From positions 1,918,501 to 1,982,500 of the forward strand of contig NC_015844.1 in the NCBI RefSeq assembly GCF_000973105.1: a stretch of 64,000 nucleotides of DNA. Direction: 5' to 3'. The notes under the pieces were generated by a model that was not told where the DNA came from, made no database searches, and saw nothing but the letters and a program-made list of their open reading frames with translations. Below, piece by piece: positions 1-64,000 of this stretch (positions are counted from its first letter, which is position 1; each line of letters opens with the position of its first letter). The translations under genes and the position numbers were made by a program. This stretch comes from Zobellia galactanivorans. GTDB lineage: Bacteria > Bacteroidota > Bacteroidia > Flavobacteriales > Flavobacteriaceae.

Positions 1-561
1 TAGACCGTGGACCAATAACCAAGCCGTAGTGCGTTTTCCCAGTGCGGAATCCGTTCCTAAAATGGCTAGTTTCAGACAATCTACCTTTTCTATTTCCCCT
101 GTAAAAAAATGGAGTTTATCCCTATCCGGTGTTTTACGTACATCACGTACCCGACAATTATGTTTAGCGGCGATTGCCATCAATGCGGTATCGTTGGTCA
201 AAAAGTCGTGCAGTCCGCTATCTACATTCCAGCCCATTTCCAAGGCTTTGGAAATGGTAGCCTTTGCTTCTTGTGGCAATCTTCCGCCATCGGGAGCCAA
301 ACCGATAACCAGCGACCCAGGGGTATTTCCCGAAGCGCCCAAGGTTTCAATGGCGTCGTCTATCGTTGCAAAAATGGGAATACCATTGGCTTTTCCATCA
401 AGTACTTCGCCCGCATCCCTTGAAGCATAATTTGCATCCAATACGCCCACAATATCGTAACGTTCGGTAAAACGAACCAAGCCGTGTGCTGTTTTTCCAT
501 TAGGGGTATTGAAAGCCCCATCGCAATACACCAGGGCCTTTCCATCAATTGATTTTTTCAT
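1..561 (-). CDS. DUF1611 family protein (DgcN-like), 3' end outside window
   Basis: Only the first 187 codons are present; the frame is still open at base 1. The start is the ATG whose complement lies at 559-561. Residues 1-160 look like the Rossmann-like N-terminal half of DUF1611 proteins. Residues 169-179 (GTDSALGKRTT) are the family's P-loop variant. DUF1611 includes DgcN, described as a D-glutamate N-acetyltransferase, and members often sit beside dipeptide epimerases. The gene lies 10 bp downstream of a PLP enzyme on the same strand, so the two are probably one operon acting on an amino acid. The substrate cannot be told from the sequence. Confidence 0.75.
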   Translation of the reverse strand, partial: MKKSIDGKALVYCDGAFNTPNGKTAHGLVRFTERYDIVGVLDANYASRDAGEVLDGKANGIPIFATIDDAIETLGASGNTPGSLVIGLAPDGGRLPQEAKATISKALEMGWNVDSGLHDFLTNDTALMAIAAKHNCRVRDVRKTPDRDKLHFFTGEIEKVDCLKLAILGTDSALGKRTTAWLLVHGL

Positions 562-571
562 TCTCTTCGTA

Positions 572-1633
572 TTAATTTTTTGCTGTCAGCACCGCAACAA
601 AACGGTCTGGTTCAAAATTCATTTTTTCATCAAGTTCCAGCAATGCTATAAGTCCTGCAGTTGATGCCGGTAAAATGCGAAAACCCTCTTTCTTGGCCAA
701 TAAAGCCGTCATGTCCTTTAATTTTTTATCACTGATATTGTAGGCTTCGCCATCGGATTCCCTTAAGGCATACAGCGCTTCCTCCCCATCAAAACTGTGC
801 CAGTTGATGAGCGGCTCATTGTATTTGGTCTCTTTAATCGTATCGGGATTCAAATCCTTGCAATGGTCCAATCCCTGCAAAAACGATTGAATGATCGGGT
901 TTTTTCTAGAGGATGAGGCCGCTACCATTTTGGGTATTCTAGAAGTTTTCCCTCTCTTGTACAAACTAACGAAACCACGATAGATTCCTGCGAACAAGGT
1001 TCCGTTGGAAACGGGAACGGCACAATACTTGGGCGCATCTCCCAAATCTTCGAAAATTTCCGTTGCAATCTGGGAGTATGCACTAATCTGTAAAGGCGTA
1101 TTCGCCCCGCCCGGGTTGGCATCGTACCAATCATGGGTTTTTGCCAATTCACTGCTTTCCTTTACAACGTCTTCATAACTGCCCGGCCTACGAACGATCT
1201 CTGCCCCCAGTAATTCCATCTCCACCACACGATCGGTATGAAAACTCTCGGGAATATAAATTCTACAAGCAATACCCGCCAAGTTAGCCGCCAAGGCCAC
1301 CGCAACCCCGTAGTTGCCGCAAGTAGCCAAAGACACCATTTCAAACTCCCTTCGGAGGGCATCGTAGATTTGTGCAAAAGCAATTCGGTCTTTTTGGGTG
1401 CCGGTAGGATTATCACCTTCGTACTTGATATAAAGCTGGCGAATATCAAACTCACGTTCGAAGGCTTTGGCACGATGTAGGCCCGTATCGCCCACCTCGA
1501 GATTTATAATATCTTCATACGACTCCAAACGATCAACTAGCGAATTCCTTTTGTCCCTAACAAATTCACTTAGTTTTTTGGTCTCGGAAGACACCTTGTT
1601 TTCTGCGGTTTTCACCCCGTCCCTTAAATCCAT
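572..1633 (-). CDS. Fold-type II PLP-dependent enzyme, threonine synthase-like
   Basis: A 353-residue cytoplasmic enzyme of the threonine synthase/cysteine synthase superfamily. The Schiff-base lysine is K81 in GTQKDR. The phosphate-binding loop is TCGNYG at about 103-108. A serine in PASTAG near the C-terminus is placed to contact the pyridine nitrogen. The length fits lyases and synthases of this fold. It precedes the DUF1611 gene by 10 bp, which suggests amino-acid or D-amino-acid metabolism rather than housekeeping threonine synthesis. Diaminopropionate lyase-like or D-amino-acid dehydratase activity is possible; the exact reaction is not determined. Confidence 0.75.
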   Translation of the reverse strand: MDLRDGVKTAENKVSSETKKLSEFVRDKRNSLVDRLESYEDIINLEVGDTGLHRAKAFEREFDIRQLYIKYEGDNPTGTQKDRIAFAQIYDALRREFEMVSLATCGNYGVAVALAANLAGIACRIYIPESFHTDRVVEMELLGAEIVRRPGSYEDVVKESSELAKTHDWYDANPGGANTPLQISAYSQIATEIFEDLGDAPKYCAVPVSNGTLFAGIYRGFVSLYKRGKTSRIPKMVAASSSRKNPIIQSFLQGLDHCKDLNPDTIKETKYNEPLINWHSFDGEEALYALRESDGEAYNISDKKLKDMTALLAKKEGFRILPASTAGLIALLELDEKMNFEPDRFVAVLTAKN

Positions 1634-1725
1634 TTTTACAGTTTGATGTGGGCAAATACCCTATCAAATGTAATATGTTTTTGGTCACGATGTAAAAAAT
1701 AATTTTAAAATTACACGTCTGAAAA

Positions 1726-2766
1726 TCAATCTTCTACACCAAACTTCTCCATTGTAGTGAGTTCAGGAGAACCTCCTCTACTTCCACATCCTGAAGCTAT
1801 ATATAAATCATCTTTAAAAAGCACTAAGCCACTACCGTGTCTGCCCTCTACCATAGTGGGAAGCGTATGCCATTTATGTGTGTTCAAATCCAAAACCTCA
1901 ACTTCAGCATGTGCTTTTTCCTGCGTTGTAGATTCACCTCCAACAACTATCAATTCATTATTATAAAGTGCAGCGGCATTGCCTGCTCTCGGAGTAGGAA
2001 TATGTTCCGGTAAAGTCTCCCAAGTGTCACTTTTTATATCATAGACATCAACCTCGCCTATGGTGCCCCCAAAAACAGAATTCGGATCAATACCCGAATT
2101 CCTCCCAGCAGGGACATAAATTTTTCCATCCGCTAAAACCGCCTGAAAATGATCCCTTGCACGAGGGGCATCTGCCAGTACTTCCCATTCACCCGTACTG
2201 GGGTCGTAACGGTCCAACCATTTTTTATGGTCTCCTATATGGCCGTTCTTTATTCCGCAGGAAATATAAATTTTGCCTTCGTACAGTACATTTCCCGTAG
2301 AACCCCGTCTTCTTTCCTCAGGAATTTCATCCCCTTTCGACCATTTGTCCGTGGCCGGGTCATAGATATAGATATGCTCCGTGGGGGTTTCTGCAGGATA
2401 TTTGCCTGTTAAAGCCGCAATTAGGTATATTTTATTTTGATAGGTTACGGGTTGAAAATGATGAATTTCAATAGGTGGTTTTGCTCCTTCCGACCATGTC
2501 TGGGTCTTTGTATCATATATGCTCACAGGACGAATATCCCTTCCTCCCAATAAATAGAATTTATCACCTACCCTCACAAATGCCGCCTCATGGCGTGCCA
2601 CGGGCTTACTACCATCTACGGACGCAACTTGCTCCCATTTCATAGTGGGCTTCTGAATGGTTATCTGGTCTACCGGATCTGCTACTTCCGTTTTTTTATC
2701 GGAATGGTTCTTACAAGCCGTGAATAGTAGAACACAACCCCATAAGACCATATATTTTTTGTTCAT
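1726..2766 (-). CDS. Kelch-repeat lipoprotein
   Basis: A 346-residue protein starting with a lipoprotein signal peptide; the lipobox LFTAC puts the lipidated cysteine near residue 18. The rest consists of repeated Kelch blades, each with a hydrophobic strand, a GG or G pair (LLGGRD, VVGGES) and a downstream W (DKWSKG, HKWHTL), spread over about residues 55-340. This predicts a six-bladed beta-propeller on the outer or periplasmic membrane face. Kelch propellers in Bacteroidota bind carbohydrate or act like NanM epimerases, but no catalytic signature was recognised. It lies 38 bp downstream of the rubredoxin gene on the same strand, so read-through is possible, though a role in nitrate metabolism is not evident. 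Confidence 0.75.
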   Translation of the reverse strand: MNKKYMVLWGCVLLFTACKNHSDKKTEVADPVDQITIQKPTMKWEQVASVDGSKPVARHEAAFVRVGDKFYLLGGRDIRPVSIYDTKTQTWSEGAKPPIEIHHFQPVTYQNKIYLIAALTGKYPAETPTEHIYIYDPATDKWSKGDEIPEERRRGSTGNVLYEGKIYISCGIKNGHIGDHKKWLDRYDPSTGEWEVLADAPRARDHFQAVLADGKIYVPAGRNSGIDPNSVFGGTIGEVDVYDIKSDTWETLPEHIPTPRAGNAAALYNNELIVVGGESTTQEKAHAEVEVLDLNTHKWHTLPTMVEGRHGSGLVLFKDDLYIASGCGSRGGSPELTTMEKFGVED

Positions 2767-2804
2767 TTGGAATGATGTTTAGGTTTATCCAAATGTAGCA
2801 AAAA

Positions 2805-4244
2805 TCAGCTTGAGAATTTTAGTTCGGCTTTTTCGAATTGAGATTTAGGAGCTTCACAGACCGAGCAAACATAGGTTTCAGGCAAATCTTCAAACGCCGT
2901 ACCTACAGAAATTTCGGCTATTGAATCGCCATAGAGGGGGTCGTAGACCGTAAAGCACGATTGACATTGATGAATAGTCTTTGTCTCTTGCTCTATAGCC
3001 TTTTTTGGCGCTTCAGTTTTTTCTACCTCTCTACCTAGTTGGTCAAAATACTTTTTACTGAGTTCCATCAACAGACCTGGCAACTCGATTTTATCTACAT
3101 CTTGGGCGTAGGCCAAATATTTTTGGGTATTGGGGTCAAAATTTTCAAAGTGGAGTACGTTGTACGTGGGGCGCACGTCAAAGTCTTTTACAATCGTAGG
3201 CGAACTGTTTTTTTCGATTATGACCGATGCAAAATGAGACCGCTTGCCCACATCGTTGCTAATGCCAAACGTTAATCCGTATGTACTAATATCGTTCTGG
3301 TCAAAACTACGTACCAAGAACTTTTTGAGTTCCAAAGCCTCATTATCGTCTACAGGAAGGTGCCAATTCATTTCCAACTGCGAATGCCTCACATTTATCC
3401 CCCATTGCCCCAAAAACCGTTCTAATGCCTGCCTGCTCTGTTTTTGTATCCCTTTTACGATGAACGATTTCCATGGGGTAATACAAATCTTCCCTATGCT
3501 ATTGTCAAGGCAAAATCCACAAAATTCCTTAAGGAAGGAAAGATCATATCTGTTGTTTCGCCAATACAGGCCCAACCAATATTGATCAAGTCCCATACGG
3601 TTCATACCTTCATAATAAGGGAAGGTCAGGTAGGGAACTTTTAGCTCTTTTTCTATGGTCTTGTTGTTGGTATCCAGGTTTCTGTTCAGGACAAAAAACA
3701 GTTCTTCTACATCTTGAATATCTTCGTAAATACGTTCAATGGCCTTGGAAACGGCAGTAATATCCCAACTATATATCAAAACAGGATAATAGGCCGCTTT
3801 TTCCCAATGGGGCAGTTTAACGTTCAAATACCAATAGTCTTCGTTCTCCGAAGCTATAAAATTCAGGTTACCACTAAAGAGCGGAACCAATCTTTGTTTG
3901 GGGTCGGTGATATTTATTTTTAGTTTGGGCAGAAAATCAAACCCCTCTAAAATATAGAGATAGGTAGAACCTTTTAACCAATGGGTCATATCAAAAATAT
4001 CGGCAGAAACATACGAGCTTACGATATTCTGGTATAGCCTTTCGGTAATGATATTGGTGTTGAACTTTGATATATGCTCCAACTGGCCTTCTTCTACGCC
4101 CTTTAGCGGAAAGAGCAAATCTTGTCTGGACCCGAAGTAGACTTCGCTCAGTCCGGCAGTTTCCAACAGACCAATAATATCCTTAAGCTCCCCTGGTGAG
4201 GTAACCCCTCCTTTTATCAATATACGGTGCAGATCATCGTTCAT
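2805..4244 (-). CDS. Nitrite-reductase-like protein with C-terminal rubredoxin domain
   Basis: A 479-residue protein. Residues about 5-45 match the ferredoxin-like half-domain of nitrite/sulfite reductases (a GG turn, then a helix, then a [12 protein letters not shown] strand). A second copy lies at about 228-270 ([14 protein letters not shown]). The C-X5-C and C-X3-C pairs that hold siroheme/[4Fe-4S] in NirA or CysI are absent, so the body is a non-catalytic NirA-like fold. The C-terminus is a rubredoxin: C427, C430, C460 and C463 have the classic CX2C-X29-CX2C spacing. It starts 12 bp after the fused nitrate reductase, so co-transcription is likely. I infer a role in electron delivery or assembly for nitrate reduction. 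Confidence 0.7.
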
Positions 4245-4256
4245 AATCCCGATTTT

Positions 4257-7200
4257 TTAATTTGCTAATTGTAGTTGTTTGTTCATTATGGCCTTTACTT
4301 CCGGTTTACAGCTACCACAGCCTAATCCTGCCCCGGTTTCCGAACACAATGCGTTAAATTCGGAGCAACCACCGGCTATAGCATCAATAATATTGCCTTC
4401 ACCCACTTGGCTGCAAGAACAGACCATTTTTCCTTTTAAAGGAATAGCGGTCGTTGCTCCCCTAAGCAACTCGTTTCGCTTCTCCGATAGTTCAATTTCT
4501 TCCTCTATCAGACGTTTAAACTCGGCGAACTCATTCTTATCGCCCATTAATATGGCTCCTTTTAACGTATCGTCTTTAACGATGCATTTTTTGTAGAAGC
4601 GCTTGCTGACATCCATCAAAATAATCTCTTCGTAACTACTATCTCCCGAAGGCGCATTTACCATACCGATACTACAGAGGTCAAGATTTTCGAACTTCAG
4701 GATATTCATAAGGACGGAGCCGTTATAAATGCTGCCATAATCGCCTAAAATATAGTTGGCGGCAATATCTGCCTGTTGTTCCGCAGCCGATGTTATTCCG
4801 AAAAGCGAGTTATTGAACTCCGCTATTTCACCCAAGGCAAAAATAGATGGGTCGCTGGTCTGTAAGTATGAATTGACAATTACCCCACGTCTGGTATTCA
4901 AATCGGCTTTTTTTGCCAATTCAATATTGGGCCTTGTTCCTATAGCGTAAACAATGGCATTACATTGAATGGTTCTTCCTGTTTTTAGGTTCACCAGTAA
5001 GCGAAACGGATTCTCTTTTTCCTCAAAAACAGTACTTACCTCACTATCAAAATACAGGTTGATGTTTCTTTCGAAAACATCTTCGGCCAAAAGACGACTA
5101 GCCACACTATCCAACTGACGTTCCATAAGGCGTGGTGCCCTTTGTACGATGCTTATATTGATGTCTATCTTTTTAAGTGCGGCGGCCAACTCCAAACCTA
5201 GCAAACCGCCACCGACAATCACTACATGTTGTTCGTTTGCCGGAAGTCCTGTTTTTTGTAGGTATTGCTTCAATTTATCGGCATCGCCGCGTTCACGCAT
5301 GGTAAAACGACCGGGAAGGTCTATTTGTACCTCACTGGGCACAAAGGCACGGCTTCCTGTGGCCATTATGAGCAAATCATACGAATGAATCAATCCGTCA
5401 CTATCGGTAACCTGCTTCATCGATGTATTTACATCACTGATCCCAATCCCTGAGTGCAAGTTCACGTTCAGCTTTTGTAATTCTCCTGACTTTAGCTTCT
5501 CCAAAGCTTCCCAAGAAAGCTCATCACTTACATATTCAGGCAACAGAACCCGATTGTAAAAAGGGTCTTTCTCCTTGGAAAACACATGCAATTCGTCCTT
5601 TTTATTTTTTTCCCGATACGACTGAATAAAACGATACGCGGCCGCACCGGCCCCGACAACAATGATTTTCTGAACAGGTTTTACAAACTTCTCAACCTGA
5701 ACGGCACAGTATTTAAAATCGGGTTCTTTGGAGACTGGGTCAACGAGGTCGTTGGTAAGGTTATTGGCCCTACCAAAATCATTGTTCAATACTTTCCCCC
5801 AGTGCATCGGCAGAAAAACAACGCGTTCGCGAATATCAAAATTGATCTTTACCTTCACCTGTACTTCGCCCCTTCTACTCTTAATGACCGCGACATCCCC
5901 TTCTTTTAACTTTCGCAGATAGGCGTCTACCTTGTTCATCTCTAGGTAGGGTTGCGGAATATGGGTCAGCAAACGTTTTACTTTTCCGGTTTTGGTTCGG
6001 GTATGCCATTGATCTCTTACCCTTCCTGTATTCAATACCAAAGGAAAATCAATATCGGTTTCCTCAGATTTATTGTAGAGACTCTGTGGCGCATTAAAGT
6101 GGGCCCTTTTATCGTTGGTATGAAAGTTGAAATCCGTAAACAAGCGCGGCGTACCCGGATGGGTTTTGTGGGGAACCGGCCATTGGAAACTTCCTTCATT
6201 TTTCAGGCGTTCGTGAGATAGACCCGTAATATCTATGTTGGTACCTTTGGTCAAAAGACAGTGCTCGTCATACACTTCGCTAGCATTGTTATAATCAAAA
6301 CCTTCGTAACCCATGGCCTGGGCAAAGCGCCAAAGAATTTCGGCGTCGGGCAAGGCCTCTCCCGGAGCATCGATAACTTTGGGCAAATAACTGATGCGTC
6401 TTTCAGAATTCGTCATGGTACCTTCCTTTTCCAACCAGCCTGCCGCAGGCAATAGAAGATCGGCAAATTTTGTGGTTTCGGAATTATGACTAATATCTTG
6501 AACGACTACAAATGCCGCGTTTTTAAGCGCTTTTTCAACCTTCTTTACGTTGGGCATACTCACTGCGGGATTCGTACAAATAATCCAAATTGCCTTTAAT
6601 TTCCCGCTCTCCAGGGCATCGAACATTTCCGTTGCGGTATAGCCCGGTTCGGATTTGATTTCCTTCCCTCCCCAAAAATCGGAGACTTCCTTCCGGTGCT
6701 GCGGATTGCCCAAATCTTTATGCGCTGCCAAAAGGCTTGCCATGCCCCCTACTTCACGACCGCCCATAGCGTTGGGCTGGCCTGTTAGCGAAAATGGCCC
6801 ACAACCAGGTTTTCCTATTTGTCCCGTTAACAAGGACAGGTTCAACAAAGACACGTTTTTTGACACCCCGATCACGCTTTGATTGAGTCCCATCGTCCAC
6901 ATGCTGATAAACTTATTGGCATCGCCAATATACTGGGCCGCCTTTCGGATATCGGCAATGGGCACTCCACATTTTTCGGCCGCTTGGCGAAGTGAAAGCG
7001 TAAAGGCACTCTCTTTACACGCATCGAAATTGGAAGTATGTTTTTTAATGAAATTCTTATCTATTTTTTTCTTTTCGATGAGCCATCTCGCTATGGCATT
7101 GAAAAGAATGACATCGGTACCCGGAAGGATTTGTAAATGCAAATCGGCCGAGGCACAAGTCTGTGTTTTTCGGGGGTCTACAACTATAATCTTTACGTTG

Positions 7201-7787
7201 GGGTTCTCTTCTTTATGTTTCTCCAGGCGTCTATAAAGAATAGGGTGGCACCAGGCGGGGTTGGCTCCGGCGATCAAAAAACAATCGGCCAGTTCTATAT
7301 CTTCATAGGAAATGGGTACGGAGTCTTCGCCCAAGGCTTTTTTATAGCCCACAACCGCAGAACTCATACATAGGCGACTGTTGGTATCTACATTGTTCGT
7401 TCCTATAAAGCCCTTGGTAATCTTATTCACCAAATAGTATTCTTCGGTAAGGCATTGCCCTGACACGTAGAAACCGACACTATCGGGTCCGTGTTTGGCA
7501 ATGATACTTTTAAAAACGGCGGCGGCACGCTCAAAAGCCGTATCCCAGCTTACTTTTTGCAGGGGATGGTTCCTACTCCATCGCATTTCCGGATGCATAA
7601 TCCGGTCACTGGTATCTTGGGCAACATAATTCAGGTTTCTCCCCTTAGAGCAGAGCATGCCCTTATTGGAAGGATATTCCGGATCACCGTCTACCTCTAT
7701 CTTTCCTTTATGGTCTACATCTACCAGTATACCGCAACCTACGCCACAATAGGAACAAACGGTCTTATGTGTTTTCTTTTTTAACAT
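4257..7787 (-). CDS. nasC: Assimilatory nitrate reductase fused to NAD(P)H-dependent FAD reductase (NasC-NasB fusion)
   Basis: A 1176-residue cytoplasmic enzyme reducing nitrate to nitrite. The first part is a bis-MGD nitrate reductase: [4Fe-4S] ligands C11, C14, C18 and C46, K48, and the probable Mo ligand C140 in NSRLC. From about residue 705 (KIIVVGAGAAAY) there is a NirB/NasB-type two-Rossmann FAD/NAD(P)H oxidoreductase with VVIVGGGLLGLELA as the pyridine-nucleotide motif. From about 1118 there is a BFD-type [2Fe-2S] domain (CSCSQ...GCGSCKP). In most bacteria the catalytic and reductase parts are separate subunits. I chose the ATG at 7787, with AGGA ahead of it and 10 residues before C11; a longer in-frame start at 7832 exists. 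A perfect TACGTA palindrome lies 56 bp upstream. Confidence 0.9.
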   Translation of the reverse strand: MLKKKTHKTVCSYCGVGCGILVDVDHKGKIEVDGDPEYPSNKGMLCSKGRNLNYVAQDTSDRIMHPEMRWSRNHPLQKVSWDTAFERAAAVFKSIIAKHGPDSVGFYVSGQCLTEEYYLVNKITKGFIGTNNVDTNSRLCMSSAVVGYKKALGEDSVPISYEDIELADCFLIAGANPAWCHPILYRRLEKHKEENPNVKIIVVDPRKTQTCASADLHLQILPGTDVILFNAIARWLIEKKKIDKNFIKKHTSNFDACKESAFTLSLRQAAEKCGVPIADIRKAAQYIGDANKFISMWTMGLNQSVIGVSKNVSLLNLSLLTGQIGKPGCGPFSLTGQPNAMGGREVGGMASLLAAHKDLGNPQHRKEVSDFWGGKEIKSEPGYTATEMFDALESGKLKAIWIICTNPAVSMPNVKKVEKALKNAAFVVVQDISHNSETTKFADLLLPAAGWLEKEGTMTNSERRISYLPKVIDAPGEALPDAEILWRFAQAMGYEGFDYNNASEVYDEHCLLTKGTNIDITGLSHERLKNEGSFQWPVPHKTHPGTPRLFTDFNFHTNDKRAHFNAPQSLYNKSEETDIDFPLVLNTGRVRDQWHTRTKTGKVKRLLTHIPQPYLEMNKVDAYLRKLKEGDVAVIKSRRGEVQVKVKINFDIRERVVFLPMHWGKVLNNDFGRANNLTNDLVDPVSKEPDFKYCAVQVEKFVKPVQKIIVVGAGAAAYRFIQSYREKNKKDELHVFSKEKDPFYNRVLLPEYVSDELSWEALEKLKSGELQKLNVNLHSGIGISDVNTSMKQVTDSDGLIHSYDLLIMATGSRAFVPSEVQIDLPGRFTMRERGDADKLKQYLQKTGLPANEQHVVIVGGGLLGLELAAALKKIDINISIVQRAPRLMERQLDSVASRLLAEDVFERNINLYFDSEVSTVFEEKENPFRLLVNLKTGRTIQCNAIVYAIGTRPNIELAKKADLNTRRGVIVNSYLQTSDPSIFALGEIAEFNNSLFGITSAAEQQADIAANYILGDYGSIYNGSVLMNILKFENLDLCSIGMVNAPSGDSSYEEIILMDVSKRFYKKCIVKDDTLKGAILMGDKNEFAEFKRLIEEEIELSEKRNELLRGATTAIPLKGKMVCSCSQVGEGNIIDAIAGGCSEFNALCSETGAGLGCGSCKPEVKAIMNKQLQLAN

Positions 7788-7842
7788 TGCTTTTTCCTTT
7801 CTGGTACCAAGCACCAAAATTCGATACAGCAAGTTAGAAAAT

Positions 7843-7858
7843 TACGTATTTATACGTA
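7843..7858. promoter_or_regulatory. TACGTA-N4-TACGTA operator in front of nitrate reductase
   Basis: The 16 bp read TACGTATTTATACGTA, a perfect inverted repeat with two TACGTA half-sites. Its core ACGTA-N4-TACGT has the spacing of FNR/CRP-type sites. It ends 56 bp before the chosen nitrate reductase start. The same 16 bp occur in front of nirB at 19262-19277. Confidence 0.7.
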
Positions 7859-7930
7859 GTGTTTTTTTCGTAATAGTTTGAGGTTTTAATCGTACATCAA
7901 CAAAAAAAGCCGCTTTTCACTAGTTTTCGA

Positions 7931-9274
7931 TCAATGGCACAAGATGCGGCCCCAACATGGAGGAACTTCAACATAAAGTCCTGTTTTGTCAGACGTAAGG
8001 CTATATTCCGGACTGAGCAAATCCGTAAGGACCATTGCTGACGGTTCCTTAAAGGGGATGTGTATACGTGCCGACCTGTTTGAAGCATTAACGACGACTA
8101 CGACCGTCTTGTTATCACTTTTTCTAGAGAAAGCATAGTATTGCCCGGTGACCAACAAAGTCTGGTAGGAGCCTTTAACCAAGGCTTCGCTACTTTTACG
8201 TGCCACTATAAATTGCTTTATGGCCCCTAATAATTTTGGATGCTTGGCCAGCTTCCCGAGGTCATTCCGTTTTACCGATGGACGCAATAATTCATCACTA
8301 TGGAGAGATTTCCTCCCTTCAAAGCCCCACTCGCTTCCGTAGTAAATAGCTGGTATTCCTGGCAACGTAAACAGTAGAAGGTACAATGGAAATAAATGCT
8401 CAGGTTTCTTCAAGCTACTGGCGGCCCGGTCAACATCGTGATTGTCTACAAAGGAATAGAGGGCCCGATTTTTATAAACTCCCTTAGGACCGAAATCTTC
8501 TTCCACCGTTTCGGATATTTTACCGAAATCCTTTAGATTGAAGCTTTCATAAATAGGGGTATGATAATCATAATTGGTAACGGAATCTAACATAAAGGGA
8601 TTTACCCACCGATTGTAATCGCCATGTACCACCTCTCCCATTAACCAGAAGTTGGGGTTTTCCCTTTTACAAAAAAGGGCCAGTTCTTTCATAAAGTCGA
8701 AATCCAATACATCTGCAGTGTCCAAACGCAGGCCATCGATCTTATAAGTGTCTATCCACTTTTTAACGGCCCCAAAGAGGTAGTCACGCACTTCCTTGTT
8801 GGCAAGGTTCAATTTTACCAATTCATAGTGACCTGCCCAAGTATCATAGGTAAAGGGATCTTTTAGGGGACTACGTTTCCTAAAATTCACATTTGAAAAC
8901 CATTCGGTATATTTTGAGTGCTTCCCCCATTCCTGAAGGTCTTTAAAAGCGAAGAAATCCCTTCCCACATGGTTGAACACGCCGTCCAAAACCACTTGTA
9001 TACCCAACTCATGGGCCTTCTCTACGAAAGCGATTAACGCAGTATCGTCGCCCAATCTACGGTCAACCTTATAATAGTCCCTAGTATCGTAGCCATGGGT
9101 TGATGATTCAAACACCGGACCGATATAAAGTGCGTTGCACCCTAGATCTACCATATGCTCCAGCCATATATGAAGCTCCGAAAACCGATTAACCGGAGCG
9201 GCCGTGAAATTATTGCTTCTATCAGCACCGAGAAGCCCTAAGGGATAAATATGATAAAAAATGGCGCAATCCAT
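7931..9274 (-). CDS. Cytoplasmic GH13 alpha-amylase-family glycosidase
   Basis: A 447-residue (beta/alpha)8 glycosidase without signal peptide. All GH13 regions are visible: DGVFNHV, GLRLDTAD with nucleophile D185, GEVVHG with acid/base E214, and FVDNHD with D280. The C-terminus has the usual beta-sandwich. The size and N-terminus (YHIYPLG) resemble small maltogenic amylase/neopullulanase-like enzymes that act on maltodextrins. The frame opens with a TTG at 9283, but the ATG at 9274 (MDCAIFYHIYP) fits the domain start. It follows the NarL-type regulator by about 38 bp on the same strand and may be co-transcribed with it. Its presence inside a nitrate cluster is unexplained. Confidence 0.88.
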   Translation of the reverse strand: MDCAIFYHIYPLGLLGADRSNNFTAAPVNRFSELHIWLEHMVDLGCNALYIGPVFESSTHGYDTRDYYKVDRRLGDDTALIAFVEKAHELGIQVVLDGVFNHVGRDFFAFKDLQEWGKHSKYTEWFSNVNFRKRSPLKDPFTYDTWAGHYELVKLNLANKEVRDYLFGAVKKWIDTYKIDGLRLDTADVLDFDFMKELALFCKRENPNFWLMGEVVHGDYNRWVNPFMLDSVTNYDYHTPIYESFNLKDFGKISETVEEDFGPKGVYKNRALYSFVDNHDVDRAASSLKKPEHLFPLYLLLFTLPGIPAIYYGSEWGFEGRKSLHSDELLRPSVKRNDLGKLAKHPKLLGAIKQFIVARKSSEALVKGSYQTLLVTGQYYAFSRKSDNKTVVVVVNASNRSARIHIPFKEPSAMVLTDLLSPEYSLTSDKTGLYVEVPPCWGRILCH

Positions 9275-9312
9275 ATTCGGCAAGACTACTGGGCAAGTTT
9301 AAAACAGCGGTA

Positions 9313-9984
9313 CTATACCAAATTATACTGCTGCGCTTTTTTTGAAAGGTCGATGAGATTCTTGACTTCCATTTTACGCATCAGGTTAAAGCGGTGGGTT
9401 TCTACAGTACGCTTACTGTTCTTTAGTTTTTCGGAAATCTGTTTGTTCGTTAAACCGGATAACACCAACTCCAACACCTGAAGCTCTTTGTTGGTCAGGT
9501 CAAACGGATTGCTGGTCGGCGTCGCCTTTTTAGGACGTTCAACTGCCGGGGCCGTAGAACTCAACAAACTATTGACCAAAACATTTGAAATATCGCCACT
9601 ATAGTATTTACCTCCTTCACGTACCGTATGAATGGCCTTGATGAATTCCGTTTTACCCGTATCCTTCAAGAGGTATCCGCGTGCGCCAGCTTTCACTGAT
9701 TGTAAAATATACTCTTCAGAGTCGTGCATGGAAAGAATAATACACTTTACGGGCGAATTTTGGGCACTTAGCTTTTCAACGGCCTCTATACCGGTCATCC
9801 GTGGCATTCGGATATCGATGATCAACAGGTCCGGCTTTTTTTTATTCACCATTTCAATCGCTTCGATACCGTCGGAAGCTTCACTGATAACCTTTAAATC
9901 AGATTCACTTTCCAGTAAAGCCCTAATGCCGTCTCGAACCAAAGAATGGTCGTCCGCTAAAATGATACTTGTTGTTTGGTCCAA
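9313..9984 (-). CDS. NarL/LuxR-family response regulator
   Basis: About 223 residues. The receiver domain has acidic residues D11 and D12, phosphoacceptor D57 (LIIDIRMP) and the conserved lysine in LLKDTGK. The C-terminal LuxR-type HTH runs from about 155 (LTNKELQVLELVLSGLTNKQIS...TVETHR). No in-frame ATG exists before the receiver domain; the TTG at 9984 (then DQTTSIILADDH) is the best start, and the open frame extends to another TTG at 10041. No kinase gene is adjacent. The NarX/PilJ-like kinase at 23015-24868 is the obvious partner, giving a nitrate-responsive two-component system. A TACGTA palindrome lies just before the chosen start. Confidence 0.85.
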   Translation of the reverse strand: MDQTTSIILADDHSLVRDGIRALLESESDLKVISEASDGIEAIEMVNKKKPDLLIIDIRMPRMTGIEAVEKLSAQNSPVKCIILSMHDSEEYILQSVKAGARGYLLKDTGKTEFIKAIHTVREGGKYYSGDISNVLVNSLLSSTAPAVERPKKATPTSNPFDLTNKELQVLELVLSGLTNKQISEKLKNSKRTVETHRFNLMRKMEVKNLIDLSKKAQQYNLV

Positions 9985-9988
9985 AATA

Positions 9989-10004
9989 TGCGTAATTATA
10001 CGTA
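9989..10004. promoter_or_regulatory. TACGTA-type operator before the response regulator
   Basis: The sequence TGCGTAATTATACGTA matches the 16-bp consensus with one mismatch in the left half-site. It ends only a few bases before the TTG start at 9984, so it would overlap the transcription start or leader. This fits repression or autoregulation. If the longer frame (start 10041) were used, the site would lie inside the coding region, which is one reason to prefer the shorter start. Confidence 0.55.
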
Positions 10005-10136
10005 CAAATATAATCGGTTTTTTATAAAGAGCGATGCACAAGCCATTATACCTGGCCTCGATCCATTTAAAAACAAAAGAACCGCTACAACAAAAAGGTC
10101 GTAACGGCCCTATCGAAGCATCTTTATAAATATGAA

Positions 10137-11441
10137 CTATTCTTTTGCCGTGTTTAAGAACTTAGGTTTCATGGTCAATTGCACCCATGCCCAGTTTTGA
10201 ACACTAGCGGCAGCATCTTCGGTAATTCCCTTTAATTCGTACATGCCATCACTAGCAAACATTTGCGAATACCCTATGGCCAATCCGTATCCTTTGAAGT
10301 TTTTGGCAAAAACCAAGTCAACTTCGGTGCCAAGTGATTTTTCACCACTTCCCAATTCTTGTTCCCCACTAAAATTCAAGACTTTCACCAATAAGCTAGA
10401 AGTTTCACCTAATGCAAATTTGGCACTAGCATGAATATCTGTAAGTCCTATTGAGTTGGCATGATTACCTACGTAGAAATAATCCATAAACCCATTGAAT
10501 TTATGATTGGTTCCGTATAATGGAAAGAAAGCTTCTGTCTTATCTGTGGTGCTTGCATCGTTTCCGCTAATAATCTCAGCTCCAAGCCCTAAAGAAACAC
10601 CTTTTGATACTTTATAGCTTAGGTCTAACCCTAAAAGATATGCCCCGCTAACATCTACACTATTTTGGCGCTCCCCGGTTTGCAAATACCCATTAAATGC
10701 AGCTCCAAAACTTCCTTTTTTATAGTCTAAATGCGTACCTAAAGTAATTAAATTGCTAACACCATCCGCTACAAGTGCATCTGCTTCGCCTGTAAAATTC
10801 TGGAAACCGTTGTTCAATATGAGACCGCTAATAGAAAAGGCTTCTCCTTTATGTTTTAAGTATAAGTACTGCATACTTTTATACGAGAAGAATCCCGTGG
10901 TATTATAAGCCGTACCTGCAGACTGAAATCCTCCCGGATTTGCAGTGGTAGCCGTAAAATCTTGATTAAAAGCCAGACCAAGATCTATCATTAACTTTCC
11001 TTTACTGTACCTTAACAAAGCTGCATCATGATTACGTGCTTGCATAGCCCAGTCAACTCCACCAAGAATTCTTTGGTCATCATACACAAGCATTTGGCGA
11101 CCTATTTTTGTAGAGAACCCTTCACTTAATTTGATATCTGCCCATGCTTGAAAAACAGAAAACGAATTATTACTGTCCTCAGGTTTTAATTGTCTGTTTT
11201 CTCCCCAAACCATAACGTCTTGAAGACTCATATAAAATTTAAACGCTTCCGTTTGATAGCCCGCGTTCAAACGTAATCGCGTAGCGATTCCAAAGCCCGC
11301 ATCTGCAGCATCTGGAATAATACTACCGAAACCATTACGGTATTCGGTACGGGGCTTAAACTCCCCATCGAGTTCAAATTGTGCCGTAGCAAACTGAATC
11401 GATAGGGCTAGTAGGGTTATTAATGTGTACTGTCTTTTCAT
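10137..11441 (-). CDS. Outer-membrane beta-barrel porin, probable nitrate/nitrite channel
   Basis: A 434-residue protein with a signal peptide (MKRQYTLITLLALSIQFATA, cleavage before QFELDGEF) and alternating amphipathic strands throughout, as in alginate-export-type porins (PF13372-like). Motifs such as IGRQMLVYDDQRILGGVDW are typical of that family. It is the last gene of the run nrtA-nrtB-nrtC-nrtD-porin, 35 bp after the ATPase gene nrtD. That position suggests that it brings nitrate or nitrite across the outer membrane. The substrate is inferred from context only. Confidence 0.8.
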   Translation of the reverse strand: MKRQYTLITLLALSIQFATAQFELDGEFKPRTEYRNGFGSIIPDAADAGFGIATRLRLNAGYQTEAFKFYMSLQDVMVWGENRQLKPEDSNNSFSVFQAWADIKLSEGFSTKIGRQMLVYDDQRILGGVDWAMQARNHDAALLRYSKGKLMIDLGLAFNQDFTATTANPGGFQSAGTAYNTTGFFSYKSMQYLYLKHKGEAFSISGLILNNGFQNFTGEADALVADGVSNLITLGTHLDYKKGSFGAAFNGYLQTGERQNSVDVSGAYLLGLDLSYKVSKGVSLGLGAEIISGNDASTTDKTEAFFPLYGTNHKFNGFMDYFYVGNHANSIGLTDIHASAKFALGETSSLLVKVLNFSGEQELGSGEKSLGTEVDLVFAKNFKGYGLAIGYSQMFASDGMYELKGITEDAAASVQNWAWVQLTMKPKFLNTAKE

Positions 11442-11476
11442 AATCTAGGTATATTAAAAAAGTTTGTTGTTATGGT

Positions 11477-12301
11477 TTAATGTTCTAAAAAGTCAATCAA
11501 ATGTTTTCTATAGGTGTAGTAGTCGTCATGTTCTAATACCGACTTTCGAGTACGCGGTCTTTCAAATTCGATGTCAAGAATATCCCCGATTTTTGCCCTT
11601 GGCCCACTGGTCATCATTACGACGCGATCGGCCAAGAAAATAGCCTCGTCCACATCATGGGTAATCATCACCGCAGTAATTTTCTCTTTGTTCCAGATTT
11701 CAATTAAAATATCTTGCAATTCTCCTCGGGTTAAAGAATCAAGCATTCCAAAAGGCTCATCCAACAACAGCACTTTAGGCTTGATTGCAAAAGCTCTTGC
11801 AATACCAACACGTTGCTGCATACCTTGTGACAATTCAATAGCTTTTTTATCAAAAGCACCATCAAGGCCTACCTTATGTAAGTAGTATTTGGCAATATCT
11901 TTGCGTTGTGCTTTGGTAGCATGAGGAAATACCTGGTTCACGCCTAAAAGCACATTTTCCAAAGCGGTCATCCAAGGCATTAAACTGGGAGATTGAAAAA
12001 TAACGCCACGATCTGGTCCCGGCCCTTTAACAGGGTTTCCTAGAACGGCAATGTTTCCACCAGAAATAGGATTCAAGCCTGCAATCATAGAAAGCATCGT
12101 AGTTTTTCCACAGCCCGAATGCCCGATGATGGTCACAAATTCTTCCTTCATAATCTGAAGGTTTAGATTTTCCAGTACCACATAGTCACCTTTAGGTGTA
12201 GGGTACACTTTCTTTAGCTTAGATAAATCAAGCATCACTTTTGAAGGGAATACAATTCCGTTCTGCGTTGTGCCTTTGTTAAGTATGGTTTCTGTGCTCA
12301 T
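11477..12301 (-). CDS. nrtD: Nitrate ABC transporter ATP-binding protein NrtD
   Basis: A 274-residue ABC ATPase of the nitrate/sulfonate/taurine class. Walker A is GHSGCGKTT, the signature is LSQGMQQR (a variant of LSGGQ), Walker B is VLLLDEP, and the switch histidine is in THDVDEA. It pairs with the ATPase at 12316-13155 (14 bp gap) and the permease at 13177-14277. Compared with SsuB or TauB it has about 25 extra N-terminal residues. Assignment to nitrate rests on the surrounding cluster. Confidence 0.85.
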
Positions 12302-12315
12302 AGGTTATTTTTTTA

Positions 12316-13155
12316 TTAGGCCACAAAACTTTTAGGTGCTATATCAGGAAGTTCATAGATTTCGTTAGAAACCGATTTACGCGCCTCACCAATATCCATT
12401 AAATATTCTATGATGGCATTTCTAGTCTTTTTGAAATTAGGATTGTCATTCATTGCGGTTTTATCACGAGGTCGTTCAATATCAATTTTAAATTCCGGAC
12501 CTAAAGTTGCATTGGGACCCGGTTTTAAAGGGATAATTCTATCTGCCATATAAATACCCTCATCCACGTCATTGGTAATCAATAAAGCGGTACGCTTGTC
12601 TTGGCTCCAGATATTCAATATTTCATCTTGTAAATTTCCTCGAGTCAAAGCATCTAAAGCGCCTAAAGGCTCATCCATGATTATCATTTCCGGATTCATC
12701 GCTAAGGCCCTTGCAACCGCAACACGTTGGCGCATTCCTCCGGATAATTCTTTGGGTCTTTTATTAATGGCCGGTGTTAAACTTACCATCCCCACATAAT
12801 CCTTTACTCTTTTCATTAGAAAAGCTTTCTTTTCTTTTGGAAAAGCCTCCTTAACCGCCATATATACGTTCTGCCCAACGGTTAACCACGGTAACAAAGA
12901 ATAGTTTTGAAAAATCACCCCTCGTTCATGACTGGTATCAACTACCGGTTCTCCTTTAAATAAAACCTCGCCACTTGTGGGTTTTAATAGGCCGTTAATT
13001 AAGTTTACCAAGGTTGTTTTTCCACTGCCTGTAAAACCTACAATGGCTACAAACTCCCCTTCTTCTATAGAAAGGTTAATGTTGGATAGTACATCCGTTC
13101 GGTTATCTCCTTCTCCGTAGGATTTGTAGACGTTATTTAATTCTAAGTATGCCAT
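12316..13155 (-). CDS. nrtC: Nitrate ABC transporter ATP-binding protein NrtC-like
   Basis: A 279-residue ABC ATPase with Walker A GFTGSGKTT, signature LSGGMRQR, Walker B MIIMDEP, and TNDVDEG where THD is usual, so the switch histidine is replaced by asparagine. Cyanobacterial NrtC carries a C-terminal NrtA-like regulatory domain; here the protein ends soon after the ATPase, so that inhibitory domain is missing. The spacing to the genes on both sides (14 and 21 bp) shows one operon. With NrtD it forms a heterodimeric motor in which this site may be the weaker hydrolysis site, an inference from the lost histidine. Confidence 0.83.
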   Translation of the reverse strand: MAYLELNNVYKSYGEGDNRTDVLSNINLSIEEGEFVAIVGFTGSGKTTLVNLINGLLKPTSGEVLFKGEPVVDTSHERGVIFQNYSLLPWLTVGQNVYMAVKEAFPKEKKAFLMKRVKDYVGMVSLTPAINKRPKELSGGMRQRVAVARALAMNPEMIIMDEPLGALDALTRGNLQDEILNIWSQDKRTALLITNDVDEGIYMADRIIPLKPGPNATLGPEFKIDIERPRDKTAMNDNPNFKKTRNAIIEYLMDIGEARKSVSNEIYELPDIAPKSFVA

Positions 13156-13176
13156 CTTCTATTTTTTTAGGTCAGG

Positions 13177-14277
13177 TTATACTCCTTCGTTTTTGTTGAA
13201 AGACACCATATTCTGAACACTTAACATAATTCTGTCCAATAGAAAACCGATAATACCAATGACAAACATGGCAACGATAATCTTCGCGTTGGAATCGTTA
13301 GCTCCGTTTTGGAATTCCTCCCAAACGAATAAGCCTAAACCTTGACTTTGTGCTAACAGTTCAATAGCAATCAATACCATCCAAGCGACCGAAAGCGTAA
13401 TTCGTAACCCAGTAAATATTAACGGTAATGATGATGGTAAAATCACTTTAAATATTTTTTGAAAAGTTCCTAGTTTTAGAACCTTTGCTACATTGATGTA
13501 ATCTTTATCTACGGAGGAGACACCCATTGCCGTGTTAACCAAAGTGGCCCACATGGCACACAGGCCTACACTTATAAATGAAATCACAAAAGCATTATCA
13601 GAGCTATCACCGATATACAAAGTTTTTACGATCATGAATACAAGCAAGTACCAAACTACAGGAGAAACCGGTTTAAAGATTTGTATGAACCAATTAAAAG
13701 CACTCCGTAATGATGGACTCAAACCTATTACAACACCAATAGGTACCGCAATTAAAAGGGCCAATAAGAAACCTGCAAAAACCGTTTTTATACTTGTAAG
13801 CACAATATCAACAAACGAGGCACGACCGGTATAAACAATAGCATTTTTACCTTGTGTTACTAATTTGGCGTTTGTTGCGGCCATCTTTTCATTAAAAGCG
13901 GCTTTATCTGCATTAATCACCTTATGATCTGCAATTAAAGTTTGCAACGACGCCCAAACCTGGGTAGGAGACGGCAAAGTATTAGGCTGGCAACTACTAT
14001 CGCCGGAAGCGATACAATCACGTTCTGCGTCGGCAGCTGCCTGACCTTGTTCTGTCAATGCTTTTTCGATCTTGTAATTCGCCTCTTTATTATATAATGC
14101 TTTAGAACCCATGTGCCAGAGCCCTAAAAATAATAGGATAGATAGTAAGGTAATGCCCGATTTTTTAAGCCATGATAATAAACCTCCCTTTTGAAACTTA
14201 GGAGTAACTTTGGCTACCAAAGGTTTTAAAAACGCTAGGCCTTGTCCTTCTTTTTTTAATGTGATGTCTTGTTCCAT
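13177..14277 (-). CDS. nrtB: Nitrate ABC transporter permease NrtB with long periplasmic insertion
   Basis: A 366-residue inner-membrane permease, roughly 90 residues longer than common NrtB/SsuC proteins. A first membrane segment lies at about 40-62. A hydrophilic stretch at about 65-155 follows, with two cysteines (DCIASGDSSC) that could form a disulfide in the periplasm. The canonical permease core, with membrane helices from about 160 to 350, comes next. The end of the core has the LRITLSVAWMVLIAIELL type loop that contacts the ATPase. It lies 39 bp after nrtA. The insertion is the unusual part; its function is unknown. Confidence 0.85.
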   Translation of the reverse strand: MEQDITLKKEGQGLAFLKPLVAKVTPKFQKGGLLSWLKKSGITLLSILLFLGLWHMGSKALYNKEANYKIEKALTEQGQAAADAERDCIASGDSSCQPNTLPSPTQVWASLQTLIADHKVINADKAAFNEKMAATNAKLVTQGKNAIVYTGRASFVDIVLTSIKTVFAGFLLALLIAVPIGVVIGLSPSLRSAFNWFIQIFKPVSPVVWYLLVFMIVKTLYIGDSSDNAFVISFISVGLCAMWATLVNTAMGVSSVDKDYINVAKVLKLGTFQKIFKVILPSSLPLIFTGLRITLSVAWMVLIAIELLAQSQGLGLFVWEEFQNGANDSNAKIIVAMFVIGIIGFLLDRIMLSVQNMVSFNKNEGV

Positions 14278-14316
14278 GATAGTATGCTTTTGCTTCGATA
14301 AATTGTACTGTAAACC

Positions 14317-15702
14317 TTAATCTTTGTTTCCGATTGAGAAACTATTGATGTAACCAATAGGGTCTTTTGCATCATAAGAGGTACCGTCAATGAAATCTGT
14401 TGTTGCTGGTTTAAAGCCATCCGTTTCAGGAACATCCGTTGCAGGAATTTGTCCTTCGGCAACTAGCAAGTCTGCTGCTTTTTTCCAGATGTCAGGACGA
14501 TAAATCTCTTTGATCGTTTCGCTATACCATTCCGTAGTTTTTGTTTCAGGAATTTGTCCCCATCTGCGCATTTGTGTCAAGAACCAAATACCATCTGAGT
14601 AGAAAGGATAGGTAGCATTGTACTTGTAGAACACATTGAAATCTGGCATATCCCTTTTATCCCCTTTTTCAAATTCAAAAGTACCCGTCATAGAATTGGC
14701 TAATACCTCTTCTGGTGCACCAACGTACTGAGACATGGAAAGAATTTTTACTGCTTCTGCTCTATTTGATGGTTCATCTAACCATTTTCCTGCACGAATC
14801 ATTGCTTTGGTAACTGCAATTGCAGTATTTGGGTTATCCGTTACGAATTTCTTCGTCATTACAAATACCTTTTCAGGGTTGTTTTTCCAGATATCATAGT
14901 TGGTTACTACAGGTACACCAATACCTTTAAAAACAGCTTGTTGATTCCAAGGCTCACCTACACAGTAGCCATAAATAGTACCAGATTCTAAAGTGGCCGG
15001 CATTTGTGGCGGAGGTGTAACAGATAGTAAAACCTCAGCATCTATTTGACCTTGAACATTATCGGCCGTATACATACCTGGGTGAATTCCGGCAGCAGCT
15101 AACCAATAACGTATTTCATAATTGTGTGTTGAAACAGGAAATACCATTCCCATTTTAAAAGGCTTACCGCTGTTTTTGTATTCCGTAATTACGGGTTTTA
15201 AAGCATCTGCTTTAATAGGATGCACTGGTTTACCATCTGCACCAACGGGTACATTGGGCTTCATTTTAGACCAAACATCGTTAGAAACTGTAATTCCATT
15301 TCCGTTTAAATCCATTGAAAAAGGAGTCACCAATTCAGCCTGTCTTCCAAAACCGGCTCCAGCGGCAATAGGCTGGCCTGCCAACATGTGCGAGCCATCT
15401 AATTGACCATCAATAACACGGTCTAAAACATTTTTCCAGTTGGATTGTGCTTCAACGGAAACAAAGAGGCCTTCATCTTCAAAGAATCCTTTTTCCTTTG
15501 CAATGGCTAGAGGTGCCATATCCGTTAGTTTGATAAAACCGAACGTAAGTTGTGGTTTTTCAATATCTAGTTGTTTTGTTTTTGAAGCGACCGCATCTTC
15601 CGTAGCGGCTGCATTTGTCTTTTTTGTTTCTTTTCCTCCACAAGCCATAACTACTGCAGCTATAGTTGCTAGTAATGATGCTTTTGTAAAAATGGTTTTC
15701 AT
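14317..15702 (-). CDS. nrtA: Nitrate-binding lipoprotein NrtA
   Basis: A 461-residue solute-binding protein with lipobox VVMAC near residue 21, so it is lipid-anchored in the periplasm. From about residue 50 it matches the NrtA/CmpA family ([24 protein letters not shown], then the [15 protein letters not shown] stretch and [15 protein letters not shown]). It is the first gene of the transport operon. TACGTA-type sites at 15726-15741 and 15890-15915 lie just upstream. Nitrate rather than bicarbonate (CmpA) is inferred from the neighbours. Confidence 0.88.
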
Positions 15703-15725
15703 AATAGTATGGTTTTTAATTTAAC

Positions 15726-15741
15726 TACGTATTAATACTTA
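15726..15741. promoter_or_regulatory. TACGTA-type operator proximal to nrtA
   Basis: TACGTATTAATACTTA matches the 16-bp consensus with one mismatch in the right half-site. It ends 24 bp upstream of the nrtA start, so it would overlap the core promoter or leader. Confidence 0.6.
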
Positions 15742-15889
15742 CTTTTGACAAATGTATACGTAATTAACTTTTTCACATATGGGATACAATAGGTTGTTTC
15801 CTCTTTTTACACCATACCAATACCTGCGAAAAAACAGGTTGTTCAGGTAACACAAACAATAGCAGGGCATTCAAATACACGCACCTATA

Positions 15890-15915
15890 TACTTATAGAT
15901 ACGTATTGCTACTTA
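15890..15915. promoter_or_regulatory. Triple half-site array of the TACGTA operator upstream of nrtA
   Basis: Three half-sites (TACTTA, TACGTA, TACTTA) repeat every 10 bp, separated by TAGA and TTGC. This makes two overlapping 16-bp operators sharing the central half-site, about 188 bp upstream of nrtA. A 10-bp period puts the half-sites on one DNA face. Confidence 0.5.
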
Positions 15916-15951
15916 TTAAAAAATGTGATAAAGCGTAAGGTGGAATGAGAC

Positions 15952-16707
15952 TTAACTATCTAGATAGAAGTTGTGTTCGGATATTTCCTGCTGCAAAAGT
16001 GAGGTATCGTTAATACCTATATGCTTACCTTTGGTTACGATAAGTTCTTCTTTTTTCAGGGCCGAAAAAACACGGATTACCTGCTCTTCAGTAGTGCCGG
16101 CATAATCGGCATACTCCCTCCGTCTTAATAATACGGATATAAAATTATGTTGCTGTCCGAATTTTCTGTGAACATACAACAGGGTATCTATAACCCTTTC
16201 CCGAACACTCATTTGTGAAAGCGTCTTTACCTTGGCTTCACTTTTATTCAGTTCGTTTGCATAGAATAACATGAGATCATAAGTAAATGTGGGTTCCGTT
16301 CGCAATACCTCTTGCAGATTTTCTTTGGAAAAATAACATAACGTGCAATCTTCTAGGGCAACAGCACTTATAGTATAAGATTCTTCTGTTCCAAACCCCC
16401 TATGACCAATAATTTCGCCTTCTTTAGCAAAACGCACAATTTGTTCTTTACCATGAAGTCCTGTGCGCAGTACTTTAACCTTCCCTTTTAACACAAAGAA
16501 AAGGCCAGTTACTGCGGCACCTTCCATAATGAATTGTTGTCCCTTTTTACAACGTATCTCCTTGCGTTGTTTGACAAAAGTAGAACCAACCGAAGATTTC
16601 ATGTTTCTCTTTATCAAGCAGTATTCATTAGAACAAGCCACGCAAGCGGTATTCACCAAATTTACATCATCGGTTAATCCACTTGTTTTATTTGAGATTG
16701 AAATCAT
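15952..16707 (-). CDS. CRP/FNR-family transcriptional regulator of nitrate assimilation
   Basis: A 251-residue regulator. The cNMP-binding-like beta-roll covers about 50-140 (GAAVTGLFFVLKGKVKVLR), the dimer helix about 140-170, and the winged HTH about 190-235. The recognition helix TTEEQVIRV keeps E208 and R212, equivalent to CRP E181/R185 and FNR E209/R213. The N-terminus has C22, C25 and C30 (CX2CX4C), and C121/C124 lie near the place of FNR C122; together they could bind an Fe-S cluster. It follows the MFS carrier by 14 bp, so both are driven by the promoter at 18170-18230 that carries TACGTA sites, implying autoregulation. I infer that it binds the TACGTA palindromes. Confidence 0.85.
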   Translation of the reverse strand: MISISNKTSGLTDDVNLVNTACVACSNEYCLIKRNMKSSVGSTFVKQRKEIRCKKGQQFIMEGAAVTGLFFVLKGKVKVLRTGLHGKEQIVRFAKEGEIIGHRGFGTEESYTISAVALEDCTLCYFSKENLQEVLRTEPTFTYDLMLFYANELNKSEAKVKTLSQMSVRERVIDTLLYVHRKFGQQHNFISVLLRRREYADYAGTTEEQVIRVFSALKKEELIVTKGKHIGINDTSLLQQEISEHNFYLDS

Positions 16708-16721
16708 AGTCTACCACAATT

Positions 16722-18134
16722 TTATTTATCTGCTGCGTACGCTAATTCAACTTTTAACTCTTCTTTTACCGCTTTTTCATCGGCAGTAGAGAATTTAATG
16801 GCTAAGGTCACTAGTGCAGTGACAGCAACGAAACCGCCAATTACGAAATAACCACTTGAAACAGCACCAGAAGCTGCTGCCGCTTGCGCAGCTTTCATAG
16901 CCTCTTCTCCCAAATTGGAATTCGTAGCCAATGCTGCCGTCTCAGCAACTGAAGATTTTGATTTTAAAAACATGGCAGCCATAAATGCCCCCACGTTTCC
17001 TCCTGCACCTACGATACCGGAAATAGAGCCAATCGCTTTTTTATTTATAAAAGGAACCACGGAGAAAGTTGCGCCTTCCGCCATTTGTACCGAAAGACTA
17101 AATAATATCAAGAAAATCATACCGAAAGCAATGCTTGTGGTAGTTGAAAAAATTGTCAACATTACCCCTTCTACAGCAAGAATCATGGTTAAAAAAAGAA
17201 CCCTACCACGAAGGCCTTTTAACCTTCCGAATCTATCTCCAAAAAAGCCGCCCAATGTACGGGCGAAAATATTCATTAAGGCAAATGAAAGCACTAAATT
17301 ACCCGCCATTGACCTAGAAATTCCAAAGGTATTCTGAAGGTAATCATCCATTGTTCCATAAACCGTAAGCTCTATACCAAAAGATGCTCCATAAACAACA
17401 AAAAGAATCCAAACCCTATAATCTTTTAGGACACTTAAAAAGCCTTCTTCATCTTTTTTAATGGTTGGCATTCTGCCTTCTTTCTTTAATTGTGCAAAAT
17501 TACCTTCGGGAGTGTCTTGTGTAAAAAAGTAATACACCACGCCCATTAGCATAGCAATCACACCAGCTATTACCATTGAATAGCGCCAAGCTATTTCATC
17601 GGCAACACCAAAACTAACAACTGCCGCCGCAATTAAAGGCATCCCTAAACGGTTGGCTCCACCACCTAAATTTCCCCAACCCGCAGATGTGGCGTTAGCC
17701 GTACCGACAATATTAGGGGCAAACATTATAGAAGTATGAAACTGCGTAATAACAAAAGATGCTCCAATAAAGCCGATAAATAGACGGCAAATCAAAAATT
17801 GGGTCGGCGTCTGTACAAAACCGAGAAGTATAACGGGTATGGCGCCCAAAACCAATAGATAGGTATAACATAGGCGTGGTCCGTACTTATCGCAAAGCTT
17901 ACCGATTAGTAAACGTGCGAATACGGTTCCTGTTACCGCCAATATGATCGAGTTCCATTTTTGATCGGGAGTAAGTCCCAAGTCCTTTACCACGTCAGGC
18001 ATAAAGGGTACAATACCGAACCATGCGAAAAAACAAATAAAGAAGGCTATTGAAGTAATCCAAAATGTACGGATAGGCATACTTTTTAGATCGGTCAGTT
18101 TTAAGGTAGTCGCTTTTTTAGTTTGTGTTTCCAT
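16722..18134 (-). CDS. NarK/NasA-type nitrate/nitrite MFS transporter
   Basis: A 470-residue major facilitator with twelve hydrophobic segments from about residue 25 to 455. The nitrate signatures are visible: GWGNLGGGANR near residue 150 and GIVGAGGNVGA near residue 370. The arginine-containing helix is present as CRLFIGF. It is co-transcribed with the CRP/FNR regulator (14 bp gap). The cluster therefore has two nitrate uptake routes, this carrier and NrtABCD; an alternative role is nitrite export or uptake. Confidence 0.87.
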   Translation of the reverse strand: METQTKKATTLKLTDLKSMPIRTFWITSIAFFICFFAWFGIVPFMPDVVKDLGLTPDQKWNSIILAVTGTVFARLLIGKLCDKYGPRLCYTYLLVLGAIPVILLGFVQTPTQFLICRLFIGFIGASFVITQFHTSIMFAPNIVGTANATSAGWGNLGGGANRLGMPLIAAAVVSFGVADEIAWRYSMVIAGVIAMLMGVVYYFFTQDTPEGNFAQLKKEGRMPTIKKDEEGFLSVLKDYRVWILFVVYGASFGIELTVYGTMDDYLQNTFGISRSMAGNLVLSFALMNIFARTLGGFFGDRFGRLKGLRGRVLFLTMILAVEGVMLTIFSTTTSIAFGMIFLILFSLSVQMAEGATFSVVPFINKKAIGSISGIVGAGGNVGAFMAAMFLKSKSSVAETAALATNSNLGEEAMKAAQAAAASGAVSSGYFVIGGFVAVTALVTLAIKFSTADEKAVKEELKVELAYAADK

Positions 18135-18169
18135 AATACTAATGTTTTAGGTTTAAGGATAACCAAAAC

Positions 18170-18197
18170 TACGTATTAATATACGTAGTAGTACGTA
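18170..18197. promoter_or_regulatory. TACGTA operator cluster before the NarK/CRP operon
   Basis: A perfect TACGTA-GTAG-TACGTA site occupies 18182-18197. A further TACGTA half-site lies at 18170-18175, and another isolated one at 18222-18227. The group lies 36-63 bp upstream of the carrier start, in the expected promoter region. Confidence 0.65.
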
Positions 18198-18313
18198 TAT
18201 TTTAAAAAAGGATATGAATACTACGTATTTTTATGAGGATGTAAACTAAATGAGGCTAAAAATCAGATATCGTAAAAAAAGATCTATGAAAATTGAAGAA
18301 ATCGGATTCGAAA

Positions 18314-18361
18314 CAAAAAAACCGCCCTACAAAACACTTAGTACAAGTATTTTATAGGGCG
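18314..18361 (-). terminator. Rho-independent terminator after the uroporphyrinogen methyltransferase gene
   Basis: On the minus strand a 17-bp stem with two G-U pairs (arms at 18323-18339 and 18345-18361, 5-nt loop) is followed by a run of T. It lies about 50 bp after the gene ending at 18410. Confidence 0.8.
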
Positions 18362-18409
18362 ATGATACCTATTATATCAAGGAATACGCACCCGGCGCAA
18401 TTGCCGTTC

Positions 18410-19183
18410 CTAGAGACTCGAATGAAGCACACGCTGAACCTCTTCCTCAAAAAAGGAAGGATGCTCGGCAACCACATCGCCAATTACAATGATACCCGGT
18501 TTGGAAGTATCGATATCGGAAATAGCCGATGCCACATCCCCCAATGTCCCCACTATACAGGATTCATTCTGCATGGTACCATTTTGAATGACCGCCATCG
18601 GCGTTAAGGAACCCCTATATTTACTTACCTCGGCCGAAATCTCGGCGAGTTTCCTAACCCCCATTAGTATAACCATAGTGGCAGAAGACTGTGAGGCAAA
18701 CTTTAAATCTTCGGAGAAGGAGCCGTCCCTTTTGGTAGCCGTCATCACCCAAAAACTACTACTCACCCCTCTACGCGTCATGGGTATGCCCTGACCGGAC
18801 GGAACGGCAATGGCACTTGATACGCCTGGGACCACCGTTACAGGTATACCAAAAGATTCCACATAGTCTATTTCTTCGTGGGCACGTCCAAAAACAAAGG
18901 GGTCACCGCCTTTTAAGCGGACCACATGACCATGTTCAAAGGCTTTTTCCACAATGAGAACGTTAATATCATCTTGGGTAAACGCATGTTGTCCACATCG
19001 TTTTCCTACGTATATTTTCGGAATACGGGTATCCATCTGACGTAACAGCTCTTCCCCTATCAAGGCATCGTACAATACGACATCGGCAGCCTTCAAAGCC
19101 TTCAAACCCCTAACTGTTATTAGGTCTGAGCTACCTGGGCCAGCTCCTATCAATGTAACTTTTGCTTCTTTTTCAATTTTCAT
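18410..19183 (-). CDS. cobA: Uroporphyrinogen-III C-methyltransferase (siroheme synthesis)
   Basis: A 257-residue SUMT that methylates uroporphyrinogen III with SAM to give precorrin-2. Motifs: VTLIGAGPGSSDLITVRG at the N-terminus, YVGKRCGQH, the VRLKGGDPFVFGR loop, and VVPGVSSAIA. The chosen ATG at 19183 starts MKIEKEAKVTLIG; the open frame extends upstream but through non-conserved residues. It is divergent from nirB, whose product needs siroheme, and shares a 124-bp promoter region with TACGTA elements. The second siroheme enzyme is encoded at 24855-25439. Confidence 0.92.
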   Translation of the reverse strand: MKIEKEAKVTLIGAGPGSSDLITVRGLKALKAADVVLYDALIGEELLRQMDTRIPKIYVGKRCGQHAFTQDDINVLIVEKAFEHGHVVRLKGGDPFVFGRAHEEIDYVESFGIPVTVVPGVSSAIAVPSGQGIPMTRRGVSSSFWVMTATKRDGSFSEDLKFASQSSATMVILMGVRKLAEISAEVSKYRGSLTPMAVIQNGTMQNESCIVGTLGDVASAISDIDTSKPGIIVIGDVVAEHPSFFEEEVQRVLHSSL

Positions 19184-19228
19184 CCCTAATGATTTTATAA
19201 GCTTCTTTTGGTAATTCCTCAACAAAAC

Positions 19229-19234
19229 TACGTA
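19229..19234. promoter_or_regulatory. TACGTA half-site in the cobA/nirB divergent promoter
   Basis: An isolated TACGTA, 46 bp upstream of the cobA start. The position for a partner half-site (TTTCGA at 19239-19244) does not match, so this is at best a weak accessory site for the minus-strand promoter. Confidence 0.35.
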
Positions 19235-19261
19235 ATTATTTCGATAAAATTTGATGTAGTG

Positions 19262-19277
19262 TACGTATTTATACGTA
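19262..19277. promoter_or_regulatory. Perfect TACGTA-N4-TACGTA operator before nirB
   Basis: TACGTATTTATACGTA, identical over all 16 bp to the site before the nitrate reductase. It ends 30 bp before the nirB start and could serve both divergent genes. Confidence 0.7.
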
Positions 19278-19307
19278 ATATTGCTAAGTAGTTTAAAATC
19301 GAAGCCT

Positions 19308-21824
19308 ATGAAAACTATTATTGTTGTCGGAAACGGCATGGTCGGATATAAGTTCTGTGAAAAATTCGCCGCCCGCAAAGAATCTGAAAATTTTAAGGTC
19401 ATCGTTTTCGGTGAGGAACCAAGAGCCGCCTATGACCGCGTGCATCTCAGTGAATTCTTTGGAAACCGAGATGCAAAGGCATTGGAACTTGCCCCCATGG
19501 ACTGGTATACCGAAAACAAAATAGAACTCATCGTAAACGAACGTATTACCGACATCCATCGCAAGACAAAGACGGTAACTACCGGAAGCGATAAAACCTA
19601 TACGTACGACTACTTGGTACTCGCTACGGGTTCCAGCCCTTTTGTGCCCCCTATAAACGGCGTTGAAAAAGAAGGGGTCTTCGTATACCGAACCATAGAG
19701 GACCTGGAAGCCATGCTCGATTATGCCGAAAAGATAAAGTCAAAGAAGACCAACGGACGAGCGGCCATTTTAGGTGGGGGACTCCTAGGTCTTGAAGCGG
19801 GCAAAGCCGTAATGGATATGGGATTAGAACCCCACGTCGTGGAATATGCCCCAAAATTGATGCCGAGACAGCTCGACTCCCGAAGTAGCAATGTGCTACA
19901 ACTTACCTTAGAAAATATGGGTATCAACGTCCACTCGGGAAAGGCTACCAACCGGATTCTGGGCAACGGCGCCATAACGGGAATGGATTTTGGCGAAGAC
20001 GACACCCTTGAAGTGGATATGCTGGTCATTTCGGCCGGAATACGGCCAAGGGACGAACTCGGAAGAACCTGTAACCTTGAAATGGGCGTTCGTGGCGGTA
20101 TCGTGGTAAACGACAGAATGCAGACCTCTGACCCCTCTATCTTTGCCATTGGCGAAGTGGCCCTATACAACCAAATGATATATGGCCTGGTAGCGCCCGG
20201 TTATGAAATGGCAGAAGTGGCGGTCAACCAAATCGTAGAAAGCCATGAGGTTATAATGAGGGCGGAAATAGACATGTCTACCAAACTAAAACTTATTGGG
20301 GTAGATGTTGCCAGTTTTGGGGTACCGTATATGCCTGCGGACAAAGGGCTCTCCATTATCTATGAAAATAAGACCAAAGGCCTATATAAAAGAATTAACG
20401 TAAGCCATGATGGAAAAACCCTGTTGGGAGGGATCATGGTAGGTGATGCCGCCGATTACAGCATTCTTCACCAGATGTACCTCAACAACATCCCTTTGCC
20501 CGACAATGCCGAAGAGCTTATTGTTGGCGCAAGGGGCGAAGGCGGTTCTGCCTTCGGAAGTGCCATGGACCTGCCCGACACGGCCGTTATCTGTTCTTGC
20601 GAGGCCGTAACCAAGGGAGCCGTCTGTTGTTCGGTAATCGACGATGGCAACGAAACCGTAAAGGCCGTCGCCAAGGCCACGAAGGCCACTACGGGCTGCG
20701 GAGGGTGTAAACCCATGGTGGCCGATTTGGTAAAGGAAAGCCTAAAGACCTTGGGGAAAACGGTAAAGGAAAACATCTGTGAGCATTTCGATTACTCCAG
20801 ACAAGAGCTTTTTGATATCGTAAAACTCAGGGAGATCACAGATTACGACCAATTGTTGGACGAGGTGGGGAAAGGCCATGGCTGTGAAGTCTGTAAACCG
20901 TTAGCCGCCTCTATTTTTGCCAGCATCTACAATGAAACGGCCAACCGCCAAGAAACCATTCAAGATAGTAACGACCGTTATTTGGCCAACATACAGCGAA
21001 ACGGGACCTATTCCGTTGTACCTAGGGTGGCCGGAGGGGAAATATCCCCAAAACAACTCATGGCCATGGGACGAATCGCCAAAAAATACGACTTATATAC
21101 CAAGATTACGGGAGGACAACGCATCGATATGTTCGGCGCCAAACTGCACGAACTACCCTTGATTTGGGAAGAGCTTATCGCCGAAGGTTTTGAGACCGGC
21201 CAAGCCTATGGAAAATCGCTGCGGACCGTGAAAAGTTGCGTCGGTTCTACCTGGTGCCGCTACGGTATGGATGAAAGTGTGAGTTTTGCCATCGAAATAG
21301 AGAACAGGTACAAGGGTATACGCTCCCCCCACAAATTTAAAGGTGGTGTCTCGGGCTGTATTCGCGAATGTGCCGAAGCCCGTGGTAAAGATTTTGGTTT
21401 TATCGCCGTTGAAGGCGGATGGAACGTATACGTCGGCGGGAACGGTGGCGCCAACCCAAGACATGCCGAATTACTGGCCGAAAAAGTGGACAAGGAGACT
21501 GCCATAAAATATGTAGACCGCTTTATGATGTTCTATATCAAAACGGCACCGCCACTTACAAGAACCGCCGCATGGCTTGAAAAACTAGAAGGGGGCATTA
21601 CCTATCTTAAGAATGTAGTCATCAACGATTCCCTAGGCATTGCAGAAGAATTGGACGCCGATATGCAGAAGTTTGTCGACACCTATAAATGCGAATGGAA
21701 AGAGGCCGTAGAGACTCCCGAAATAAGGGAACGCTACACCCACTTTATCAACTCTGACGAAACCGATGACAATATTGAGTTCGTATCCTTACGAGAGCAA
21801 AAAATGCCTAAGGAATGGGCCTAA
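19308..21824 (+). CDS. nirB: NAD(P)H-dependent nitrite reductase large subunit
   Basis: An 838-residue assimilatory nitrite reductase making ammonium. The N-terminal FAD/NAD(P)H oxidoreductase begins with IIVVGNGMVGYKF and has AAILGGGLLGLEAGKA near residue 150. Two BFD-like [2Fe-2S] stretches follow (CSCEAV...GCGGCKP at about 425-465 and HGCEVCKP near 528). A ferredoxin-like half-domain comes next, then siroheme/[4Fe-4S] ligands C-X5-C near 644-650 (SCVGSTWC) and C-X3-C near 683-687 (GCIREC). The ATG at 19308 is preferred over an upstream in-frame codon at 19281 because conserved sequence starts there and the operator lies upstream. NirD follows. Confidence 0.95.
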   Translation: MKTIIVVGNGMVGYKFCEKFAARKESENFKVIVFGEEPRAAYDRVHLSEFFGNRDAKALELAPMDWYTENKIELIVNERITDIHRKTKTVTTGSDKTYTYDYLVLATGSSPFVPPINGVEKEGVFVYRTIEDLEAMLDYAEKIKSKKTNGRAAILGGGLLGLEAGKAVMDMGLEPHVVEYAPKLMPRQLDSRSSNVLQLTLENMGINVHSGKATNRILGNGAITGMDFGEDDTLEVDMLVISAGIRPRDELGRTCNLEMGVRGGIVVNDRMQTSDPSIFAIGEVALYNQMIYGLVAPGYEMAEVAVNQIVESHEVIMRAEIDMSTKLKLIGVDVASFGVPYMPADKGLSIIYENKTKGLYKRINVSHDGKTLLGGIMVGDAADYSILHQMYLNNIPLPDNAEELIVGARGEGGSAFGSAMDLPDTAVICSCEAVTKGAVCCSVIDDGNETVKAVAKATKATTGCGGCKPMVADLVKESLKTLGKTVKENICEHFDYSRQELFDIVKLREITDYDQLLDEVGKGHGCEVCKPLAASIFASIYNETANRQETIQDSNDRYLANIQRNGTYSVVPRVAGGEISPKQLMAMGRIAKKYDLYTKITGGQRIDMFGAKLHELPLIWEELIAEGFETGQAYGKSLRTVKSCVGSTWCRYGMDESVSFAIEIENRYKGIRSPHKFKGGVSGCIRECAEARGKDFGFIAVEGGWNVYVGGNGGANPRHAELLAEKVDKETAIKYVDRFMMFYIKTAPPLTRTAAWLEKLEGGITYLKNVVINDSLGIAEELDADMQKFVDTYKCEWKEAVETPEIRERYTHFINSDETDDNIEFVSLREQKMPKEWA

Positions 21825-21901
21825 AAAATGAAATGATGCTTCCGCCCCATCGGCTTTGAGCGGCATCGGTTCAATAGTATCCCAAACAAAAACACAACAT
21901 T

Positions 21902-22279
21902 ATGATCGCAAATCTAAGCACATACGAAAGCGTAACAACCGAAGAAGTAAAGGTCTGGTTCAAGGCCGGACCTGTACATAAATTCCCAAAAAACGGAGGA
22001 GCCTGCATCAAATACAAAGACAAACAGATCGCCGTTTTCAATTTTACGCGTCAAGGCCAGTGGTATGCCTGTCAAAACTTATGTCCGCATAAAATGGAAA
22101 TGGTGCTTTCCCGTGGTATGATCGGGGAAGAAGATAGGCACCCCAAGATTGCGTGCCCCCTTCACAAAAACACCTTTTCATTAAAAACAGGGGAAAACCT
22201 CAACGGAAGCCTCGATGCCATCGCGACCTATCCCGTTAAGGTAGAGGATGAAACCGTCTACGTTGGCTTTATGGAATAG
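21902..22279 (+). CDS. nirD: Nitrite reductase small subunit, Rieske-type
   Basis: A 125-residue NirD. It keeps all four Rieske ligands: CPH (C-X-H) at about 61-63 and CPLH (C-X2-H) at about 83-86, so it may bind a [2Fe-2S] cluster; enterobacterial NirD proteins lack these ligands. It sits 77 bp after nirB on the same strand and is its natural partner in nitrite reduction. Confidence 0.9.
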   Translation: MIANLSTYESVTTEEVKVWFKAGPVHKFPKNGGACIKYKDKQIAVFNFTRQGQWYACQNLCPHKMEMVLSRGMIGEEDRHPKIACPLHKNTFSLKTGENLNGSLDAIATYPVKVEDETVYVGFME

Positions 22280-22390
22280 ACCGACGGACGCTAGGTGTGA
22301 TTTATAACTTTAGGGTCCAGACTTGTTTCCCTACAAATTGAAGTACCATAGGTTGCACGGTATTCGTATATTAGGGCAAAAAATAAGTCT

Positions 22391-22984
22391 ATGGCATCGC
22401 CCGATAAATTACAGCAAGCCTTTTCTTTGTTCGACAAGGCGAATGAACAAGATCCCCATACAGAAACCGTGCCTTCGGGAAAAACATACCCTAAGGAATT
22501 GCTTTATGCCCTTCGTATGACGGAGAAGTTGAACGATTTTGCGCCCAACGCCTCCGAGGCCCTACAGCTGACCGCAAGGTGCCAGCATATTTGCCGCTGG
22601 GAAATTCCCCGTGACGCATACGAAATGAACCGTGCGGGCTATTTGAAATGGCGTCAAGACCTTAAAACATTTCACGCCGAAAAAGCCTCGGCAATATTGA
22701 AGGAAGTGGGGTACGACCAGGAAACCATAGATAAGGTGACCTTCTTGCTGGAAAAAAAACAACTCAAAAAGAACCAAGAGACCCAGACTTTGGAAGACGT
22801 GGTCTGTCTGGTTTTTCTACAGTATTACTTTGAACCCTTTTCGGCCGAGCACCAAGAGGAAAAGGTGATAGACATTCTTCAGAAGACCTGGCGCAAAATG
22901 TCTGAAGCAGGCCACCAGGCCGCATTAAAGCTTCCGCTTTCAAAACCGGCATTGCAACTGGTTTCAAAAGCGATCAAGGGCTAA
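22391..22984 (+). CDS. DUF4202 family protein
   Basis: A 197-residue soluble, mainly helical protein matching DUF4202. Conserved-looking features are the early FDKANEQDP stretch, ARCQHICRW near residue 60 and WRKMSEAG near 175; the histidine-rich QHICRW could bind metal. No enzyme activity is known to me. It lies 111 bp after nirD and 30 bp before the sensor kinase, on the same strand. This placement inside a nitrite-reduction and nitrate-sensing run suggests a nitrogen-assimilation role. Confidence 0.75.
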   Translation: MASPDKLQQAFSLFDKANEQDPHTETVPSGKTYPKELLYALRMTEKLNDFAPNASEALQLTARCQHICRWEIPRDAYEMNRAGYLKWRQDLKTFHAEKASAILKEVGYDQETIDKVTFLLEKKQLKKNQETQTLEDVVCLVFLQYYFEPFSAEHQEEKVIDILQKTWRKMSEAGHQAALKLPLSKPALQLVSKAIKG

Positions 22985-23014
22985 GCTGGGCCTACAGGAA
23001 CAAGAAATAGACCT

Positions 23015-24868
23015 ATGCCAAAAGATAAAAAAAAATTGCCTCTTGATTCAGAGACGTTTCTGAGTATCAGAAAATGGTATCTTTTGGCTTTGGCAGGCAT
23101 TGCCGTGACCATTATTGTCGCCCAAATCCTGATACAATTCCATCTGAACACGCAATTGAGCGATTCCCGTGTTATCAACCTGGCGGGCCGACAACGTGCC
23201 AATAGCCAAAAATTGGTCAAAGAGGCCCTGCTCTTGAAAGAGATGCCCACTTCCAATGAAAAACGCAGCTTAATCACCTCCGAAATCAAGAAAACGCTTA
23301 CCGTTTGGAAGGCTTCCCAAGAAGGCCTACAAGCTGGAGATGCCGAACTGGGACTCCCCCCGGAAAGGGATAAAAACATCATTGCCCACTTCCATGAAAT
23401 AGAACCCCATTATTCGGCCATGGCCAAGGCCGCAGAGAACATATTACGCCTGGCAGCCAAGGATAGCCTAGCCAAGGAGGCGCTAGGAAAGGAAATTTCC
23501 GTACTGTTGAAAAATGAGCGCTCCTTTCTAAGGTTGATGGACACCATTGTAAATGCCTATGACCAGAACAGTAAGGAAAAATTACAAAACCTAAAACGTA
23601 AAGAGCTTTTACTCCTGGCCTTCTCGCTCTTGATCCTCGTACTCGAAATAGGCTTCGTTTTTAGGCCCCTATCGATCCAAATACGTAAGACCATTGCCCA
23701 GCTGGTGCAAAATCAGGCCAACTCAGAGGCCCGTGCCAAGGAAATCGAGCAACTCTATGCCGAAAAGGAAAAATCGCTACAAGAGCTTCAAGAATTGAAT
23801 TTTGTAATAGACAATGCGGCCCTCTTTGCCAGTGCAAGAAGCGATGGTAGCGTTGTCTTCATCAGTAAAAAGTTCCTGAACCTCTTAGGGATTGACCAAA
23901 ACGAACTGAACAAGCCCCTTTCCGAAATATTGACGGCGGACATAGGCCAACAAGCCTACCTTCGCGAAGTACTCAAGAGCAACCGAAAAAATGTCATCCG
24001 TAGTGAGGAAATAAAGATCACAACGGTCAAGGGAGCACACTTTTGGCTCGACATGTCCATTGTACCCATGCACCAATCTAGCCGACAGCAGAGTATTCTT
24101 ATTCTGTGTTCCGATATTACCGAACGCAAGGAAAACAGCATAAAGGTCGAGCAGCTGACCCAACAGAACTTTGAGGCCCGAATGTTACAGAAAAAAGTAC
24201 AGGCCAGCCAAATTGTCGAGGGACAGGAGGAAGAGCGCAAACGGATCGCCAAAGACATTCACGATGGTATCGGACAAATGTTGACCGCCCTTAAATTCAA
24301 TATTGAATCCATCGACCCTGAGAACAAGGAAAAAACGGTGGAAAAAATAGCCTACCTGAAGTCATTGACCTCAGACCTGATCAAGGGCGTACGTACGGCC
24401 ACCTTCAACCTTACCCCTCCGGAACTGGACGACCATGGTATTTTTCCTGCCCTTCATAAAATGACGGTAGAACTTTCAAAACTGACAGGAAAGACCATTC
24501 TTTTCGACAATAAGACCGATGACAACATCCGATTCGATTCTTTGGCGGAAACCAACGTATACCGTGTCGTTCAAGAAGCCGTCAACAATGCCATCAAATA
24601 CGCCGAGGCCAATTATATTTTGATTACCATCAATTACAAAGACCATATTTTAAGCGTGGTCATCGATGACGACGGAAAGGGTTTTGACGATTCCATTCTC
24701 AACACCCCGCCCCAGAACAACAGCGAGGGCGGAATGGGCCTTTTCTTTATGAAAGAACGCATAGACTATATCAACGGCCGATTGTTTATCAACTCCATAC
24801 CCGGTGAGGGAACAAGAGTTACCATCAATTATAAAACCAAAAAAGAAGAAGACCATGGAGCGGAATGA
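23015..24868 (+). CDS. NarX/PilJ-like sensor histidine kinase
   Basis: A 617-residue inner-membrane kinase. TM1 is at about 21-43. A periplasmic PilJ/NarX-like four-helix sensor follows, with the P-box-like stretch VINLAGRQRANSQKL (53-67) and a second conserved helix near 174-190. TM2 is at about 197-216. A coiled coil (225-262), a PAS domain (about 262-372) and a HisKA_3 domain with H416 in AKDIHDGIGQML come next, then an HATPase_c domain (DDDGKGFDD, GGMGLFFMKERI). This is the NarX class that senses nitrate or nitrite. No response regulator is adjacent; the NarL-type gene at 9313-9984 is the likely partner. Its end overlaps the next gene. Confidence 0.88.
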   Translation: MPKDKKKLPLDSETFLSIRKWYLLALAGIAVTIIVAQILIQFHLNTQLSDSRVINLAGRQRANSQKLVKEALLLKEMPTSNEKRSLITSEIKKTLTVWKASQEGLQAGDAELGLPPERDKNIIAHFHEIEPHYSAMAKAAENILRLAAKDSLAKEALGKEISVLLKNERSFLRLMDTIVNAYDQNSKEKLQNLKRKELLLLAFSLLILVLEIGFVFRPLSIQIRKTIAQLVQNQANSEARAKEIEQLYAEKEKSLQELQELNFVIDNAALFASARSDGSVVFISKKFLNLLGIDQNELNKPLSEILTADIGQQAYLREVLKSNRKNVIRSEEIKITTVKGAHFWLDMSIVPMHQSSRQQSILILCSDITERKENSIKVEQLTQQNFEARMLQKKVQASQIVEGQEEERKRIAKDIHDGIGQMLTALKFNIESIDPENKEKTVEKIAYLKSLTSDLIKGVRTATFNLTPPELDDHGIFPALHKMTVELSKLTGKTILFDNKTDDNIRFDSLAETNVYRVVQEAVNNAIKYAEANYILITINYKDHILSVVIDDDGKGFDDSILNTPPQNNSEGGMGLFFMKERIDYINGRLFINSIPGEGTRVTINYKTKKEEDHGAE

Positions 24869-25439
24869 ACTGTACCCCGTATTTCTAAAAGTATCCAACT
24901 TGAACATTTTGATCGTGGGTGGCGGAAATGTAGCTTTGGAAAAACTGAGCTTCCTGCTAAAATCGAGTCCGAACGCACAGGTTGAAATGGTCTCGCCCCT
25001 ATTCAGGGAAGAAACCATTGCTTTGGCGAGGAAATTCGGCATCACCATGCATACGAGCGCCTATAACAAAAGCTTCCTGAAAAATAAGCACATGGTGGTA
25101 GCCACTACCGATAAGGTAGAAGTAAACGAACAGGTATACCACGACTGTCGGGCACAGAGTATATTGGTAAACGTGGCGGACAACCCCCCTTTTTGTGATT
25201 TCTATATGGGAGGGATCGTAACCAAAGGAAACGTAAAAGTGGCCATTTCCACCAACGGAAAATCACCGACTACGGCCAAGCGCTTACGGCAATTTTTTGA
25301 AGATGTCATCCCCGAAAACATAGATGACTTGGTCAAGAACCTCAATGAATTCAGAAAGACGATCAAAGGCGATTTTGAGGAAAAGGTAGAGACCCTTAAC
25401 GAGTTTACCAAGGGCCTGGTCAACAAAAAGGAATCCTAA
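24855..25439 (+). CDS. Precorrin-2 dehydrogenase / sirohydrochlorin ferrochelatase
   Basis: A 194-residue protein of the SirC/Met8/CysG N-terminal family, which oxidises precorrin-2 and may insert iron to give siroheme. It shows the NAD-binding glycine motif ILIVGGGNVALEK near residue 15 and the VNVADNPPFCDFYMGGIV active-site region, followed by a helical dimer domain. The ATG at 24855 overlaps the kinase's 3' end by 14 bp; a longer frame from 24804 is unlikely because the family starts with NELYPVFLK. With cobA it supplies siroheme to NirB. Confidence 0.9.
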   Translation: MERNELYPVFLKVSNLNILIVGGGNVALEKLSFLLKSSPNAQVEMVSPLFREETIALARKFGITMHTSAYNKSFLKNKHMVVATTDKVEVNEQVYHDCRAQSILVNVADNPPFCDFYMGGIVTKGNVKVAISTNGKSPTTAKRLRQFFEDVIPENIDDLVKNLNEFRKTIKGDFEEKVETLNEFTKGLVNKKES

Positions 25440-25460
25440 AACTGCCGGTCGCCCCGATTT

Positions 25461-25916
25461 CTAAAGGCCATAGCACGAGGCCCAAAACCGAAATACCAAG
25501 GTCGCCCCCAAACCAAAAATAATATGGGCACCTACCAACTGTAATAGGAAAAGCTCTAAATCCATTTCCGGAGGGGAACTGTGTAAACGTAGCATGATTA
25601 TCCAGCAAAGCACTCCGAAAAGCCCTAAAACACAACCTAGAACAATGGCCAACCACCAGGTCGGATCGTTTTCCGTCAAACAGAAATACAAGGCCATGGC
25701 CCCCGCAAAGAGAAAGCCCGTTAAGTAGTGAAACACCCAGCCCCAAATGCTATCTGGCCCCACCTCTACATCCAATCGTTTTGAACGGTCCAAAAGTTTG
25801 TTGAGCAGCTTCGGTTCTCCGAGATCGGAATCGCACAACCTGCCGACCATATAACTAAAGGCGGTCATAAGGCTGGTTCCCACAAGTCCGGCTAAAAGAA
25901 TTTTCGACAACTCCAT
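25461..25916 (-). CDS. Conserved hypothetical membrane protein
   Basis: A 151-residue protein with four predicted membrane segments, at about 4-24, 60-80, 88-110 and 122-146. It was not recognised as a named family. It converges with the siroheme gene, whose stop lies 21 bp away. A loop rich in charged residues (about 26-55) lies between the first two helices. No functional inference is supported. Confidence 0.6.
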   Translation of the reverse strand: MELSKILLAGLVGTSLMTAFSYMVGRLCDSDLGEPKLLNKLLDRSKRLDVEVGPDSIWGWVFHYLTGFLFAGAMALYFCLTENDPTWWLAIVLGCVLGLFGVLCWIIMLRLHSSPPEMDLELFLLQLVGAHIIFGLGATLVFRFWASCYGL

Positions 25917-26033
25917 TTTTTGATCGGTTTACCGTTTCCAAAGAAAGGTAATCAATTCAAACTACCTTGACCCAAACCGATCAAATTCTCTCGCTATTGA
26001 ACAAAACCCGACCTCCTTTTCGTCCGTAGCCCT

Positions 26034-27047
26034 TTAGATCTCATTCATTGCCTCGGAAAACAATCGGAACGAGTTTATTCTATCTTCCTGATGGTAAATA
26101 TGCGAAACCGCAATGATCTCATTGACCCCGGTCTGTTTGATAAAGGCCTTGGTTTTTTGTCTAACGCTATCCTTGCTTCCTACAAAGGCATACTTTAACA
26201 TACGCTGAAATGCCGGATCTATGGAGACCTGTTTCAATTCGGGCGTCATTTTGATCGGGGGCTGCATATAATCGATTTTCCCTGTCATCACCCCTAGTAT
26301 CAATCGCAACATGGAAGTCGATATGGTATCAGCCTCTTCGTCGGTTTCGGCGGCGACCACATTGATACCGGCCATGGTATATGGCTCCTTTAGGTATTGC
26401 GAAGGCTGAAAATTGTTGTAGTAAATGTCCAAGGCCTCTAAAAGCTGTCCTGGGGCAAAATGGCTCGCAAACACATAGGGAAGTCCTTCTTTGGCCGCTA
26501 GGTGGGCACTATCGGTACTCGAGCCCAATATATAAATAGGTACATCTAGCCCTTCGGCAATGGGCACCCTAACTTTTGCCTGTTGGTTCTCCTTTGAAAA
26601 ATACCGTTGAATGTTATGCATTTCCTCGGGAAAACGGTAGACGGCCTGCATCCGGTCGGGGCGGATGGCGTTGGCCGTCAGCTGGTCGGTGCCCGGGGCC
26701 CTTCCCAAGCCTAGGTCTATGCGCCCTGGGTATAAGGACGCCAAGGTGCCGAACTGTTCCGCTATAAGCAGTGAGGAGTGATTGGGCAGCATAATACCGC
26801 CCGAGCCCACACGTATACTTTTCGTTCCCCCGGCAATATGCCCCATAAGTACCGCAGTAGCCGAACTGGCAATACTGAGCATATTGTGGTGTTCGGCCAG
26901 CCAAAAACGCTTGTAACCGAAGCTCTCGGCCTTTTGGGCCAGTTCAAGACTATTATCAAAGACCTGTTTCGGGGTCTTTCCTGCGCCCACGGTGGCCAGT
27001 TCCAATATCGAATAAGGTATATGTTTCATTTTTTCAATTTCTTTCAT
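26034..27047 (-). CDS. LLM-class flavin-dependent oxidoreductase
   Basis: A 337-residue TIM-barrel flavoenzyme of the bacterial luciferase-like (YhbW-type) family. Typical motifs are YSILELATVG at the N-terminus, RFWLAEHHN near 46, RVGSGGIMLPNHS near 79, LYPGRIDLGLGRAPGTD near 107, and the IYILGSS loop near 170. It uses FMN or reduced flavin; the substrate is unknown. A second start at codon 7 (27029) is equally plausible. It stands alone between divergent or unrelated neighbours. Confidence 0.85.
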   Translation of the reverse strand: MKEIEKMKHIPYSILELATVGAGKTPKQVFDNSLELAQKAESFGYKRFWLAEHHNMLSIASSATAVLMGHIAGGTKSIRVGSGGIMLPNHSSLLIAEQFGTLASLYPGRIDLGLGRAPGTDQLTANAIRPDRMQAVYRFPEEMHNIQRYFSKENQQAKVRVPIAEGLDVPIYILGSSTDSAHLAAKEGLPYVFASHFAPGQLLEALDIYYNNFQPSQYLKEPYTMAGINVVAAETDEEADTISTSMLRLILGVMTGKIDYMQPPIKMTPELKQVSIDPAFQRMLKYAFVGSKDSVRQKTKAFIKQTGVNEIIAVSHIYHQEDRINSFRLFSEAMNEI

Positions 27048-27211
27048 AAATCAACAGCCGACCATGGAGACTAGGCTTCGCCCGGCATTAACCGGATAAG
27101 CACACCTCTAGACCGAATGGTGATGGATTGTCAATACAATTTGAATGCCCCATTGGTCGTTACCGATGGCGAATACTAACAGCTTTAAAAAAATGTGTTT
27201 TGGTAAGGGTT

Positions 27212-28234
27212 TTACGACCGGTTTCTATTGGTGGAGTTCCGTATCACCAATTGCGATTTCAAGACCTTGCGCGTTACGGCCCTGTCAAAATCGGCAATAC
27301 GATCTACAATGAGTTGGGCCGATTCTTTGCCCATTTCGTAACTCGGTTGGTCGATACTGGTAAGGGTAGGCTCGAGCAATTGGTCTACCGGTTCATTGTT
27401 AAACCCGATTATGGCCAGTTCCTCGGGCATGCGCAAGCCCCTTTCCTTGGCGGCCATCATGGCACCAATGGCCACTTGATCGCTAAAGGTAAGGATACCG
27501 TCAGGGTGGTCAGGGGAATACAAGAGCTTTCGCGCCGTACTCAGGTTGCCATCACGTGTAAAATCGGTGTTTTCAATAAGCTTTTCGTCTATTGCCATTT
27601 GGGCATCTTGCAAGGCCGCCCTATAGCCCGAAAGCCGGGTTTCGCTAATCTGTAGTTTTTCAGGTCCGCCAATATATGCTATGCGTGTACAGCCTACGGC
27701 AATGAGGTGTTGTGTAGCATCATAGGCCGCCTTAAAATTGTCGATGATCACCTTATCCGACACCACCTCTTCGCAAAGGCGGTTGAAGAATACCAAGGGA
27801 ATCTTTTTCTTTTTGGTGGTAGCAAAATGCTCGTATTGCTTGGTCTCACTGGCCAAGCTTACAATAAGGCCGGCAACTCCGATATCGGTCAGTTCTTTGA
27901 CCAAGATCTTTTCCCTCTCGTACGATTCGTTCGATTGACAAATGATAATCTGCATATGGTGCCGCTCCAGAACCTCTTCAATGCCCGAAATGGCCATGGC
28001 GTAAAGGTGGTACTTGACACTCGGTACGATTACGCCTACGGCATTGATTTTCTTTGCGGAAAAAGGGGTGATGTACTTGGTTTGAAAGTAGCCGTATTGT
28101 TGGGCCAGCTCCAATACCCTTTCCCTTGTTTTTATGCTAATACGGGGGTTACCTTGCAGCGCCCTTGAAACGGTAGAAACCGAAACTTTCAGCTCGGCTG
28201 CAATATCTTTTAAAGTCGTTTGTTTTTTATCCAA
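27212..28234 (-). CDS. LacI-family transcriptional regulator
   Basis: A 340-residue regulator. The HTH is at the N-terminus (TLKDIAAELKVSVSTVSRALQGN), followed by the hinge helix and a periplasmic-binding-like effector domain from about residue 60. No in-frame ATG precedes the HTH; the start is a TTG at 28234. Such regulators in Bacteroidota usually control sugar-use genes, but no carbohydrate locus is adjacent, so the target is elsewhere or autoregulatory. Confidence 0.88.
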   Translation of the reverse strand: MDKKQTTLKDIAAELKVSVSTVSRALQGNPRISIKTRERVLELAQQYGYFQTKYITPFSAKKINAVGVIVPSVKYHLYAMAISGIEEVLERHHMQIIICQSNESYEREKILVKELTDIGVAGLIVSLASETKQYEHFATTKKKKIPLVFFNRLCEEVVSDKVIIDNFKAAYDATQHLIAVGCTRIAYIGGPEKLQISETRLSGYRAALQDAQMAIDEKLIENTDFTRDGNLSTARKLLYSPDHPDGILTFSDQVAIGAMMAAKERGLRMPEELAIIGFNNEPVDQLLEPTLTSIDQPSYEMGKESAQLIVDRIADFDRAVTRKVLKSQLVIRNSTNRNRS

Positions 28235-28625
28235 ATTACTAATAATCAGTACGGCAAATATAATCTAAATTTCTAGAGCGGATACCAACATGACTTACCC
28301 CCTAGAGAGATTCAACTTTATTACCCCCTAAGTATCAGGCTAAAAGCACTTTTTTGTCAGGCTAGCCCCCCAAATCAACAAAGCACATATTGTTTTGGAA
28401 GTTCGACTGGCTTTGTGGGTTGAAATTTTATTGCTTCGAGTGACCGAGACATCAGTGATATACATTCTTAAAAAGGTATTGACATAGGGAAGTTTCCCTA
28501 TTTCGAGCACCCAAGCAATAGCATGTTCAACAGCTTTTCGAACAAAGTCCGACAACGCTCCACGCTACTTTTTTTTGCAAATTTCCTTTTCACGCCAATA
28601 TCCTTGTCCTCTTTCGGGTAGAATT
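28235..28625. other. Intergenic region without a supported gene
   Basis: About 390 bp. It contains the LacI-regulator promoter region. Just after the SUFU gene stop, a minus-strand stretch stays open for about 50 codons in another frame (RIEFYPKEDKDIGVKR and on); it could be an eroded gene end. A 71-codon minus-strand frame at 28340-28555 has no recognisable features. Confidence 0.5.
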
Positions 28626-29207
28626 CTATTCGGTTATTCTTTTTCGATTCACGTTATATAGGTCAAAGTTCGGATGCTTCCAGAATTTTTGAACGCCGTT
28701 TTTAGCAATGACATCCATTTCAGAGGCATAAATCGGGTAAAGTCCGGCAATATTGATCTTGTAGTCTAGGCCGATCTCGATATTGGCAAAGTCTTTTCTC
28801 TCTAAGATGGAAGGTGCAAAAACCAAAAAGGCATCCATTTCAGATTCGTCCGATATTTTTTCCCTAAAGTTTATGGTGTTACCATAAAAGAAGGGGCAAT
28901 TTCCTCTCAAGGTATCGGCGACATATCCCGCCACTTGGGTCCAAGAAGTATCATTTGAATCGACCGTAATGATCAATTCGGGTCGCCCAAGTTTCCAGTC
29001 GGGGTGGTTCCCTAGTGAAAGTCCGTATGTAATTGCCGTGATCATTCCTTTTTCAGGAACATCCCTATACACAATATTCGTAACTCCCGGAGTCCCATCC
29101 GTATGGGCATCCCCTTTAAAAAACTCAGGTTCGGTTTGAAAAATTCTGTCTAAATGGGCCAAGTATTGTTCAACAGGTGTTTTCTTCTTAAATAATCTTT
29201 TCAACAT
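28626..29207 (-). CDS. Suppressor-of-fused (SUFU) domain protein
   Basis: A 193-residue soluble protein. The central part fits the SUFU fold (GVTNIVYRDVPEKGMITAITYGLSL, then GRPELIITVDSND). Bacterial SUFU proteins are frequently immunity proteins for polymorphic toxins, but no toxin gene is adjacent here. It lies in a patchy accessory stretch next to gene remnants. A lone housekeeping-type member remains possible. Confidence 0.7.
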   Translation of the reverse strand: MLKRLFKKKTPVEQYLAHLDRIFQTEPEFFKGDAHTDGTPGVTNIVYRDVPEKGMITAITYGLSLGNHPDWKLGRPELIITVDSNDTSWTQVAGYVADTLRGNCPFFYGNTINFREKISDESEMDAFLVFAPSILERKDFANIEIGLDYKINIAGLYPIYASEMDVIAKNGVQKFWKHPNFDLYNVNRKRITE

Positions 29208-29365
29208 AAGATTTGGGGTTTATTGTCGTAGTAATGTATGGGCCATTTTTACAATAAAAAATGTAATTGACCCTTCCAAAGAACGTTGCATCCTCGGTTT
29301 TGGTATGTTCGAAAACAACGCTGGCCCAAAAAGCGTTTTAACGATTTTCCTTTCTGATCAAGTAG

Positions 29366-29402
29366 AAAAAAAGCCCTGCCAGGCGGCTATCGGGTCTTTT
29401 TT
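29366..29402 (-). terminator. Terminator-like hairpin at the end of the 29401-30123 gene
   Basis: On the minus strand an A-rich arm and GACCC pair with GGGC and a T-run (arms at 29392-29402 and 29366-29376, one bulge). The hairpin begins at the stop codon of the upstream gene. Confidence 0.55.
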
Positions 29403-30123
29403 AAAAGTCGCCCGTTAACGGGTTTGTTTTCAATACTTTTAACAAATACTCTTTTTTTTGCATCAAGTTCATGTTCTGTATGGAATCGGAAATGTTAACC
29501 GCAAGCTGTTGATTGCTATTTATTTTTGTCTTTACATATTTTGGCTCAAAATCTCCCGAGTCATTGTAGAAGTAAACAACAAATACTTTCTGATCATTGG
29601 TTTTGTATAGGCTATCAATAATGTTCCCGTGCCTATTTGTAGACACATTATAGTCTTGTTCGGCAAGTTGTTTGTAAATGGAATCTTTAGGGATGTTTTT
29701 TACCCCAAACAAATCATTTTTATTACTAATCGTATATTTTTTGTAGTAGTAGAAGTCTCTTTTCGTAAAAGGAAAAATAGTTTTACTGTATTTTATTTTA
29801 AAAAGGAAAAGTTCATTTTCAAATCGTTCGCGGGATTCTCCGAAGAGCGTTCCCAATTCCATTCCATCATCATTATATAATAAGTTCGGTCTATATTCTC
29901 GTAATCCATCGTAAACACTACTTATTTTTAAAGAGCTTAATCGATTATTGAATATGGTTATTTTATAGGGTGTGTATATAAACATACTATCTCTAAAAGG
30001 TCTTACCTTATAATCAATATCCCTTGCTTCCGTATTATTAATTTCAAAAGGAGGTTTTGAGTACTGATATGTTATAAACGTGGCCAAGATTATTAGAAGA
30101 AGAACACCTAGTTTTTTTATCAT
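29401..30123 (-). CDS. Hypothetical membrane-anchored protein
   Basis: A 240-residue protein with one N-terminal membrane segment (about 4-20) and a hydrophilic remainder rich in tyrosine, lysine and asparagine. No motif or family was recognised. The gene is clearly more AT-rich than its neighbours, which fits recent acquisition. A terminator-like hairpin overlaps its stop. It stands between the SUFU gene and an EF-hand remnant. Confidence 0.55.
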   Translation of the reverse strand: MIKKLGVLLLIILATFITYQYSKPPFEINNTEARDIDYKVRPFRDSMFIYTPYKITIFNNRLSSLKISSVYDGLREYRPNLLYNDDGMELGTLFGESRERFENELFLFKIKYSKTIFPFTKRDFYYYKKYTISNKNDLFGVKNIPKDSIYKQLAEQDYNVSTNRHGNIIDSLYKTNDQKVFVVYFYNDSGDFEPKYVKTKINSNQQLAVNISDSIQNMNLMQKKEYLLKVLKTNPLTGDF

Positions 30124-30259
30124 TTCTTACTCTTATTATGCATATGCGCAATCGGTCTTATATAAGATTTGTCACTTCGATCAAGTACCGAATTGAATGT
30201 CGACGCGTAGCGGTTCACGACTAAGCTGGAATTGATTATAAATTAGATACGTTATTCGC

Positions 30260-30545
30260 TTAAGATACCCTTATCCGCCAAATGTCATTTGTATTAGAAC
30301 GTGCTAGAAGTCCCCTTTCGTGTGCTGCTTCCACTTCTGTTGGCGTGACTTTGTTATCTGCATTGGCATCTGGGCCGTTAAAACCATATTCGGGTTTAAC
30401 TTTGGCGAACTCTGCTTCATTCAGTTTCCCGTCTTTGTCCGTATCAAATCGGTGAAAAAGTTAATTATGGTAATTCTTCTGTATTCTCCTTCATCTATGA
30501 AAGCTTTGAGTTCTTTACGGTAGTAATTCAAATTATGACCTTTAA
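30260..30545 (-). pseudogene. Frameshifted EF-hand protein remnant
   Basis: On the minus strand, a frame ending at 30260 encodes a canonical EF-hand loop (DTDKDGKLNEAEF) followed by a second, weaker loop (DANADNKVTPTEVE). A stop lies immediately upstream in that frame. The open reading continues upstream in another frame (FFKGHNLNYYRKELKAF to INFFTD), so the junction near 30446-30450 looks like a frameshift. No start codon is found. I interpret this as a decayed gene for a calcium-binding protein. Confidence 0.6.
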
Positions 30546-30619
30546 AAAAGGGCGAAGGCCATATAAAAAAAATTTAGAGGACCGTTTATTTTATTTTTAT
30601 ATATTTGAATCCAATTTTT

Positions 30620-30639
30620 ACATGTGCAAAAACGCATAT
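30620..30639. promoter_or_regulatory. ArsR operator upstream of arsR
   Basis: An inverted repeat ACATGTG-N6-CGCATAT, 18 bp before the arsR start. The same layout recurs at 31030-31049 before the permease gene, so both are probable sites for the ArsR protein. Confidence 0.6.
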
Positions 30640-30656
30640 GTTAAAAAATAAGATAG

Positions 30657-30992
30657 ATGGACGAGCATATTAATATATTCAAAGCCTTATCGGATGCGAC
30701 GCGATTAAAGATTGTTTGGCTGCTGACGAACATCGATGAAAAGATTTGCGTTTCGGAAATTGTAGAGGTATTGGACGAATATCAATATAATGTATCGCGC
30801 CATCTGAAAATATTAAAAAAAGCCAATTTGGTAGAAGAGGTTAAAGAAGGAAAGTGGGTGTTTTACTATTTGACACCGATCAAGAGCGAATTCAGGCAAT
30901 TGATTCAAGAAGCCATAAAAACGATTCCCGAATCGCAGATGAATAACGAAATACACAAATGCAAAATATTACTGGCAGAACGCCCTAAATAA
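30657..30992 (+). CDS. ArsR/SmtB-family metalloregulator
   Basis: A 111-residue winged-helix repressor. The N-terminal helices (IFKALSDATRLKIVWLL), the ICVSEI helix with one cysteine near residue 31, the recognition helix (YQYNVSRHLKILKKANLV) and the beta-wing (VKEGKWVFYYL) are all visible. A second cysteine lies near the C-terminus (HKCKILL). It could sense arsenite or another thiophilic metal, but the classic ELCVCDL pair is not present. It precedes a permease with a matching operator between them. Confidence 0.85.
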   Translation: MDEHINIFKALSDATRLKIVWLLTNIDEKICVSEIVEVLDEYQYNVSRHLKILKKANLVEEVKEGKWVFYYLTPIKSEFRQLIQEAIKTIPESQMNNEIHKCKILLAERPK

Positions 30993-31029
30993 AGAGAAAA
31001 CTAAAGCATTCGCTTTTTTTTGCCATAAC

Positions 31030-31049
31030 ATATGTGATTTGGCGCATAT
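31030..31049. promoter_or_regulatory. Second ArsR operator, before the permease
   Basis: ATATGTG-N6-CGCATAT, matching the site at 30620-30639 in arm sequence and spacing. It lies 26 bp before the permease start, so the permease may have its own ArsR-controlled promoter. Confidence 0.6.
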
Positions 31050-31075
31050 ATTATAACGCTATTAAAACAAATATC

Positions 31076-32083
31076 ATGAACGAAAAATTAAAATTAGCAT
31101 TAGACGAGTTTATACATGTAGGGGTAGTATTGGTACTTATCATTGCCCTAGTATCGATAGTTACCGGTTTAATCAGGGCTTTTATACCCCAGCAAAAACT
31201 TCAAAAACGCTTATCAAAAACAGGAAAGTACAGTGGATTAATGGGAGCCCTACTCGGCATCCCTACTCCTTTCTGCAGTGCGTCTATGGTGCCCGTTTCT
31301 ATGGGAATGATAGAAATGGGAGCCCCTTTCGCCATGGTGTTTTCCTTTTTGCTTTCTGCCCCATTGGCCAATTTTGTTGTGGTTGGCTTTATTTTTGGTG
31401 TTTTCGGATGGAAAGTGGCCTTGGTCTACTTCTTGATCGTTTTTTTGGGTTCCATATTTTTTGGTAGCATTGCCGGAAAGACCTCTCTTAAAAACTGCGT
31501 AAAACGCATCGATCTAAATTCAAAAGCTGCCACAAATACTTGTACGGCCCAACCCGCTACGGATTGTGCCACCGTCTCAAGTGGTCCAACAGCCTCTTGC
31601 GGAGCCGTTCAAAGTCCGTGTTCAGATACCCCGCCACCTTCTACCGGGGCCTGTGGGGCAAGCCCTGAATCGAATCCAAAACTTAAAGAAGCCTTTACTT
31701 TTGGCTGGGCATTGTTCAAGCGAATTTTCCCCTACGTTTTACTTGGTGCGGTAATCAGTGCGGTTTCAGCCGTATTCGTACCTGATGCATGGGTAGAAAA
31801 ATATCTCGGAAACAATAGTCCACTTGCCATACCCATAGCGGCGGGCATAGGTGTTCCCCTGTATTTACGAATAGAAATGGCGATTCCCATACTAAAGGCA
31901 CTTATCGTCAAGGGGATGAGTATGGGTGCGGCCATGGCCTTGATCATTGGGGGAACGGGAGCAAGCTTGCCAGAGATTGCCATTATCTCTTCCATGCTAA
32001 AGCCCAAGGCTATAATCGCATTTGTGGGTTCTGTAATGACCATGGCCATAGTCGGTGGTTTTATCTTTTACTTTTTCTTCTAA
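31076..32083 (+). CDS. ArsP/DUF318-family permease with cysteine-rich loop
   Basis: A 335-residue membrane permease with about eight membrane segments in two halves. The first half has GIPTPFCSASMVPVSMGM, the conserved cysteine motif of this family. The second half has AAGIGVPLYLRIEMAIPI. The halves are joined by a hydrophilic loop at about 150-205 with six cysteines. DUF318 permeases include ArsP, which exports organoarsenicals, and related metal exporters. Control by the adjacent ArsR supports a thiophilic substrate. The ATG at 31076 is used; the upstream in-frame extension covers the operator. Confidence 0.8.
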   Translation: MNEKLKLALDEFIHVGVVLVLIIALVSIVTGLIRAFIPQQKLQKRLSKTGKYSGLMGALLGIPTPFCSASMVPVSMGMIEMGAPFAMVFSFLLSAPLANFVVVGFIFGVFGWKVALVYFLIVFLGSIFFGSIAGKTSLKNCVKRIDLNSKAATNTCTAQPATDCATVSSGPTASCGAVQSPCSDTPPPSTGACGASPESNPKLKEAFTFGWALFKRIFPYVLLGAVISAVSAVFVPDAWVEKYLGNNSPLAIPIAAGIGVPLYLRIEMAIPILKALIVKGMSMGAAMALIIGGTGASLPEIAIISSMLKPKAIIAFVGSVMTMAIVGGFIFYFFF

Positions 32084-32093
32084 AACCATTTGT

Positions 32094-32435
32094 ATGCAAT
32101 CACTCTCCAATTTTTTTAAAAAGCTTGTCAAAGCTTGTCCGTATGCGCTGTTAGGAAAGCAATGTAAGGATGTGCTTAAGGGCCAGCCGAGTAGCCCTAA
32201 GCCTTCAAAAAATAAAACACACTTGTTTAAAGCCGGTATAAAAACGGGGCGAAACATTGCACTGGTCGGGGTGTTTTGCCCTTTTCTTTGGTATGCTATA
32301 TTATCAGGGGCCAGTAGAAATTTTATCCTACTGAATTTGATACATTCGGGCATCATTGTAGGTTTAGGGCTTCTAGTATTAGGTTTTAATTACCTCGCCT
32401 TATACGCCTATACAAAATCACCTAAAAGGGGTTAG
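32094..32435 (+). CDS. Small membrane protein in the ArsR/ArsP unit
   Basis: A 113-residue protein with an N-terminal amphipathic lysine-rich stretch containing two cysteines (KACPYALLGKQCKDVLKG), a basic middle, and two membrane segments at about 52-68 and 80-102. It begins 10 bp after the permease stop, so it belongs to the same operon. The family is not recognised. It could be a partner of the permease. Confidence 0.6.
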   Translation: MQSLSNFFKKLVKACPYALLGKQCKDVLKGQPSSPKPSKNKTHLFKAGIKTGRNIALVGVFCPFLWYAILSGASRNFILLNLIHSGIIVGLGLLVLGFNYLALYAYTKSPKRG

Positions 32436-32565
32436 TTGGATAAGGTTTGCTAAGAGGAGGCCTTGATTCATCGTTGAAGTAATACGACATTGAAGGTTTC
32501 TCTTTTTTCAGCGCTTCTAGAACATCTTGGTCTTGAGTTTTGACGGGAATTATACTCGTGTCAAA
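32422..32565 (-). pseudogene. C-terminal fragment of a decayed gene
   Basis: A 47-codon open stretch with clear protein-like composition (DTSIIPVKTQDQDVLEALKK and on, ending PPLSKPYPTNPF). It is preceded by an in-frame TGA and has no start codon. It overlaps the end of the converging small membrane protein gene by 14 bp. I interpret it as the surviving end of a lost gene; a real short gene with a non-standard start is less likely. Confidence 0.4.
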
Positions 32566-32665
32566 TCAGTAAATTTAATGATTAAACTTACTGTCCTAAA
32601 ATTTGGGGTATCTACAGTTACTATCCAACATTCAGTGACAACTTAAATATTAAAACATACCATTT

Positions 32666-33154
32666 TTACCAATCATCTTCTTGTGAGAACTCAAAAAGCT
32701 TGGCTAAATTATCTTCAATTATTGGGACGTCTTTTGATTTAAAACGTTTTCTAAATTCACCATTTCCATTAAGGGCGTATTTTTCTATAGCGTATATACT
32801 TCCTTCGTCAAATATACCTACACTTGTCTGGCTTTTAAACTTCAGGTTTTTGGCAGCTATCCGGTATCTATCTTCTTTGAATTGAATTACAAAGCTGCCC
32901 ATCATATTAGAAGCCATTAGATACATACTAGTGGTACCTTTATAGTTTATGGGGGCATCGGCAAATTTTCCAATAATAGAATTGGTATTCAATTCTAGAG
33001 AAGAGAATTTGCCAGATGATTTTAGCTGTTTCAGTAGCTGTTCAGAGGTACCCTTGTACTGCCTTATACTTCGCCAAATGACTTGGCCATTATCTACTTC
33101 TATTTGCGAAAATGCCAAGGTATTGACCATAAATAAAAACAAAAATAATCTCAT
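32666..33154 (-). CDS. Secreted hypothetical protein (DUF4468-like)
   Basis: A 162-residue protein with a signal peptide (MRLFLFLFMVNTLAFS, cleavage before QIEVDNGQ). The mature part has alternating strands and a RYRIAAKNLKF stretch, reminiscent of DUF4468-type secreted proteins of Bacteroidota. The function is unknown. It is separated from hsdR by 62 bp and is not obviously part of the restriction operon. Confidence 0.6.
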   Translation of the reverse strand: MRLFLFLFMVNTLAFSQIEVDNGQVIWRSIRQYKGTSEQLLKQLKSSGKFSSLELNTNSIIGKFADAPINYKGTTSMYLMASNMMGSFVIQFKEDRYRIAAKNLKFKSQTSVGIFDEGSIYAIEKYALNGNGEFRKRFKSKDVPIIEDNLAKLFEFSQEDDW

Positions 33155-33216
33155 CTTACAATCTCTTTTTAAACTTATTTTTCCTAATTATTTTACGAAT
33201 AAATTTTTCCAAAATA

Positions 33217-36216
33217 TCAACCAAGCAACGGCCACTCCGCATACTGCCCTTCGGCCTGTTCAATAACTTCTTTTAGTAGCTTGTCCAATTCGGAGAAAGG
33301 GACTTTGCCCCGGAGTTCTTTTTTGACTGCCAGGCGAATAGCTGCTTTGGCATCTTCTTTCTTGGTCCAGTCCAATTGCAGGTTTTTCTTTACGGACGCT
33401 ACCACGTTATGTACCAAATCCTGAACTGGGCCGGCCTCGTTCAAGATGGCACTATTGGCGGAAAGTAGATCGTAAAAAGCGAGTTCGTCTTCGGTAAGCC
33501 CTAGTTCCTTGGTTCGCTTATCATCTTCCTTCATGTCGTTCGCAATATCCAGCAAATGCTTTATTGCGGCGATGGAATCCAAACTATTCTTATGGTATTT
33601 GCCCAGTACTTTCTCTAGTTCTTCCTTGAGCTTACGTCCTTTTTTGATGTTCTTGCTCATACGCACTTTCAACTCATCGTTGATAATGCGGCGCAGGAGC
33701 TCTATTTTTATGTTTTCGGCGCCTTTGTCCTTTACAATAGCTTGGAAAGAGTCGTCTATAATTGAAATATCGATTTTATCAAGATTGTACATGGCCGCTA
33801 AGTCTACAATGGCCTGTGATTCCAAAGACCTGCTGATGAGGTCCTTTATACGGTCGTTTTTGGTGCGTTGTGCTCCTGGCGGATATTTTATTTTTCGTAT
33901 CTGCTCCCTGAATTTTTGAAGGATGGCCACCTCTTCCTGTATTGCCCAAATCCGTTCATCTGAACTGGTCATGGCCATCAACTCGCTCAACTTTCGTTCT
34001 TCCTTGAGATAGCCTTCTGTCGTGGCATCGTCTTTTAACAACCTGTTTACGACATCTGTTGTCCACTTCATTTTCTCCGTGGCAGGCATCCCATTGATCG
34101 TATCCAATTCAAACCCTCCCACTAAGGATTTGACTATGCTTAATTGCTCTAAACACAATTCCACCGCTGCATCCAGATCTAAAGTGGGTTTACCCGCCCC
34201 GCCGCTACCGGTGTATTTTTTGGTGGCTTCTGCCAGAAAACCTGAGATACCGATAAAATCGACCACCAATCCATTGGGTTTACCTTCAAAAACCCGATTG
34301 ACACGGGCAATGGCCTGCATTAAATTATGGCCTTTCATAATCTTGTCCACATACATGGTATGGGCACAGGGAGCATCAAAACCAGTGAGCCACATATCGC
34401 GTACAATGACCATTTTAAGTGGGTCTTCCGGGTTCTTGAATCTTGCCTTTACCGCTTCCATGGCATCTTTGGTCCGCATGTGGGGATTCCAGCTCACGGG
34501 GTCTTTGCCCGGGTTGCTGGTCATGATCACGGCAATTTCGGGACAACCTTCCAAGGCGGTCAAGGCATCGTACATTTTTACGCAGTTTCTGCGGCTCATA
34601 CATACGATCATGGCCTTGCCGTCCAATGTTGCAGTGCGTGCGTTAAAGTGCTCTAAAATATCCTTTGCAACGGTCTTTACGCGATCCTCGGCACCTGCCG
34701 CATCTTCCACCGCAGCCCAAACCCCTACTGTGGTATCTTCGGCCTGTTCCTCTACCTCTTCCAATTCTTGGGTGTATTGCGCCTTTATGTTGAGCGGTAC
34801 CATTTTGGGCTCGTAGTAAATGGGCACCGTGGCACCGTCTTCTACGGCTTGTTTAATATCGTAGGTGTGAATGGTGGGGCCAAAAACCTGTTCGGTATCC
34901 GCATCCTTACTATCTACCGGCGTACCGGTAAAACCAATAAATGAGGCATTGGGCAAGGCCCGGCGAATGTTCTGCGCAAAACCGCCACTTTCAAATCCGT
35001 ACTGGGTGCGGTGCGCCTCGTCGGCCATGACTATAAGATTAAAGCGTTCACTCAAAATAGGGTGCTGTACTTCTTTTCCGTCCGCTAGTTCTTTTAACCT
35101 GAACTTCTCTATAGTGGTAAAAATAACACCACCGCCATCGGAACTCAATAAACGTCTGAGGTGGTCGGTACTTTTGGCATGCTGTACATCGCCTACCAAA
35201 TCTTTGGCGAGTACAAAATTGTCATATAATTGTTCGTCCAGATCGCTACGGTCTACCTGTATTACAATGGTCGGGTTCTTCAGTTCCGGGCGTTGGCGTA
35301 AGATGCCCGTTAAGATGGCCATACCAATACTCTTACCGGAGCCTTGGGTATGCCAAATGACCCCCAAACGACCGTCGCCATGGGGTTTTATGTTTTTTAA
35401 ACTACTTTCTAAGGCACGGCTTATGCCCCAATATTGGTGGTACTTGGCTCCCTTTTTTATGATTTTGCCATTATGGTCTTCGTGAAAAATGAAATGCTGT
35501 AGGTAATCCAATAGCGTTTCTTTAGGGAATAGGCCATGCAAAAGCACCTCTAATTGTAGCTCTGCTTTCTGCTCGGTATCGTCCCCATCCAGACTTTTCC
35601 ATGGGGCGAACCATTCCAAGGCGGAGGAATACATGCCGTGTAATGCCTCCAAACCATCTGATGCCACACAAATGGCATTGTAATCGAACAGCTGTGGAAT
35701 ATCTAACACATAGTTATGTAGTTGCCTATGCGCATTCTCAACCCCAACAGTAGAATCAAAAGGGTTCTTAAACTCAAAGACAATGAGCGGCAACCCATTG
35801 ATAAAAATAAGAAGGTCGGTACGGCGGCTGTTTTTGCCAACGATACTGACTTCGTCGGCTACGATAAAATTGTTGTTTTCGGGGTGGTCGTAATCTATGG
35901 GGTACAGGTGCTTTGCCTTTTCGTTGCCTTGGGCATCTTTCCAGGAGATGTCCAAACCTTGGGTGAGTTTACGGTGAAAATCGCGGTTACGGTATGCGAC
36001 CTCCATACCCTCGTGTTGGGTGAATTGGGCAAAGGCCTCACTGCGTGCCGTTTCGGGTACCTCTGGGTAGGTAGTTTTAAGAAAGTTCTTGAGCTCCGTT
36101 TCCAATACTACCTTTTTAAGGTCGCGGTCCAAGGCATTGCCCGGTATATGGGTATAACCTAATTCTTTTAGCCAAGCAATGGCCGCATTTTGGGCGGTAT
36201 GTTCGTTTAGGCTCAT
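33217..36216 (-). CDS. hsdR: Type I restriction enzyme R subunit
   Basis: A 999-residue motor/nuclease subunit. The N-terminal PD-(D/E)XK nuclease has RTDLLIF and IVFEFKNP near residues 133-155. The SF2 translocase follows with Walker A HTQGSGKS near 290, ADEAHRTQYG near 395 as the DEAD-box motif, FIGFTGTP as motif III, and a second RecA fold ending in MQAIARVNRVFEG. The C-terminal helical region contacts the methylase core. Its ATG overlaps the hsdS stop (ATGA at 36213-36216), so R is translationally coupled to S. Confidence 0.93.
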   Translation of the reverse strand: MSLNEHTAQNAAIAWLKELGYTHIPGNALDRDLKKVVLETELKNFLKTTYPEVPETARSEAFAQFTQHEGMEVAYRNRDFHRKLTQGLDISWKDAQGNEKAKHLYPIDYDHPENNNFIVADEVSIVGKNSRRTDLLIFINGLPLIVFEFKNPFDSTVGVENAHRQLHNYVLDIPQLFDYNAICVASDGLEALHGMYSSALEWFAPWKSLDGDDTEQKAELQLEVLLHGLFPKETLLDYLQHFIFHEDHNGKIIKKGAKYHQYWGISRALESSLKNIKPHGDGRLGVIWHTQGSGKSIGMAILTGILRQRPELKNPTIVIQVDRSDLDEQLYDNFVLAKDLVGDVQHAKSTDHLRRLLSSDGGGVIFTTIEKFRLKELADGKEVQHPILSERFNLIVMADEAHRTQYGFESGGFAQNIRRALPNASFIGFTGTPVDSKDADTEQVFGPTIHTYDIKQAVEDGATVPIYYEPKMVPLNIKAQYTQELEEVEEQAEDTTVGVWAAVEDAAGAEDRVKTVAKDILEHFNARTATLDGKAMIVCMSRRNCVKMYDALTALEGCPEIAVIMTSNPGKDPVSWNPHMRTKDAMEAVKARFKNPEDPLKMVIVRDMWLTGFDAPCAHTMYVDKIMKGHNLMQAIARVNRVFEGKPNGLVVDFIGISGFLAEATKKYTGSGGAGKPTLDLDAAVELCLEQLSIVKSLVGGFELDTINGMPATEKMKWTTDVVNRLLKDDATTEGYLKEERKLSELMAMTSSDERIWAIQEEVAILQKFREQIRKIKYPPGAQRTKNDRIKDLISRSLESQAIVDLAAMYNLDKIDISIIDDSFQAIVKDKGAENIKIELLRRIINDELKVRMSKNIKKGRKLKEELEKVLGKYHKNSLDSIAAIKHLLDIANDMKEDDKRTKELGLTEDELAFYDLLSANSAILNEAGPVQDLVHNVVASVKKNLQLDWTKKEDAKAAIRLAVKKELRGKVPFSELDKLLKEVIEQAEGQYAEWPLLG

Positions 36217-37484
36217 AGGGGTGCGGTTAGTTTTTCTTCAAATTCCTTTAGGCGTACTTCGCCTGAAATCAGTTTGGGGAGGAGGGTGTCGCGGAGTTTT
36301 GCTAAGGTTTTATTTTCTAATGTGTTCTCCTTAATTGTTTTAAACATCGGGTCTATTGATAACCCAAGTTCTTCAATCAATTGTTTTGGAGGAGAAATCA
36401 CTTGTGTTGTGCTAAATGCAGAAGTAGTAATTGTATCGAAAACAGAACCATATGAAATACGTTGGAATCTATCTACGAGCTTGCAAATTAACAAATATAT
36501 TATGCCTGGAGAGTAATTGTCTTTTGGATATAAACCAAAACAGGACTGGTTTATTGCCATAGGATGAGCAAGCATTCCCATTTTACCGACAGAACCTCTT
36601 GCGACAATTATAGTTGAATCTTCAGGAAGGATTTTAGCTGCACTTTTTTCAATACCCTTTGGAGTTATTGTTCTCTCAGTTTCAGTTGTATAAATACTAC
36701 CATTATTTCCTAAATCCTTTGCTGAAACCCATTTTATATTACCATTCCAATATTCCTCAATTTTAGTTTTTGGTGTTCCACCTGTAAGTAAACCTACAAT
36801 TTCTAGCAAACCTTTCACCTCCCACCCCTCAGGAATTTTGCCCAATTCAGAGTCGATAAACTTGCCGTCTTTGAAGGGTCCAAAATCTACAAACCAATGT
36901 TTGTACAATGCCATGGCCATTTCTTCGAGGGTTTTGTTCATGGCCAGGTTGTTCTCTATTTTGTCGTCTAGGGGTTTTAAAATAGAAGCTATTTTCTGTT
37001 GTTCATTAAATGGTGGCAGGGTAATTGAAAGCGAGTTGATAGCGGCAATGTTTAAACTTGCCCGAGTGGTCATTGTAGCATATTTAGAAACTTCATTTCG
37101 GAAATAATGGCTCCTAAGAAAATAAGCCATAAAAACAGGTTCTATTTTTATACTCGATTCATCTTTTTGTCTAAGGCGCTTACAAAAACCATTGAACGTT
37201 GAATTAGGATAGTCTTTTAAAGCCACTGAACTCATACCGAGTTCATGTAGCGTTTCACTTGTTCGTGTTAGAATAATATCTCCTTTTTTTATTCCACCTT
37301 TTTTTTGTTCTTTTTCATTTGTATTAGCCAAATCTCCAAGTTCTTCAGGGAGAAACCAATTATAAAATACATCTTTGAATGTTACGAAGGGATGGCCAAA
37401 TCCGAACTGATCTCTACTTTTTGATAAGCCAGACGCTATATTGTAAAGTTCTTCAAACTTATATGTTTTCCAGTTTTTGGGCAT
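36213..37484 (-). CDS. hsdS: Type I restriction-modification specificity subunit
   Basis: A 423-residue S subunit with two target-recognition domains and two conserved helical spacers. TRD1 covers about 1-150. The first spacer is at PPFNEQQKIASILKPLDDKI through YKHWFVDFGPF. TRD2 starts at IPEGWEVKGLLEIVG with the TGGTPKT loop. The final spacer is ENKTLAKLRDTLLPKLISGEV. The ATG at 37484 (MPKNWKTYKFEEL) is preferred over the TTG at 37493. The recognition sequence cannot be read from the protein. A 126-bp gap separates it from the upstream regulator. Confidence 0.9.
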   Translation of the reverse strand: MPKNWKTYKFEELYNIASGLSKSRDQFGFGHPFVTFKDVFYNWFLPEELGDLANTNEKEQKKGGIKKGDIILTRTSETLHELGMSSVALKDYPNSTFNGFCKRLRQKDESSIKIEPVFMAYFLRSHYFRNEVSKYATMTTRASLNIAAINSLSITLPPFNEQQKIASILKPLDDKIENNLAMNKTLEEMAMALYKHWFVDFGPFKDGKFIDSELGKIPEGWEVKGLLEIVGLLTGGTPKTKIEEYWNGNIKWVSAKDLGNNGSIYTTETERTITPKGIEKSAAKILPEDSTIIVARGSVGKMGMLAHPMAINQSCFGLYPKDNYSPGIIYLLICKLVDRFQRISYGSVFDTITTSAFSTTQVISPPKQLIEELGLSIDPMFKTIKENTLENKTLAKLRDTLLPKLISGEVRLKEFEEKLTAPL

Positions 37485-37541
37485 GTTTTTCAATTAACAA
37501 TGGGCAATTGACAATTAACAATTGTGGTTTGTAAAGATTTT

Positions 37542-37552
37542 TTCATGTTACA
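37542..37552. promoter_or_regulatory. Half-operator upstream of hsdS
   Basis: TTCATGTTACA, the reverse complement of TGTAACATGAA, matches eleven bases of the palindrome at 39314-39332. It lies 58 bp before the hsdS start. Confidence 0.35.
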
Positions 37553-37619
37553 CAATACAAATAAATAACTAACTAATTGATAATCAATATTATATGTTTT
37601 TTATTTTCGATTTTATTTT

Positions 37620-39275
37620 TTATTTATTTTTTTTATGCAAGAGATATTTTCTATTTCTTCGAGCCCCCGTGGTAGTCAATTTTTTCAATTCTACTAAGCT
37701 ATAAAGACATTTCTGGACATCATCAATTTCCACATCTTGAATATGTTGATGTATTTCTTGTTTGGAACGTTCGCCATTATATTTTAAATATTCCATAATC
37801 AGATGTTTCAATTGCTCTTTATCAATCGTTTTTAGAGAAGGTGTGATATTTAGCTTAGATTGCGCGAACAAAGCAGGATTCAATAAGTACTCGGTTCCTT
37901 TTTTAATGCCTCTAGACATCAATATGTTTTTTTCGAGAAGACTTCCTATCCAACTACTCAGCCTATCTTCGGTATTCAATTGTAATTTCTGGGATAATTG
38001 AGTCGATAATATTTTCTTTTCAGACGCTATAATACCTAAAACTGTAAATTCTTTTTGAGACAATTTAAAATGCTGTGCTACATAATCTAAAATTTCCAAG
38101 GCCTCTTTATTCACCACCCCAGAGTAGATTGTAACCGTAGTTTTATTAAAATTACTCTCAATAATTGGCAAGGGCTTTATCTCCCTAGCTAGTTTTTCAT
38201 AAATTAAATCGTAACCAGATCCTTCGCCTTCCATTAGCCCTAAATCTTGAAGGGTGAGAATTAAATGTGGGTTTCGCCTTTGTCGCTCATGTAGAATATT
38301 ATTTGCCGTTATACCCAATGGGAGTCCTCCTGGGTTAGATATTACCATTCTATCCGGGTAAACTTCAATAAAAATATCACCTGAAAGCGTATATCTTTTA
38401 TGTGCAATAGCGTTGATAAGCAATTCCCTAATAACCTCTGTGGGGTAATTTCGTAACTGCTTTCTAAAAAGGCCGCTTGATATTTCTGTAGAATAATTTA
38501 GTTCCACAGCTTCCTTTTCAATTTCCAACAATAATTTCTTCGGATTATGTAAATGAAAATGCCAATCCTTTTTTCTTATTTTCTCCTCTAAATCATTATA
38601 AACTATGTATTGAACGGTTATCGGATAGCTTAAACGGGCCCTTTGGGATGCTTTACCCAACCAAATTGTCCCTAGATTGGTAAGATACCCATCTTGATTT
38701 ATCAATTGATAATGCTCCAATATTTCTTCAGTGGTCTTCTGTTTGATAAAATCAGATACCAATTTTGATTCTTGAATCTGTTCAACAAAATATGTTACTT
38801 CGTTAATATCGGCTTGATCTAGTGTGATTTTCCCAACGGAAACCAATTCCCATTGAAAGGCGTTCTTTTCAGCCGCTAAATTGGTCAGTTCCTCACCAGC
38901 AATTGGCACACTATTATCTGTTACCCTGACAAAGACCTTTCCATTCGATGTAGTAGCTATTGTCCTAGTTGTTGGAAAAATTGAAAATTTAAAATACTGT
39001 CCACCATTTTTATGGGTAACTATTTCTGGGTTAACAAAACCAACGGCATCGGTCAGATCTCTTAACCTAGCTACCGTTTTATTCATTACGTCTGTTGATA
39101 TTTTTTGATTTTTGTCCGGGGCAGCTTCCTTGTCCTCAATTCCTATAACAAGCTCTCCTCCTTGGGCATTGGCAAAAGCCACGCAGGTCTCGGCAAGGCT
39201 CGAAAAGTCAGCAGTGTTCCCTGTGACCTTCTTTAAACTTTTATAGTCTATTTGGCTATCTTCAAATACTGCCAT
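37620..39275 (-). CDS. AlbA_2/HATPase_c_4 putative transcriptional regulator
   Basis: A 551-residue protein. The N-terminal AlbA_2 (Schlafen-like) nucleic-acid-binding domain shows AETCVAFANAQGGELVIGIED at about 28-48. A GHKL-type ATPase-like domain lies near 280-350 (VIRELLINAIAHKRY, VISNPGGLP). Two winged-helix segments lie at about 405-465 and 490-545. Such proteins are common inside type I restriction loci and are thought to regulate them. It lies between hsdM and hsdS. A 19-bp perfect palindrome with extra half-sites lies 39 bp upstream, suggesting autoregulation. Confidence 0.82.
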   Translation of the reverse strand: MAVFEDSQIDYKSLKKVTGNTADFSSLAETCVAFANAQGGELVIGIEDKEAAPDKNQKISTDVMNKTVARLRDLTDAVGFVNPEIVTHKNGGQYFKFSIFPTTRTIATTSNGKVFVRVTDNSVPIAGEELTNLAAEKNAFQWELVSVGKITLDQADINEVTYFVEQIQESKLVSDFIKQKTTEEILEHYQLINQDGYLTNLGTIWLGKASQRARLSYPITVQYIVYNDLEEKIRKKDWHFHLHNPKKLLLEIEKEAVELNYSTEISSGLFRKQLRNYPTEVIRELLINAIAHKRYTLSGDIFIEVYPDRMVISNPGGLPLGITANNILHERQRRNPHLILTLQDLGLMEGEGSGYDLIYEKLAREIKPLPIIESNFNKTTVTIYSGVVNKEALEILDYVAQHFKLSQKEFTVLGIIASEKKILSTQLSQKLQLNTEDRLSSWIGSLLEKNILMSRGIKKGTEYLLNPALFAQSKLNITPSLKTIDKEQLKHLIMEYLKYNGERSKQEIHQHIQDVEIDDVQKCLYSLVELKKLTTTGARRNRKYLLHKKNK

Positions 39276-39296
39276 GACATGTGATTTTATAATTTT

Positions 39297-39349
39297 TGTT
39301 CATTCTTTTACAATGTTCATGTAACATGAACAAAAGATTTTAATGAACA
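39297..39349. promoter_or_regulatory. Palindromic operator array before the AlbA_2 gene
   Basis: At 39314-39332 the sequence TGTTCATGTAACATGAACA is a perfect palindrome with 9-bp arms. Flanking half-sites TGTTCAT (39297-39303) and ATGAACA (39343-39349) repeat the arm. The array lies between hsdM and the AlbA_2 gene. Confidence 0.6.
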
Positions 39350-39355
39350 CTTTGC

Positions 39356-40957
39356 TTAAAATTTATCGAAATTCTCTACTATTTGTTTTTTCAATTTCTC
39401 TCCTTTTTCAAACTGCGCCAACAAAGTAGCCTTTAAGGTTTCCATCTTTTCTTCAAAAGGGATGCCATCATCTTCTTCGGCCTCCGTACCCACATAAATG
39501 CCAGGAGTAAGTTTATAATCCTGCTTTTGTACTTCTTCTACAGTGGCTGCCTTACAGAAGCCAAGCTCATCTTGGTAGGGATCCAATGAGCGCCCTTCAA
39601 GAGCCTCGGGAACCGTTCGGTACGCATGATAGGCGTCTGCAATTTTTTTAATATCGGCATCTTCAAAAACCCGTAGTTTACGGCTGGCCATTTTACCCAT
39701 CTTTGCTGCATCTATAAACAATATTTCGTTCATGCGCTCACGGTGCTCGCCATCTTTACCGTCACGATTTCTGCTAAGAATAAACAAGCAGGCAGGTATG
39801 CCAGTGGTCAAAAAAAGCTTATCGGGCATACGAACGATACAATCAATCATGCCCTTATCTACCATATATTGCCGTACATTTTTTTCTCCTTTGGTGTTGG
39901 AGGTCATGGCGCCATTGGCCATTACAACGCCAGCCGTACCCCTGTCGTTCAGATGGTGCCAAAAAGTTTGCATCCACATATAATTGGCACTGCCATCTGT
40001 AGTGAATTCTTCCCGTGGGCCAAAAAGCCTGGTGTCGTTTTCCGGCAGATCCTCAGGGTGCCAATTGCTGACATTAAAAGGAGGGTTGGCGATTACGAAA
40101 TCGGCCTTTAAATCAGGGAACTTATCATCTAACAGAGAATTCCCCAATTTGATATCAAAAGAAAGATTGCGCAGCAACAGGTTCATTAAACATAAACGCA
40201 GGGTTTGGGCCGTCATTTCTTGACCGTAAATAGAGATGTCGCTCTTATTGCCGCCGTGTTCCTTAATGAATTTCAATGACTGTACGAACATACCGCCGCT
40301 ACCACAGGCAGGGTCAAAGATTCTTCCTTTATAAGGTTCCAATAGTTCCACTAAAAGACGTACAATGCTTCCTGGCGTAAAGAATTGCCCCGCACCAGAA
40401 CCTTCTGCCATGGCAAAACGGCCAATATAATACTCGTAGATACGGCCTAGAATGTCGCTCTCGGGGTTTTCCTTTTCCGAGAATTTAGGATGGGAGAGCA
40501 GGTTGATGATACCACCGGTTTGTTTTGCCGAAAGTTCGCTCTTTACAAATATTCTTGGTAGAAGGTTGTTCAGCTGCGGATTGTAGGCGGTAAGTAAATC
40601 TTGGATGGTATCAAAAGCGTCATCTACCTTTACCTTGATATCGTCTTGCTCCGCGTTATCCTTTAAATACTGCCAAGAAGCGGTTTTCGGTATCATAAAC
40701 GTATTACGCGAACGATATTCGTCCGGGTCGCTCAATACATAGTCTTTTTCCTCATGATTGGTAGTGTAATACTCGGAACTTGGTTCGTTCAAGGTGTTTT
40801 CAAGTTCCTCTTTTACAATATCAAATCGCTCACTGAGGTGTTTTAAAAAGACCAATGGTAAAATATAATTCTTATAGTTATTCTCGGAAACCGCACCACG
40901 AAGTTCGTTGGCGGCATCCCATAGTTCTTTTTCAAAATCAATATCTGCTTTGGCCAT
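39356..40957 (-). CDS. hsdM: Type I restriction-modification methyltransferase subunit
   Basis: A 533-residue N6-adenine methyltransferase. The N-terminal helical domain (WDAANELRGAVSENNYKNYILPLVFLKHLSERFD) is typical of HsdM. The SAM motif I is DPACGSGGMFVQSL and the catalytic motif IV is NPPF (VIANPPFNVSNWH). The ATG at 40957 starts MAKADIDFEKEL; the longer frame to 41005 is not conserved-looking. It is the promoter-proximal gene, so methylation precedes restriction in expression order. Confidence 0.93.
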   Translation of the reverse strand: MAKADIDFEKELWDAANELRGAVSENNYKNYILPLVFLKHLSERFDIVKEELENTLNEPSSEYYTTNHEEKDYVLSDPDEYRSRNTFMIPKTASWQYLKDNAEQDDIKVKVDDAFDTIQDLLTAYNPQLNNLLPRIFVKSELSAKQTGGIINLLSHPKFSEKENPESDILGRIYEYYIGRFAMAEGSGAGQFFTPGSIVRLLVELLEPYKGRIFDPACGSGGMFVQSLKFIKEHGGNKSDISIYGQEMTAQTLRLCLMNLLLRNLSFDIKLGNSLLDDKFPDLKADFVIANPPFNVSNWHPEDLPENDTRLFGPREEFTTDGSANYMWMQTFWHHLNDRGTAGVVMANGAMTSNTKGEKNVRQYMVDKGMIDCIVRMPDKLFLTTGIPACLFILSRNRDGKDGEHRERMNEILFIDAAKMGKMASRKLRVFEDADIKKIADAYHAYRTVPEALEGRSLDPYQDELGFCKAATVEEVQKQDYKLTPGIYVGTEAEEDDGIPFEEKMETLKATLLAQFEKGEKLKKQIVENFDKF

Positions 40958-41230
40958 ATATAGTGTATACTGGATTTTTAAGGGGGAGTAAATAATTATA
41001 ATCAAAAATAAGAAACCATATCTAAAAACAGAGAAAAGAAAAACCTAACATCTATTCTTTGTAAAACCTTTATGCAAAAGGCCCTTTTTTTCTCGCCCAA
41101 AACCTTTTACAAAAAAAATAAATTATAGTTATATCTCCCTGATTGACTATTACTAAACATTTTTTCTGTTTTTAAAGTATAACAGAAGACAATGCGCAAA
41201 AAAGTATTACATCAACATAGCTAAAATCTA

Positions 41231-41362
41231 TCACATAGGACCAATTAGAATAGAACCGAGAACTATCACAATTCCAAGAAAAGCCGTCATGCCCAACATC
41301 ACATTATACTTTGTATTAAGCGATTTTTCCAGGCGGTCTAACTTATCAAGTACTTTTTCCAT
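41231..41362 (-). CDS. Tiny membrane protein (43 residues)
   Basis: A short frame from ATG at 41360-41362 to TGA at 41231-41233. The N-terminal half is a charged amphipathic helix with heptad-like leucines (MEKVLDKLDRLEKSL). The C-terminal half is one membrane segment (MTAFLGIVIVLGSILIGPM). This two-part design and clean codon use make it a believable small protein. It lies between the restriction locus and the ParD-like gene in an otherwise gene-free 570 bp. The function is unknown. Confidence 0.55.
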   Translation of the reverse strand: MEKVLDKLDRLEKSLNTKYNVMLGMTAFLGIVIVLGSILIGPM

Positions 41363-41572
41363 GTTACTTTCGGATATTTAATTTTATACTTTCTAAGATA
41401 GTGGGATTACACTGAAATTCAAAAATTCATATATAATGGTTATTTGATGCTATTGTTGATAGAAAATTTTTGAAAAGATTAAAGCTTGTGTTGTAAAAGA
41501 GTTTTTATAAGCCTTTCTACGAGAAGCATAAAGACTAAAGTAAAGTGGGGGTTTAAGCTTATAGAAAATACC

Positions 41573-41797
41573 TTAATGTGTTTTGTAAAAATTAATCAAA
41601 TCTTGAATAGTAAGTTTACTATTCCGTCCATCCCAACCTTTCAAAATTTGTTTTTTTAATAGAGTATGTTCTTCGTTCGAATATAAAGAATGAATCAAAA
41701 GTACTTCGGAAAAAAACTTATTGGGGCTGGTGTATCTTCCGGATTCCATTTGTTCGGAGATATATTGTTTTTCCTTGTTGGTTAGTTTAATTTCCAT
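41573..41797 (-). CDS. ParD-like antitoxin, apparently without toxin
   Basis: A 74-residue protein resembling ParD/CopG ribbon-helix-helix antitoxins: a strand (EIKLTNKEKQYI), then EQMESGRYTSPNKFFSEVLLIH as the second and third elements, and a C-terminal helix (LLKKQILKGWDG) that would contact a toxin. No ParE-like frame follows; downstream only the 43-residue membrane protein is seen. It may be an orphan antitoxin or a relic of a lost pair. Confidence 0.65.
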   Translation of the reverse strand: MEIKLTNKEKQYISEQMESGRYTSPNKFFSEVLLIHSLYSNEEHTLLKKQILKGWDGRNSKLTIQDLINFYKTH

Positions 41798-41962
41798 ACT
41801 TCACCTTCTTATTTTCAAACTTACCAAAATAAGGCTAGAAATAAGCTCATTTTTTAAAGCCCAAGAACTAACATTGTTTGGACATATAAAAAAAATGCCC
41901 CCCTTTCTGCCACCCTCAAATGAAAAAACCCCTAAAAACATAGTGTTTCTAAGGGTTTTCCG

Positions 41963-42036
41963 TGGTCCCACCTGGGCTCGAACCAGGGACCACCTGATTA
42001 TGAGTCAGGTGCTCTAACCAACTGAGCTATAGGACC
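41963..42036 (-). tRNA. tRNA with CAU anticodon, probably tRNA-Ile2 (or elongator Met)
   Basis: A 74-nt cloverleaf on the minus strand: acceptor GGTCCTA pairing with TGGGACC (with a T-G pair), D arm AGCTCAGTTGGTTAGAGC, anticodon stem CCTGA/TCAGG around loop CTCATAA (anticodon CAT), and T arm CCTGG TTCGAGC CCAGG. CCA is not encoded. The acceptor has C4-G69 and C5-G68, pairs associated with TilS-modified isoleucine tRNA, while E. coli elongator tRNA-Met has U4-A69 and A5-U68. I lean to tRNA-Ile(k2CAU), but a Met assignment cannot be excluded. Confidence 0.93.
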
Positions 42037-42093
42037 AAAAATTGGACTGCAATATTACTACTTATTTTTTGGTGGTGCAAGCTATTTTAACGG

Positions 42094-42498
42094 CTACTTT
42101 CGTATTTCTTGACATAATTCGATCAACACCCCATTGCTGCTCTTCGGATGCAGAAAAGCAACCAGCTTATTGTCAGCCCCTTTCTTGGGTTTTTCGTTAA
42201 TCAAGACAAAGCCCTCTCCCCTTAACCTTTCCATCTCTTTTTCAATATCGTCTACCGCAAAGGCTATATGGTGAACGCCCTCGCCCTTCCTGCTCAAAAA
42301 CCGGGCGATCGGACCCTCTGGGTCGGTGGCTTCCAACAGTTCTATCTTACTGTCGCCCGTCTTAAAAAACGAGGTGCGGACACCTTCGCTGGGCACTTCT
42401 TCGACCTTATAATGGTCTTGGCCCAAAAGCTTCCCAAAGCGTTCATTGGCCGCCTCCAAATCGTTTACGGCTATGCCGATGTGCTCAATTTTTTCCAA
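42094..42498 (-). CDS. mce: Methylmalonyl-CoA epimerase
   Basis: A 134-residue vicinal-oxygen-chelate enzyme that interconverts the 2R and 2S forms of methylmalonyl-CoA. The two beta-alpha-beta-beta-beta modules start with IEHIGIAVNDLEAA and GVHHIAFAVDDIEKE. Metal-binding histidines lie in HIGIAV and HHIAFAV, and an acidic ligand in ELLEATDPEGPIARFL. The last strand NGVLIELCQ holds another glutamate. The start is a TTG at 42498; no in-frame ATG fits. It is divergent from rbfA. Confidence 0.9.
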   Translation of the reverse strand: MEKIEHIGIAVNDLEAANERFGKLLGQDHYKVEEVPSEGVRTSFFKTGDSKIELLEATDPEGPIARFLSRKGEGVHHIAFAVDDIEKEMERLRGEGFVLINEKPKKGADNKLVAFLHPKSSNGVLIELCQEIRK

Positions 42499-42557
42499 AT
42501 GATCGATGATTTTTGTCCCTATCGGTGTTTATCCCCCTAATTTACGCTATTTCTCCG

Positions 42558-42565
42558 TATTTTTG
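42558..42565 (+). promoter_or_regulatory. Bacteroidota -7 element of rbfA (near-leaderless)
   Basis: TATTTTTG matches TAnnTTTG. Only 4 bp separate it from the rbfA ATG at 42570, so transcription should begin at or next to the start codon. Confidence 0.5.
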
Positions 42566-42569
42566 CGGT

Positions 42570-42962
42570 ATGGAAACACAACGACAGAAAAAGATTGCGG
42601 GGGTCATACAAGAAGATATCGTAGATATTCTACAAAGGGCCGCCATTGAAGGAGGGTTAAAAGGTACGTTGATTTCGGTTACGAAAGTTTCGGTGACCAC
42701 CGACCTCTCCATTGCAAAAGTATATATCAGTATTTTTCCGAACAAAGAGGCCAAGGCACTTATGGAGGGCATAAAATCAAATCAGCCCCTCATCAAGCAC
42801 GAATTGGCACAGCGCACCAAGCACCAATTGCGCAGGGTGCCCGAGTTATTGTTCTTTTTAGACGATTCACTCGATTATATCGAGAACATTGAAAAATCGC
42901 TTAAGGGCGAAGAGAACCCTATTGAGAACAGAGACCTTTTGGACAAGAGAAAAAAACTATAA
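42570..42962 (+). CDS. rbfA: 30S ribosome-binding factor A
   Basis: A 130-residue KH-like factor for late 16S rRNA/30S maturation. It begins METQRQKKIAGVIQEDI and contains VSVTTDLSIAKVYISIFPN and the RTKHQLRRVPELLFFLDDSLDY segment, the family's hallmark. The ATG at 42570 is chosen because upstream codons overlap the -7 element. The gene ends 2 bp before the TTG of the permease gene, so the two form an operon. Confidence 0.93.
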   Translation: METQRQKKIAGVIQEDIVDILQRAAIEGGLKGTLISVTKVSVTTDLSIAKVYISIFPNKEAKALMEGIKSNQPLIKHELAQRTKHQLRRVPELLFFLDDSLDYIENIEKSLKGEENPIENRDLLDKRKKL

Positions 42963-42964
42963 GG

Positions 42965-44158
42965 TTGAATTTTCCGTTTTACATCGCCAAGCGCTATGTG
43001 CGTTCCAAAAGCAGTCAAAATGCGGTGAACGTCATAAACTTCATTACCTTTTTGGTAACGGTTATAGGCTCGGCAGCCCTATTTATCGTGCTTTCGGGAT
43101 TTGCGGGACTCAAATCGTTCAGCCTTTCGTTCAGCAATACCTTTGACCCCGACCTAAAAGCCTTGCCCGCAACGGGCAAATTCTTTAGCGTTTCCCCCGA
43201 ACAGGAAGCAGAACTTGCCCAGATCGAAGGCCTTGCCTTCTATTCTAAGGAACTGGACGAAAAGGTATACCTCAAACATCGCGAAAAGGGCCATATTGCC
43301 TTTATCAAGGGCATTGACACCAATTACACCCATGTTACGGGTATTGACAGCACGCTTTTGTACGGTACTTGGCGGATCAATAGCCAAGAAGCCGTGGCCG
43401 GTATCGGCATCACCAACATTCTCGGGCTTACCATCAACCAGTACCAAAACCCCTTGGTGGTACTTGCCCTTAAGCCGGGCAAGGGCTCCCTCACCCAAAA
43501 ATCGCTAAAAACAAAGGCCTTGGTGCTCAGTGGGGTATACTCCGTTGAGGAAAACTTAGATAAAAAATACGTTTTTGCCGATCTGCCTTCGGTACAGCAA
43601 CTGTTGGAAAAGAAAGCCAACCAGGTATCGGGCGTCAACTTTAAAGTGCAAAATGTAACGCAATTGGGCGCGGTAAAAAGCAAAATTGCCGCGGTTTTCG
43701 GAAACAAAGTGGTCTTAAAAGACCGACAAGAGCTCAATAGCACCTTGCACCGCATGCTCAATACCGAAAACTTGGCCACCTATCTCATCTTTACCCTGGT
43801 CTTGGGCATTGCCCTGTTCAATGTCGTCGGCGCCATTATTATGATGATCTTAGATAAGCTGCAAAACCTAAAAACCCTATACAGCCTGGGCACGACCCTC
43901 AAGGAGTTGCGTCGCATCTATTTTATGCAGGGCGTGTTGGTTACGGGCTTGGGCGGATTTATAGGTGTGGTCTTCGCTTCACTGCTGATCTGGTCGCAAC
44001 TGGCTTTTGGATGGCTGAAAATAACGCCTTCCCTTGCCTATCCCGTAGAATACCAATGGATCAATGTTCTGATCGTGTTCGGTACCATATTCATTTTGGG
44101 GATCATCGCCTCTAAAATTGCGAGTAGCCGGATTACCAAAAAAATGATCGCGATTTAA
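42965..44158 (+). CDS. LolC/LolE-like FtsX-family permease
   Basis: A 397-residue MacB/FtsX-type permease of the lipoprotein-releasing class. An N-terminal membrane segment (about 25-48) follows the conserved YIAKRYVRSKSSQNAVNVINFIT. A large periplasmic domain covers about 49-265. Three C-terminal membrane segments lie at about 270-295, 318-345 and 360-385. It would move lipoproteins with a LolD ATPase encoded elsewhere. The start is a TTG, 2 bp after rbfA. Confidence 0.85.
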   Translation: MNFPFYIAKRYVRSKSSQNAVNVINFITFLVTVIGSAALFIVLSGFAGLKSFSLSFSNTFDPDLKALPATGKFFSVSPEQEAELAQIEGLAFYSKELDEKVYLKHREKGHIAFIKGIDTNYTHVTGIDSTLLYGTWRINSQEAVAGIGITNILGLTINQYQNPLVVLALKPGKGSLTQKSLKTKALVLSGVYSVEENLDKKYVFADLPSVQQLLEKKANQVSGVNFKVQNVTQLGAVKSKIAAVFGNKVVLKDRQELNSTLHRMLNTENLATYLIFTLVLGIALFNVVGAIIMMILDKLQNLKTLYSLGTTLKELRRIYFMQGVLVTGLGGFIGVVFASLLIWSQLAFGWLKITPSLAYPVEYQWINVLIVFGTIFILGIIASKIASSRITKKMIAI

Positions 44159-44169
44159 TCTTCCTTGGT

Positions 44170-45165
44170 TTAGGAAGTAAACTGGTAGTCGCCAAATTTC
44201 TCAAGCACCTCGTCAAAGGCCGAAAATACATCGACGGAATCGTCGCTGGTGACCATCTTCATACGGTATTCCTTAAAGTTGGGAATGCCTTTAAAGTAAT
44301 TGGTATAATGCCTTCGGGTTTCAAAGACCCCTAATTTTTCGCCCTTCCAGTCGATGGCCATTTGCAAATGGCGGCGGGCGGCGTCTACACGTTCTTGCAT
44401 GCTGGGGGGCGCCTTGTGGCTTCCGGTTTTGAAATAGTGCTTTACCTCATCGAAAAACCAGGGGTAACCAATGCTGGCACGGCCGATCATGGCACCATCA
44501 AGTCCATATTCGTCACGCATTCGCATTGCGGCCTCGGGCGAATCTACATCGCCGTTTCCAAACACGGGAATATGCATACGCTGGTTGTTCTTTACCTCGG
44601 CAATAGGCTTCCAGTCGGCCTCGCCCTTATACATCTGCACCCGGGTCCTACCATGAATGGCTATGGCCTTGCAGCCAACGTCTTGCAAACGCTCGGCCAC
44701 CTCCACTATTTTAATGGAATCATGGTCCCATCCCAAGCGGGTCTTCACCGTAATGGGCAAATTGGTGCGCTCCACCATGGCCTTGGTGAGCGATACCATA
44801 AGGTCTATATCTTTTAAAATACCGGCACCGGCACCCTTGCTGACCACCTTTTTCACCGGACAGCCAAAATTGATATCGATGATATCCGGCTTCGATTGCT
44901 CTACAATATCTACCGATTGCAGCATAGAGTCTAGATTGGCCCCGAAAATCTGAATGCCAACGGGCCTTTCCTTTTCATAGATATCCAACTTCATTACACT
45001 TTTCGCGGCATCGCGAATCAATCCTTCCGAAGAAATAAACTCGGTATACACCACGTCGGCACCCTGCTCTTTACAGAGGGCACGAAAGGGTGGGTCGCTT
45101 ACATCTTCCATAGGGGCAAGAAGCAACGGAAAATCAGGCAATTGAATGTCTCCTATTTTTGGCAT
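44170..45165 (-). CDS. dusB: tRNA-dihydrouridine synthase B
   Basis: A 331-residue FMN enzyme reducing uridines in the tRNA D-loop. The N-terminus LLLAPMEDVSDPPFRALC is typical of DusB. The catalytic cysteine lies in DINFGCPVKKV near 100. The FMN-binding segments are VKTRLGWDH, IHGRTRVQMYKG and VFGNGDVDSPE, followed by a helical tRNA-binding domain. It converges with the permease gene; a short CTTCC/GGAAG hairpin lies between them at 44160-44177. Confidence 0.93.
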   Translation of the reverse strand: MPKIGDIQLPDFPLLLAPMEDVSDPPFRALCKEQGADVVYTEFISSEGLIRDAAKSVMKLDIYEKERPVGIQIFGANLDSMLQSVDIVEQSKPDIIDINFGCPVKKVVSKGAGAGILKDIDLMVSLTKAMVERTNLPITVKTRLGWDHDSIKIVEVAERLQDVGCKAIAIHGRTRVQMYKGEADWKPIAEVKNNQRMHIPVFGNGDVDSPEAAMRMRDEYGLDGAMIGRASIGYPWFFDEVKHYFKTGSHKAPPSMQERVDAARRHLQMAIDWKGEKLGVFETRRHYTNYFKGIPNFKEYRMKMVTSDDSVDVFSAFDEVLEKFGDYQFTS

Positions 45166-45170
45166 GGCCG

Positions 45171-45178
45171 CAAATTTA
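45171..45178 (-). promoter_or_regulatory. Bacteroidota -7 element of dusB (near-leaderless)
   Basis: On the minus strand TAAATTTG matches TAnnTTTG. Five bases separate it from the dusB ATG at 45165, an arrangement like that of rbfA. Confidence 0.45.
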
Positions 45179-45232
45179 CAACTAATCTACAAGGCATTAA
45201 AATGCAGAACATAACTATCTTTACCCCGTTCT

Positions 45233-46000
45233 ATGGATTTAACACTACCTTTTGAACCCATACTCTTCGGTATAAAATGGAATATGCACCTGATTCTCGA
45301 ATATCTGGCGTTTTTCATTGCCTTTAGGTACTATGTATTTTCCCGTAAACGCAGCACCGACGCCATTTCTTCCAACAATAGGCTGACCATAATCATCGGG
45401 GCCATTTTTGGGGCCTTGCTACTTTCCAGGCTCGTGGCTTTTTTGGAAGAGCCCCTAGTTCATTACCAACAGGGGTGGATGGTACTCATGAACAACAAGA
45501 CCATTATGGGCGGGCTGTTCGGAGGCCTATTGGGCGTGGAATTGGTCAAGAGGATCATAGGGGAAAAGCAATCGTCGGGAGACCTCTTTACCCTGCCTAT
45601 TGTTCTTGGTATTATCATCGGTAGGATAGGATGCTTTTTAGCGGGGACCAAGGAATTTACCTATGGAAAGGAAACTTCCTTTTTTATGGGGATGGATTTG
45701 GGGGACGGACTCAGCAGGCATCCCATTGCCCTTTACGAAGTCCTTTTTCTAATCGTGCTCTTCGTTTTTTTAAAACGGGTAAAAACCAAGGCCCAAGCCT
45801 TGGAAAGCGGCATGCTCTTTAAAATTTTTATGATCCTTTACTTCTCTTTCCGCTTCTTTATCGAGTTCTTGAAACCCAATACATTTTTTGTTCTTGGGCT
45901 CAGCAGCATCCAAATATTATGCTTAATTTGTCTTTTGTACTACTACAAAACGATCCGTCAAGGAATTGCCTATGCCTACCAAAGATTACACCTACTATGA
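45233..46000 (+). CDS. Lgt-like membrane glyceryltransferase homologue lacking the usual histidine
   Basis: A 255-residue membrane protein with about seven helices, related to prolipoprotein diacylglyceryl transferase. Conserved pieces are GRIGCFLAG (family GRIGNFINGE), HPIALYE (family HPSQLYE) and FRFFIEF. In the segment equivalent to FHGGLIG the protein reads LFGGLLG, so the histidine equivalent to E. coli His103 is phenylalanine. The asparagine and glutamate of the NFINGE stretch are also replaced. It is therefore probably a paralogue with a different job, not the housekeeping Lgt. It overlaps the radical SAM gene by 29 bp. Confidence 0.75.
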   Translation: MDLTLPFEPILFGIKWNMHLILEYLAFFIAFRYYVFSRKRSTDAISSNNRLTIIIGAIFGALLLSRLVAFLEEPLVHYQQGWMVLMNNKTIMGGLFGGLLGVELVKRIIGEKQSSGDLFTLPIVLGIIIGRIGCFLAGTKEFTYGKETSFFMGMDLGDGLSRHPIALYEVLFLIVLFVFLKRVKTKAQALESGMLFKIFMILYFSFRFFIEFLKPNTFFVLGLSSIQILCLICLLYYYKTIRQGIAYAYQRLHLL

Positions 46001-47366
46001 TTTTACCCTAAGCCTTTGCCCCCAATGTTTACGGCGTGTAGATGCCAAGATCATTTTTGAGAACGACAAGGTCTATATGCTCAAAAACTGCAGGGAACAC
46101 GGAAGGAGCAAAGTGCTTATTGCCGATGATATCGAATACTATAAAAACATCAGAAACTACAACAAGGCTTCTGAATACCCTAAGACCTTTAATACCAAAA
46201 CGCATTATGGCTGCCCTTATGACTGTGGCCTATGCCCCGACCACGAGCAACACTCTTGCCTTACGGTAATTGAGCTCACCGATCGCTGTAACCTTACCTG
46301 CCCTACCTGTTACGCTTCGTCTTCCCCTTCCTATGGAAGGCATCGCTCCTTGGAGGAAATCAAAAAAATGCTCGACGTTATCGTCAAGAACGAGGGCGAG
46401 CCCGATGTGGTACAGCTTAGCGGAGGTGAACCTAGCATCCATCCCCAATTTTTCGAAATTCTGGATTACGCCAAGACCTTGCCCATTAGACACTTGATGG
46501 TAAATACGAATGGGATTAAAATTGCCAAGGATTTTGCCTTTGCGGAGCGACTGGCGAGCTATGCCCCCGATTTTGAAATTTACCTACAGTTCGATTCGTT
46601 GGACAATGCGGTACTACAAACGCTACGGGGCGCCGATCTGGCCGATATACGTTTAAAGGCCTTGGAACACCTGAACCGCCTCAACTTGTCGACTACGCTC
46701 GTCGTTACCTTACAAAAGGGATTGAACGACCATGAAATGGGCGATACCATAGATTTTGCCCTCAAACAAAAATGCGTACGCGGGGTTACTTTTCAGCCCA
46801 CGCAAATTGCGGGCCGTCTAGAGAATTTTGAAGTAGATGACAACCGAATAACCCTTACCGAGGTACGGAGAAAGATTTTGGAACAATCGCCCATTTTTGA
46901 AAGCGATGACCTGATCCCCGTACCCTGCAACCCCGACGCCCTGGTCATGGCCTACGCCTTAAAATTGGGCGATGAGGTGAGTCCGCTTACCGGCTACATC
47001 AACCCTGACGATCTATTGAACGAGGGCAAGAACACCATTATCTACGAGCAAGACGAGGCGCTTCACGGAAAAATGATAGAGCTCTTCAGTACCGGTAATT
47101 CCGTTGAAAAAGCTTCGGATAACTTAAAGAGCATCATGTGCTGTTTGCCAGAGATCGATGCCCCGGAACTCGGTTACGACAACCTCTTCCGTATTATCAT
47201 CATGCAGTTTATAGACGCCCATAACTTTGATGTACGTGCCATTAAAAAATCATGTGTACACATCGTGAACAAAGACTATAAAATCATTCCTTTTGAAACG
47301 ATGAACTTGTTTTATAGGGATGACAAAGTAAAGTACTTAGAACAACTACAAAACGAAACGGTATGA
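45972..47366 (+). CDS. Radical SAM protein of the MJ0619/tetraether-synthase (COG1964) type
   Basis: A 464-residue radical SAM enzyme. The SAM cluster motif is CNLTCPTC (CX3CX2C) near residue 100, followed by QLSGGEPSIHPQF. The N-terminal part has a zinc-ribbon/rubredoxin-like CPQC near 16 with NCREHGR near 38, then GCPYDCGLC near 77-85. The C-terminus has more cysteines (IMCCLPE, KSCVHIV). This layout matches MJ0619/Tes proteins, which carry several Fe-S or Fe sites and join or methylate unactivated carbons. The ATG at 45972 lies inside the Lgt-like gene, and the end overlaps the next gene by 4 bp, so translation is coupled. Confidence 0.8.
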   Translation: MPTKDYTYYDFTLSLCPQCLRRVDAKIIFENDKVYMLKNCREHGRSKVLIADDIEYYKNIRNYNKASEYPKTFNTKTHYGCPYDCGLCPDHEQHSCLTVIELTDRCNLTCPTCYASSSPSYGRHRSLEEIKKMLDVIVKNEGEPDVVQLSGGEPSIHPQFFEILDYAKTLPIRHLMVNTNGIKIAKDFAFAERLASYAPDFEIYLQFDSLDNAVLQTLRGADLADIRLKALEHLNRLNLSTTLVVTLQKGLNDHEMGDTIDFALKQKCVRGVTFQPTQIAGRLENFEVDDNRITLTEVRRKILEQSPIFESDDLIPVPCNPDALVMAYALKLGDEVSPLTGYINPDDLLNEGKNTIIYEQDEALHGKMIELFSTGNSVEKASDNLKSIMCCLPEIDAPELGYDNLFRIIIMQFIDAHNFDVRAIKKSCVHIVNKDYKIIPFETMNLFYRDDKVKYLEQLQNETV

Positions 47367-47548
47367 TTACGCTTGTATTTCTAATGATAGGGCCTCCTAT
47401 AATTTTCTTGATTCTGGCCATTGTAGGTTTGGCAAGCAAAAAGAAAAAAATGGCCAAGACTTTCTTTATTCTAACCGGTGTTTACCTGCTCATAAGCTTT
47501 GGTACTTGCGGAATTATGCTGAGTAATTTTAGCTTGGATACGAAGTAA
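47363..47548 (+). CDS. Small two-helix membrane protein
   Basis: A 61-residue protein with two membrane segments (about 3-24 and 33-53) separated by a short lysine-rich cytoplasmic loop (ASKKKKMAK). Its ATG overlaps the radical SAM stop (ATGA), so it is translationally coupled to that enzyme. No family was recognised. The arrangement suggests an accessory or anchoring subunit for the Lgt-like/radical SAM pair. Confidence 0.7.
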   Translation: MITLVFLMIGPPIIFLILAIVGLASKKKKMAKTFFILTGVYLLISFGTCGIMLSNFSLDTK

Positions 47549-47558
47549 GGTCGCAGAT

Positions 47559-49961
47559 TTAGATCCGGTTGCGTTCATCAACCCTCTTAGACTTCTTGTT
47601 ATCGCGTATTTTAGAGTTTCCGAACCTGTAGCGTAGACCGGTAACCAATAATCTATTTTCCCCTCTTTGCAATGAGGTTCCGTTCTGGTCTTGGTAATTT
47701 CGTGTATTGAACTGGTTGCCTTGGTTAAAGATATCCTCCACCCCTAGGGATATGCTCAGCTTCTTATTGTAAAAGGTCTTACGGAACATGAGGTTCAATG
47801 CCCCGAAGGCATCGAATTTAGAGTTGCCCGAAAGCATAGGTGCCGTATAGACCAAATTAAGGTCGGCCGTAAGGGAACGATCGCTCAAGAGGGAAAAACT
47901 ATTGCTCGTTCTTACAAACCAGCTAAACTGGTCCAGTTCTACCGGCTCATTGGTACTTAAATTGGAAAAACGGAAGGTTTCATTATAAAAACTGGCCAAG
48001 ACATAGCAATTATAAAAATCGGTAAAATTTTTATTGAGCGATAAATCTATCCCGTAGGCCCATTCTTGGTCTAGGTTTGAAGAAATAAAGCGCAACAAGT
48101 TGTTATCATTGTTCTGAAAAATCAATTGTGCGAGTCCGTTTTTCTTCCTTTTATAGAACAATTCTACCGTATAGGACTTGTCATAAGTATATCCTGTGGC
48201 TATATAATATCTGGTGGAAGGCAATAGTTCTGGGTCGCCCTCAATAGTAGAAAAGGTGCTTTGAAAGGTTTGAAAGGGATTGATGCTATTGTATCTGGGC
48301 CTAGAAATCTTTCTAAAGTAATACAGATTGAGGTCGTGTTTCTCATTGGGACTAAATTGGATCGATCCGGAAGGGAACAACTGAAAATTTTTACGTTCGT
48401 TGAATTGAGGCTCCATATCCCATTCCCCTTCCGTCTGGGCGTATTCGGCACGTAGGCCCGTCTTTAACTTCCAACGGTCCCATTTGCCCGAATAGGAAAC
48501 ATAGGCCGCATAAATAGACTCGTCATAGTCGAAATTACTCGAGGCCGAAGGGTCAATACCCGGTTGGTCACGATCGAAGCCTTCTTGCAGAATACTGCTG
48601 TTAGAGGCTATTCCCGCATAGCGAAGGCCCGTTTCTATTTTTCCGTTATCCCCTAAAGGAGCCTCATAGTCTCCCTGAAAACTGTACAGGTTGATTTTTT
48701 GTGAGGCATCGGTAGTAAAATCGTTTTCCCCGGCCAATCCGCCTGTCGTATTGTAAAAAGCCGTATTGAGTAGTTGTGCGTCGGTCTCGTCATAAAAGGT
48801 ATAGTGGGCATTGAAGGATAATTGCTCGCCATTTTCGCCCAAATCTTGAATGTAATCGATGTAATACGAGGTGTTCAGTTTTTCCCTTTCCGCATTGTTC
48901 AAGGTCTCGAAACTCGACCAACGGCTATCGCCGGTCAATTCGGTATCGGTATCGTATACTCGCGCAATCTCGGGTTCCCACAGGGTAATGCTCGTAAAAC
49001 TCAACCGGCTCTTTTCGCTAATATCGTAGTCAAAAAAGAGGGAGAAATTGTGCTCTTTGTTTCGATTCAAATGTTCTTGCTCTGCCGTCCAGGTAGATAG
49101 GGAGCCATCATTTTGTGGAAAATTGGTGATATCGGTATAGTAGACCACCTTTCTGTCATGTCCAAAATTATAATTGAAGGATAATTGGGTTTTCTTCCCC
49201 TTAAAAAAATGGTCGGTGCCTATGGTATGCTTCGGCAATACGCCTTGTACGTATTTATTATAAACCGCACCGTTATAGCCTGCTATTATGTTCTTTTTCA
49301 TCACAATATTGATAAGCACACTTTCTTCCGCACTGTATTTGGCCGGTGGATTGGTTATGACTTCAATATTCTCGACATTGGAAGCGGAAGTACCTGACAA
49401 GAGGTTTACGATATCGTCATGGGGAATGTTTATTTTTCGCCCGTTGATCAAGAGTCCTACCGAGTTACTGCCCTTAACGCTCAACTTATCGTTTACGATC
49501 ATCACGCTAGGGGTTATTTTGAGTACATCCCAGACGTCTCCATCCGCATAGGCCGTGTTTTCCACATTAAAAACCAATCGGTCTATTTTTCTTTCCAACC
49601 TCGGTTTTTGTGAGGTGACCACCACCTCGTCCAATTTTTGATCGGTATCTTCCAACACCAATGGAGCCAACTCTTTGTCCGTATCGAGATCAAATGCCAT
49701 TACATCGCTCTCGTTTCCGATATAACTGGCCTTGATCAGGTAACGGCCAGCCGTAATATTTTGTAGTTCATAGGCGCCCGCTTCATCGGTAGAAGTTCCT
49801 GTCACCAAGCTAGAATCGGTAGCACTCAACAAAAGTATGTTGGCAAAAGAAACCGCGTGATCTTCTTCGTCGTTTACAACACCCGTTATGCTTAGTTCCT
49901 GGGAATAAAGCACACCATTAAAAAAGAACATAAAAAATAAGGGACATAAAAAACGCTTCAT
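47559..49961 (-). CDS. Outer-membrane beta-barrel protein with carboxypeptidase-regulatory domain
   Basis: An 800-residue protein. A signal peptide of about 21 residues is followed by a CarboxypepD_reg-like domain (LSITGVVNDEEDHAVSFANILLL) at about 22-105. A TonB-receptor plug-like region comes next (VVVTSQKPRLERKIDRLVFNVENT... VEVITNPPAKYSAE) at about 112-215, and a large OMP_b-brl_3 barrel extends to the end. No SusD partner is adjacent, so it is more likely a TonB-dependent receptor of unknown ligand than part of a polysaccharide locus. An inverted repeat lies upstream at 50008-50022. Confidence 0.87.
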   Translation of the reverse strand: MKRFLCPLFFMFFFNGVLYSQELSITGVVNDEEDHAVSFANILLLSATDSSLVTGTSTDEAGAYELQNITAGRYLIKASYIGNESDVMAFDLDTDKELAPLVLEDTDQKLDEVVVTSQKPRLERKIDRLVFNVENTAYADGDVWDVLKITPSVMIVNDKLSVKGSNSVGLLINGRKINIPHDDIVNLLSGTSASNVENIEVITNPPAKYSAEESVLINIVMKKNIIAGYNGAVYNKYVQGVLPKHTIGTDHFFKGKKTQLSFNYNFGHDRKVVYYTDITNFPQNDGSLSTWTAEQEHLNRNKEHNFSLFFDYDISEKSRLSFTSITLWEPEIARVYDTDTELTGDSRWSSFETLNNAEREKLNTSYYIDYIQDLGENGEQLSFNAHYTFYDETDAQLLNTAFYNTTGGLAGENDFTTDASQKINLYSFQGDYEAPLGDNGKIETGLRYAGIASNSSILQEGFDRDQPGIDPSASSNFDYDESIYAAYVSYSGKWDRWKLKTGLRAEYAQTEGEWDMEPQFNERKNFQLFPSGSIQFSPNEKHDLNLYYFRKISRPRYNSINPFQTFQSTFSTIEGDPELLPSTRYYIATGYTYDKSYTVELFYKRKKNGLAQLIFQNNDNNLLRFISSNLDQEWAYGIDLSLNKNFTDFYNCYVLASFYNETFRFSNLSTNEPVELDQFSWFVRTSNSFSLLSDRSLTADLNLVYTAPMLSGNSKFDAFGALNLMFRKTFYNKKLSISLGVEDIFNQGNQFNTRNYQDQNGTSLQRGENRLLVTGLRYRFGNSKIRDNKKSKRVDERNRI

Positions 49962-50321
49962 AAAACTGTAGGATTCTTGCTCAAATCTAACAATTTTCGG
50001 TAAAATCCTACAATAATTGTAGCCTTAAAAATTACAAAGCTCTACGTAGCCTACATTAAATGTCAGCCGTAGTCCTTATTTCAGCCCCTAAATCCTTCTG
50101 ACGTAAGCCTTGGCTTGTAAATGGACGAACATGAAATACAGCTCAAGCTGGGGCATTGCCCCCAAGAGCGTAAAGGATACCCTTGAAAATCCGCGGGTTC
50201 TGCCCTGATCACATCTACAATTAGGCTTGCTTTTTCGTTATTGTACAAAACAGTACGAAAATAACGTATCTTTGCCTACTTAATGAATAAGGAGTTGCTT
50301 ACCGAAATGAGCTCAGCATCA
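49962..50321. other. Divergent intergenic region between the barrel protein and lepA
   Basis: About 360 bp holding promoters for both genes. CTACAATAATTGTAG at 50008-50022 is a perfect 6-bp-arm inverted repeat, 46 bp upstream of the barrel gene. TGTAGGATT next to that gene's start is repeated inverted in AATCCTACA just before 50012. The lepA -7 element lies near 50270. No gene was seen. Confidence 0.45.
50267..50274 (+). promoter_or_regulatory. Bacteroidota -7 element of lepA
   Basis: TATCTTTG matches TAnnTTTG exactly, 47 bp before the lepA start. A TTG about 23 bp further upstream is a possible -33 partner. Confidence 0.55.
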
Positions 50322-52118
50322 ATGAAGAATATTCGAAATTTTTGTATTATCGCCCATATCGACCACGGTAAAAGTACCTTGGCCGACCGTCTTTTAGATT
50401 TCACAGGATCTGTAACTGCCCGAGAAAAAAAGGAACAGTTACTAGACAATATGGATCTAGAGCGAGAACGTGGTATCACCATTAAGAGCCACGCCATACA
50501 AATGGAATATATTTATAAAGGTGAGCAATATGTGCTCAACTTGATCGACACCCCGGGCCACGTAGATTTCTCTTATGAGGTATCGCGTTCCATTGCCGCT
50601 TGCGAAGGAGCCCTTTTGGTCGTCGATGCAGCGCAAAGTATCCAGGCCCAAACCATATCGAACCTATACTTGGCCTTAGAGAACGATTTAGAGATCATTC
50701 CCGTTCTGAACAAGGTAGACTTGCCCAGTGCCAACCCTGAAGAAGTCACCGACGACATCGTAGACCTTTTGGGCTGTACGGCAGAGGAAGTAATTCCCGC
50801 CAGTGCGAAGACCGGTATCGGTATTGAGGAAATTCTTTCCGCCATTATTGAACGTGTACCCGCTCCGAAAGGAAATGCCGATGAAGCCCTACAAGCATTG
50901 GTCTTTGACTCGGTATATAATCCTTTCCGTGGGGTAGAGACTTATTTTAGGGTTATCAACGGAGAGATCAAAAAGGGACAAAAGATAAAATTCGTAGCTA
51001 CCGACAAAAGCTATTTTGCCGACGAGGTAGGTACCTTGAAATTAACACAACATCCAAAACAGTCGATAAAAACCGGGGATGTGGGCTATTTGATTACAGG
51101 TATCAAAGATGCCCGTGAAGTAAAAGTGGGCGATACCATTACCGATTCGGCCAATCCGACCAAAAACCCCATTGCAGGTTTTGAAGATGTAAAGCCCATG
51201 GTTTTTGCGGGAATCTATCCTGTTGACACCGAAGATTTCGAAGAGCTTCGTTCTTCCATGGAAAAATTACAGCTGAACGATGCCTCGTTGGTATTCGCAC
51301 CCGAAAGTAGTGCGGCACTAGGTTTTGGTTTTCGTTGCGGGTTCTTGGGCATGCTCCACATGGAGATCATTCAAGAGCGTTTAGAGCGCGAATTCGATAT
51401 GACGGTAATAACTACCGTACCTAACGTTAGTTACCACGCCTATACCCGAAAGGATCCCGAAAAGCCATTGATCGTAAACAACCCTTCGGACCTTCCCGAC
51501 CCTTCGACCATAGATCGCGTAGAAGAACCTTATATCAAGGCTACGATCATTACCAAAGCCGATTTTGTCGGTAACGTAATGTCGCTTTGTATCGAGAAAA
51601 GGGGAATCATCACCAATCAGACCTATCTGACCACAGAACGTGTTGAACTTACCTTCGATATGCCTTTGGCCGAAATCGTCTTTGATTTTTATGATCGATT
51701 AAAGACCGTTTCAAAAGGCTATGCTTCTTTTGACTATGCCCCGATCGGTATGAGGACCTCAAAATTGGTCCGTGTAGATATTCTATTGAACGCACAGCCT
51801 GTCGATGCCCTATCGGCACTTATCCATTTTGACAATGCCCAGAACATTGGTAAAAAAATGTGCGAGAAATTAAAGGAGTTGATTCCGAGACAGCAGTTCG
51901 ATATTCCTATCCAAGCTGCGATCGGTGCTAAAATTATTTCTAGGGAAACCATAAAGGCCTTACGTAAAGATGTTACCGCCAAATGTTATGGTGGGGATAT
52001 TTCACGTAAGAGAAAACTGCTTGAAAAACAGAAGAAAGGCAAAAAACGTATGCGCCAAGTGGGTAACGTTGAAATACCACAACAAGCTTTTATGGCCGTT
52101 TTAAAACTGAACGACTAA
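50322..52118 (+). CDS. lepA: Translation elongation factor 4 (LepA)
   Basis: A 598-residue ribosomal GTPase. G1 is [10 protein letters not shown]3 DTPGHVDF and G4 NKVDLP. Domain II follows, then the LepA-specific C-terminal domain ending in [25 protein letters not shown]. The start [16 protein letters not shown] is the family norm, so the ATG at 50322 is chosen over the in-frame codon at 50283. A strong terminator follows at once. Confidence 0.96.
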
Positions 52119-52120
52119 AA

Positions 52121-52156
52121 AAAAGTCCCTTACGTTCAACTCGTAAGGGACTTTTT
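52121..52156. terminator. Rho-independent terminator, probably bidirectional
   Basis: A perfect 14-bp stem (52121-52134 and 52142-52155) with a 7-nt loop. It is flanked by A on the left and T on the right, so it can end lepA on the plus strand and the lipoprotein gene on the minus strand. Confidence 0.9.
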
Positions 52157-52176
52157 CTTCTTATAAAGCCTCTGCC

Positions 52177-52545
52177 TTATTTTTTAGTGGCAACCATAGT
52201 TCCTCCTTTTTCCAATATACGTTTTCCTAAGAGTTCCCCTATGGTAAATACTTCATTGGATCGTACCGCTTCCTTATAGTCAACTTGGTAACCCTCATCG
52301 GATTTGGTCCAACTAAAGCTTGTCTCCGCATCAATTTCGCCATTCGTTGTCTTTTTAAACTCCCCGCTGTGGTCCGCTTTAAAAAGCCATATATCTTCAC
52401 GGGTAGTCGTTTCGCCGCCCTGGGGAGTGGCGCTCACTTCATATACCCAAGTCCCTACGATTGCATCAGTGTCATCCTCATCTTTTGAACAACTGGTAAA
52501 GGCAACGGTACTGGCTAAAGCAAAGAATAAAACGATTTTTTTCAT
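52177..52545 (-). CDS. Lipocalin-like lipoprotein
   Basis: A 122-residue protein with lipobox TSC at about 18-20 (MKKIVLFFALASTVAFTSC). The mature part starts with an acidic linker and IVGTWVYE, the typical first strand of Bacteroidota lipocalin-like domains, followed by several beta strands. The ATG at 52545 fits the signal peptide; the frame runs open further upstream without meaning. The ligand is unknown. Confidence 0.75.
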   Translation of the reverse strand: MKKIVLFFALASTVAFTSCSKDEDDTDAIVGTWVYEVSATPQGGETTTREDIWLFKADHSGEFKKTTNGEIDAETSFSWTKSDEGYQVDYKEAVRSNEVFTIGELLGKRILEKGGTMVATKK

Positions 52546-52801
52546 AGTAATATGCGTTAATATTAATAAAATTGAATTACCACAAAAACGCAAACAATTT
52601 TTAATTATTGTAAGAAAATAATACAAGTTTTTGTTTCCATAGATTCGACATAAATGGCTAAAAAAGATAATTTCTTCGTTGTCAAGTCTTTTCTTCATTC
52701 CGACAGCGGAAATTAATTTTTTTCTTACAAATACTTCTTGCACAGCACAATTTTTAAACCTGCATTCAGTTTTAGTACTGTTAAATTATTGCACATAGAA
52801 A

Positions 52802-53038
52802 ATGACAACTTACATTGCACATTTTACGGCGGGACACCGCATTATTCCGACCGAACAGAACTCTATCTTTATTTGGCAACAAGAAAGTGGGGAAGTAGAC
52901 ATAACCCTACTCGTCAACAAAATAAAAAGGGAGTCGGCACTACACTTCTATAGCTTGGTCGCCGACAATTATGAAGGTGAAGTGCAACTCGACGATATCG
53001 ACATTACCGTACACGAGACCTTGCCGTTTTCAGGTTAA
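52802..53038 (+). CDS. Hypothetical 78-residue protein
   Basis: A small soluble, strand-rich and acidic protein (MTTYIAHFTAGHRIIPTEQN, then QLDDIDITVHE). It has no signal peptide, cysteine or membrane segment. Codon use looks coding. It converges with the antiporter gene, 28 bp away. The family was not recognised. Confidence 0.55.
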   Translation: MTTYIAHFTAGHRIIPTEQNSIFIWQQESGEVDITLLVNKIKRESALHFYSLVADNYEGEVQLDDIDITVHETLPFSG

Positions 53039-53065
53039 TACGGAATCATATGAAAGAATAAGGGG

Positions 53066-54979
53066 TTATTCTTCGTCTTGATGCTTGGTTTCGACCTCAT
53101 CTTCGGTTTCGTCAACCTCTAAGATCTTTCCTAAATACACCAATCGGTATCCTCCGCTGATATCCTCAAAATCCGTACTGAACGAAGGTATGATTTTAAG
53201 GTCGCCATCAGGGGTTTTAAGAAAAATGGGCACCACATGATCGTCTGCCTTGGTAATTTCTATAAGGCCCTCATAGTGTTCCTTGTCCTTTATCTCAATC
53301 TCATGGATAATAGGGAACATGCGGGCCGTTTCGGTCAGTTTGATAAAATCGTCCGTATGTGAAAATAGCCCTTCTTTCGGATTGTTCTCCGGATCGTTCA
53401 TTTCATCGGAGTCGATCAGCCTGAACGAACCGTTCTCTCCGAACTGACTGCCGAATTTTTCAACCGCATATTTGTTGATATCGGAGTTTCCGGTAAGGGC
53501 CATAAGATAGCCCACATCGTTCAGCTCGATATTATCGGTCAGGTTATCGGAATAGATATTGGCCGTAATGGCTTCTATGCCCAGCTTTTGGGCTTTCTCG
53601 ATATTGGTTTGGTTGTTATCTACCAATACGACATGTCGATTGTTCTTATGCAGATAATCGGCGATCAGTCTTGATACTTTTGACGCACCGATAATTACAA
53701 TGCCTTCCGATTTTTCCAAGAACACGCCCAGTAACTTCGCCATGAAGCGCGCCGTGGATGCGTTGAGCAGAACGGTACCCAAAACGATCATAAAGACCAA
53801 TGGGGTAATGTAATCTGCCCCGGGCTCTCCTCTCAAAATCAATTTAGAGCCAAAAAGGGAAGCAATACCCGCAGCTACGATACCCCTAGGACCTACCCAA
53901 CTGATAAATAGCTTTTCCCTAAAGTTGAGCTTGGATCCCGCAGTACTCAAAAATACGCCCAAGGGCCTTACGACAAACACCACTATGGCAAAAAGAATAA
54001 GGGTTTTATAGTTGTACAGTAGTTCAAGTTCGGGCAAATTCATACTTGCCGAGAGCAGTATGAAAAGCATGGAAATCAACAATATACTGATAGATTCCTT
54101 AAAATAGAGCAATTCCTTAATATTGGGCAGCTGGGTATTTCCCATGACCATCCCCATGACCACCACGGCCAACAAACCGGATTCGTGTGCAAACAACTCC
54201 GAAATAACGAAAACAGAAAGCACTACGGACAAAGACACCACATTCAACAAATAATGGGGAACATAGTTCCTTTTTATGGCCAAGGTCAAGGCGTGCGCAA
54301 AGGTGAAGCCAAAGGTAAAGCCCAACAACAGTACCTTTACAAATTCCAATAAGCCGGTTTGGGTATACCCTTGTCCCTCACCGATGCTAATGAACTCAAA
54401 TACCAATACCGCCACAAGGGCTCCAATGGGATCTATAAGAATACCCTCCCACTTCAATATGGCCGAAAGATCTTTCTTTAAAGGAATATTTCTAAGAATA
54501 GGGGTAATTACCGTTGGCCCGGTAACAATGATAAGGGCCGAAAACAAAAATGATATTTGCCAACTTAGCTCAAAAATAAAATGGGCGGCAGTACCTGCCA
54601 AAAAGAAGGTCACTGCACTACCTACGGTAATCAGCTTGGTAATTACGGGGCCTACCCTGGTCACCTCAGAACGTTTCAGGGTGAGTCCTCCCTCGAACAA
54701 GATAACCCCAATGGCCAATGATACAAAGTGGTAAAGGCTTTCACCGAGGAAGAGTCCTTCCTTCTCGTTCCAGATAGGTCGGATCAACTTTGTCCCGTCT
54801 TCCGTAAACAACGTAGATATAGGCCCTACCAATAGCCCTATAAGAATAAGGGGCAAAATGGCCGGTAGTTTAAATCGCCATGCTACCCACTGTGCAATAA
54901 TTCCAAGGATAATTATTCCCGCTAATTCTACCATAAAAAAATTTGAAGCAAGATAAGTTTTAATATAGAAAAAATCCAT
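53066..54979 (-). CDS. Cation/proton antiporter with TrkA-N domain
   Basis: A 637-residue antiporter. About twelve membrane helices (residues about 15-410) contain GPTVITPIL and ILIDPIGALVAV, typical of CPA1/NhaP-like exchangers. A TrkA-N domain starts at IVIIGASKVSRLIADYL near 428, where NAD(H)-type regulation is expected, and a C-terminal TrkA-C-like part ends in an acidic tail. A second start at residue 16 (54934) is possible. A divergent relative lies at 55170-56951. Confidence 0.85.
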   Translation of the reverse strand: MDFFYIKTYLASNFFMVELAGIIILGIIAQWVAWRFKLPAILPLILIGLLVGPISTLFTEDGTKLIRPIWNEKEGLFLGESLYHFVSLAIGVILFEGGLTLKRSEVTRVGPVITKLITVGSAVTFFLAGTAAHFIFELSWQISFLFSALIIVTGPTVITPILRNIPLKKDLSAILKWEGILIDPIGALVAVLVFEFISIGEGQGYTQTGLLEFVKVLLLGFTFGFTFAHALTLAIKRNYVPHYLLNVVSLSVVLSVFVISELFAHESGLLAVVVMGMVMGNTQLPNIKELLYFKESISILLISMLFILLSASMNLPELELLYNYKTLILFAIVVFVVRPLGVFLSTAGSKLNFREKLFISWVGPRGIVAAGIASLFGSKLILRGEPGADYITPLVFMIVLGTVLLNASTARFMAKLLGVFLEKSEGIVIIGASKVSRLIADYLHKNNRHVVLVDNNQTNIEKAQKLGIEAITANIYSDNLTDNIELNDVGYLMALTGNSDINKYAVEKFGSQFGENGSFRLIDSDEMNDPENNPKEGLFSHTDDFIKLTETARMFPIIHEIEIKDKEHYEGLIEITKADDHVVPIFLKTPDGDLKIIPSFSTDFEDISGGYRLVYLGKILEVDETEDEVETKHQDEE

Positions 54980-55169
54980 CTACAGCAAAAAAAACCTTGA
55001 ACCCATCTTAAAAAAGGCTCCGTGTAAAACCCACAAAAGCCCCTGTAAGCAAAGCCCTACATATAACTTGCGATAGTAGGCTGGGAATTATCTTTTCGGC
55101 GCTCTTGCAGGATAATTTTTAATTGGTTATTTTTTCATCTTAATTTCCTGAACCCCATAAATTTAACCT

Positions 55170-56951
55170 ATGGAAGAACTTAGTATCGTAAACCTGCTAT
55201 TGGTATTGTTCGCCGCCTGGATTGGCGGAATAACGGCTAAACGTATGGGCTTCCCCTCCATTTTGGGCGAACTCCTTATCGGAATCGTACTTGGTCCTGC
55301 CATACTCGGGATTCTCAATACCTCCGAAGCCCTGAACATTCTGGCCGAAATAGGAATACTTTTTCTTATGGCCTATATCGGAATGGAAATTAATTTCAAG
55401 GATCTGGGCAAGGCCTCATGGGCCGGTCTACTGGCGGCCATTGGTGGGTTTGTAGTGCCTTTTGCCTTGGGCTATTATACCATTTTGGCCTTTGGTGGCA
55501 CGGAAATAGCCGGCCTCTTCGTCGGTATCGCCGTAGGCGTTACTTCCTTGGCCACAAAAAGCAGGATCTTGGTAGACCTTAAGCTTTTAGATACCCGTAT
55601 AGCCTATGTGTTAATGGCCGGCGCCCTGATTTCCGATACCTTGGCACTGATTATTTTTGCCGGAATTATCGGTTTTGTCGATGCCGGCAGTATCGATGCC
55701 CTTGGTCTGGGCTGGGTGGCGGCCAAGGCCATTCTGTTTTTCGCCTTCTCGGGCCTAACGGGTGTCTACCTATTCCCCCTGATAGGAAAATTACTTACCA
55801 AAATCAAACTCACGGGGCGTACGGCCCATTTCAGCATCATGGTCATCATCGTATTGGGTTTTGCCGAATTGGCCGAACTCGCAGGGCTTCACGGGATTTT
55901 AGGAGCCTTTATGGGCGGACTCTTTATACGCGACGGCGTCTTTTCAAGACCGGTGCTCAAAGAGGTTACCGGGGTCTTTCACGATATCTCCATCGGTTTC
56001 CTGGCCCCCATATTTTTCGTTACGGCCGGTTTTCATGTTACCTTGGAGGTCTTTCAAACCGACCTCGCCCTATTGGTATTGATCATCATAGGTGCCGTTG
56101 TGGGTAAAATTTTAGGAACGGCCCTATTTTACCTGCCAAGCGGCTATGGATGGCGCGAAGGACTTACTATCGGTACAGGAATGAACGGAAGGGGCGCCGT
56201 AGAGATCATTATTGCCGGTATCGGACTGCAGATGAACATCATTTCCCAAGAGATTTTTTCCATATTGGTGTTTATGGCTATTTCCACAACGCTTACCGTT
56301 CCCGTACTACTCACCTGGACCACCAATTGGCTCAGGAAACGGGGCGAACTGGTAAAACAAGATGCCCGAAGAGGCTACTTGGTACTAGGTGCCAACCCCT
56401 TAGGCCTGTACATTTCAAAACAACTCGCCCAACAGAGCGAGGTTACCCTTATAGACTCCAATAAAGACCATGTAAACGAAGCCCAAGCACAAGGACTAAA
56501 GGCCATATATGGAAACGCACTGAAGGAAGAGGCCTTCGAAACCGCCGACGCCCTTTCGAAACACACCTTTATTGCCCTGACGGGCAACAGTGAAATCAAC
56601 CTCCTCTCGGCACAATTGGCCTATAATTCGTTTTATATCCCCAATCGCATCGTGCTGATGTCCCCGGTTGAAAACGGGGCCGGCCCCAATCTATTGAACC
56701 ACATCGAGGCCTCTTCCCTATTTGCCAACAAAACCGATATGGCCGCTTGGTCGTACAAGATTTCGGCCGGTGATTTTGAGGAAAAGGAAGAAAAGGTCGA
56801 CAAAGAGATGACCCCTAGGGACTGGGTAAAGAAAAACTCAAAAGACAAGGAGGTGCTACCCATATTGATTCTTGATGGGCACGGGGTTAAGCGACCATTT
56901 CACTACAACGACACCATAAAACCCGGAGAGCGTGTAATCTATATCCAATAA
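55170..56951 (+). CDS. CPA2-type cation/proton antiporter with TrkA-N domain
   Basis: A 593-residue KefB/RosB-like antiporter. About twelve membrane helices occupy residues 5-390, with GFPSILGELLIGIVLGP near the start and a GRGAVEIIIA motif near 343. The cytoplasmic TrkA-N domain begins at GYLVLGANPLGLYISKQLAQ near 400 and binds nucleotide or NAD(H). It is divergent from another TrkA-N-bearing antiporter, so this locus probably controls K+ or Na+ and pH balance. Confidence 0.85.
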   Translation: MEELSIVNLLLVLFAAWIGGITAKRMGFPSILGELLIGIVLGPAILGILNTSEALNILAEIGILFLMAYIGMEINFKDLGKASWAGLLAAIGGFVVPFALGYYTILAFGGTEIAGLFVGIAVGVTSLATKSRILVDLKLLDTRIAYVLMAGALISDTLALIIFAGIIGFVDAGSIDALGLGWVAAKAILFFAFSGLTGVYLFPLIGKLLTKIKLTGRTAHFSIMVIIVLGFAELAELAGLHGILGAFMGGLFIRDGVFSRPVLKEVTGVFHDISIGFLAPIFFVTAGFHVTLEVFQTDLALLVLIIIGAVVGKILGTALFYLPSGYGWREGLTIGTGMNGRGAVEIIIAGIGLQMNIISQEIFSILVFMAISTTLTVPVLLTWTTNWLRKRGELVKQDARRGYLVLGANPLGLYISKQLAQQSEVTLIDSNKDHVNEAQAQGLKAIYGNALKEEAFETADALSKHTFIALTGNSEINLLSAQLAYNSFYIPNRIVLMSPVENGAGPNLLNHIEASSLFANKTDMAAWSYKISAGDFEEKEEKVDKEMTPRDWVKKNSKDKEVLPILILDGHGVKRPFHYNDTIKPGERVIYIQ

Positions 56952-57021
56952 TCCGCCTAAGCGGGTATAACGGGCTCGCCAAGCCTCAATGTGGGAAATC
57001 GAAAGGCCGTCCGCCATGGGT

Positions 57022-57059
57022 ATCCCATAAAATATAATATTCGGTATTTTTTATGGGAT
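57022..57059. repeat. Long perfect inverted repeat between two genes
   Basis: ATCCCATAAAA (57022-57032) and TTTTATGGGAT (57049-57059) form an 11-bp perfect stem with a 16-nt AT-rich loop, about 92 bp before the MBL-fold gene. It could be a terminator relic or regulatory hairpin. Confidence 0.45.
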
Positions 57060-57150
57060 TCCGTTACTTCGGTGTTTCTTTCGATATTTACACATTTGTT
57101 GTACTTCATAAACGCTTTTCTTAATTTGCACCCCTTCTGAACCACGATCG

Positions 57151-58011
57151 ATGACACTATATCCCATAGAAACCGGAAACTTTAAGCTCGACGGCGGAGC
57201 CATGTTCGGCGTAGTGCCCAAAACTATTTGGCAACGTACCAATCCTGCCGATGCCAACAATCAAATTGACATTGCCGCGCGCAGCCTGCTCATAGAAGAA
57301 GGTAATAGGTTGATCCTGGTGGATACCGGTATGGGCCAAAAGCAATCGGAGAAATTCTTTAGCTATTACAACCGATGGGGCAATCATTCCGTTGACGCTT
57401 CACTACAGAAATTAGGTTTTCACCGCGATGACATCACCGATGTCTTTTTAACACATTTACATTTCGACCATTGTGGGGGCTGCATCCAATGGAATAAGGA
57501 TAGAACGGGTTACGAGCCCGCTTTTAAAAATGCCACATTTTGGACAAACGAAGACCATTGGCTATGGGCAACAAAACCCAATGCCCGTGAAAAGGCCTCT
57601 TTTTTAAAGGAAAACCTACTGCCCATGCAAGAGAGCGGTCAGTTAAAGTTTATTGAAAGAACCTCCGACACCTATCAAATGCTTCCTGAACTTGGTTTTA
57701 AGGTACATTTTGTAGACGGCCATACCGATAAGCAGATGTTGCCCCATATATCTTATAAAGGAAAGGAATTGGTCTTTGTGGCCGATTTGCTTCCTACGGT
57801 CGGGCATATTCCCTTGCCTTATGTCATGGGCTACGACACACGGCCCCTTTTGACCTTGACCGAAAAGGAAGCTTTTTTGAACGATGCCATTGCCAACGAC
57901 TACTATCTATTCTTTGAACATGATGCCCATAACGAGATCTGTACCCTAAAGGCTACCGAAAAAGGGGCACGGTTAAACGAAACGTTCCGTTTTGAGTCAA
58001 TTTTTGGCTAA
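57151..58011 (+). CDS. MBL-fold metallo-hydrolase
   Basis: A 286-residue metallo-beta-lactamase-fold enzyme. The metal motif LTHLHFDHCGG (HxHxDH) lies near 100-110, with further ligands in FVDGHTDKQM near 190 and FVADLLPTVGH near 208. An FEHDAHNEIC histidine comes near the end. It has no signal peptide. Relatives include lactonases and quorum-quenching-like hydrolases, but the substrate is not decided by sequence. Confidence 0.87.
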   Translation: MTLYPIETGNFKLDGGAMFGVVPKTIWQRTNPADANNQIDIAARSLLIEEGNRLILVDTGMGQKQSEKFFSYYNRWGNHSVDASLQKLGFHRDDITDVFLTHLHFDHCGGCIQWNKDRTGYEPAFKNATFWTNEDHWLWATKPNAREKASFLKENLLPMQESGQLKFIERTSDTYQMLPELGFKVHFVDGHTDKQMLPHISYKGKELVFVADLLPTVGHIPLPYVMGYDTRPLLTLTEKEAFLNDAIANDYYLFFEHDAHNEICTLKATEKGARLNETFRFESIFG

Positions 58012-58390
58012 TTCACCCCTCGTTTACCCAAGGCTTCAAGCATTTGCTACGGATTATAATCGTATACGAAAACGCATCCGTCCCTGATTCCACTAGCATA
58101 GACGAGCTCAATAAATTTGTAAACATGTCTTGGGGGCTCATATTGCCCGCGATAAATTTTATGGGGAGACCGGCAATATTGACCCCATAAAAAAACAATA
58201 ACCCAGTAAAATTCTCTATAAAAAAATCATAAAAAGATTACGATTGGGTTAAAAAATTGTGCCAAATATTACCTTTGCTAGCAATTCTGTTAAAATAATA
58301 ATTTGCTTTCCAATGGTAATCCACTTATTTTGATGTATTTGACCCCGAAAAATGGATAAAACAATTAAACACTAAACTTTATATAACTAT
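58012..58390. other. Intergenic region before the subtilase operon
   Basis: About 380 bp with no supported gene. It contains a perfect 10-bp inverted repeat (TTTTATGGGG at 58157-58166 and CCCCATAAAA at 58183-58192) and a -7 element, TACCTTTG at 58270-58277, leaving about 110 nt of leader before the peptidase gene. Confidence 0.5.
58270..58277 (+). promoter_or_regulatory. Bacteroidota -7 element for the peptidase operon
   Basis: TACCTTTG fits TAnnTTTG and lies about 113 bp upstream of the subtilase ATG. The -33 partner is not clear. Confidence 0.45.
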
Positions 58391-60022
58391 ATGACACCTT
58401 TCTTTTCAAGACCCTTATTAGGCTTATCCGCCGGTCTTTTGCTTATGGGCTGTGGTTCAACAGCCTTGGTATCTACCCCAATTGCGAACATTGATACCAC
58501 TCCCTTAAAAATATCCGATTTAACCGATGCCCAGAAAAAAAACTGGGGCCATCTAGACCTTGTAGCGGATACCATTCCCGGTATGAGTGTTGACAAGGCC
58601 TACGCCGAAATCATAAAAAATAAAAAAGGCGAAACGGTCATCGTTGCCGTACTTGATTCTGGCATGGACTTAGACCATGAGGATTTAAAGGACGTTCTAT
58701 GGACCAACAGAGGCGAAAAAGCCGGTGATGGTATAGACAACGATAAAAATGGATACATCGATGATATCCACGGATATAACTTTTTAGGCGAGTCGTACAA
58801 CGAACAACTGGAAGCAACCCGTATCGTAAAATTGAAATTGGGCGATGCCTCATTGCAGGCCAAGGCCAAAGCTAAAGTAGACAGCGAATACGCCAAGGCC
58901 GGTCAACAAAAACAGCAGTACGAGCAAATCTACCAAGCGGTCAAAAACGCCGATGATGCCGTTAAAAAAGAATTGGGTAAGGAGACTTATACCAAAAAAG
59001 ACCTTGCCGCTATCGAGCCCAAAGATGAGACCATGCAGCAGAATATTGGGATCTTGACACAAATGCTCACTTACGAAGACAGCATTCCTGAAGTTTTAGA
59101 GCAAATCGAAGGGGGCATCAAGTATTTTTCCGATCAATTGAACTACAACTACAACGTTGATTTCAATGGCCGTGAGGTAGTGGGAGACGATCCCTACGAC
59201 ATTACCGATTTGGGCTATGGAAACGGAAATCCTAAAAACAGGGTAGAAGACGAAAGCCATGGAACGCACGTAGCAGGTATTATCGCCGCCAAGCGCAACA
59301 ATGGCAAAGGGGCCAACGGAGTGGCCAACAATGTGGCCATTATGAGTATTCGCGCGGTACCTAACGGTGATGAATACGACAAAGATATCGCCTTGGGCAT
59401 CCGTTATGCGGTAGACAACGGCGCCAAGGTTATTAACGGTAGTTTCGGAAAAGGATTTAGCCCAAAGGCCGAATGGGTTTACGACGCCATTAAATACGCA
59501 GCCGACAACGATGTGCTTTTTGTTCATGCCGCCGGTAACGAAGGTGCCGACCTAGACGATCCCGCAAATCCCAACTTTCCGAACGACCAAGTGGACAACG
59601 GTCCTGAAATTGCCGATAACGTATTGACCGTAGGCGCATTGTCTTCAAAATACGGATCGGAAATGCTTGCTTCATTCTCAAATTACGGAGCTGTTAATGT
59701 TGACGTTTTTGCCCCTGGTGACGAAATCTATTCAACTATGCCCGACAATTCATATGATTTTCAAGGAGGAACCTCAATGGCGGCTCCCGCCGTTGCCGGT
59801 GTTGCGGCCTTAATTCGTTCTTACTATCCTAAATTGACCGCTTCCCAAGTAAAACACATTATCATGGAATCTGGTTTGGCTCCAAGGGTAAAGGTGATTT
59901 TGGGAGGTGATGCGGCCAAAACCGCAAGCTTGGACAAGGTTTCGACCTCCGGTAAAATCGTAAATGCCTACAACGCCTTGATTATGGCCGATAACGTGGC
60001 AAAAGGCAAAATTAAATTATAA
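58391..60022 (+). CDS. S8-family subtilisin-like lipoprotein peptidase
   Basis: A 543-residue serine peptidase with lipobox LLLMGC near residue 21, so it is membrane-anchored. The catalytic triad is Asp near 88 (VAVLDSGMDLDHEDL), His near 289 (ESHGTHVAG) and Ser near 462 (GGTSMAAPAVAG). About 200 residues, largely helical and lysine/glutamine-rich, separate Asp and His, much more than the usual 30-60; this insertion may shape specificity. It is followed after 5 bp by an M1 peptidase, suggesting an extracytoplasmic protein-degradation pair. Confidence 0.92.
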   Translation: MTPFFSRPLLGLSAGLLLMGCGSTALVSTPIANIDTTPLKISDLTDAQKKNWGHLDLVADTIPGMSVDKAYAEIIKNKKGETVIVAVLDSGMDLDHEDLKDVLWTNRGEKAGDGIDNDKNGYIDDIHGYNFLGESYNEQLEATRIVKLKLGDASLQAKAKAKVDSEYAKAGQQKQQYEQIYQAVKNADDAVKKELGKETYTKKDLAAIEPKDETMQQNIGILTQMLTYEDSIPEVLEQIEGGIKYFSDQLNYNYNVDFNGREVVGDDPYDITDLGYGNGNPKNRVEDESHGTHVAGIIAAKRNNGKGANGVANNVAIMSIRAVPNGDEYDKDIALGIRYAVDNGAKVINGSFGKGFSPKAEWVYDAIKYAADNDVLFVHAAGNEGADLDDPANPNFPNDQVDNGPEIADNVLTVGALSSKYGSEMLASFSNYGAVNVDVFAPGDEIYSTMPDNSYDFQGGTSMAAPAVAGVAALIRSYYPKLTASQVKHIIMESGLAPRVKVILGGDAAKTASLDKVSTSGKIVNAYNALIMADNVAKGKIKL

Positions 60023-60027
60023 TTAGT

Positions 60028-61887
60028 ATGAAACACTTCTTTAAAGGAATAGCCGCCGTAATGCTCTTATTGGGGCAAGCGGCGGTTGCGCAAAACGGTT
60101 CATATTGGCAACAGCACGTGGATTATACCATGGAAGTTGATATGAACGTTGACAACTTTCAATATACCGGTACACAAAAACTGGTCTATACCAACAACTC
60201 CCCAGACGAGCTTAGTCGCGTATACTACCACCTGTTTTTCAACGCATTTCAGCCGGGAAGTGAAATGGACATGCGACTACAGAGCATTCCGGATCCCGAC
60301 GGTAGAATGACCGATGATCAAAAAAAGAGCCGTATTGCCAGCCTAAAGGAAAGTGAAATCGGTTATTTGCACGTAAACTCGCTCACCCAAGACGGTGTTA
60401 AAGTCGATTTTGTGGAGGAGGAAACGATTTTAGTGGTCGAATTGGCCCAACCGATACCTCCTGGCGGAAAGACCACCTTTGAAATGGAATTCAAGGGACA
60501 GGTTCCGTTACAGGTCCGAAGGGCCGGAAGAAACAGTGCCGAAGGTGTAGCCCTATCTATGAGCCAATGGTATCCGAAATTAGCCGAATACGATTTTGAA
60601 GGATGGCATGCCGACCCCTACATTGCACGTGAATTTCACGGCGTTTGGGGCGATTTTGACGTAAAGCTGACCCTAGACAAAAAGTACGTAGTGGGAGGAA
60701 CTGGCTACCTGCAAAACCCTCAAGAAATCGGTCACGGCTATGAAGCTCCCGGTACCAAAGTGAAAAAACAGAAAGGCAAGACCCTTACATGGCACTTTAA
60801 GGCACCGATGGTACACGATTTTATGTGGGCGGCAGACCCCGATTATATACACGATACCCTTCAAGTAGAAAACGGACCTACGCTTCACTTTTTGTACAAA
60901 GACAATAAAGAGATTATAGACAACTGGAAAAAACTTCAGCCCAAAACAGCGGAGCTCATGAAGTTTTTCAACAAGAACATAGGCGAATACCCATACGAGC
61001 AGTATTCCGTGATACAAGGCGGTGACGGTGGTATGGAGTACGCCATGGCCACATTGATTACCGGTGAAAGAAAATTTGGAAGCTTGGTCGGGGTTACGGC
61101 CCATGAAATGGCACACTCCTGGTTTCAACACATCTTGGCCTCCAACGAATCGAAACACGAATGGATGGACGAAGGCTTTACAACCTTTATCTCTTCCTTG
61201 GCCATGAACGAAGTCATGCAAGAGAACAAGGAAAATCCTTTTGAAGGTACCTACAAAGGCTATTACAGCTTGGTAAATTCCGGTAAAGAACAACCCCAGA
61301 CCACCCATGCCGATCGTTACGACCTCAACTTTGCCTACGGAATAGCCGCTTACAGCAAAGGGTCTATTTTCTTATCGCAATTGGGCTATGTTATCGGTCA
61401 GGATAAATTGATGGAAACCCTTCGCAAATATTATGAAGATTTCAAGTTCAAGCATCCCACACCCAACGATATCAAACGTACCGCCGAAAAAGTCTCGGGC
61501 ATGGAACTCGATTGGTATCTAACCGACTGGACACAGACGACCAACACCATAGATTACGGTATTACCGATGTTAAGGACAAGGAGGGCAAAACCGAAGTTT
61601 CCCTGGTCCGTAAAGGGGCCATGCCTATGCCTATAGATATCCTAGTGATATATGAAGATGGAACAAAAGAGACCTTTTACGCGCCATTGCGGATGATGCG
61701 TGGGGAAAAGGAAAATCCTTATCCACAAATAAACCGAACGGTATTAGAAGATTGGCCATGGGCGCAGTCCAACTACAGCTTCACTTTCGACAAACCGCTT
61801 GAAAACGTAAAAGCAGTAGTGATCGACCCTTCACAATTAATGGCCGATATCGACTTGGAAGACAATGTTTGGCAAAAAACGCCATAA
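60028..61887 (+). CDS. M1-family metallopeptidase
   Basis: A 619-residue zinc peptidase with a signal peptide (about 21 residues, ending AVAQ). The zinc motif is HEMAH near 356 followed 18 residues later by the third ligand E in HEWMDEGF. The exopeptidase motif appears as GGMEYAMATL in place of GAMEN. An N-terminal beta-saddle domain precedes it. It trims peptides in the periplasm or at the surface. It is the second gene of the subtilase operon and ends before a strong terminator. Confidence 0.92.
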   Translation: MKHFFKGIAAVMLLLGQAAVAQNGSYWQQHVDYTMEVDMNVDNFQYTGTQKLVYTNNSPDELSRVYYHLFFNAFQPGSEMDMRLQSIPDPDGRMTDDQKKSRIASLKESEIGYLHVNSLTQDGVKVDFVEEETILVVELAQPIPPGGKTTFEMEFKGQVPLQVRRAGRNSAEGVALSMSQWYPKLAEYDFEGWHADPYIAREFHGVWGDFDVKLTLDKKYVVGGTGYLQNPQEIGHGYEAPGTKVKKQKGKTLTWHFKAPMVHDFMWAADPDYIHDTLQVENGPTLHFLYKDNKEIIDNWKKLQPKTAELMKFFNKNIGEYPYEQYSVIQGGDGGMEYAMATLITGERKFGSLVGVTAHEMAHSWFQHILASNESKHEWMDEGFTTFISSLAMNEVMQENKENPFEGTYKGYYSLVNSGKEQPQTTHADRYDLNFAYGIAAYSKGSIFLSQLGYVIGQDKLMETLRKYYEDFKFKHPTPNDIKRTAEKVSGMELDWYLTDWTQTTNTIDYGITDVKDKEGKTEVSLVRKGAMPMPIDILVIYEDGTKETFYAPLRMMRGEKENPYPQINRTVLEDWPWAQSNYSFTFDKPLENVKAVVIDPSQLMADIDLEDNVWQKTP

Positions 61888-61924
61888 TATACACTACTTT
61901 CCATTTCAAGAATTAAATTTGTAA

Positions 61925-61954
61925 TCGCCCCCTCTTCCCAGGGGGCGACTTTTT
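61925..61954 (+). terminator. Rho-independent terminator after the M1 peptidase
   Basis: A GC-rich 9-bp stem (61925-61933 with 61940-61948), loop CTTCCC, then CTTTTT. It lies 37 bp after the peptidase stop and just before rnpA. Confidence 0.9.
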
Positions 61955-61966
61955 AAACATAGGTAG

Positions 61967-62344
61967 ATGTCGAACTTCACTTTCCCAAAAAAAGAAAAGC
62001 TGAAAAGCAAAAAGCTTATCGAACGCTTGTTCGCCGAGGGGAAGTCCGTTTCCGTCTATCCGATAAAACTCATATACCTACCCACCCCTTTTAACGATGA
62101 AGTCCGTTTTAAGGCCGGTATGGCCGTACCTAAAAAGAACTTTAAAAGTGCCGTGAAACGCAATCGCATCAAGCGCTTATTACGTGAAAGTTACCGTTTG
62201 AACAAACCCGACATTCTTAACAATACGGAAGGCTCTTTTGCGTTTTTATTTTTATACCTTGGTAAAGATATGCCTTCATATGCCTCTACCGAGCGAAGCA
62301 TGAAAGCCTTGCTTCAACGGTTTGTAGCTAAAAATGAATCGTAA
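61967..62344 (+). CDS. rnpA: Ribonuclease P protein component
   Basis: A 125-residue basic protein with the RnpA core: FPKKEKLKSKKLIERLFAEGKS at the N-terminus and the RNR motif in FKSAVKRNRIKRLLRESYR near residues 60-80. It binds the RNase P RNA for tRNA 5' processing. It is not next to rpmH as in the classic layout; here a C-terminal processing peptidase follows after 65 bp. Confidence 0.93.
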   Translation: MSNFTFPKKEKLKSKKLIERLFAEGKSVSVYPIKLIYLPTPFNDEVRFKAGMAVPKKNFKSAVKRNRIKRLLRESYRLNKPDILNNTEGSFAFLFLYLGKDMPSYASTERSMKALLQRFVAKNES

Positions 62345-62409
62345 AAGGCGTCCAAACAACAAGAATTTATGGGTTTTAAGAACCAAAACCCTCACAAACG
62401 ACAAGTAAC

Positions 62410-64000
62410 ATGAAAAAATTTTTCGGCAAAAAACTGCTGGTTTCCACCTTTGCCGTGCTTATTCTGGTAATAGGTAGTGGGTTTGTAAAAAGTGATTTCT
62501 TCGAGATTGCCAAACAAATCGAAATTTTCACTACCCTCTTTAAAGAGCTTAACATGAACTATGTAGACGAGACTAACCCTGCAGAGTTGATGGATACGGC
62601 TATAAAGAACATGTTAGACGACCTCGATCCCTACACCAAATTTCTAAACGAACAAGACGTAGAGACATACCGTATCAACAATGCGGGGGAATACTCGGGA
62701 ATAGGCGCCCTAGTACGCTCGTTCAAAGACCGACTATTGATCATAGAGCCGTATAAGGGCTACCCTGCCGACAAAGCCGGACTCAAGGCCGGTGATGAAA
62801 TTATCAAGATCGGCGCCATTAAGGTTTCCGATTTTGACGATAACGCCAGCGAGCTTCTAAAAGGGGCCAACAATACTTCGGTCGAAGTTACCTTTAAAAG
62901 ACAGGGCGAGACCAAGGTGGCCACCATAACACGTGCCGCCGTTGAAGTAGATGCGGTACCCTTCTATAAGATGGTAGATGACAAAACCGGCTATATCGTT
63001 CTTTCTAAATTCAACGCCAAGGCTTCAAGCGAAACCAAGGCCGCCCTTTTAGACCTCAAGGGTAAAGGTGCCGAAAAAATTATATTGGACCTTAGGGACA
63101 ACCCCGGAGGATTGCTTTCCGAAGCCATCAATGTCACCAATCTCTTCGTTGACAAAGGGGAATTGATCGTGACCACCAAATCAAAGGTCAAAAAATTCAA
63201 TAGGGAATACAAGACGAAGAACAAGCCTGTGGATATGGAAATCCCCTTGGTAGTACTCGTAAACGGAAGTAGTGCCTCGGCGAGTGAAATCGTTTCGGGC
63301 GGACTCCAAGATCTTGACCGTGCCGTGATCATGGGAGCCCGTAGCTTTGGAAAAGGCTTGGTACAGCGCCCCTTGAAACTGACCTATGGCACCCAACTAA
63401 AGGTCACCATTAGCCGCTATTACACCCCTTCGGGAAGATGCATCCAATCGCTTGATTATTGGAACAGGGACAAGGACGGCAACGCCGTTAAAAAAACCGA
63501 TATTCATGATTTTACCACCCGAAACGGACGCAAGGTTCAAGATGGTGGCGGTGTACTGCCCGATATTGAAATAGCCGCTACAAAGGCCAACGAATTGACC
63601 ATGGCCCTCTTGCAAAACAACGTCATCTTCGACTATGCCACTAAATATTTCTACGAGCACCAAGTGAACGATGTAAACACGTTCAAATTTTCCGATAGCG
63701 ACTATCAGGACTTTAAAAACTTCGTCTCGAAAAGCGATTTTTCCTTTGAGACCAAGACCGAAAAAACCCTGAAGACGGCCATGACCAACCGCGAAGAGGT
63801 TATTTTTAACGACGCCATAGAAAACGATTTTAAAAAGCTTTTGCTCGATATTGAAAAAAGCAAGATCACGGCCTTGGAAGACTACCAAAACGAAATAAAG
63901 AACAAGCTGGAAGATGAAATCGTCAAACGCTATTTCTACCGCGAAGGTCTTTACGACTATTACCTTAAGAACGATGAGGCCATCTTGGCCGCTACCGAAC
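62410..64000 (+). CDS. S41-family C-terminal processing peptidase, 3' end outside window
   Basis: The first 530 codons of a periplasmic Ctp/Tsp peptidase; the frame is still open at the window edge. An N-terminal signal or anchor segment (LLVSTFAVLILVIGSGFV) is followed by the tail-specific N-domain and a PDZ domain at about 85-175 (GYPADKAGLKAGDEIIKIG). The S41 core has the nucleophile serine in NGSSASASEIVSGG near 285 and the lysine in SFGKGLVQ near 314. A helical C-terminal part begins near 400. It probably forms an operon with rnpA. Confidence 0.9.
   Translation, partial: MKKFFGKKLLVSTFAVLILVIGSGFVKSDFFEIAKQIEIFTTLFKELNMNYVDETNPAELMDTAIKNMLDDLDPYTKFLNEQDVETYRINNAGEYSGIGALVRSFKDRLLIIEPYKGYPADKAGLKAGDEIIKIGAIKVSDFDDNASELLKGANNTSVEVTFKRQGETKVATITRAAVEVDAVPFYKMVDDKTGYIVLSKFNAKASSETKAALLDLKGKGAEKIILDLRDNPGGLLSEAINVTNLFVDKGELIVTTKSKVKKFNREYKTKNKPVDMEIPLVVLVNGSSASASEIVSGGLQDLDRAVIMGARSFGKGLVQRPLKLTYGTQLKVTISRYYTPSGRCIQSLDYWNRDKDGNAVKKTDIHDFTTRNGRKVQDGGGVLPDIEIAATKANELTMALLQNNVIFDYATKYFYEHQVNDVNTFKFSDSDYQDFKNFVSKSDFSFETKTEKTLKTAMTNREEVIFNDAIENDFKKLLLDIEKSKITALEDYQNEIKNKLEDEIVKRYFYREGLYDYYLKNDEAILAATE

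What the first reader, a model, noticed from the sequence alone, without database searches (positions are those of the whole stretch)
45233..47548. Lgt-like, Tes-like radical SAM and small membrane protein: a candidate lipid-modifying operon
Three overlapping genes (29-bp and 4-bp overlaps) encode an Lgt paralogue missing the usual catalytic histidine, a multi-cysteine radical SAM enzyme of the MJ0619/tetraether-synthase type, and a two-helix membrane protein. Tes enzymes couple unactivated lipid carbons; Lgt binds phosphatidylglycerol. Together they suggest modification or cross-linking of a membrane lipid or lipid-linked molecule, with the Lgt fold used as lipid-binding or transfer platform.
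Basis: partly seen in the sequence, partly recalled or inferred. Interest (0 to 1): 0.75.

Follow-up and report, generated by a model that had tools for sequence, protein, structure and literature searches.

The report
Three-gene membrane lipid-protein modification module
Three overlapping genes encode a relative of the enzyme that puts lipids on proteins, a radical enzyme folded like the archaeal lipid-joining enzyme, and a tiny membrane protein with one conserved cysteine; wherever the radical enzyme occurs in the genomes sampled the lipid-enzyme relative occurs too (24 of 24 and 32 of 32), which points to an undescribed way of modifying membrane lipids or a membrane protein.

Summary
In detail: an Lgt paralogue, a Tes-superfamily radical SAM protein (rSAM) and a small two-helix membrane protein overlap by 29 and 4 bp. 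The module is real. In 249 Flavobacteriaceae genomes rSAM and Lgt-like genes occur in the same 32; in 296 Bacteroidota genomes 24 have both, none has this rSAM alone, one has Lgt-like alone. Mycobacterium and Nonomuraea plasmids carry the same three parts. The overlooked third gene is the key: nearly every locus has one or two mini-proteins with a Cys in G-x-C(G) a few residues from the C-terminus, at the predicted periplasmic end of helix 2.

The rSAM has the Tes fold over its full length (Z 40.7) with the Tes rubredoxin and N-terminal cluster ligands, but is neither Tes nor TrsS by curated cut-offs. It lacks cysteines that Tes keeps in its C-terminal cluster domain, so Tes-type chain coupling cannot be assumed. 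The Lgt-like protein keeps both phosphatidylglycerol-binding arginines; H103 is Met and N146 is Cys.

Best mechanism (inferred, 0.35): the Lgt-like enzyme transfers a lipid, probably rSAM-modified, onto the mini-protein's cysteine. No literature on the trio was found.

The parts
45233..46000 (+). Lgt-like integral membrane protein (PF01790), N146C/Y26H class, H103 replaced by Met92; keeps R131 (=R143) and R207 (=R239)
   Evidence: Pfam E 3.1e-23; predicted model vs E. coli Lgt 5azb Z 13.8, 233 residues, rmsd 4.9, next unrelated row Z 7.6; residue table; TIGR00544 50.5 bits vs cut-off 118.9
45972..47366 (+). Tes/TrsS-superfamily radical SAM protein, 464 aa: rubredoxin-like domain, N-terminal [4Fe-4S] domain, CX3CX2C core (C106, C110, C113), C-terminal domain with altered Cys set (C319, C390, C391, C428)
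   Evidence: predicted model vs 7tol Z 40.7, rmsd 2.5, 403 aligned; ligand table
47363..47548 (+). 61-aa two-helix membrane protein, N-out/C-out by charge, invariant Cys49 in GTCG at the end of helix 2: proposed lipid acceptor or substrate
45972..46000 (+). 29-bp overlap of the Lgt-like and rSAM genes (same overlap in 43 of 80 named relatives)
47363..47366 (+). 4-bp overlap (ATGA) of the rSAM and small-protein genes

Best explanation
The three genes are one functional module (shown by co-occurrence and gene order; the rest is inferred). The Lgt-like protein binds phosphatidylglycerol through its two conserved arginines in the periplasmic half of the inner membrane and transfers a diacylglyceryl (or similar) group to the conserved cysteine of the small membrane protein. 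That cysteine sits where the lipobox cysteine of a pro-lipoprotein would sit: after a Lys-rich cytoplasmic stretch and about 17 hydrophobic residues, but usually with Ile, Val or Thr at -1, so signal peptidase II should not cut. The radical SAM protein works from the cytoplasmic side on a lipid chain, as Tes does, and makes an unusual lipid that becomes the donor or is further modified once attached. The product would be a membrane mini-lipoprotein with a special, uncleaved lipid anchor. It is not ordinary Lgt activity and not proven Tes chemistry.
For: Co-occurrence: rSAM and Lgt-like in the same 32 of 249 family genomes; 24 both, 0 rSAM only, 1 Lgt only in 296 phylum genomes, also in genomes where the two genes lie on different contigs. 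Same parts on Actinomycetota plasmids at about 27-31% rSAM identity. Small protein with [GS]xC near the C-terminus in 96 of 103 loci; 107 such ORFs in 61 kb just downstream of the rSAM versus 2 in 750 kb of flanking control. Loci L124-L126, missed by that pattern, have a small protein ending in ICG between Lgt-like and rSAM. Loop charges (mean 3.69 K/R in the loop, 0.34 and 0.13 at the ends) put the Cys at the periplasmic end, the side on which Lgt works. It is the only Cys of the protein in 93 of 126. R143, R239, Y235, G154, E202 kept in Lgt-like proteins of both phyla. rSAM has the Tes fold. Two divergent loci add an ICMT/PEMT-type membrane methyltransferase to the operon, also lipid-linked chemistry.
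Against: No direct evidence that the Cys is lipidated or that the Lgt-like enzyme is active: H103, Y26 and N146, each essential in E. coli Lgt, are all changed. The small protein could be a subunit instead of a substrate. One genome (G034) has rSAM and Lgt-like but no small protein was found near the rSAM, and G017 has the Lgt-like gene alone. The rSAM acts in the cytoplasm, the Cys is predicted periplasmic, so the link between the two steps is conjecture.
Confidence: 0.35

Rival explanations
1. One reading: the rSAM couples or alkylates free membrane-lipid chains (membrane-spanning or methylated lipids), the Lgt-like protein only binds or presents phosphatidylglycerol, and the small protein is a membrane scaffold.
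For: Full-length Tes fold, Z 40.7; rubredoxin and N-terminal cluster ligands kept; bacterial Tes homologues have been proposed to make branched tetraethers (PMC8941075).
Against: C338, C455 and C470 of Tes are lost in the Bacteroidota clade, while the Bacteroidota rSAM that passes the Tes cut-off (L132) lacks an Lgt neighbour. It does not explain the invariant Cys of the small protein.
Confidence: 0.25
2. Peptide-maturation (RiPP-like) view: the rSAM directly modifies the small protein (for example a thioether on the Cys), and the Lgt-like protein acts on the product or helps export it.
For: Small, sequence-variable, often duplicated gene next to an rSAM (28 loci with two copies, one with three); core fold also resembles peptide maturases SuiB and SkfB (Z 19.9 and 18.4).
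Against: The Cys is predicted at the periplasmic membrane face, away from a cytosolic rSAM; the match to Tes is far stronger than to any peptide maturase; no leader or RRE-like part seen.
Confidence: 0.15
3. The rSAM serves a TrsS-like small-molecule pathway and Lgt-like plus small protein form a membrane sensor or transporter for it.
For: NCBIfam ranks TrsS first (327 bits); TrsS-type homologues sit next to a methyltransferase (DVU_1556-like in L139) and redox genes in haloarchaea and Mycolicibacterium.
Against: No such methyltransferase beside the window trio; the Lgt-linked proteins form clades of their own, apart from the TrsS and Tes rows.
Confidence: 0.1
4. Chance neighbours with no joint function.
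For: Occasional unlinked copies (G034, G272, G681).
Against: Perfect co-occurrence across 29 genera of 235 and recurrence in another phylum.
Confidence: 0.01

Closest known systems
Tetraether lipid synthase Tes / GDGT-MAS (MJ0619, PDB 7tol)
   Same: Fold over the whole length (Z 40.7, rmsd 2.5 over 403), rubredoxin ligands with identical spacing, N-terminal [4Fe-4S] ligands CX3CX2CX2H, CX3CX2C core, Met439 equivalent
   Different: 290 bits vs cut-off 450; C338, C455, C470 and Tyr459 replaced; new Cys 319, 390, 391; co-occurs with an Lgt-like gene, which the Bacteroidota Tes locus examined (L132) lacks nearby
Radical SAM (seleno)protein TrsS (NF045646)
   Same: Best-scoring curated family (327 bits); shares C96 and C319, absent in Tes
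   Different: Below cut-off 490; TrsS-like rows keep the C-terminal cluster Cys and sit beside a methyltransferase, not beside Lgt
Prolipoprotein diacylglyceryl transferase Lgt (PF01790, PDB 5azb)
   Same: Fold (Z 13.8), G142-R143, G145, G154, H196, Y201-E202, Y235, R239, E243
   Different: H103 to Met/Val/Leu/Thr, N146 to Cys in all, Y26 to His in most; below the TIGR00544 cut-off; separate from the housekeeping lgt of the same genome
N146C Lgt homologues such as MSMEG_5408 and L. interrogans Lgt (PMC13251419)
   Same: N146C; MSMEG_5408 also Y26H
   Different: No radical SAM partner reported; their neighbourhoods were not checked here
Bacterial lipoprotein precursors (lipobox)
   Same: Cys after a Lys-rich stretch and a hydrophobic helix; L/F at -3 and Gly at -2
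   Different: A, G or S at -1 in only 10 of 126; Cys lies near the C-terminus, after a second helix

Membership tests
Tes (tetraether lipid synthase) | Score over the curated NF045702 cut-off (450 bits) | tested here: not met
   290.2 bits
Tes (tetraether lipid synthase) | Rubredoxin ligands CX2C..CX2H and N-terminal [4Fe-4S] CX3CX2C + His | tested here: met
   C16, C19, C40, H43; C81, C85, C88, H91 (ligands from PMC9433317)
Tes (tetraether lipid synthase) | Conserved Cys of the C-terminal [4Fe-4S] domain, whose cluster carries the substrate (C338, C455/C456, C470 by alignment) | tested here: not met
   A323, S427/C428, E442 in the window protein; all kept in MJ0619, L132 and TrsS rows. Which of these Cys ligate the cluster was not read from a structure
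Tes (tetraether lipid synthase) | Same overall fold as 7tol | tested here: met
   Z 40.7, rmsd 2.5, 403 aligned
Tes (tetraether lipid synthase) | Couples lipid chain ends | not testable with these tools
   needs lipidomics or in vitro assay
TrsS | Score over the curated NF045646 cut-off (490 bits) | tested here: not met
   327 bits
TrsS | Adjacent methyltransferase (seen in the TrsS-like loci here) | tested here: not met
   none beside the trio; present in L139-L142, L145
Lgt | PF01790 over gathering score and Lgt fold | tested here: met
   82.8 vs 24.9 bits; Z 13.8 to 5azb
Lgt | TIGR00544 equivalog cut-off | tested here: not met
   50.5 vs 118.9 bits
Lgt | PG-binding Arg143 and Arg239 | tested here: met
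   R131 and R207, invariant in both phyla
Lgt | Essential Y26, H103, N146 of E. coli Lgt | tested here: not met
   H, M, C in the window protein
Lipoprotein precursor | Small residue (A/G/S) at -1 of the Cys | tested here: not met
   T in the window protein; A/G/S in 10 of 126 small proteins

The most novel reading that the evidence does not exclude
A new class of protein lipidation: a Tes-superfamily radical SAM enzyme forms a carbon-carbon or carbon-sulfur bond involving an unactivated lipid chain, and an Lgt paralogue joins that lipid to a cysteine near the C-terminus of a membrane mini-protein, giving a covalent protein-lipid anchor unlike any known lipoprotein, present in Bacteroidota and Actinomycetota.
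Probability: 0.25. Interest if true: 0.9.

Novelty: new variant of a known kind. Interest (0 to 1): 0.7.

Why it matters
Many bacterial Tes homologues have no known role, and some have been proposed to make branched tetraethers, the lipids behind a climate proxy. This work shows that one large bacterial branch lacks Tes C-terminal cluster cysteines, is tied to an Lgt paralogue and to a Cys-bearing mini-protein, and should not be counted as a tetraether synthase. It also gives divergent Lgt paralogues (N146C class) a candidate partner and substrate, which makes their function directly testable.

Tried and rejected
Chance clustering: rejected by co-occurrence. Filing the rSAM as Tes or as TrsS: rejected by curated cut-offs and, for Tes, by the C-terminal Cys set. 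Filing the Lgt-like protein as Lgt: equivalog cut-off and essential residues fail. Small protein as a standard lipoprotein: the -1 rule fails. Small protein as PspC/LiaI: Pfam hit below cut-off (22 vs 27 bits). Literature: no paper links radical SAM with Lgt in such a cluster. phmmer of the Lgt-like protein against the PDB gave nothing; the fold comparison did. Paralogue of the small protein elsewhere in the genome: none convincing. The tree gives only weak support (66) for one origin of all Lgt-linked rSAMs and warns of long branches.

Full report
What is there. The window lies in a Zobellia-like genome (98% identical protein in Z. uliginosa). Between a divergent dihydrouridine-synthase-like gene and a convergent outer-membrane-receptor-like gene lie exactly three genes on the plus strand, overlapping by 29 and 4 bp. 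Gene 1 is a PF01790 protein, distinct from the canonical lgt, which lies at C1:3225596-3226498 of the same genome. Gene 2 is a radical SAM protein with an N-terminal HMPTM zinc-ribbon/rubredoxin domain. Gene 3 is a 61-aa protein with two hydrophobic helices.

The trio is a unit. A scan of named genomes gave 80 kept relatives of the rSAM. Of these, 77 keep the Lgt-like gene overlapping or within 200 bp upstream; in 3 it lies further away. Presence and absence was then tested in sampled genomes. In 249 Flavobacteriaceae genomes 32 have the rSAM and the same 32 have the Lgt-like protein (29 genera of 235). In 296 Bacteroidota genomes 24 have the full-length rSAM (E below 1e-100), all 24 have the Lgt-like protein, and one genome (G017) has the Lgt-like gene alone. 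In G034 and G272 the two genes sit on different contigs and still co-occur. The counts are not phylogenetically independent, but the distribution is patchy. Outside Bacteroidota, plasmids of Mycobacterium avium, M. branderi and Nonomuraea gerenzanensis carry an Lgt-like gene, small membrane protein(s) and the rSAM side by side, with the rSAM about 27 to 31% identical to the query. In the two mycobacterial plasmids the small genes lie between the enzymes; in L144 the small protein has a long Pro-rich N-terminal extension and lies upstream of the Lgt-like gene.

The small protein. Across 103 loci, 96 have at least one 50-160 aa ORF with two or more predicted helices and a [GS]-x-C within 17 residues of the C-terminus; 28 have two, one has three. 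Of the seven pattern-negative loci, L124-L126 have a small protein ending in GYICG between the two enzymes, L144 has the long fused form, L118 is cut by a contig end, L132 is a bona fide Tes without Lgt, and L121 has none that I could find. Among 126 proteins, Gly is at -2 in 121 and Gly at +1 in 108; the Cys is the only one in 93. A similar ORF search found 107 such proteins in 61 kb just downstream of the rSAM and 2 in 750 kb of control flank. In the alignment of 29 Bacteroidota copies only Ile36 and Cys49 (window numbering) are invariant. Charge distribution (loop mean 3.69 K/R, ends 0.34 and 0.13) puts the loop in the cytoplasm and the Cys at the periplasmic end of helix 2 (inference by the positive-inside rule). 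The actinobacterial copies end in G-x-C-T-G-[LI]-N-P; whether they are homologous to the Bacteroidota copies or only alike in motif and place is not shown.

The rSAM. AlphaFold2 gives a model with pLDDT 81 and pTM 0.85 that aligns to 7tol with Z 40.7, rmsd 2.5 over 403 residues; the next entry apart from 7tom has Z 19.9. The rubredoxin ligands, the N-terminal cluster ligands and the CX3CX2C motif of GDGT-MAS (PMC9433317) are present. In the C-terminal domain C338, C455 and C470 of MJ0619, kept in TrsS-like, true Tes and actinobacterial Lgt-linked rows, are A323, S427 and E442; C456 is C428 and Met439 is M411. The Bacteroidota clade has C319, C390 and C391 instead (L130 and L131 differ again, and C319 is shared with TrsS). 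The substrate-carbon-sulfur intermediate of GDGT-MAS is assigned to an [Fe4S4] cluster, proposed to be the C-terminal one (PMC9433317). Either a re-ligated cluster does similar work or the chemistry differs. The actinobacterial Lgt-linked proteins show the reverse: C-terminal Cys kept, N-terminal cluster ligands lost. By curated cut-offs the protein is neither Tes (290 of 450 bits) nor TrsS (327 of 490). Bacteroidota do have an rSAM that passes the Tes cut-off (L132, 493.8 bits), and that locus has no Lgt neighbour. The tree separates the Lgt-linked rows from Tes with strong support at the Tes branch; a single origin of all Lgt-linked rows is favoured only weakly.

The Lgt-like protein. The model (pLDDT 88.6) matches E. 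coli Lgt 5azb with Z 13.8 over 233 residues, well above the next row at 7.6. R143, R239, Y235, G142, G145, G154, H196, Y201, E202 are kept in both phyla; H103 is aliphatic or Thr, N146 is Cys in all, Y26 is His in most. The literature ties R143 and R239 to phosphatidylglycerol binding and shows H103, N146 and Y26 to be essential in E. coli, but also shows H103 replaced by Y, W or F in other Lgt proteins and an N146C group that includes MSMEG_5408 and L. interrogans (PMC4728403, PMC13251419). So the lipid-binding half is kept and the residue proposed to handle the protein substrate is changed.

How it may work. Shown: linkage, folds, ligand patterns, an invariant near-C-terminal Cys. Inferred: the Lgt-like enzyme moves a lipid to that Cys on the periplasmic face, while the rSAM changes a lipid chain from the cytoplasmic side. 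Two divergent loci (L130, L131) have in the same operon an ICMT/PEMT methyltransferase and a DUF4395 protein, again membrane and lipid chemistry.

Known or new. Each enzyme belongs to a known fold family, but none of the three proteins passes the cut-off of a characterised function, and no paper in the library describes the combination. I rate it a new variant of known kinds at present; if the Cys proves to carry a radical-made lipid it would be categorically new.

Noticed in passing
L130:7501-11088 and L131:3435-6941: Extended operon: Tes/TrsS-like rSAM, ICMT/PEMT methyltransferase, DUF4395 protein, Lgt-like, small membrane protein with FGxC near its end.
   Followed up: partly
L132:7864-9321: A Bacteroidota genome with an rSAM above the curated Tes cut-off (493.8 bits) and no Lgt-like neighbour: a possible genuine bacterial tetraether synthase.
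   Followed up: partly
L140, L141, L142, L145 (haloarchaeal plasmids) and L139: TrsS-like rSAM followed by a methyltransferase (DVU_1556-like in L139), in haloarchaea and Mycolicibacterium, near peroxiredoxin, DUF547, DUF3179 or CcdA genes.
   Followed up: partly
L165:6653-7498: Genome G017 has an Lgt-like gene of this type (49% identical) without the rSAM or a small protein nearby: orphan or repurposed.
   Followed up: partly
L133, L143, L144, L156: Actinobacterial-type Lgt-linked rSAMs lack the N-terminal [4Fe-4S] ligands but keep the C-terminal cluster Cys, the mirror image of the Bacteroidota type. L133 and L144 also have a second small membrane protein after the rSAM.
   Followed up: partly
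window 39356-41005 (minus): Type I restriction-modification methylase-like ORF (NPPF motif), read from sequence only.
   Followed up: no
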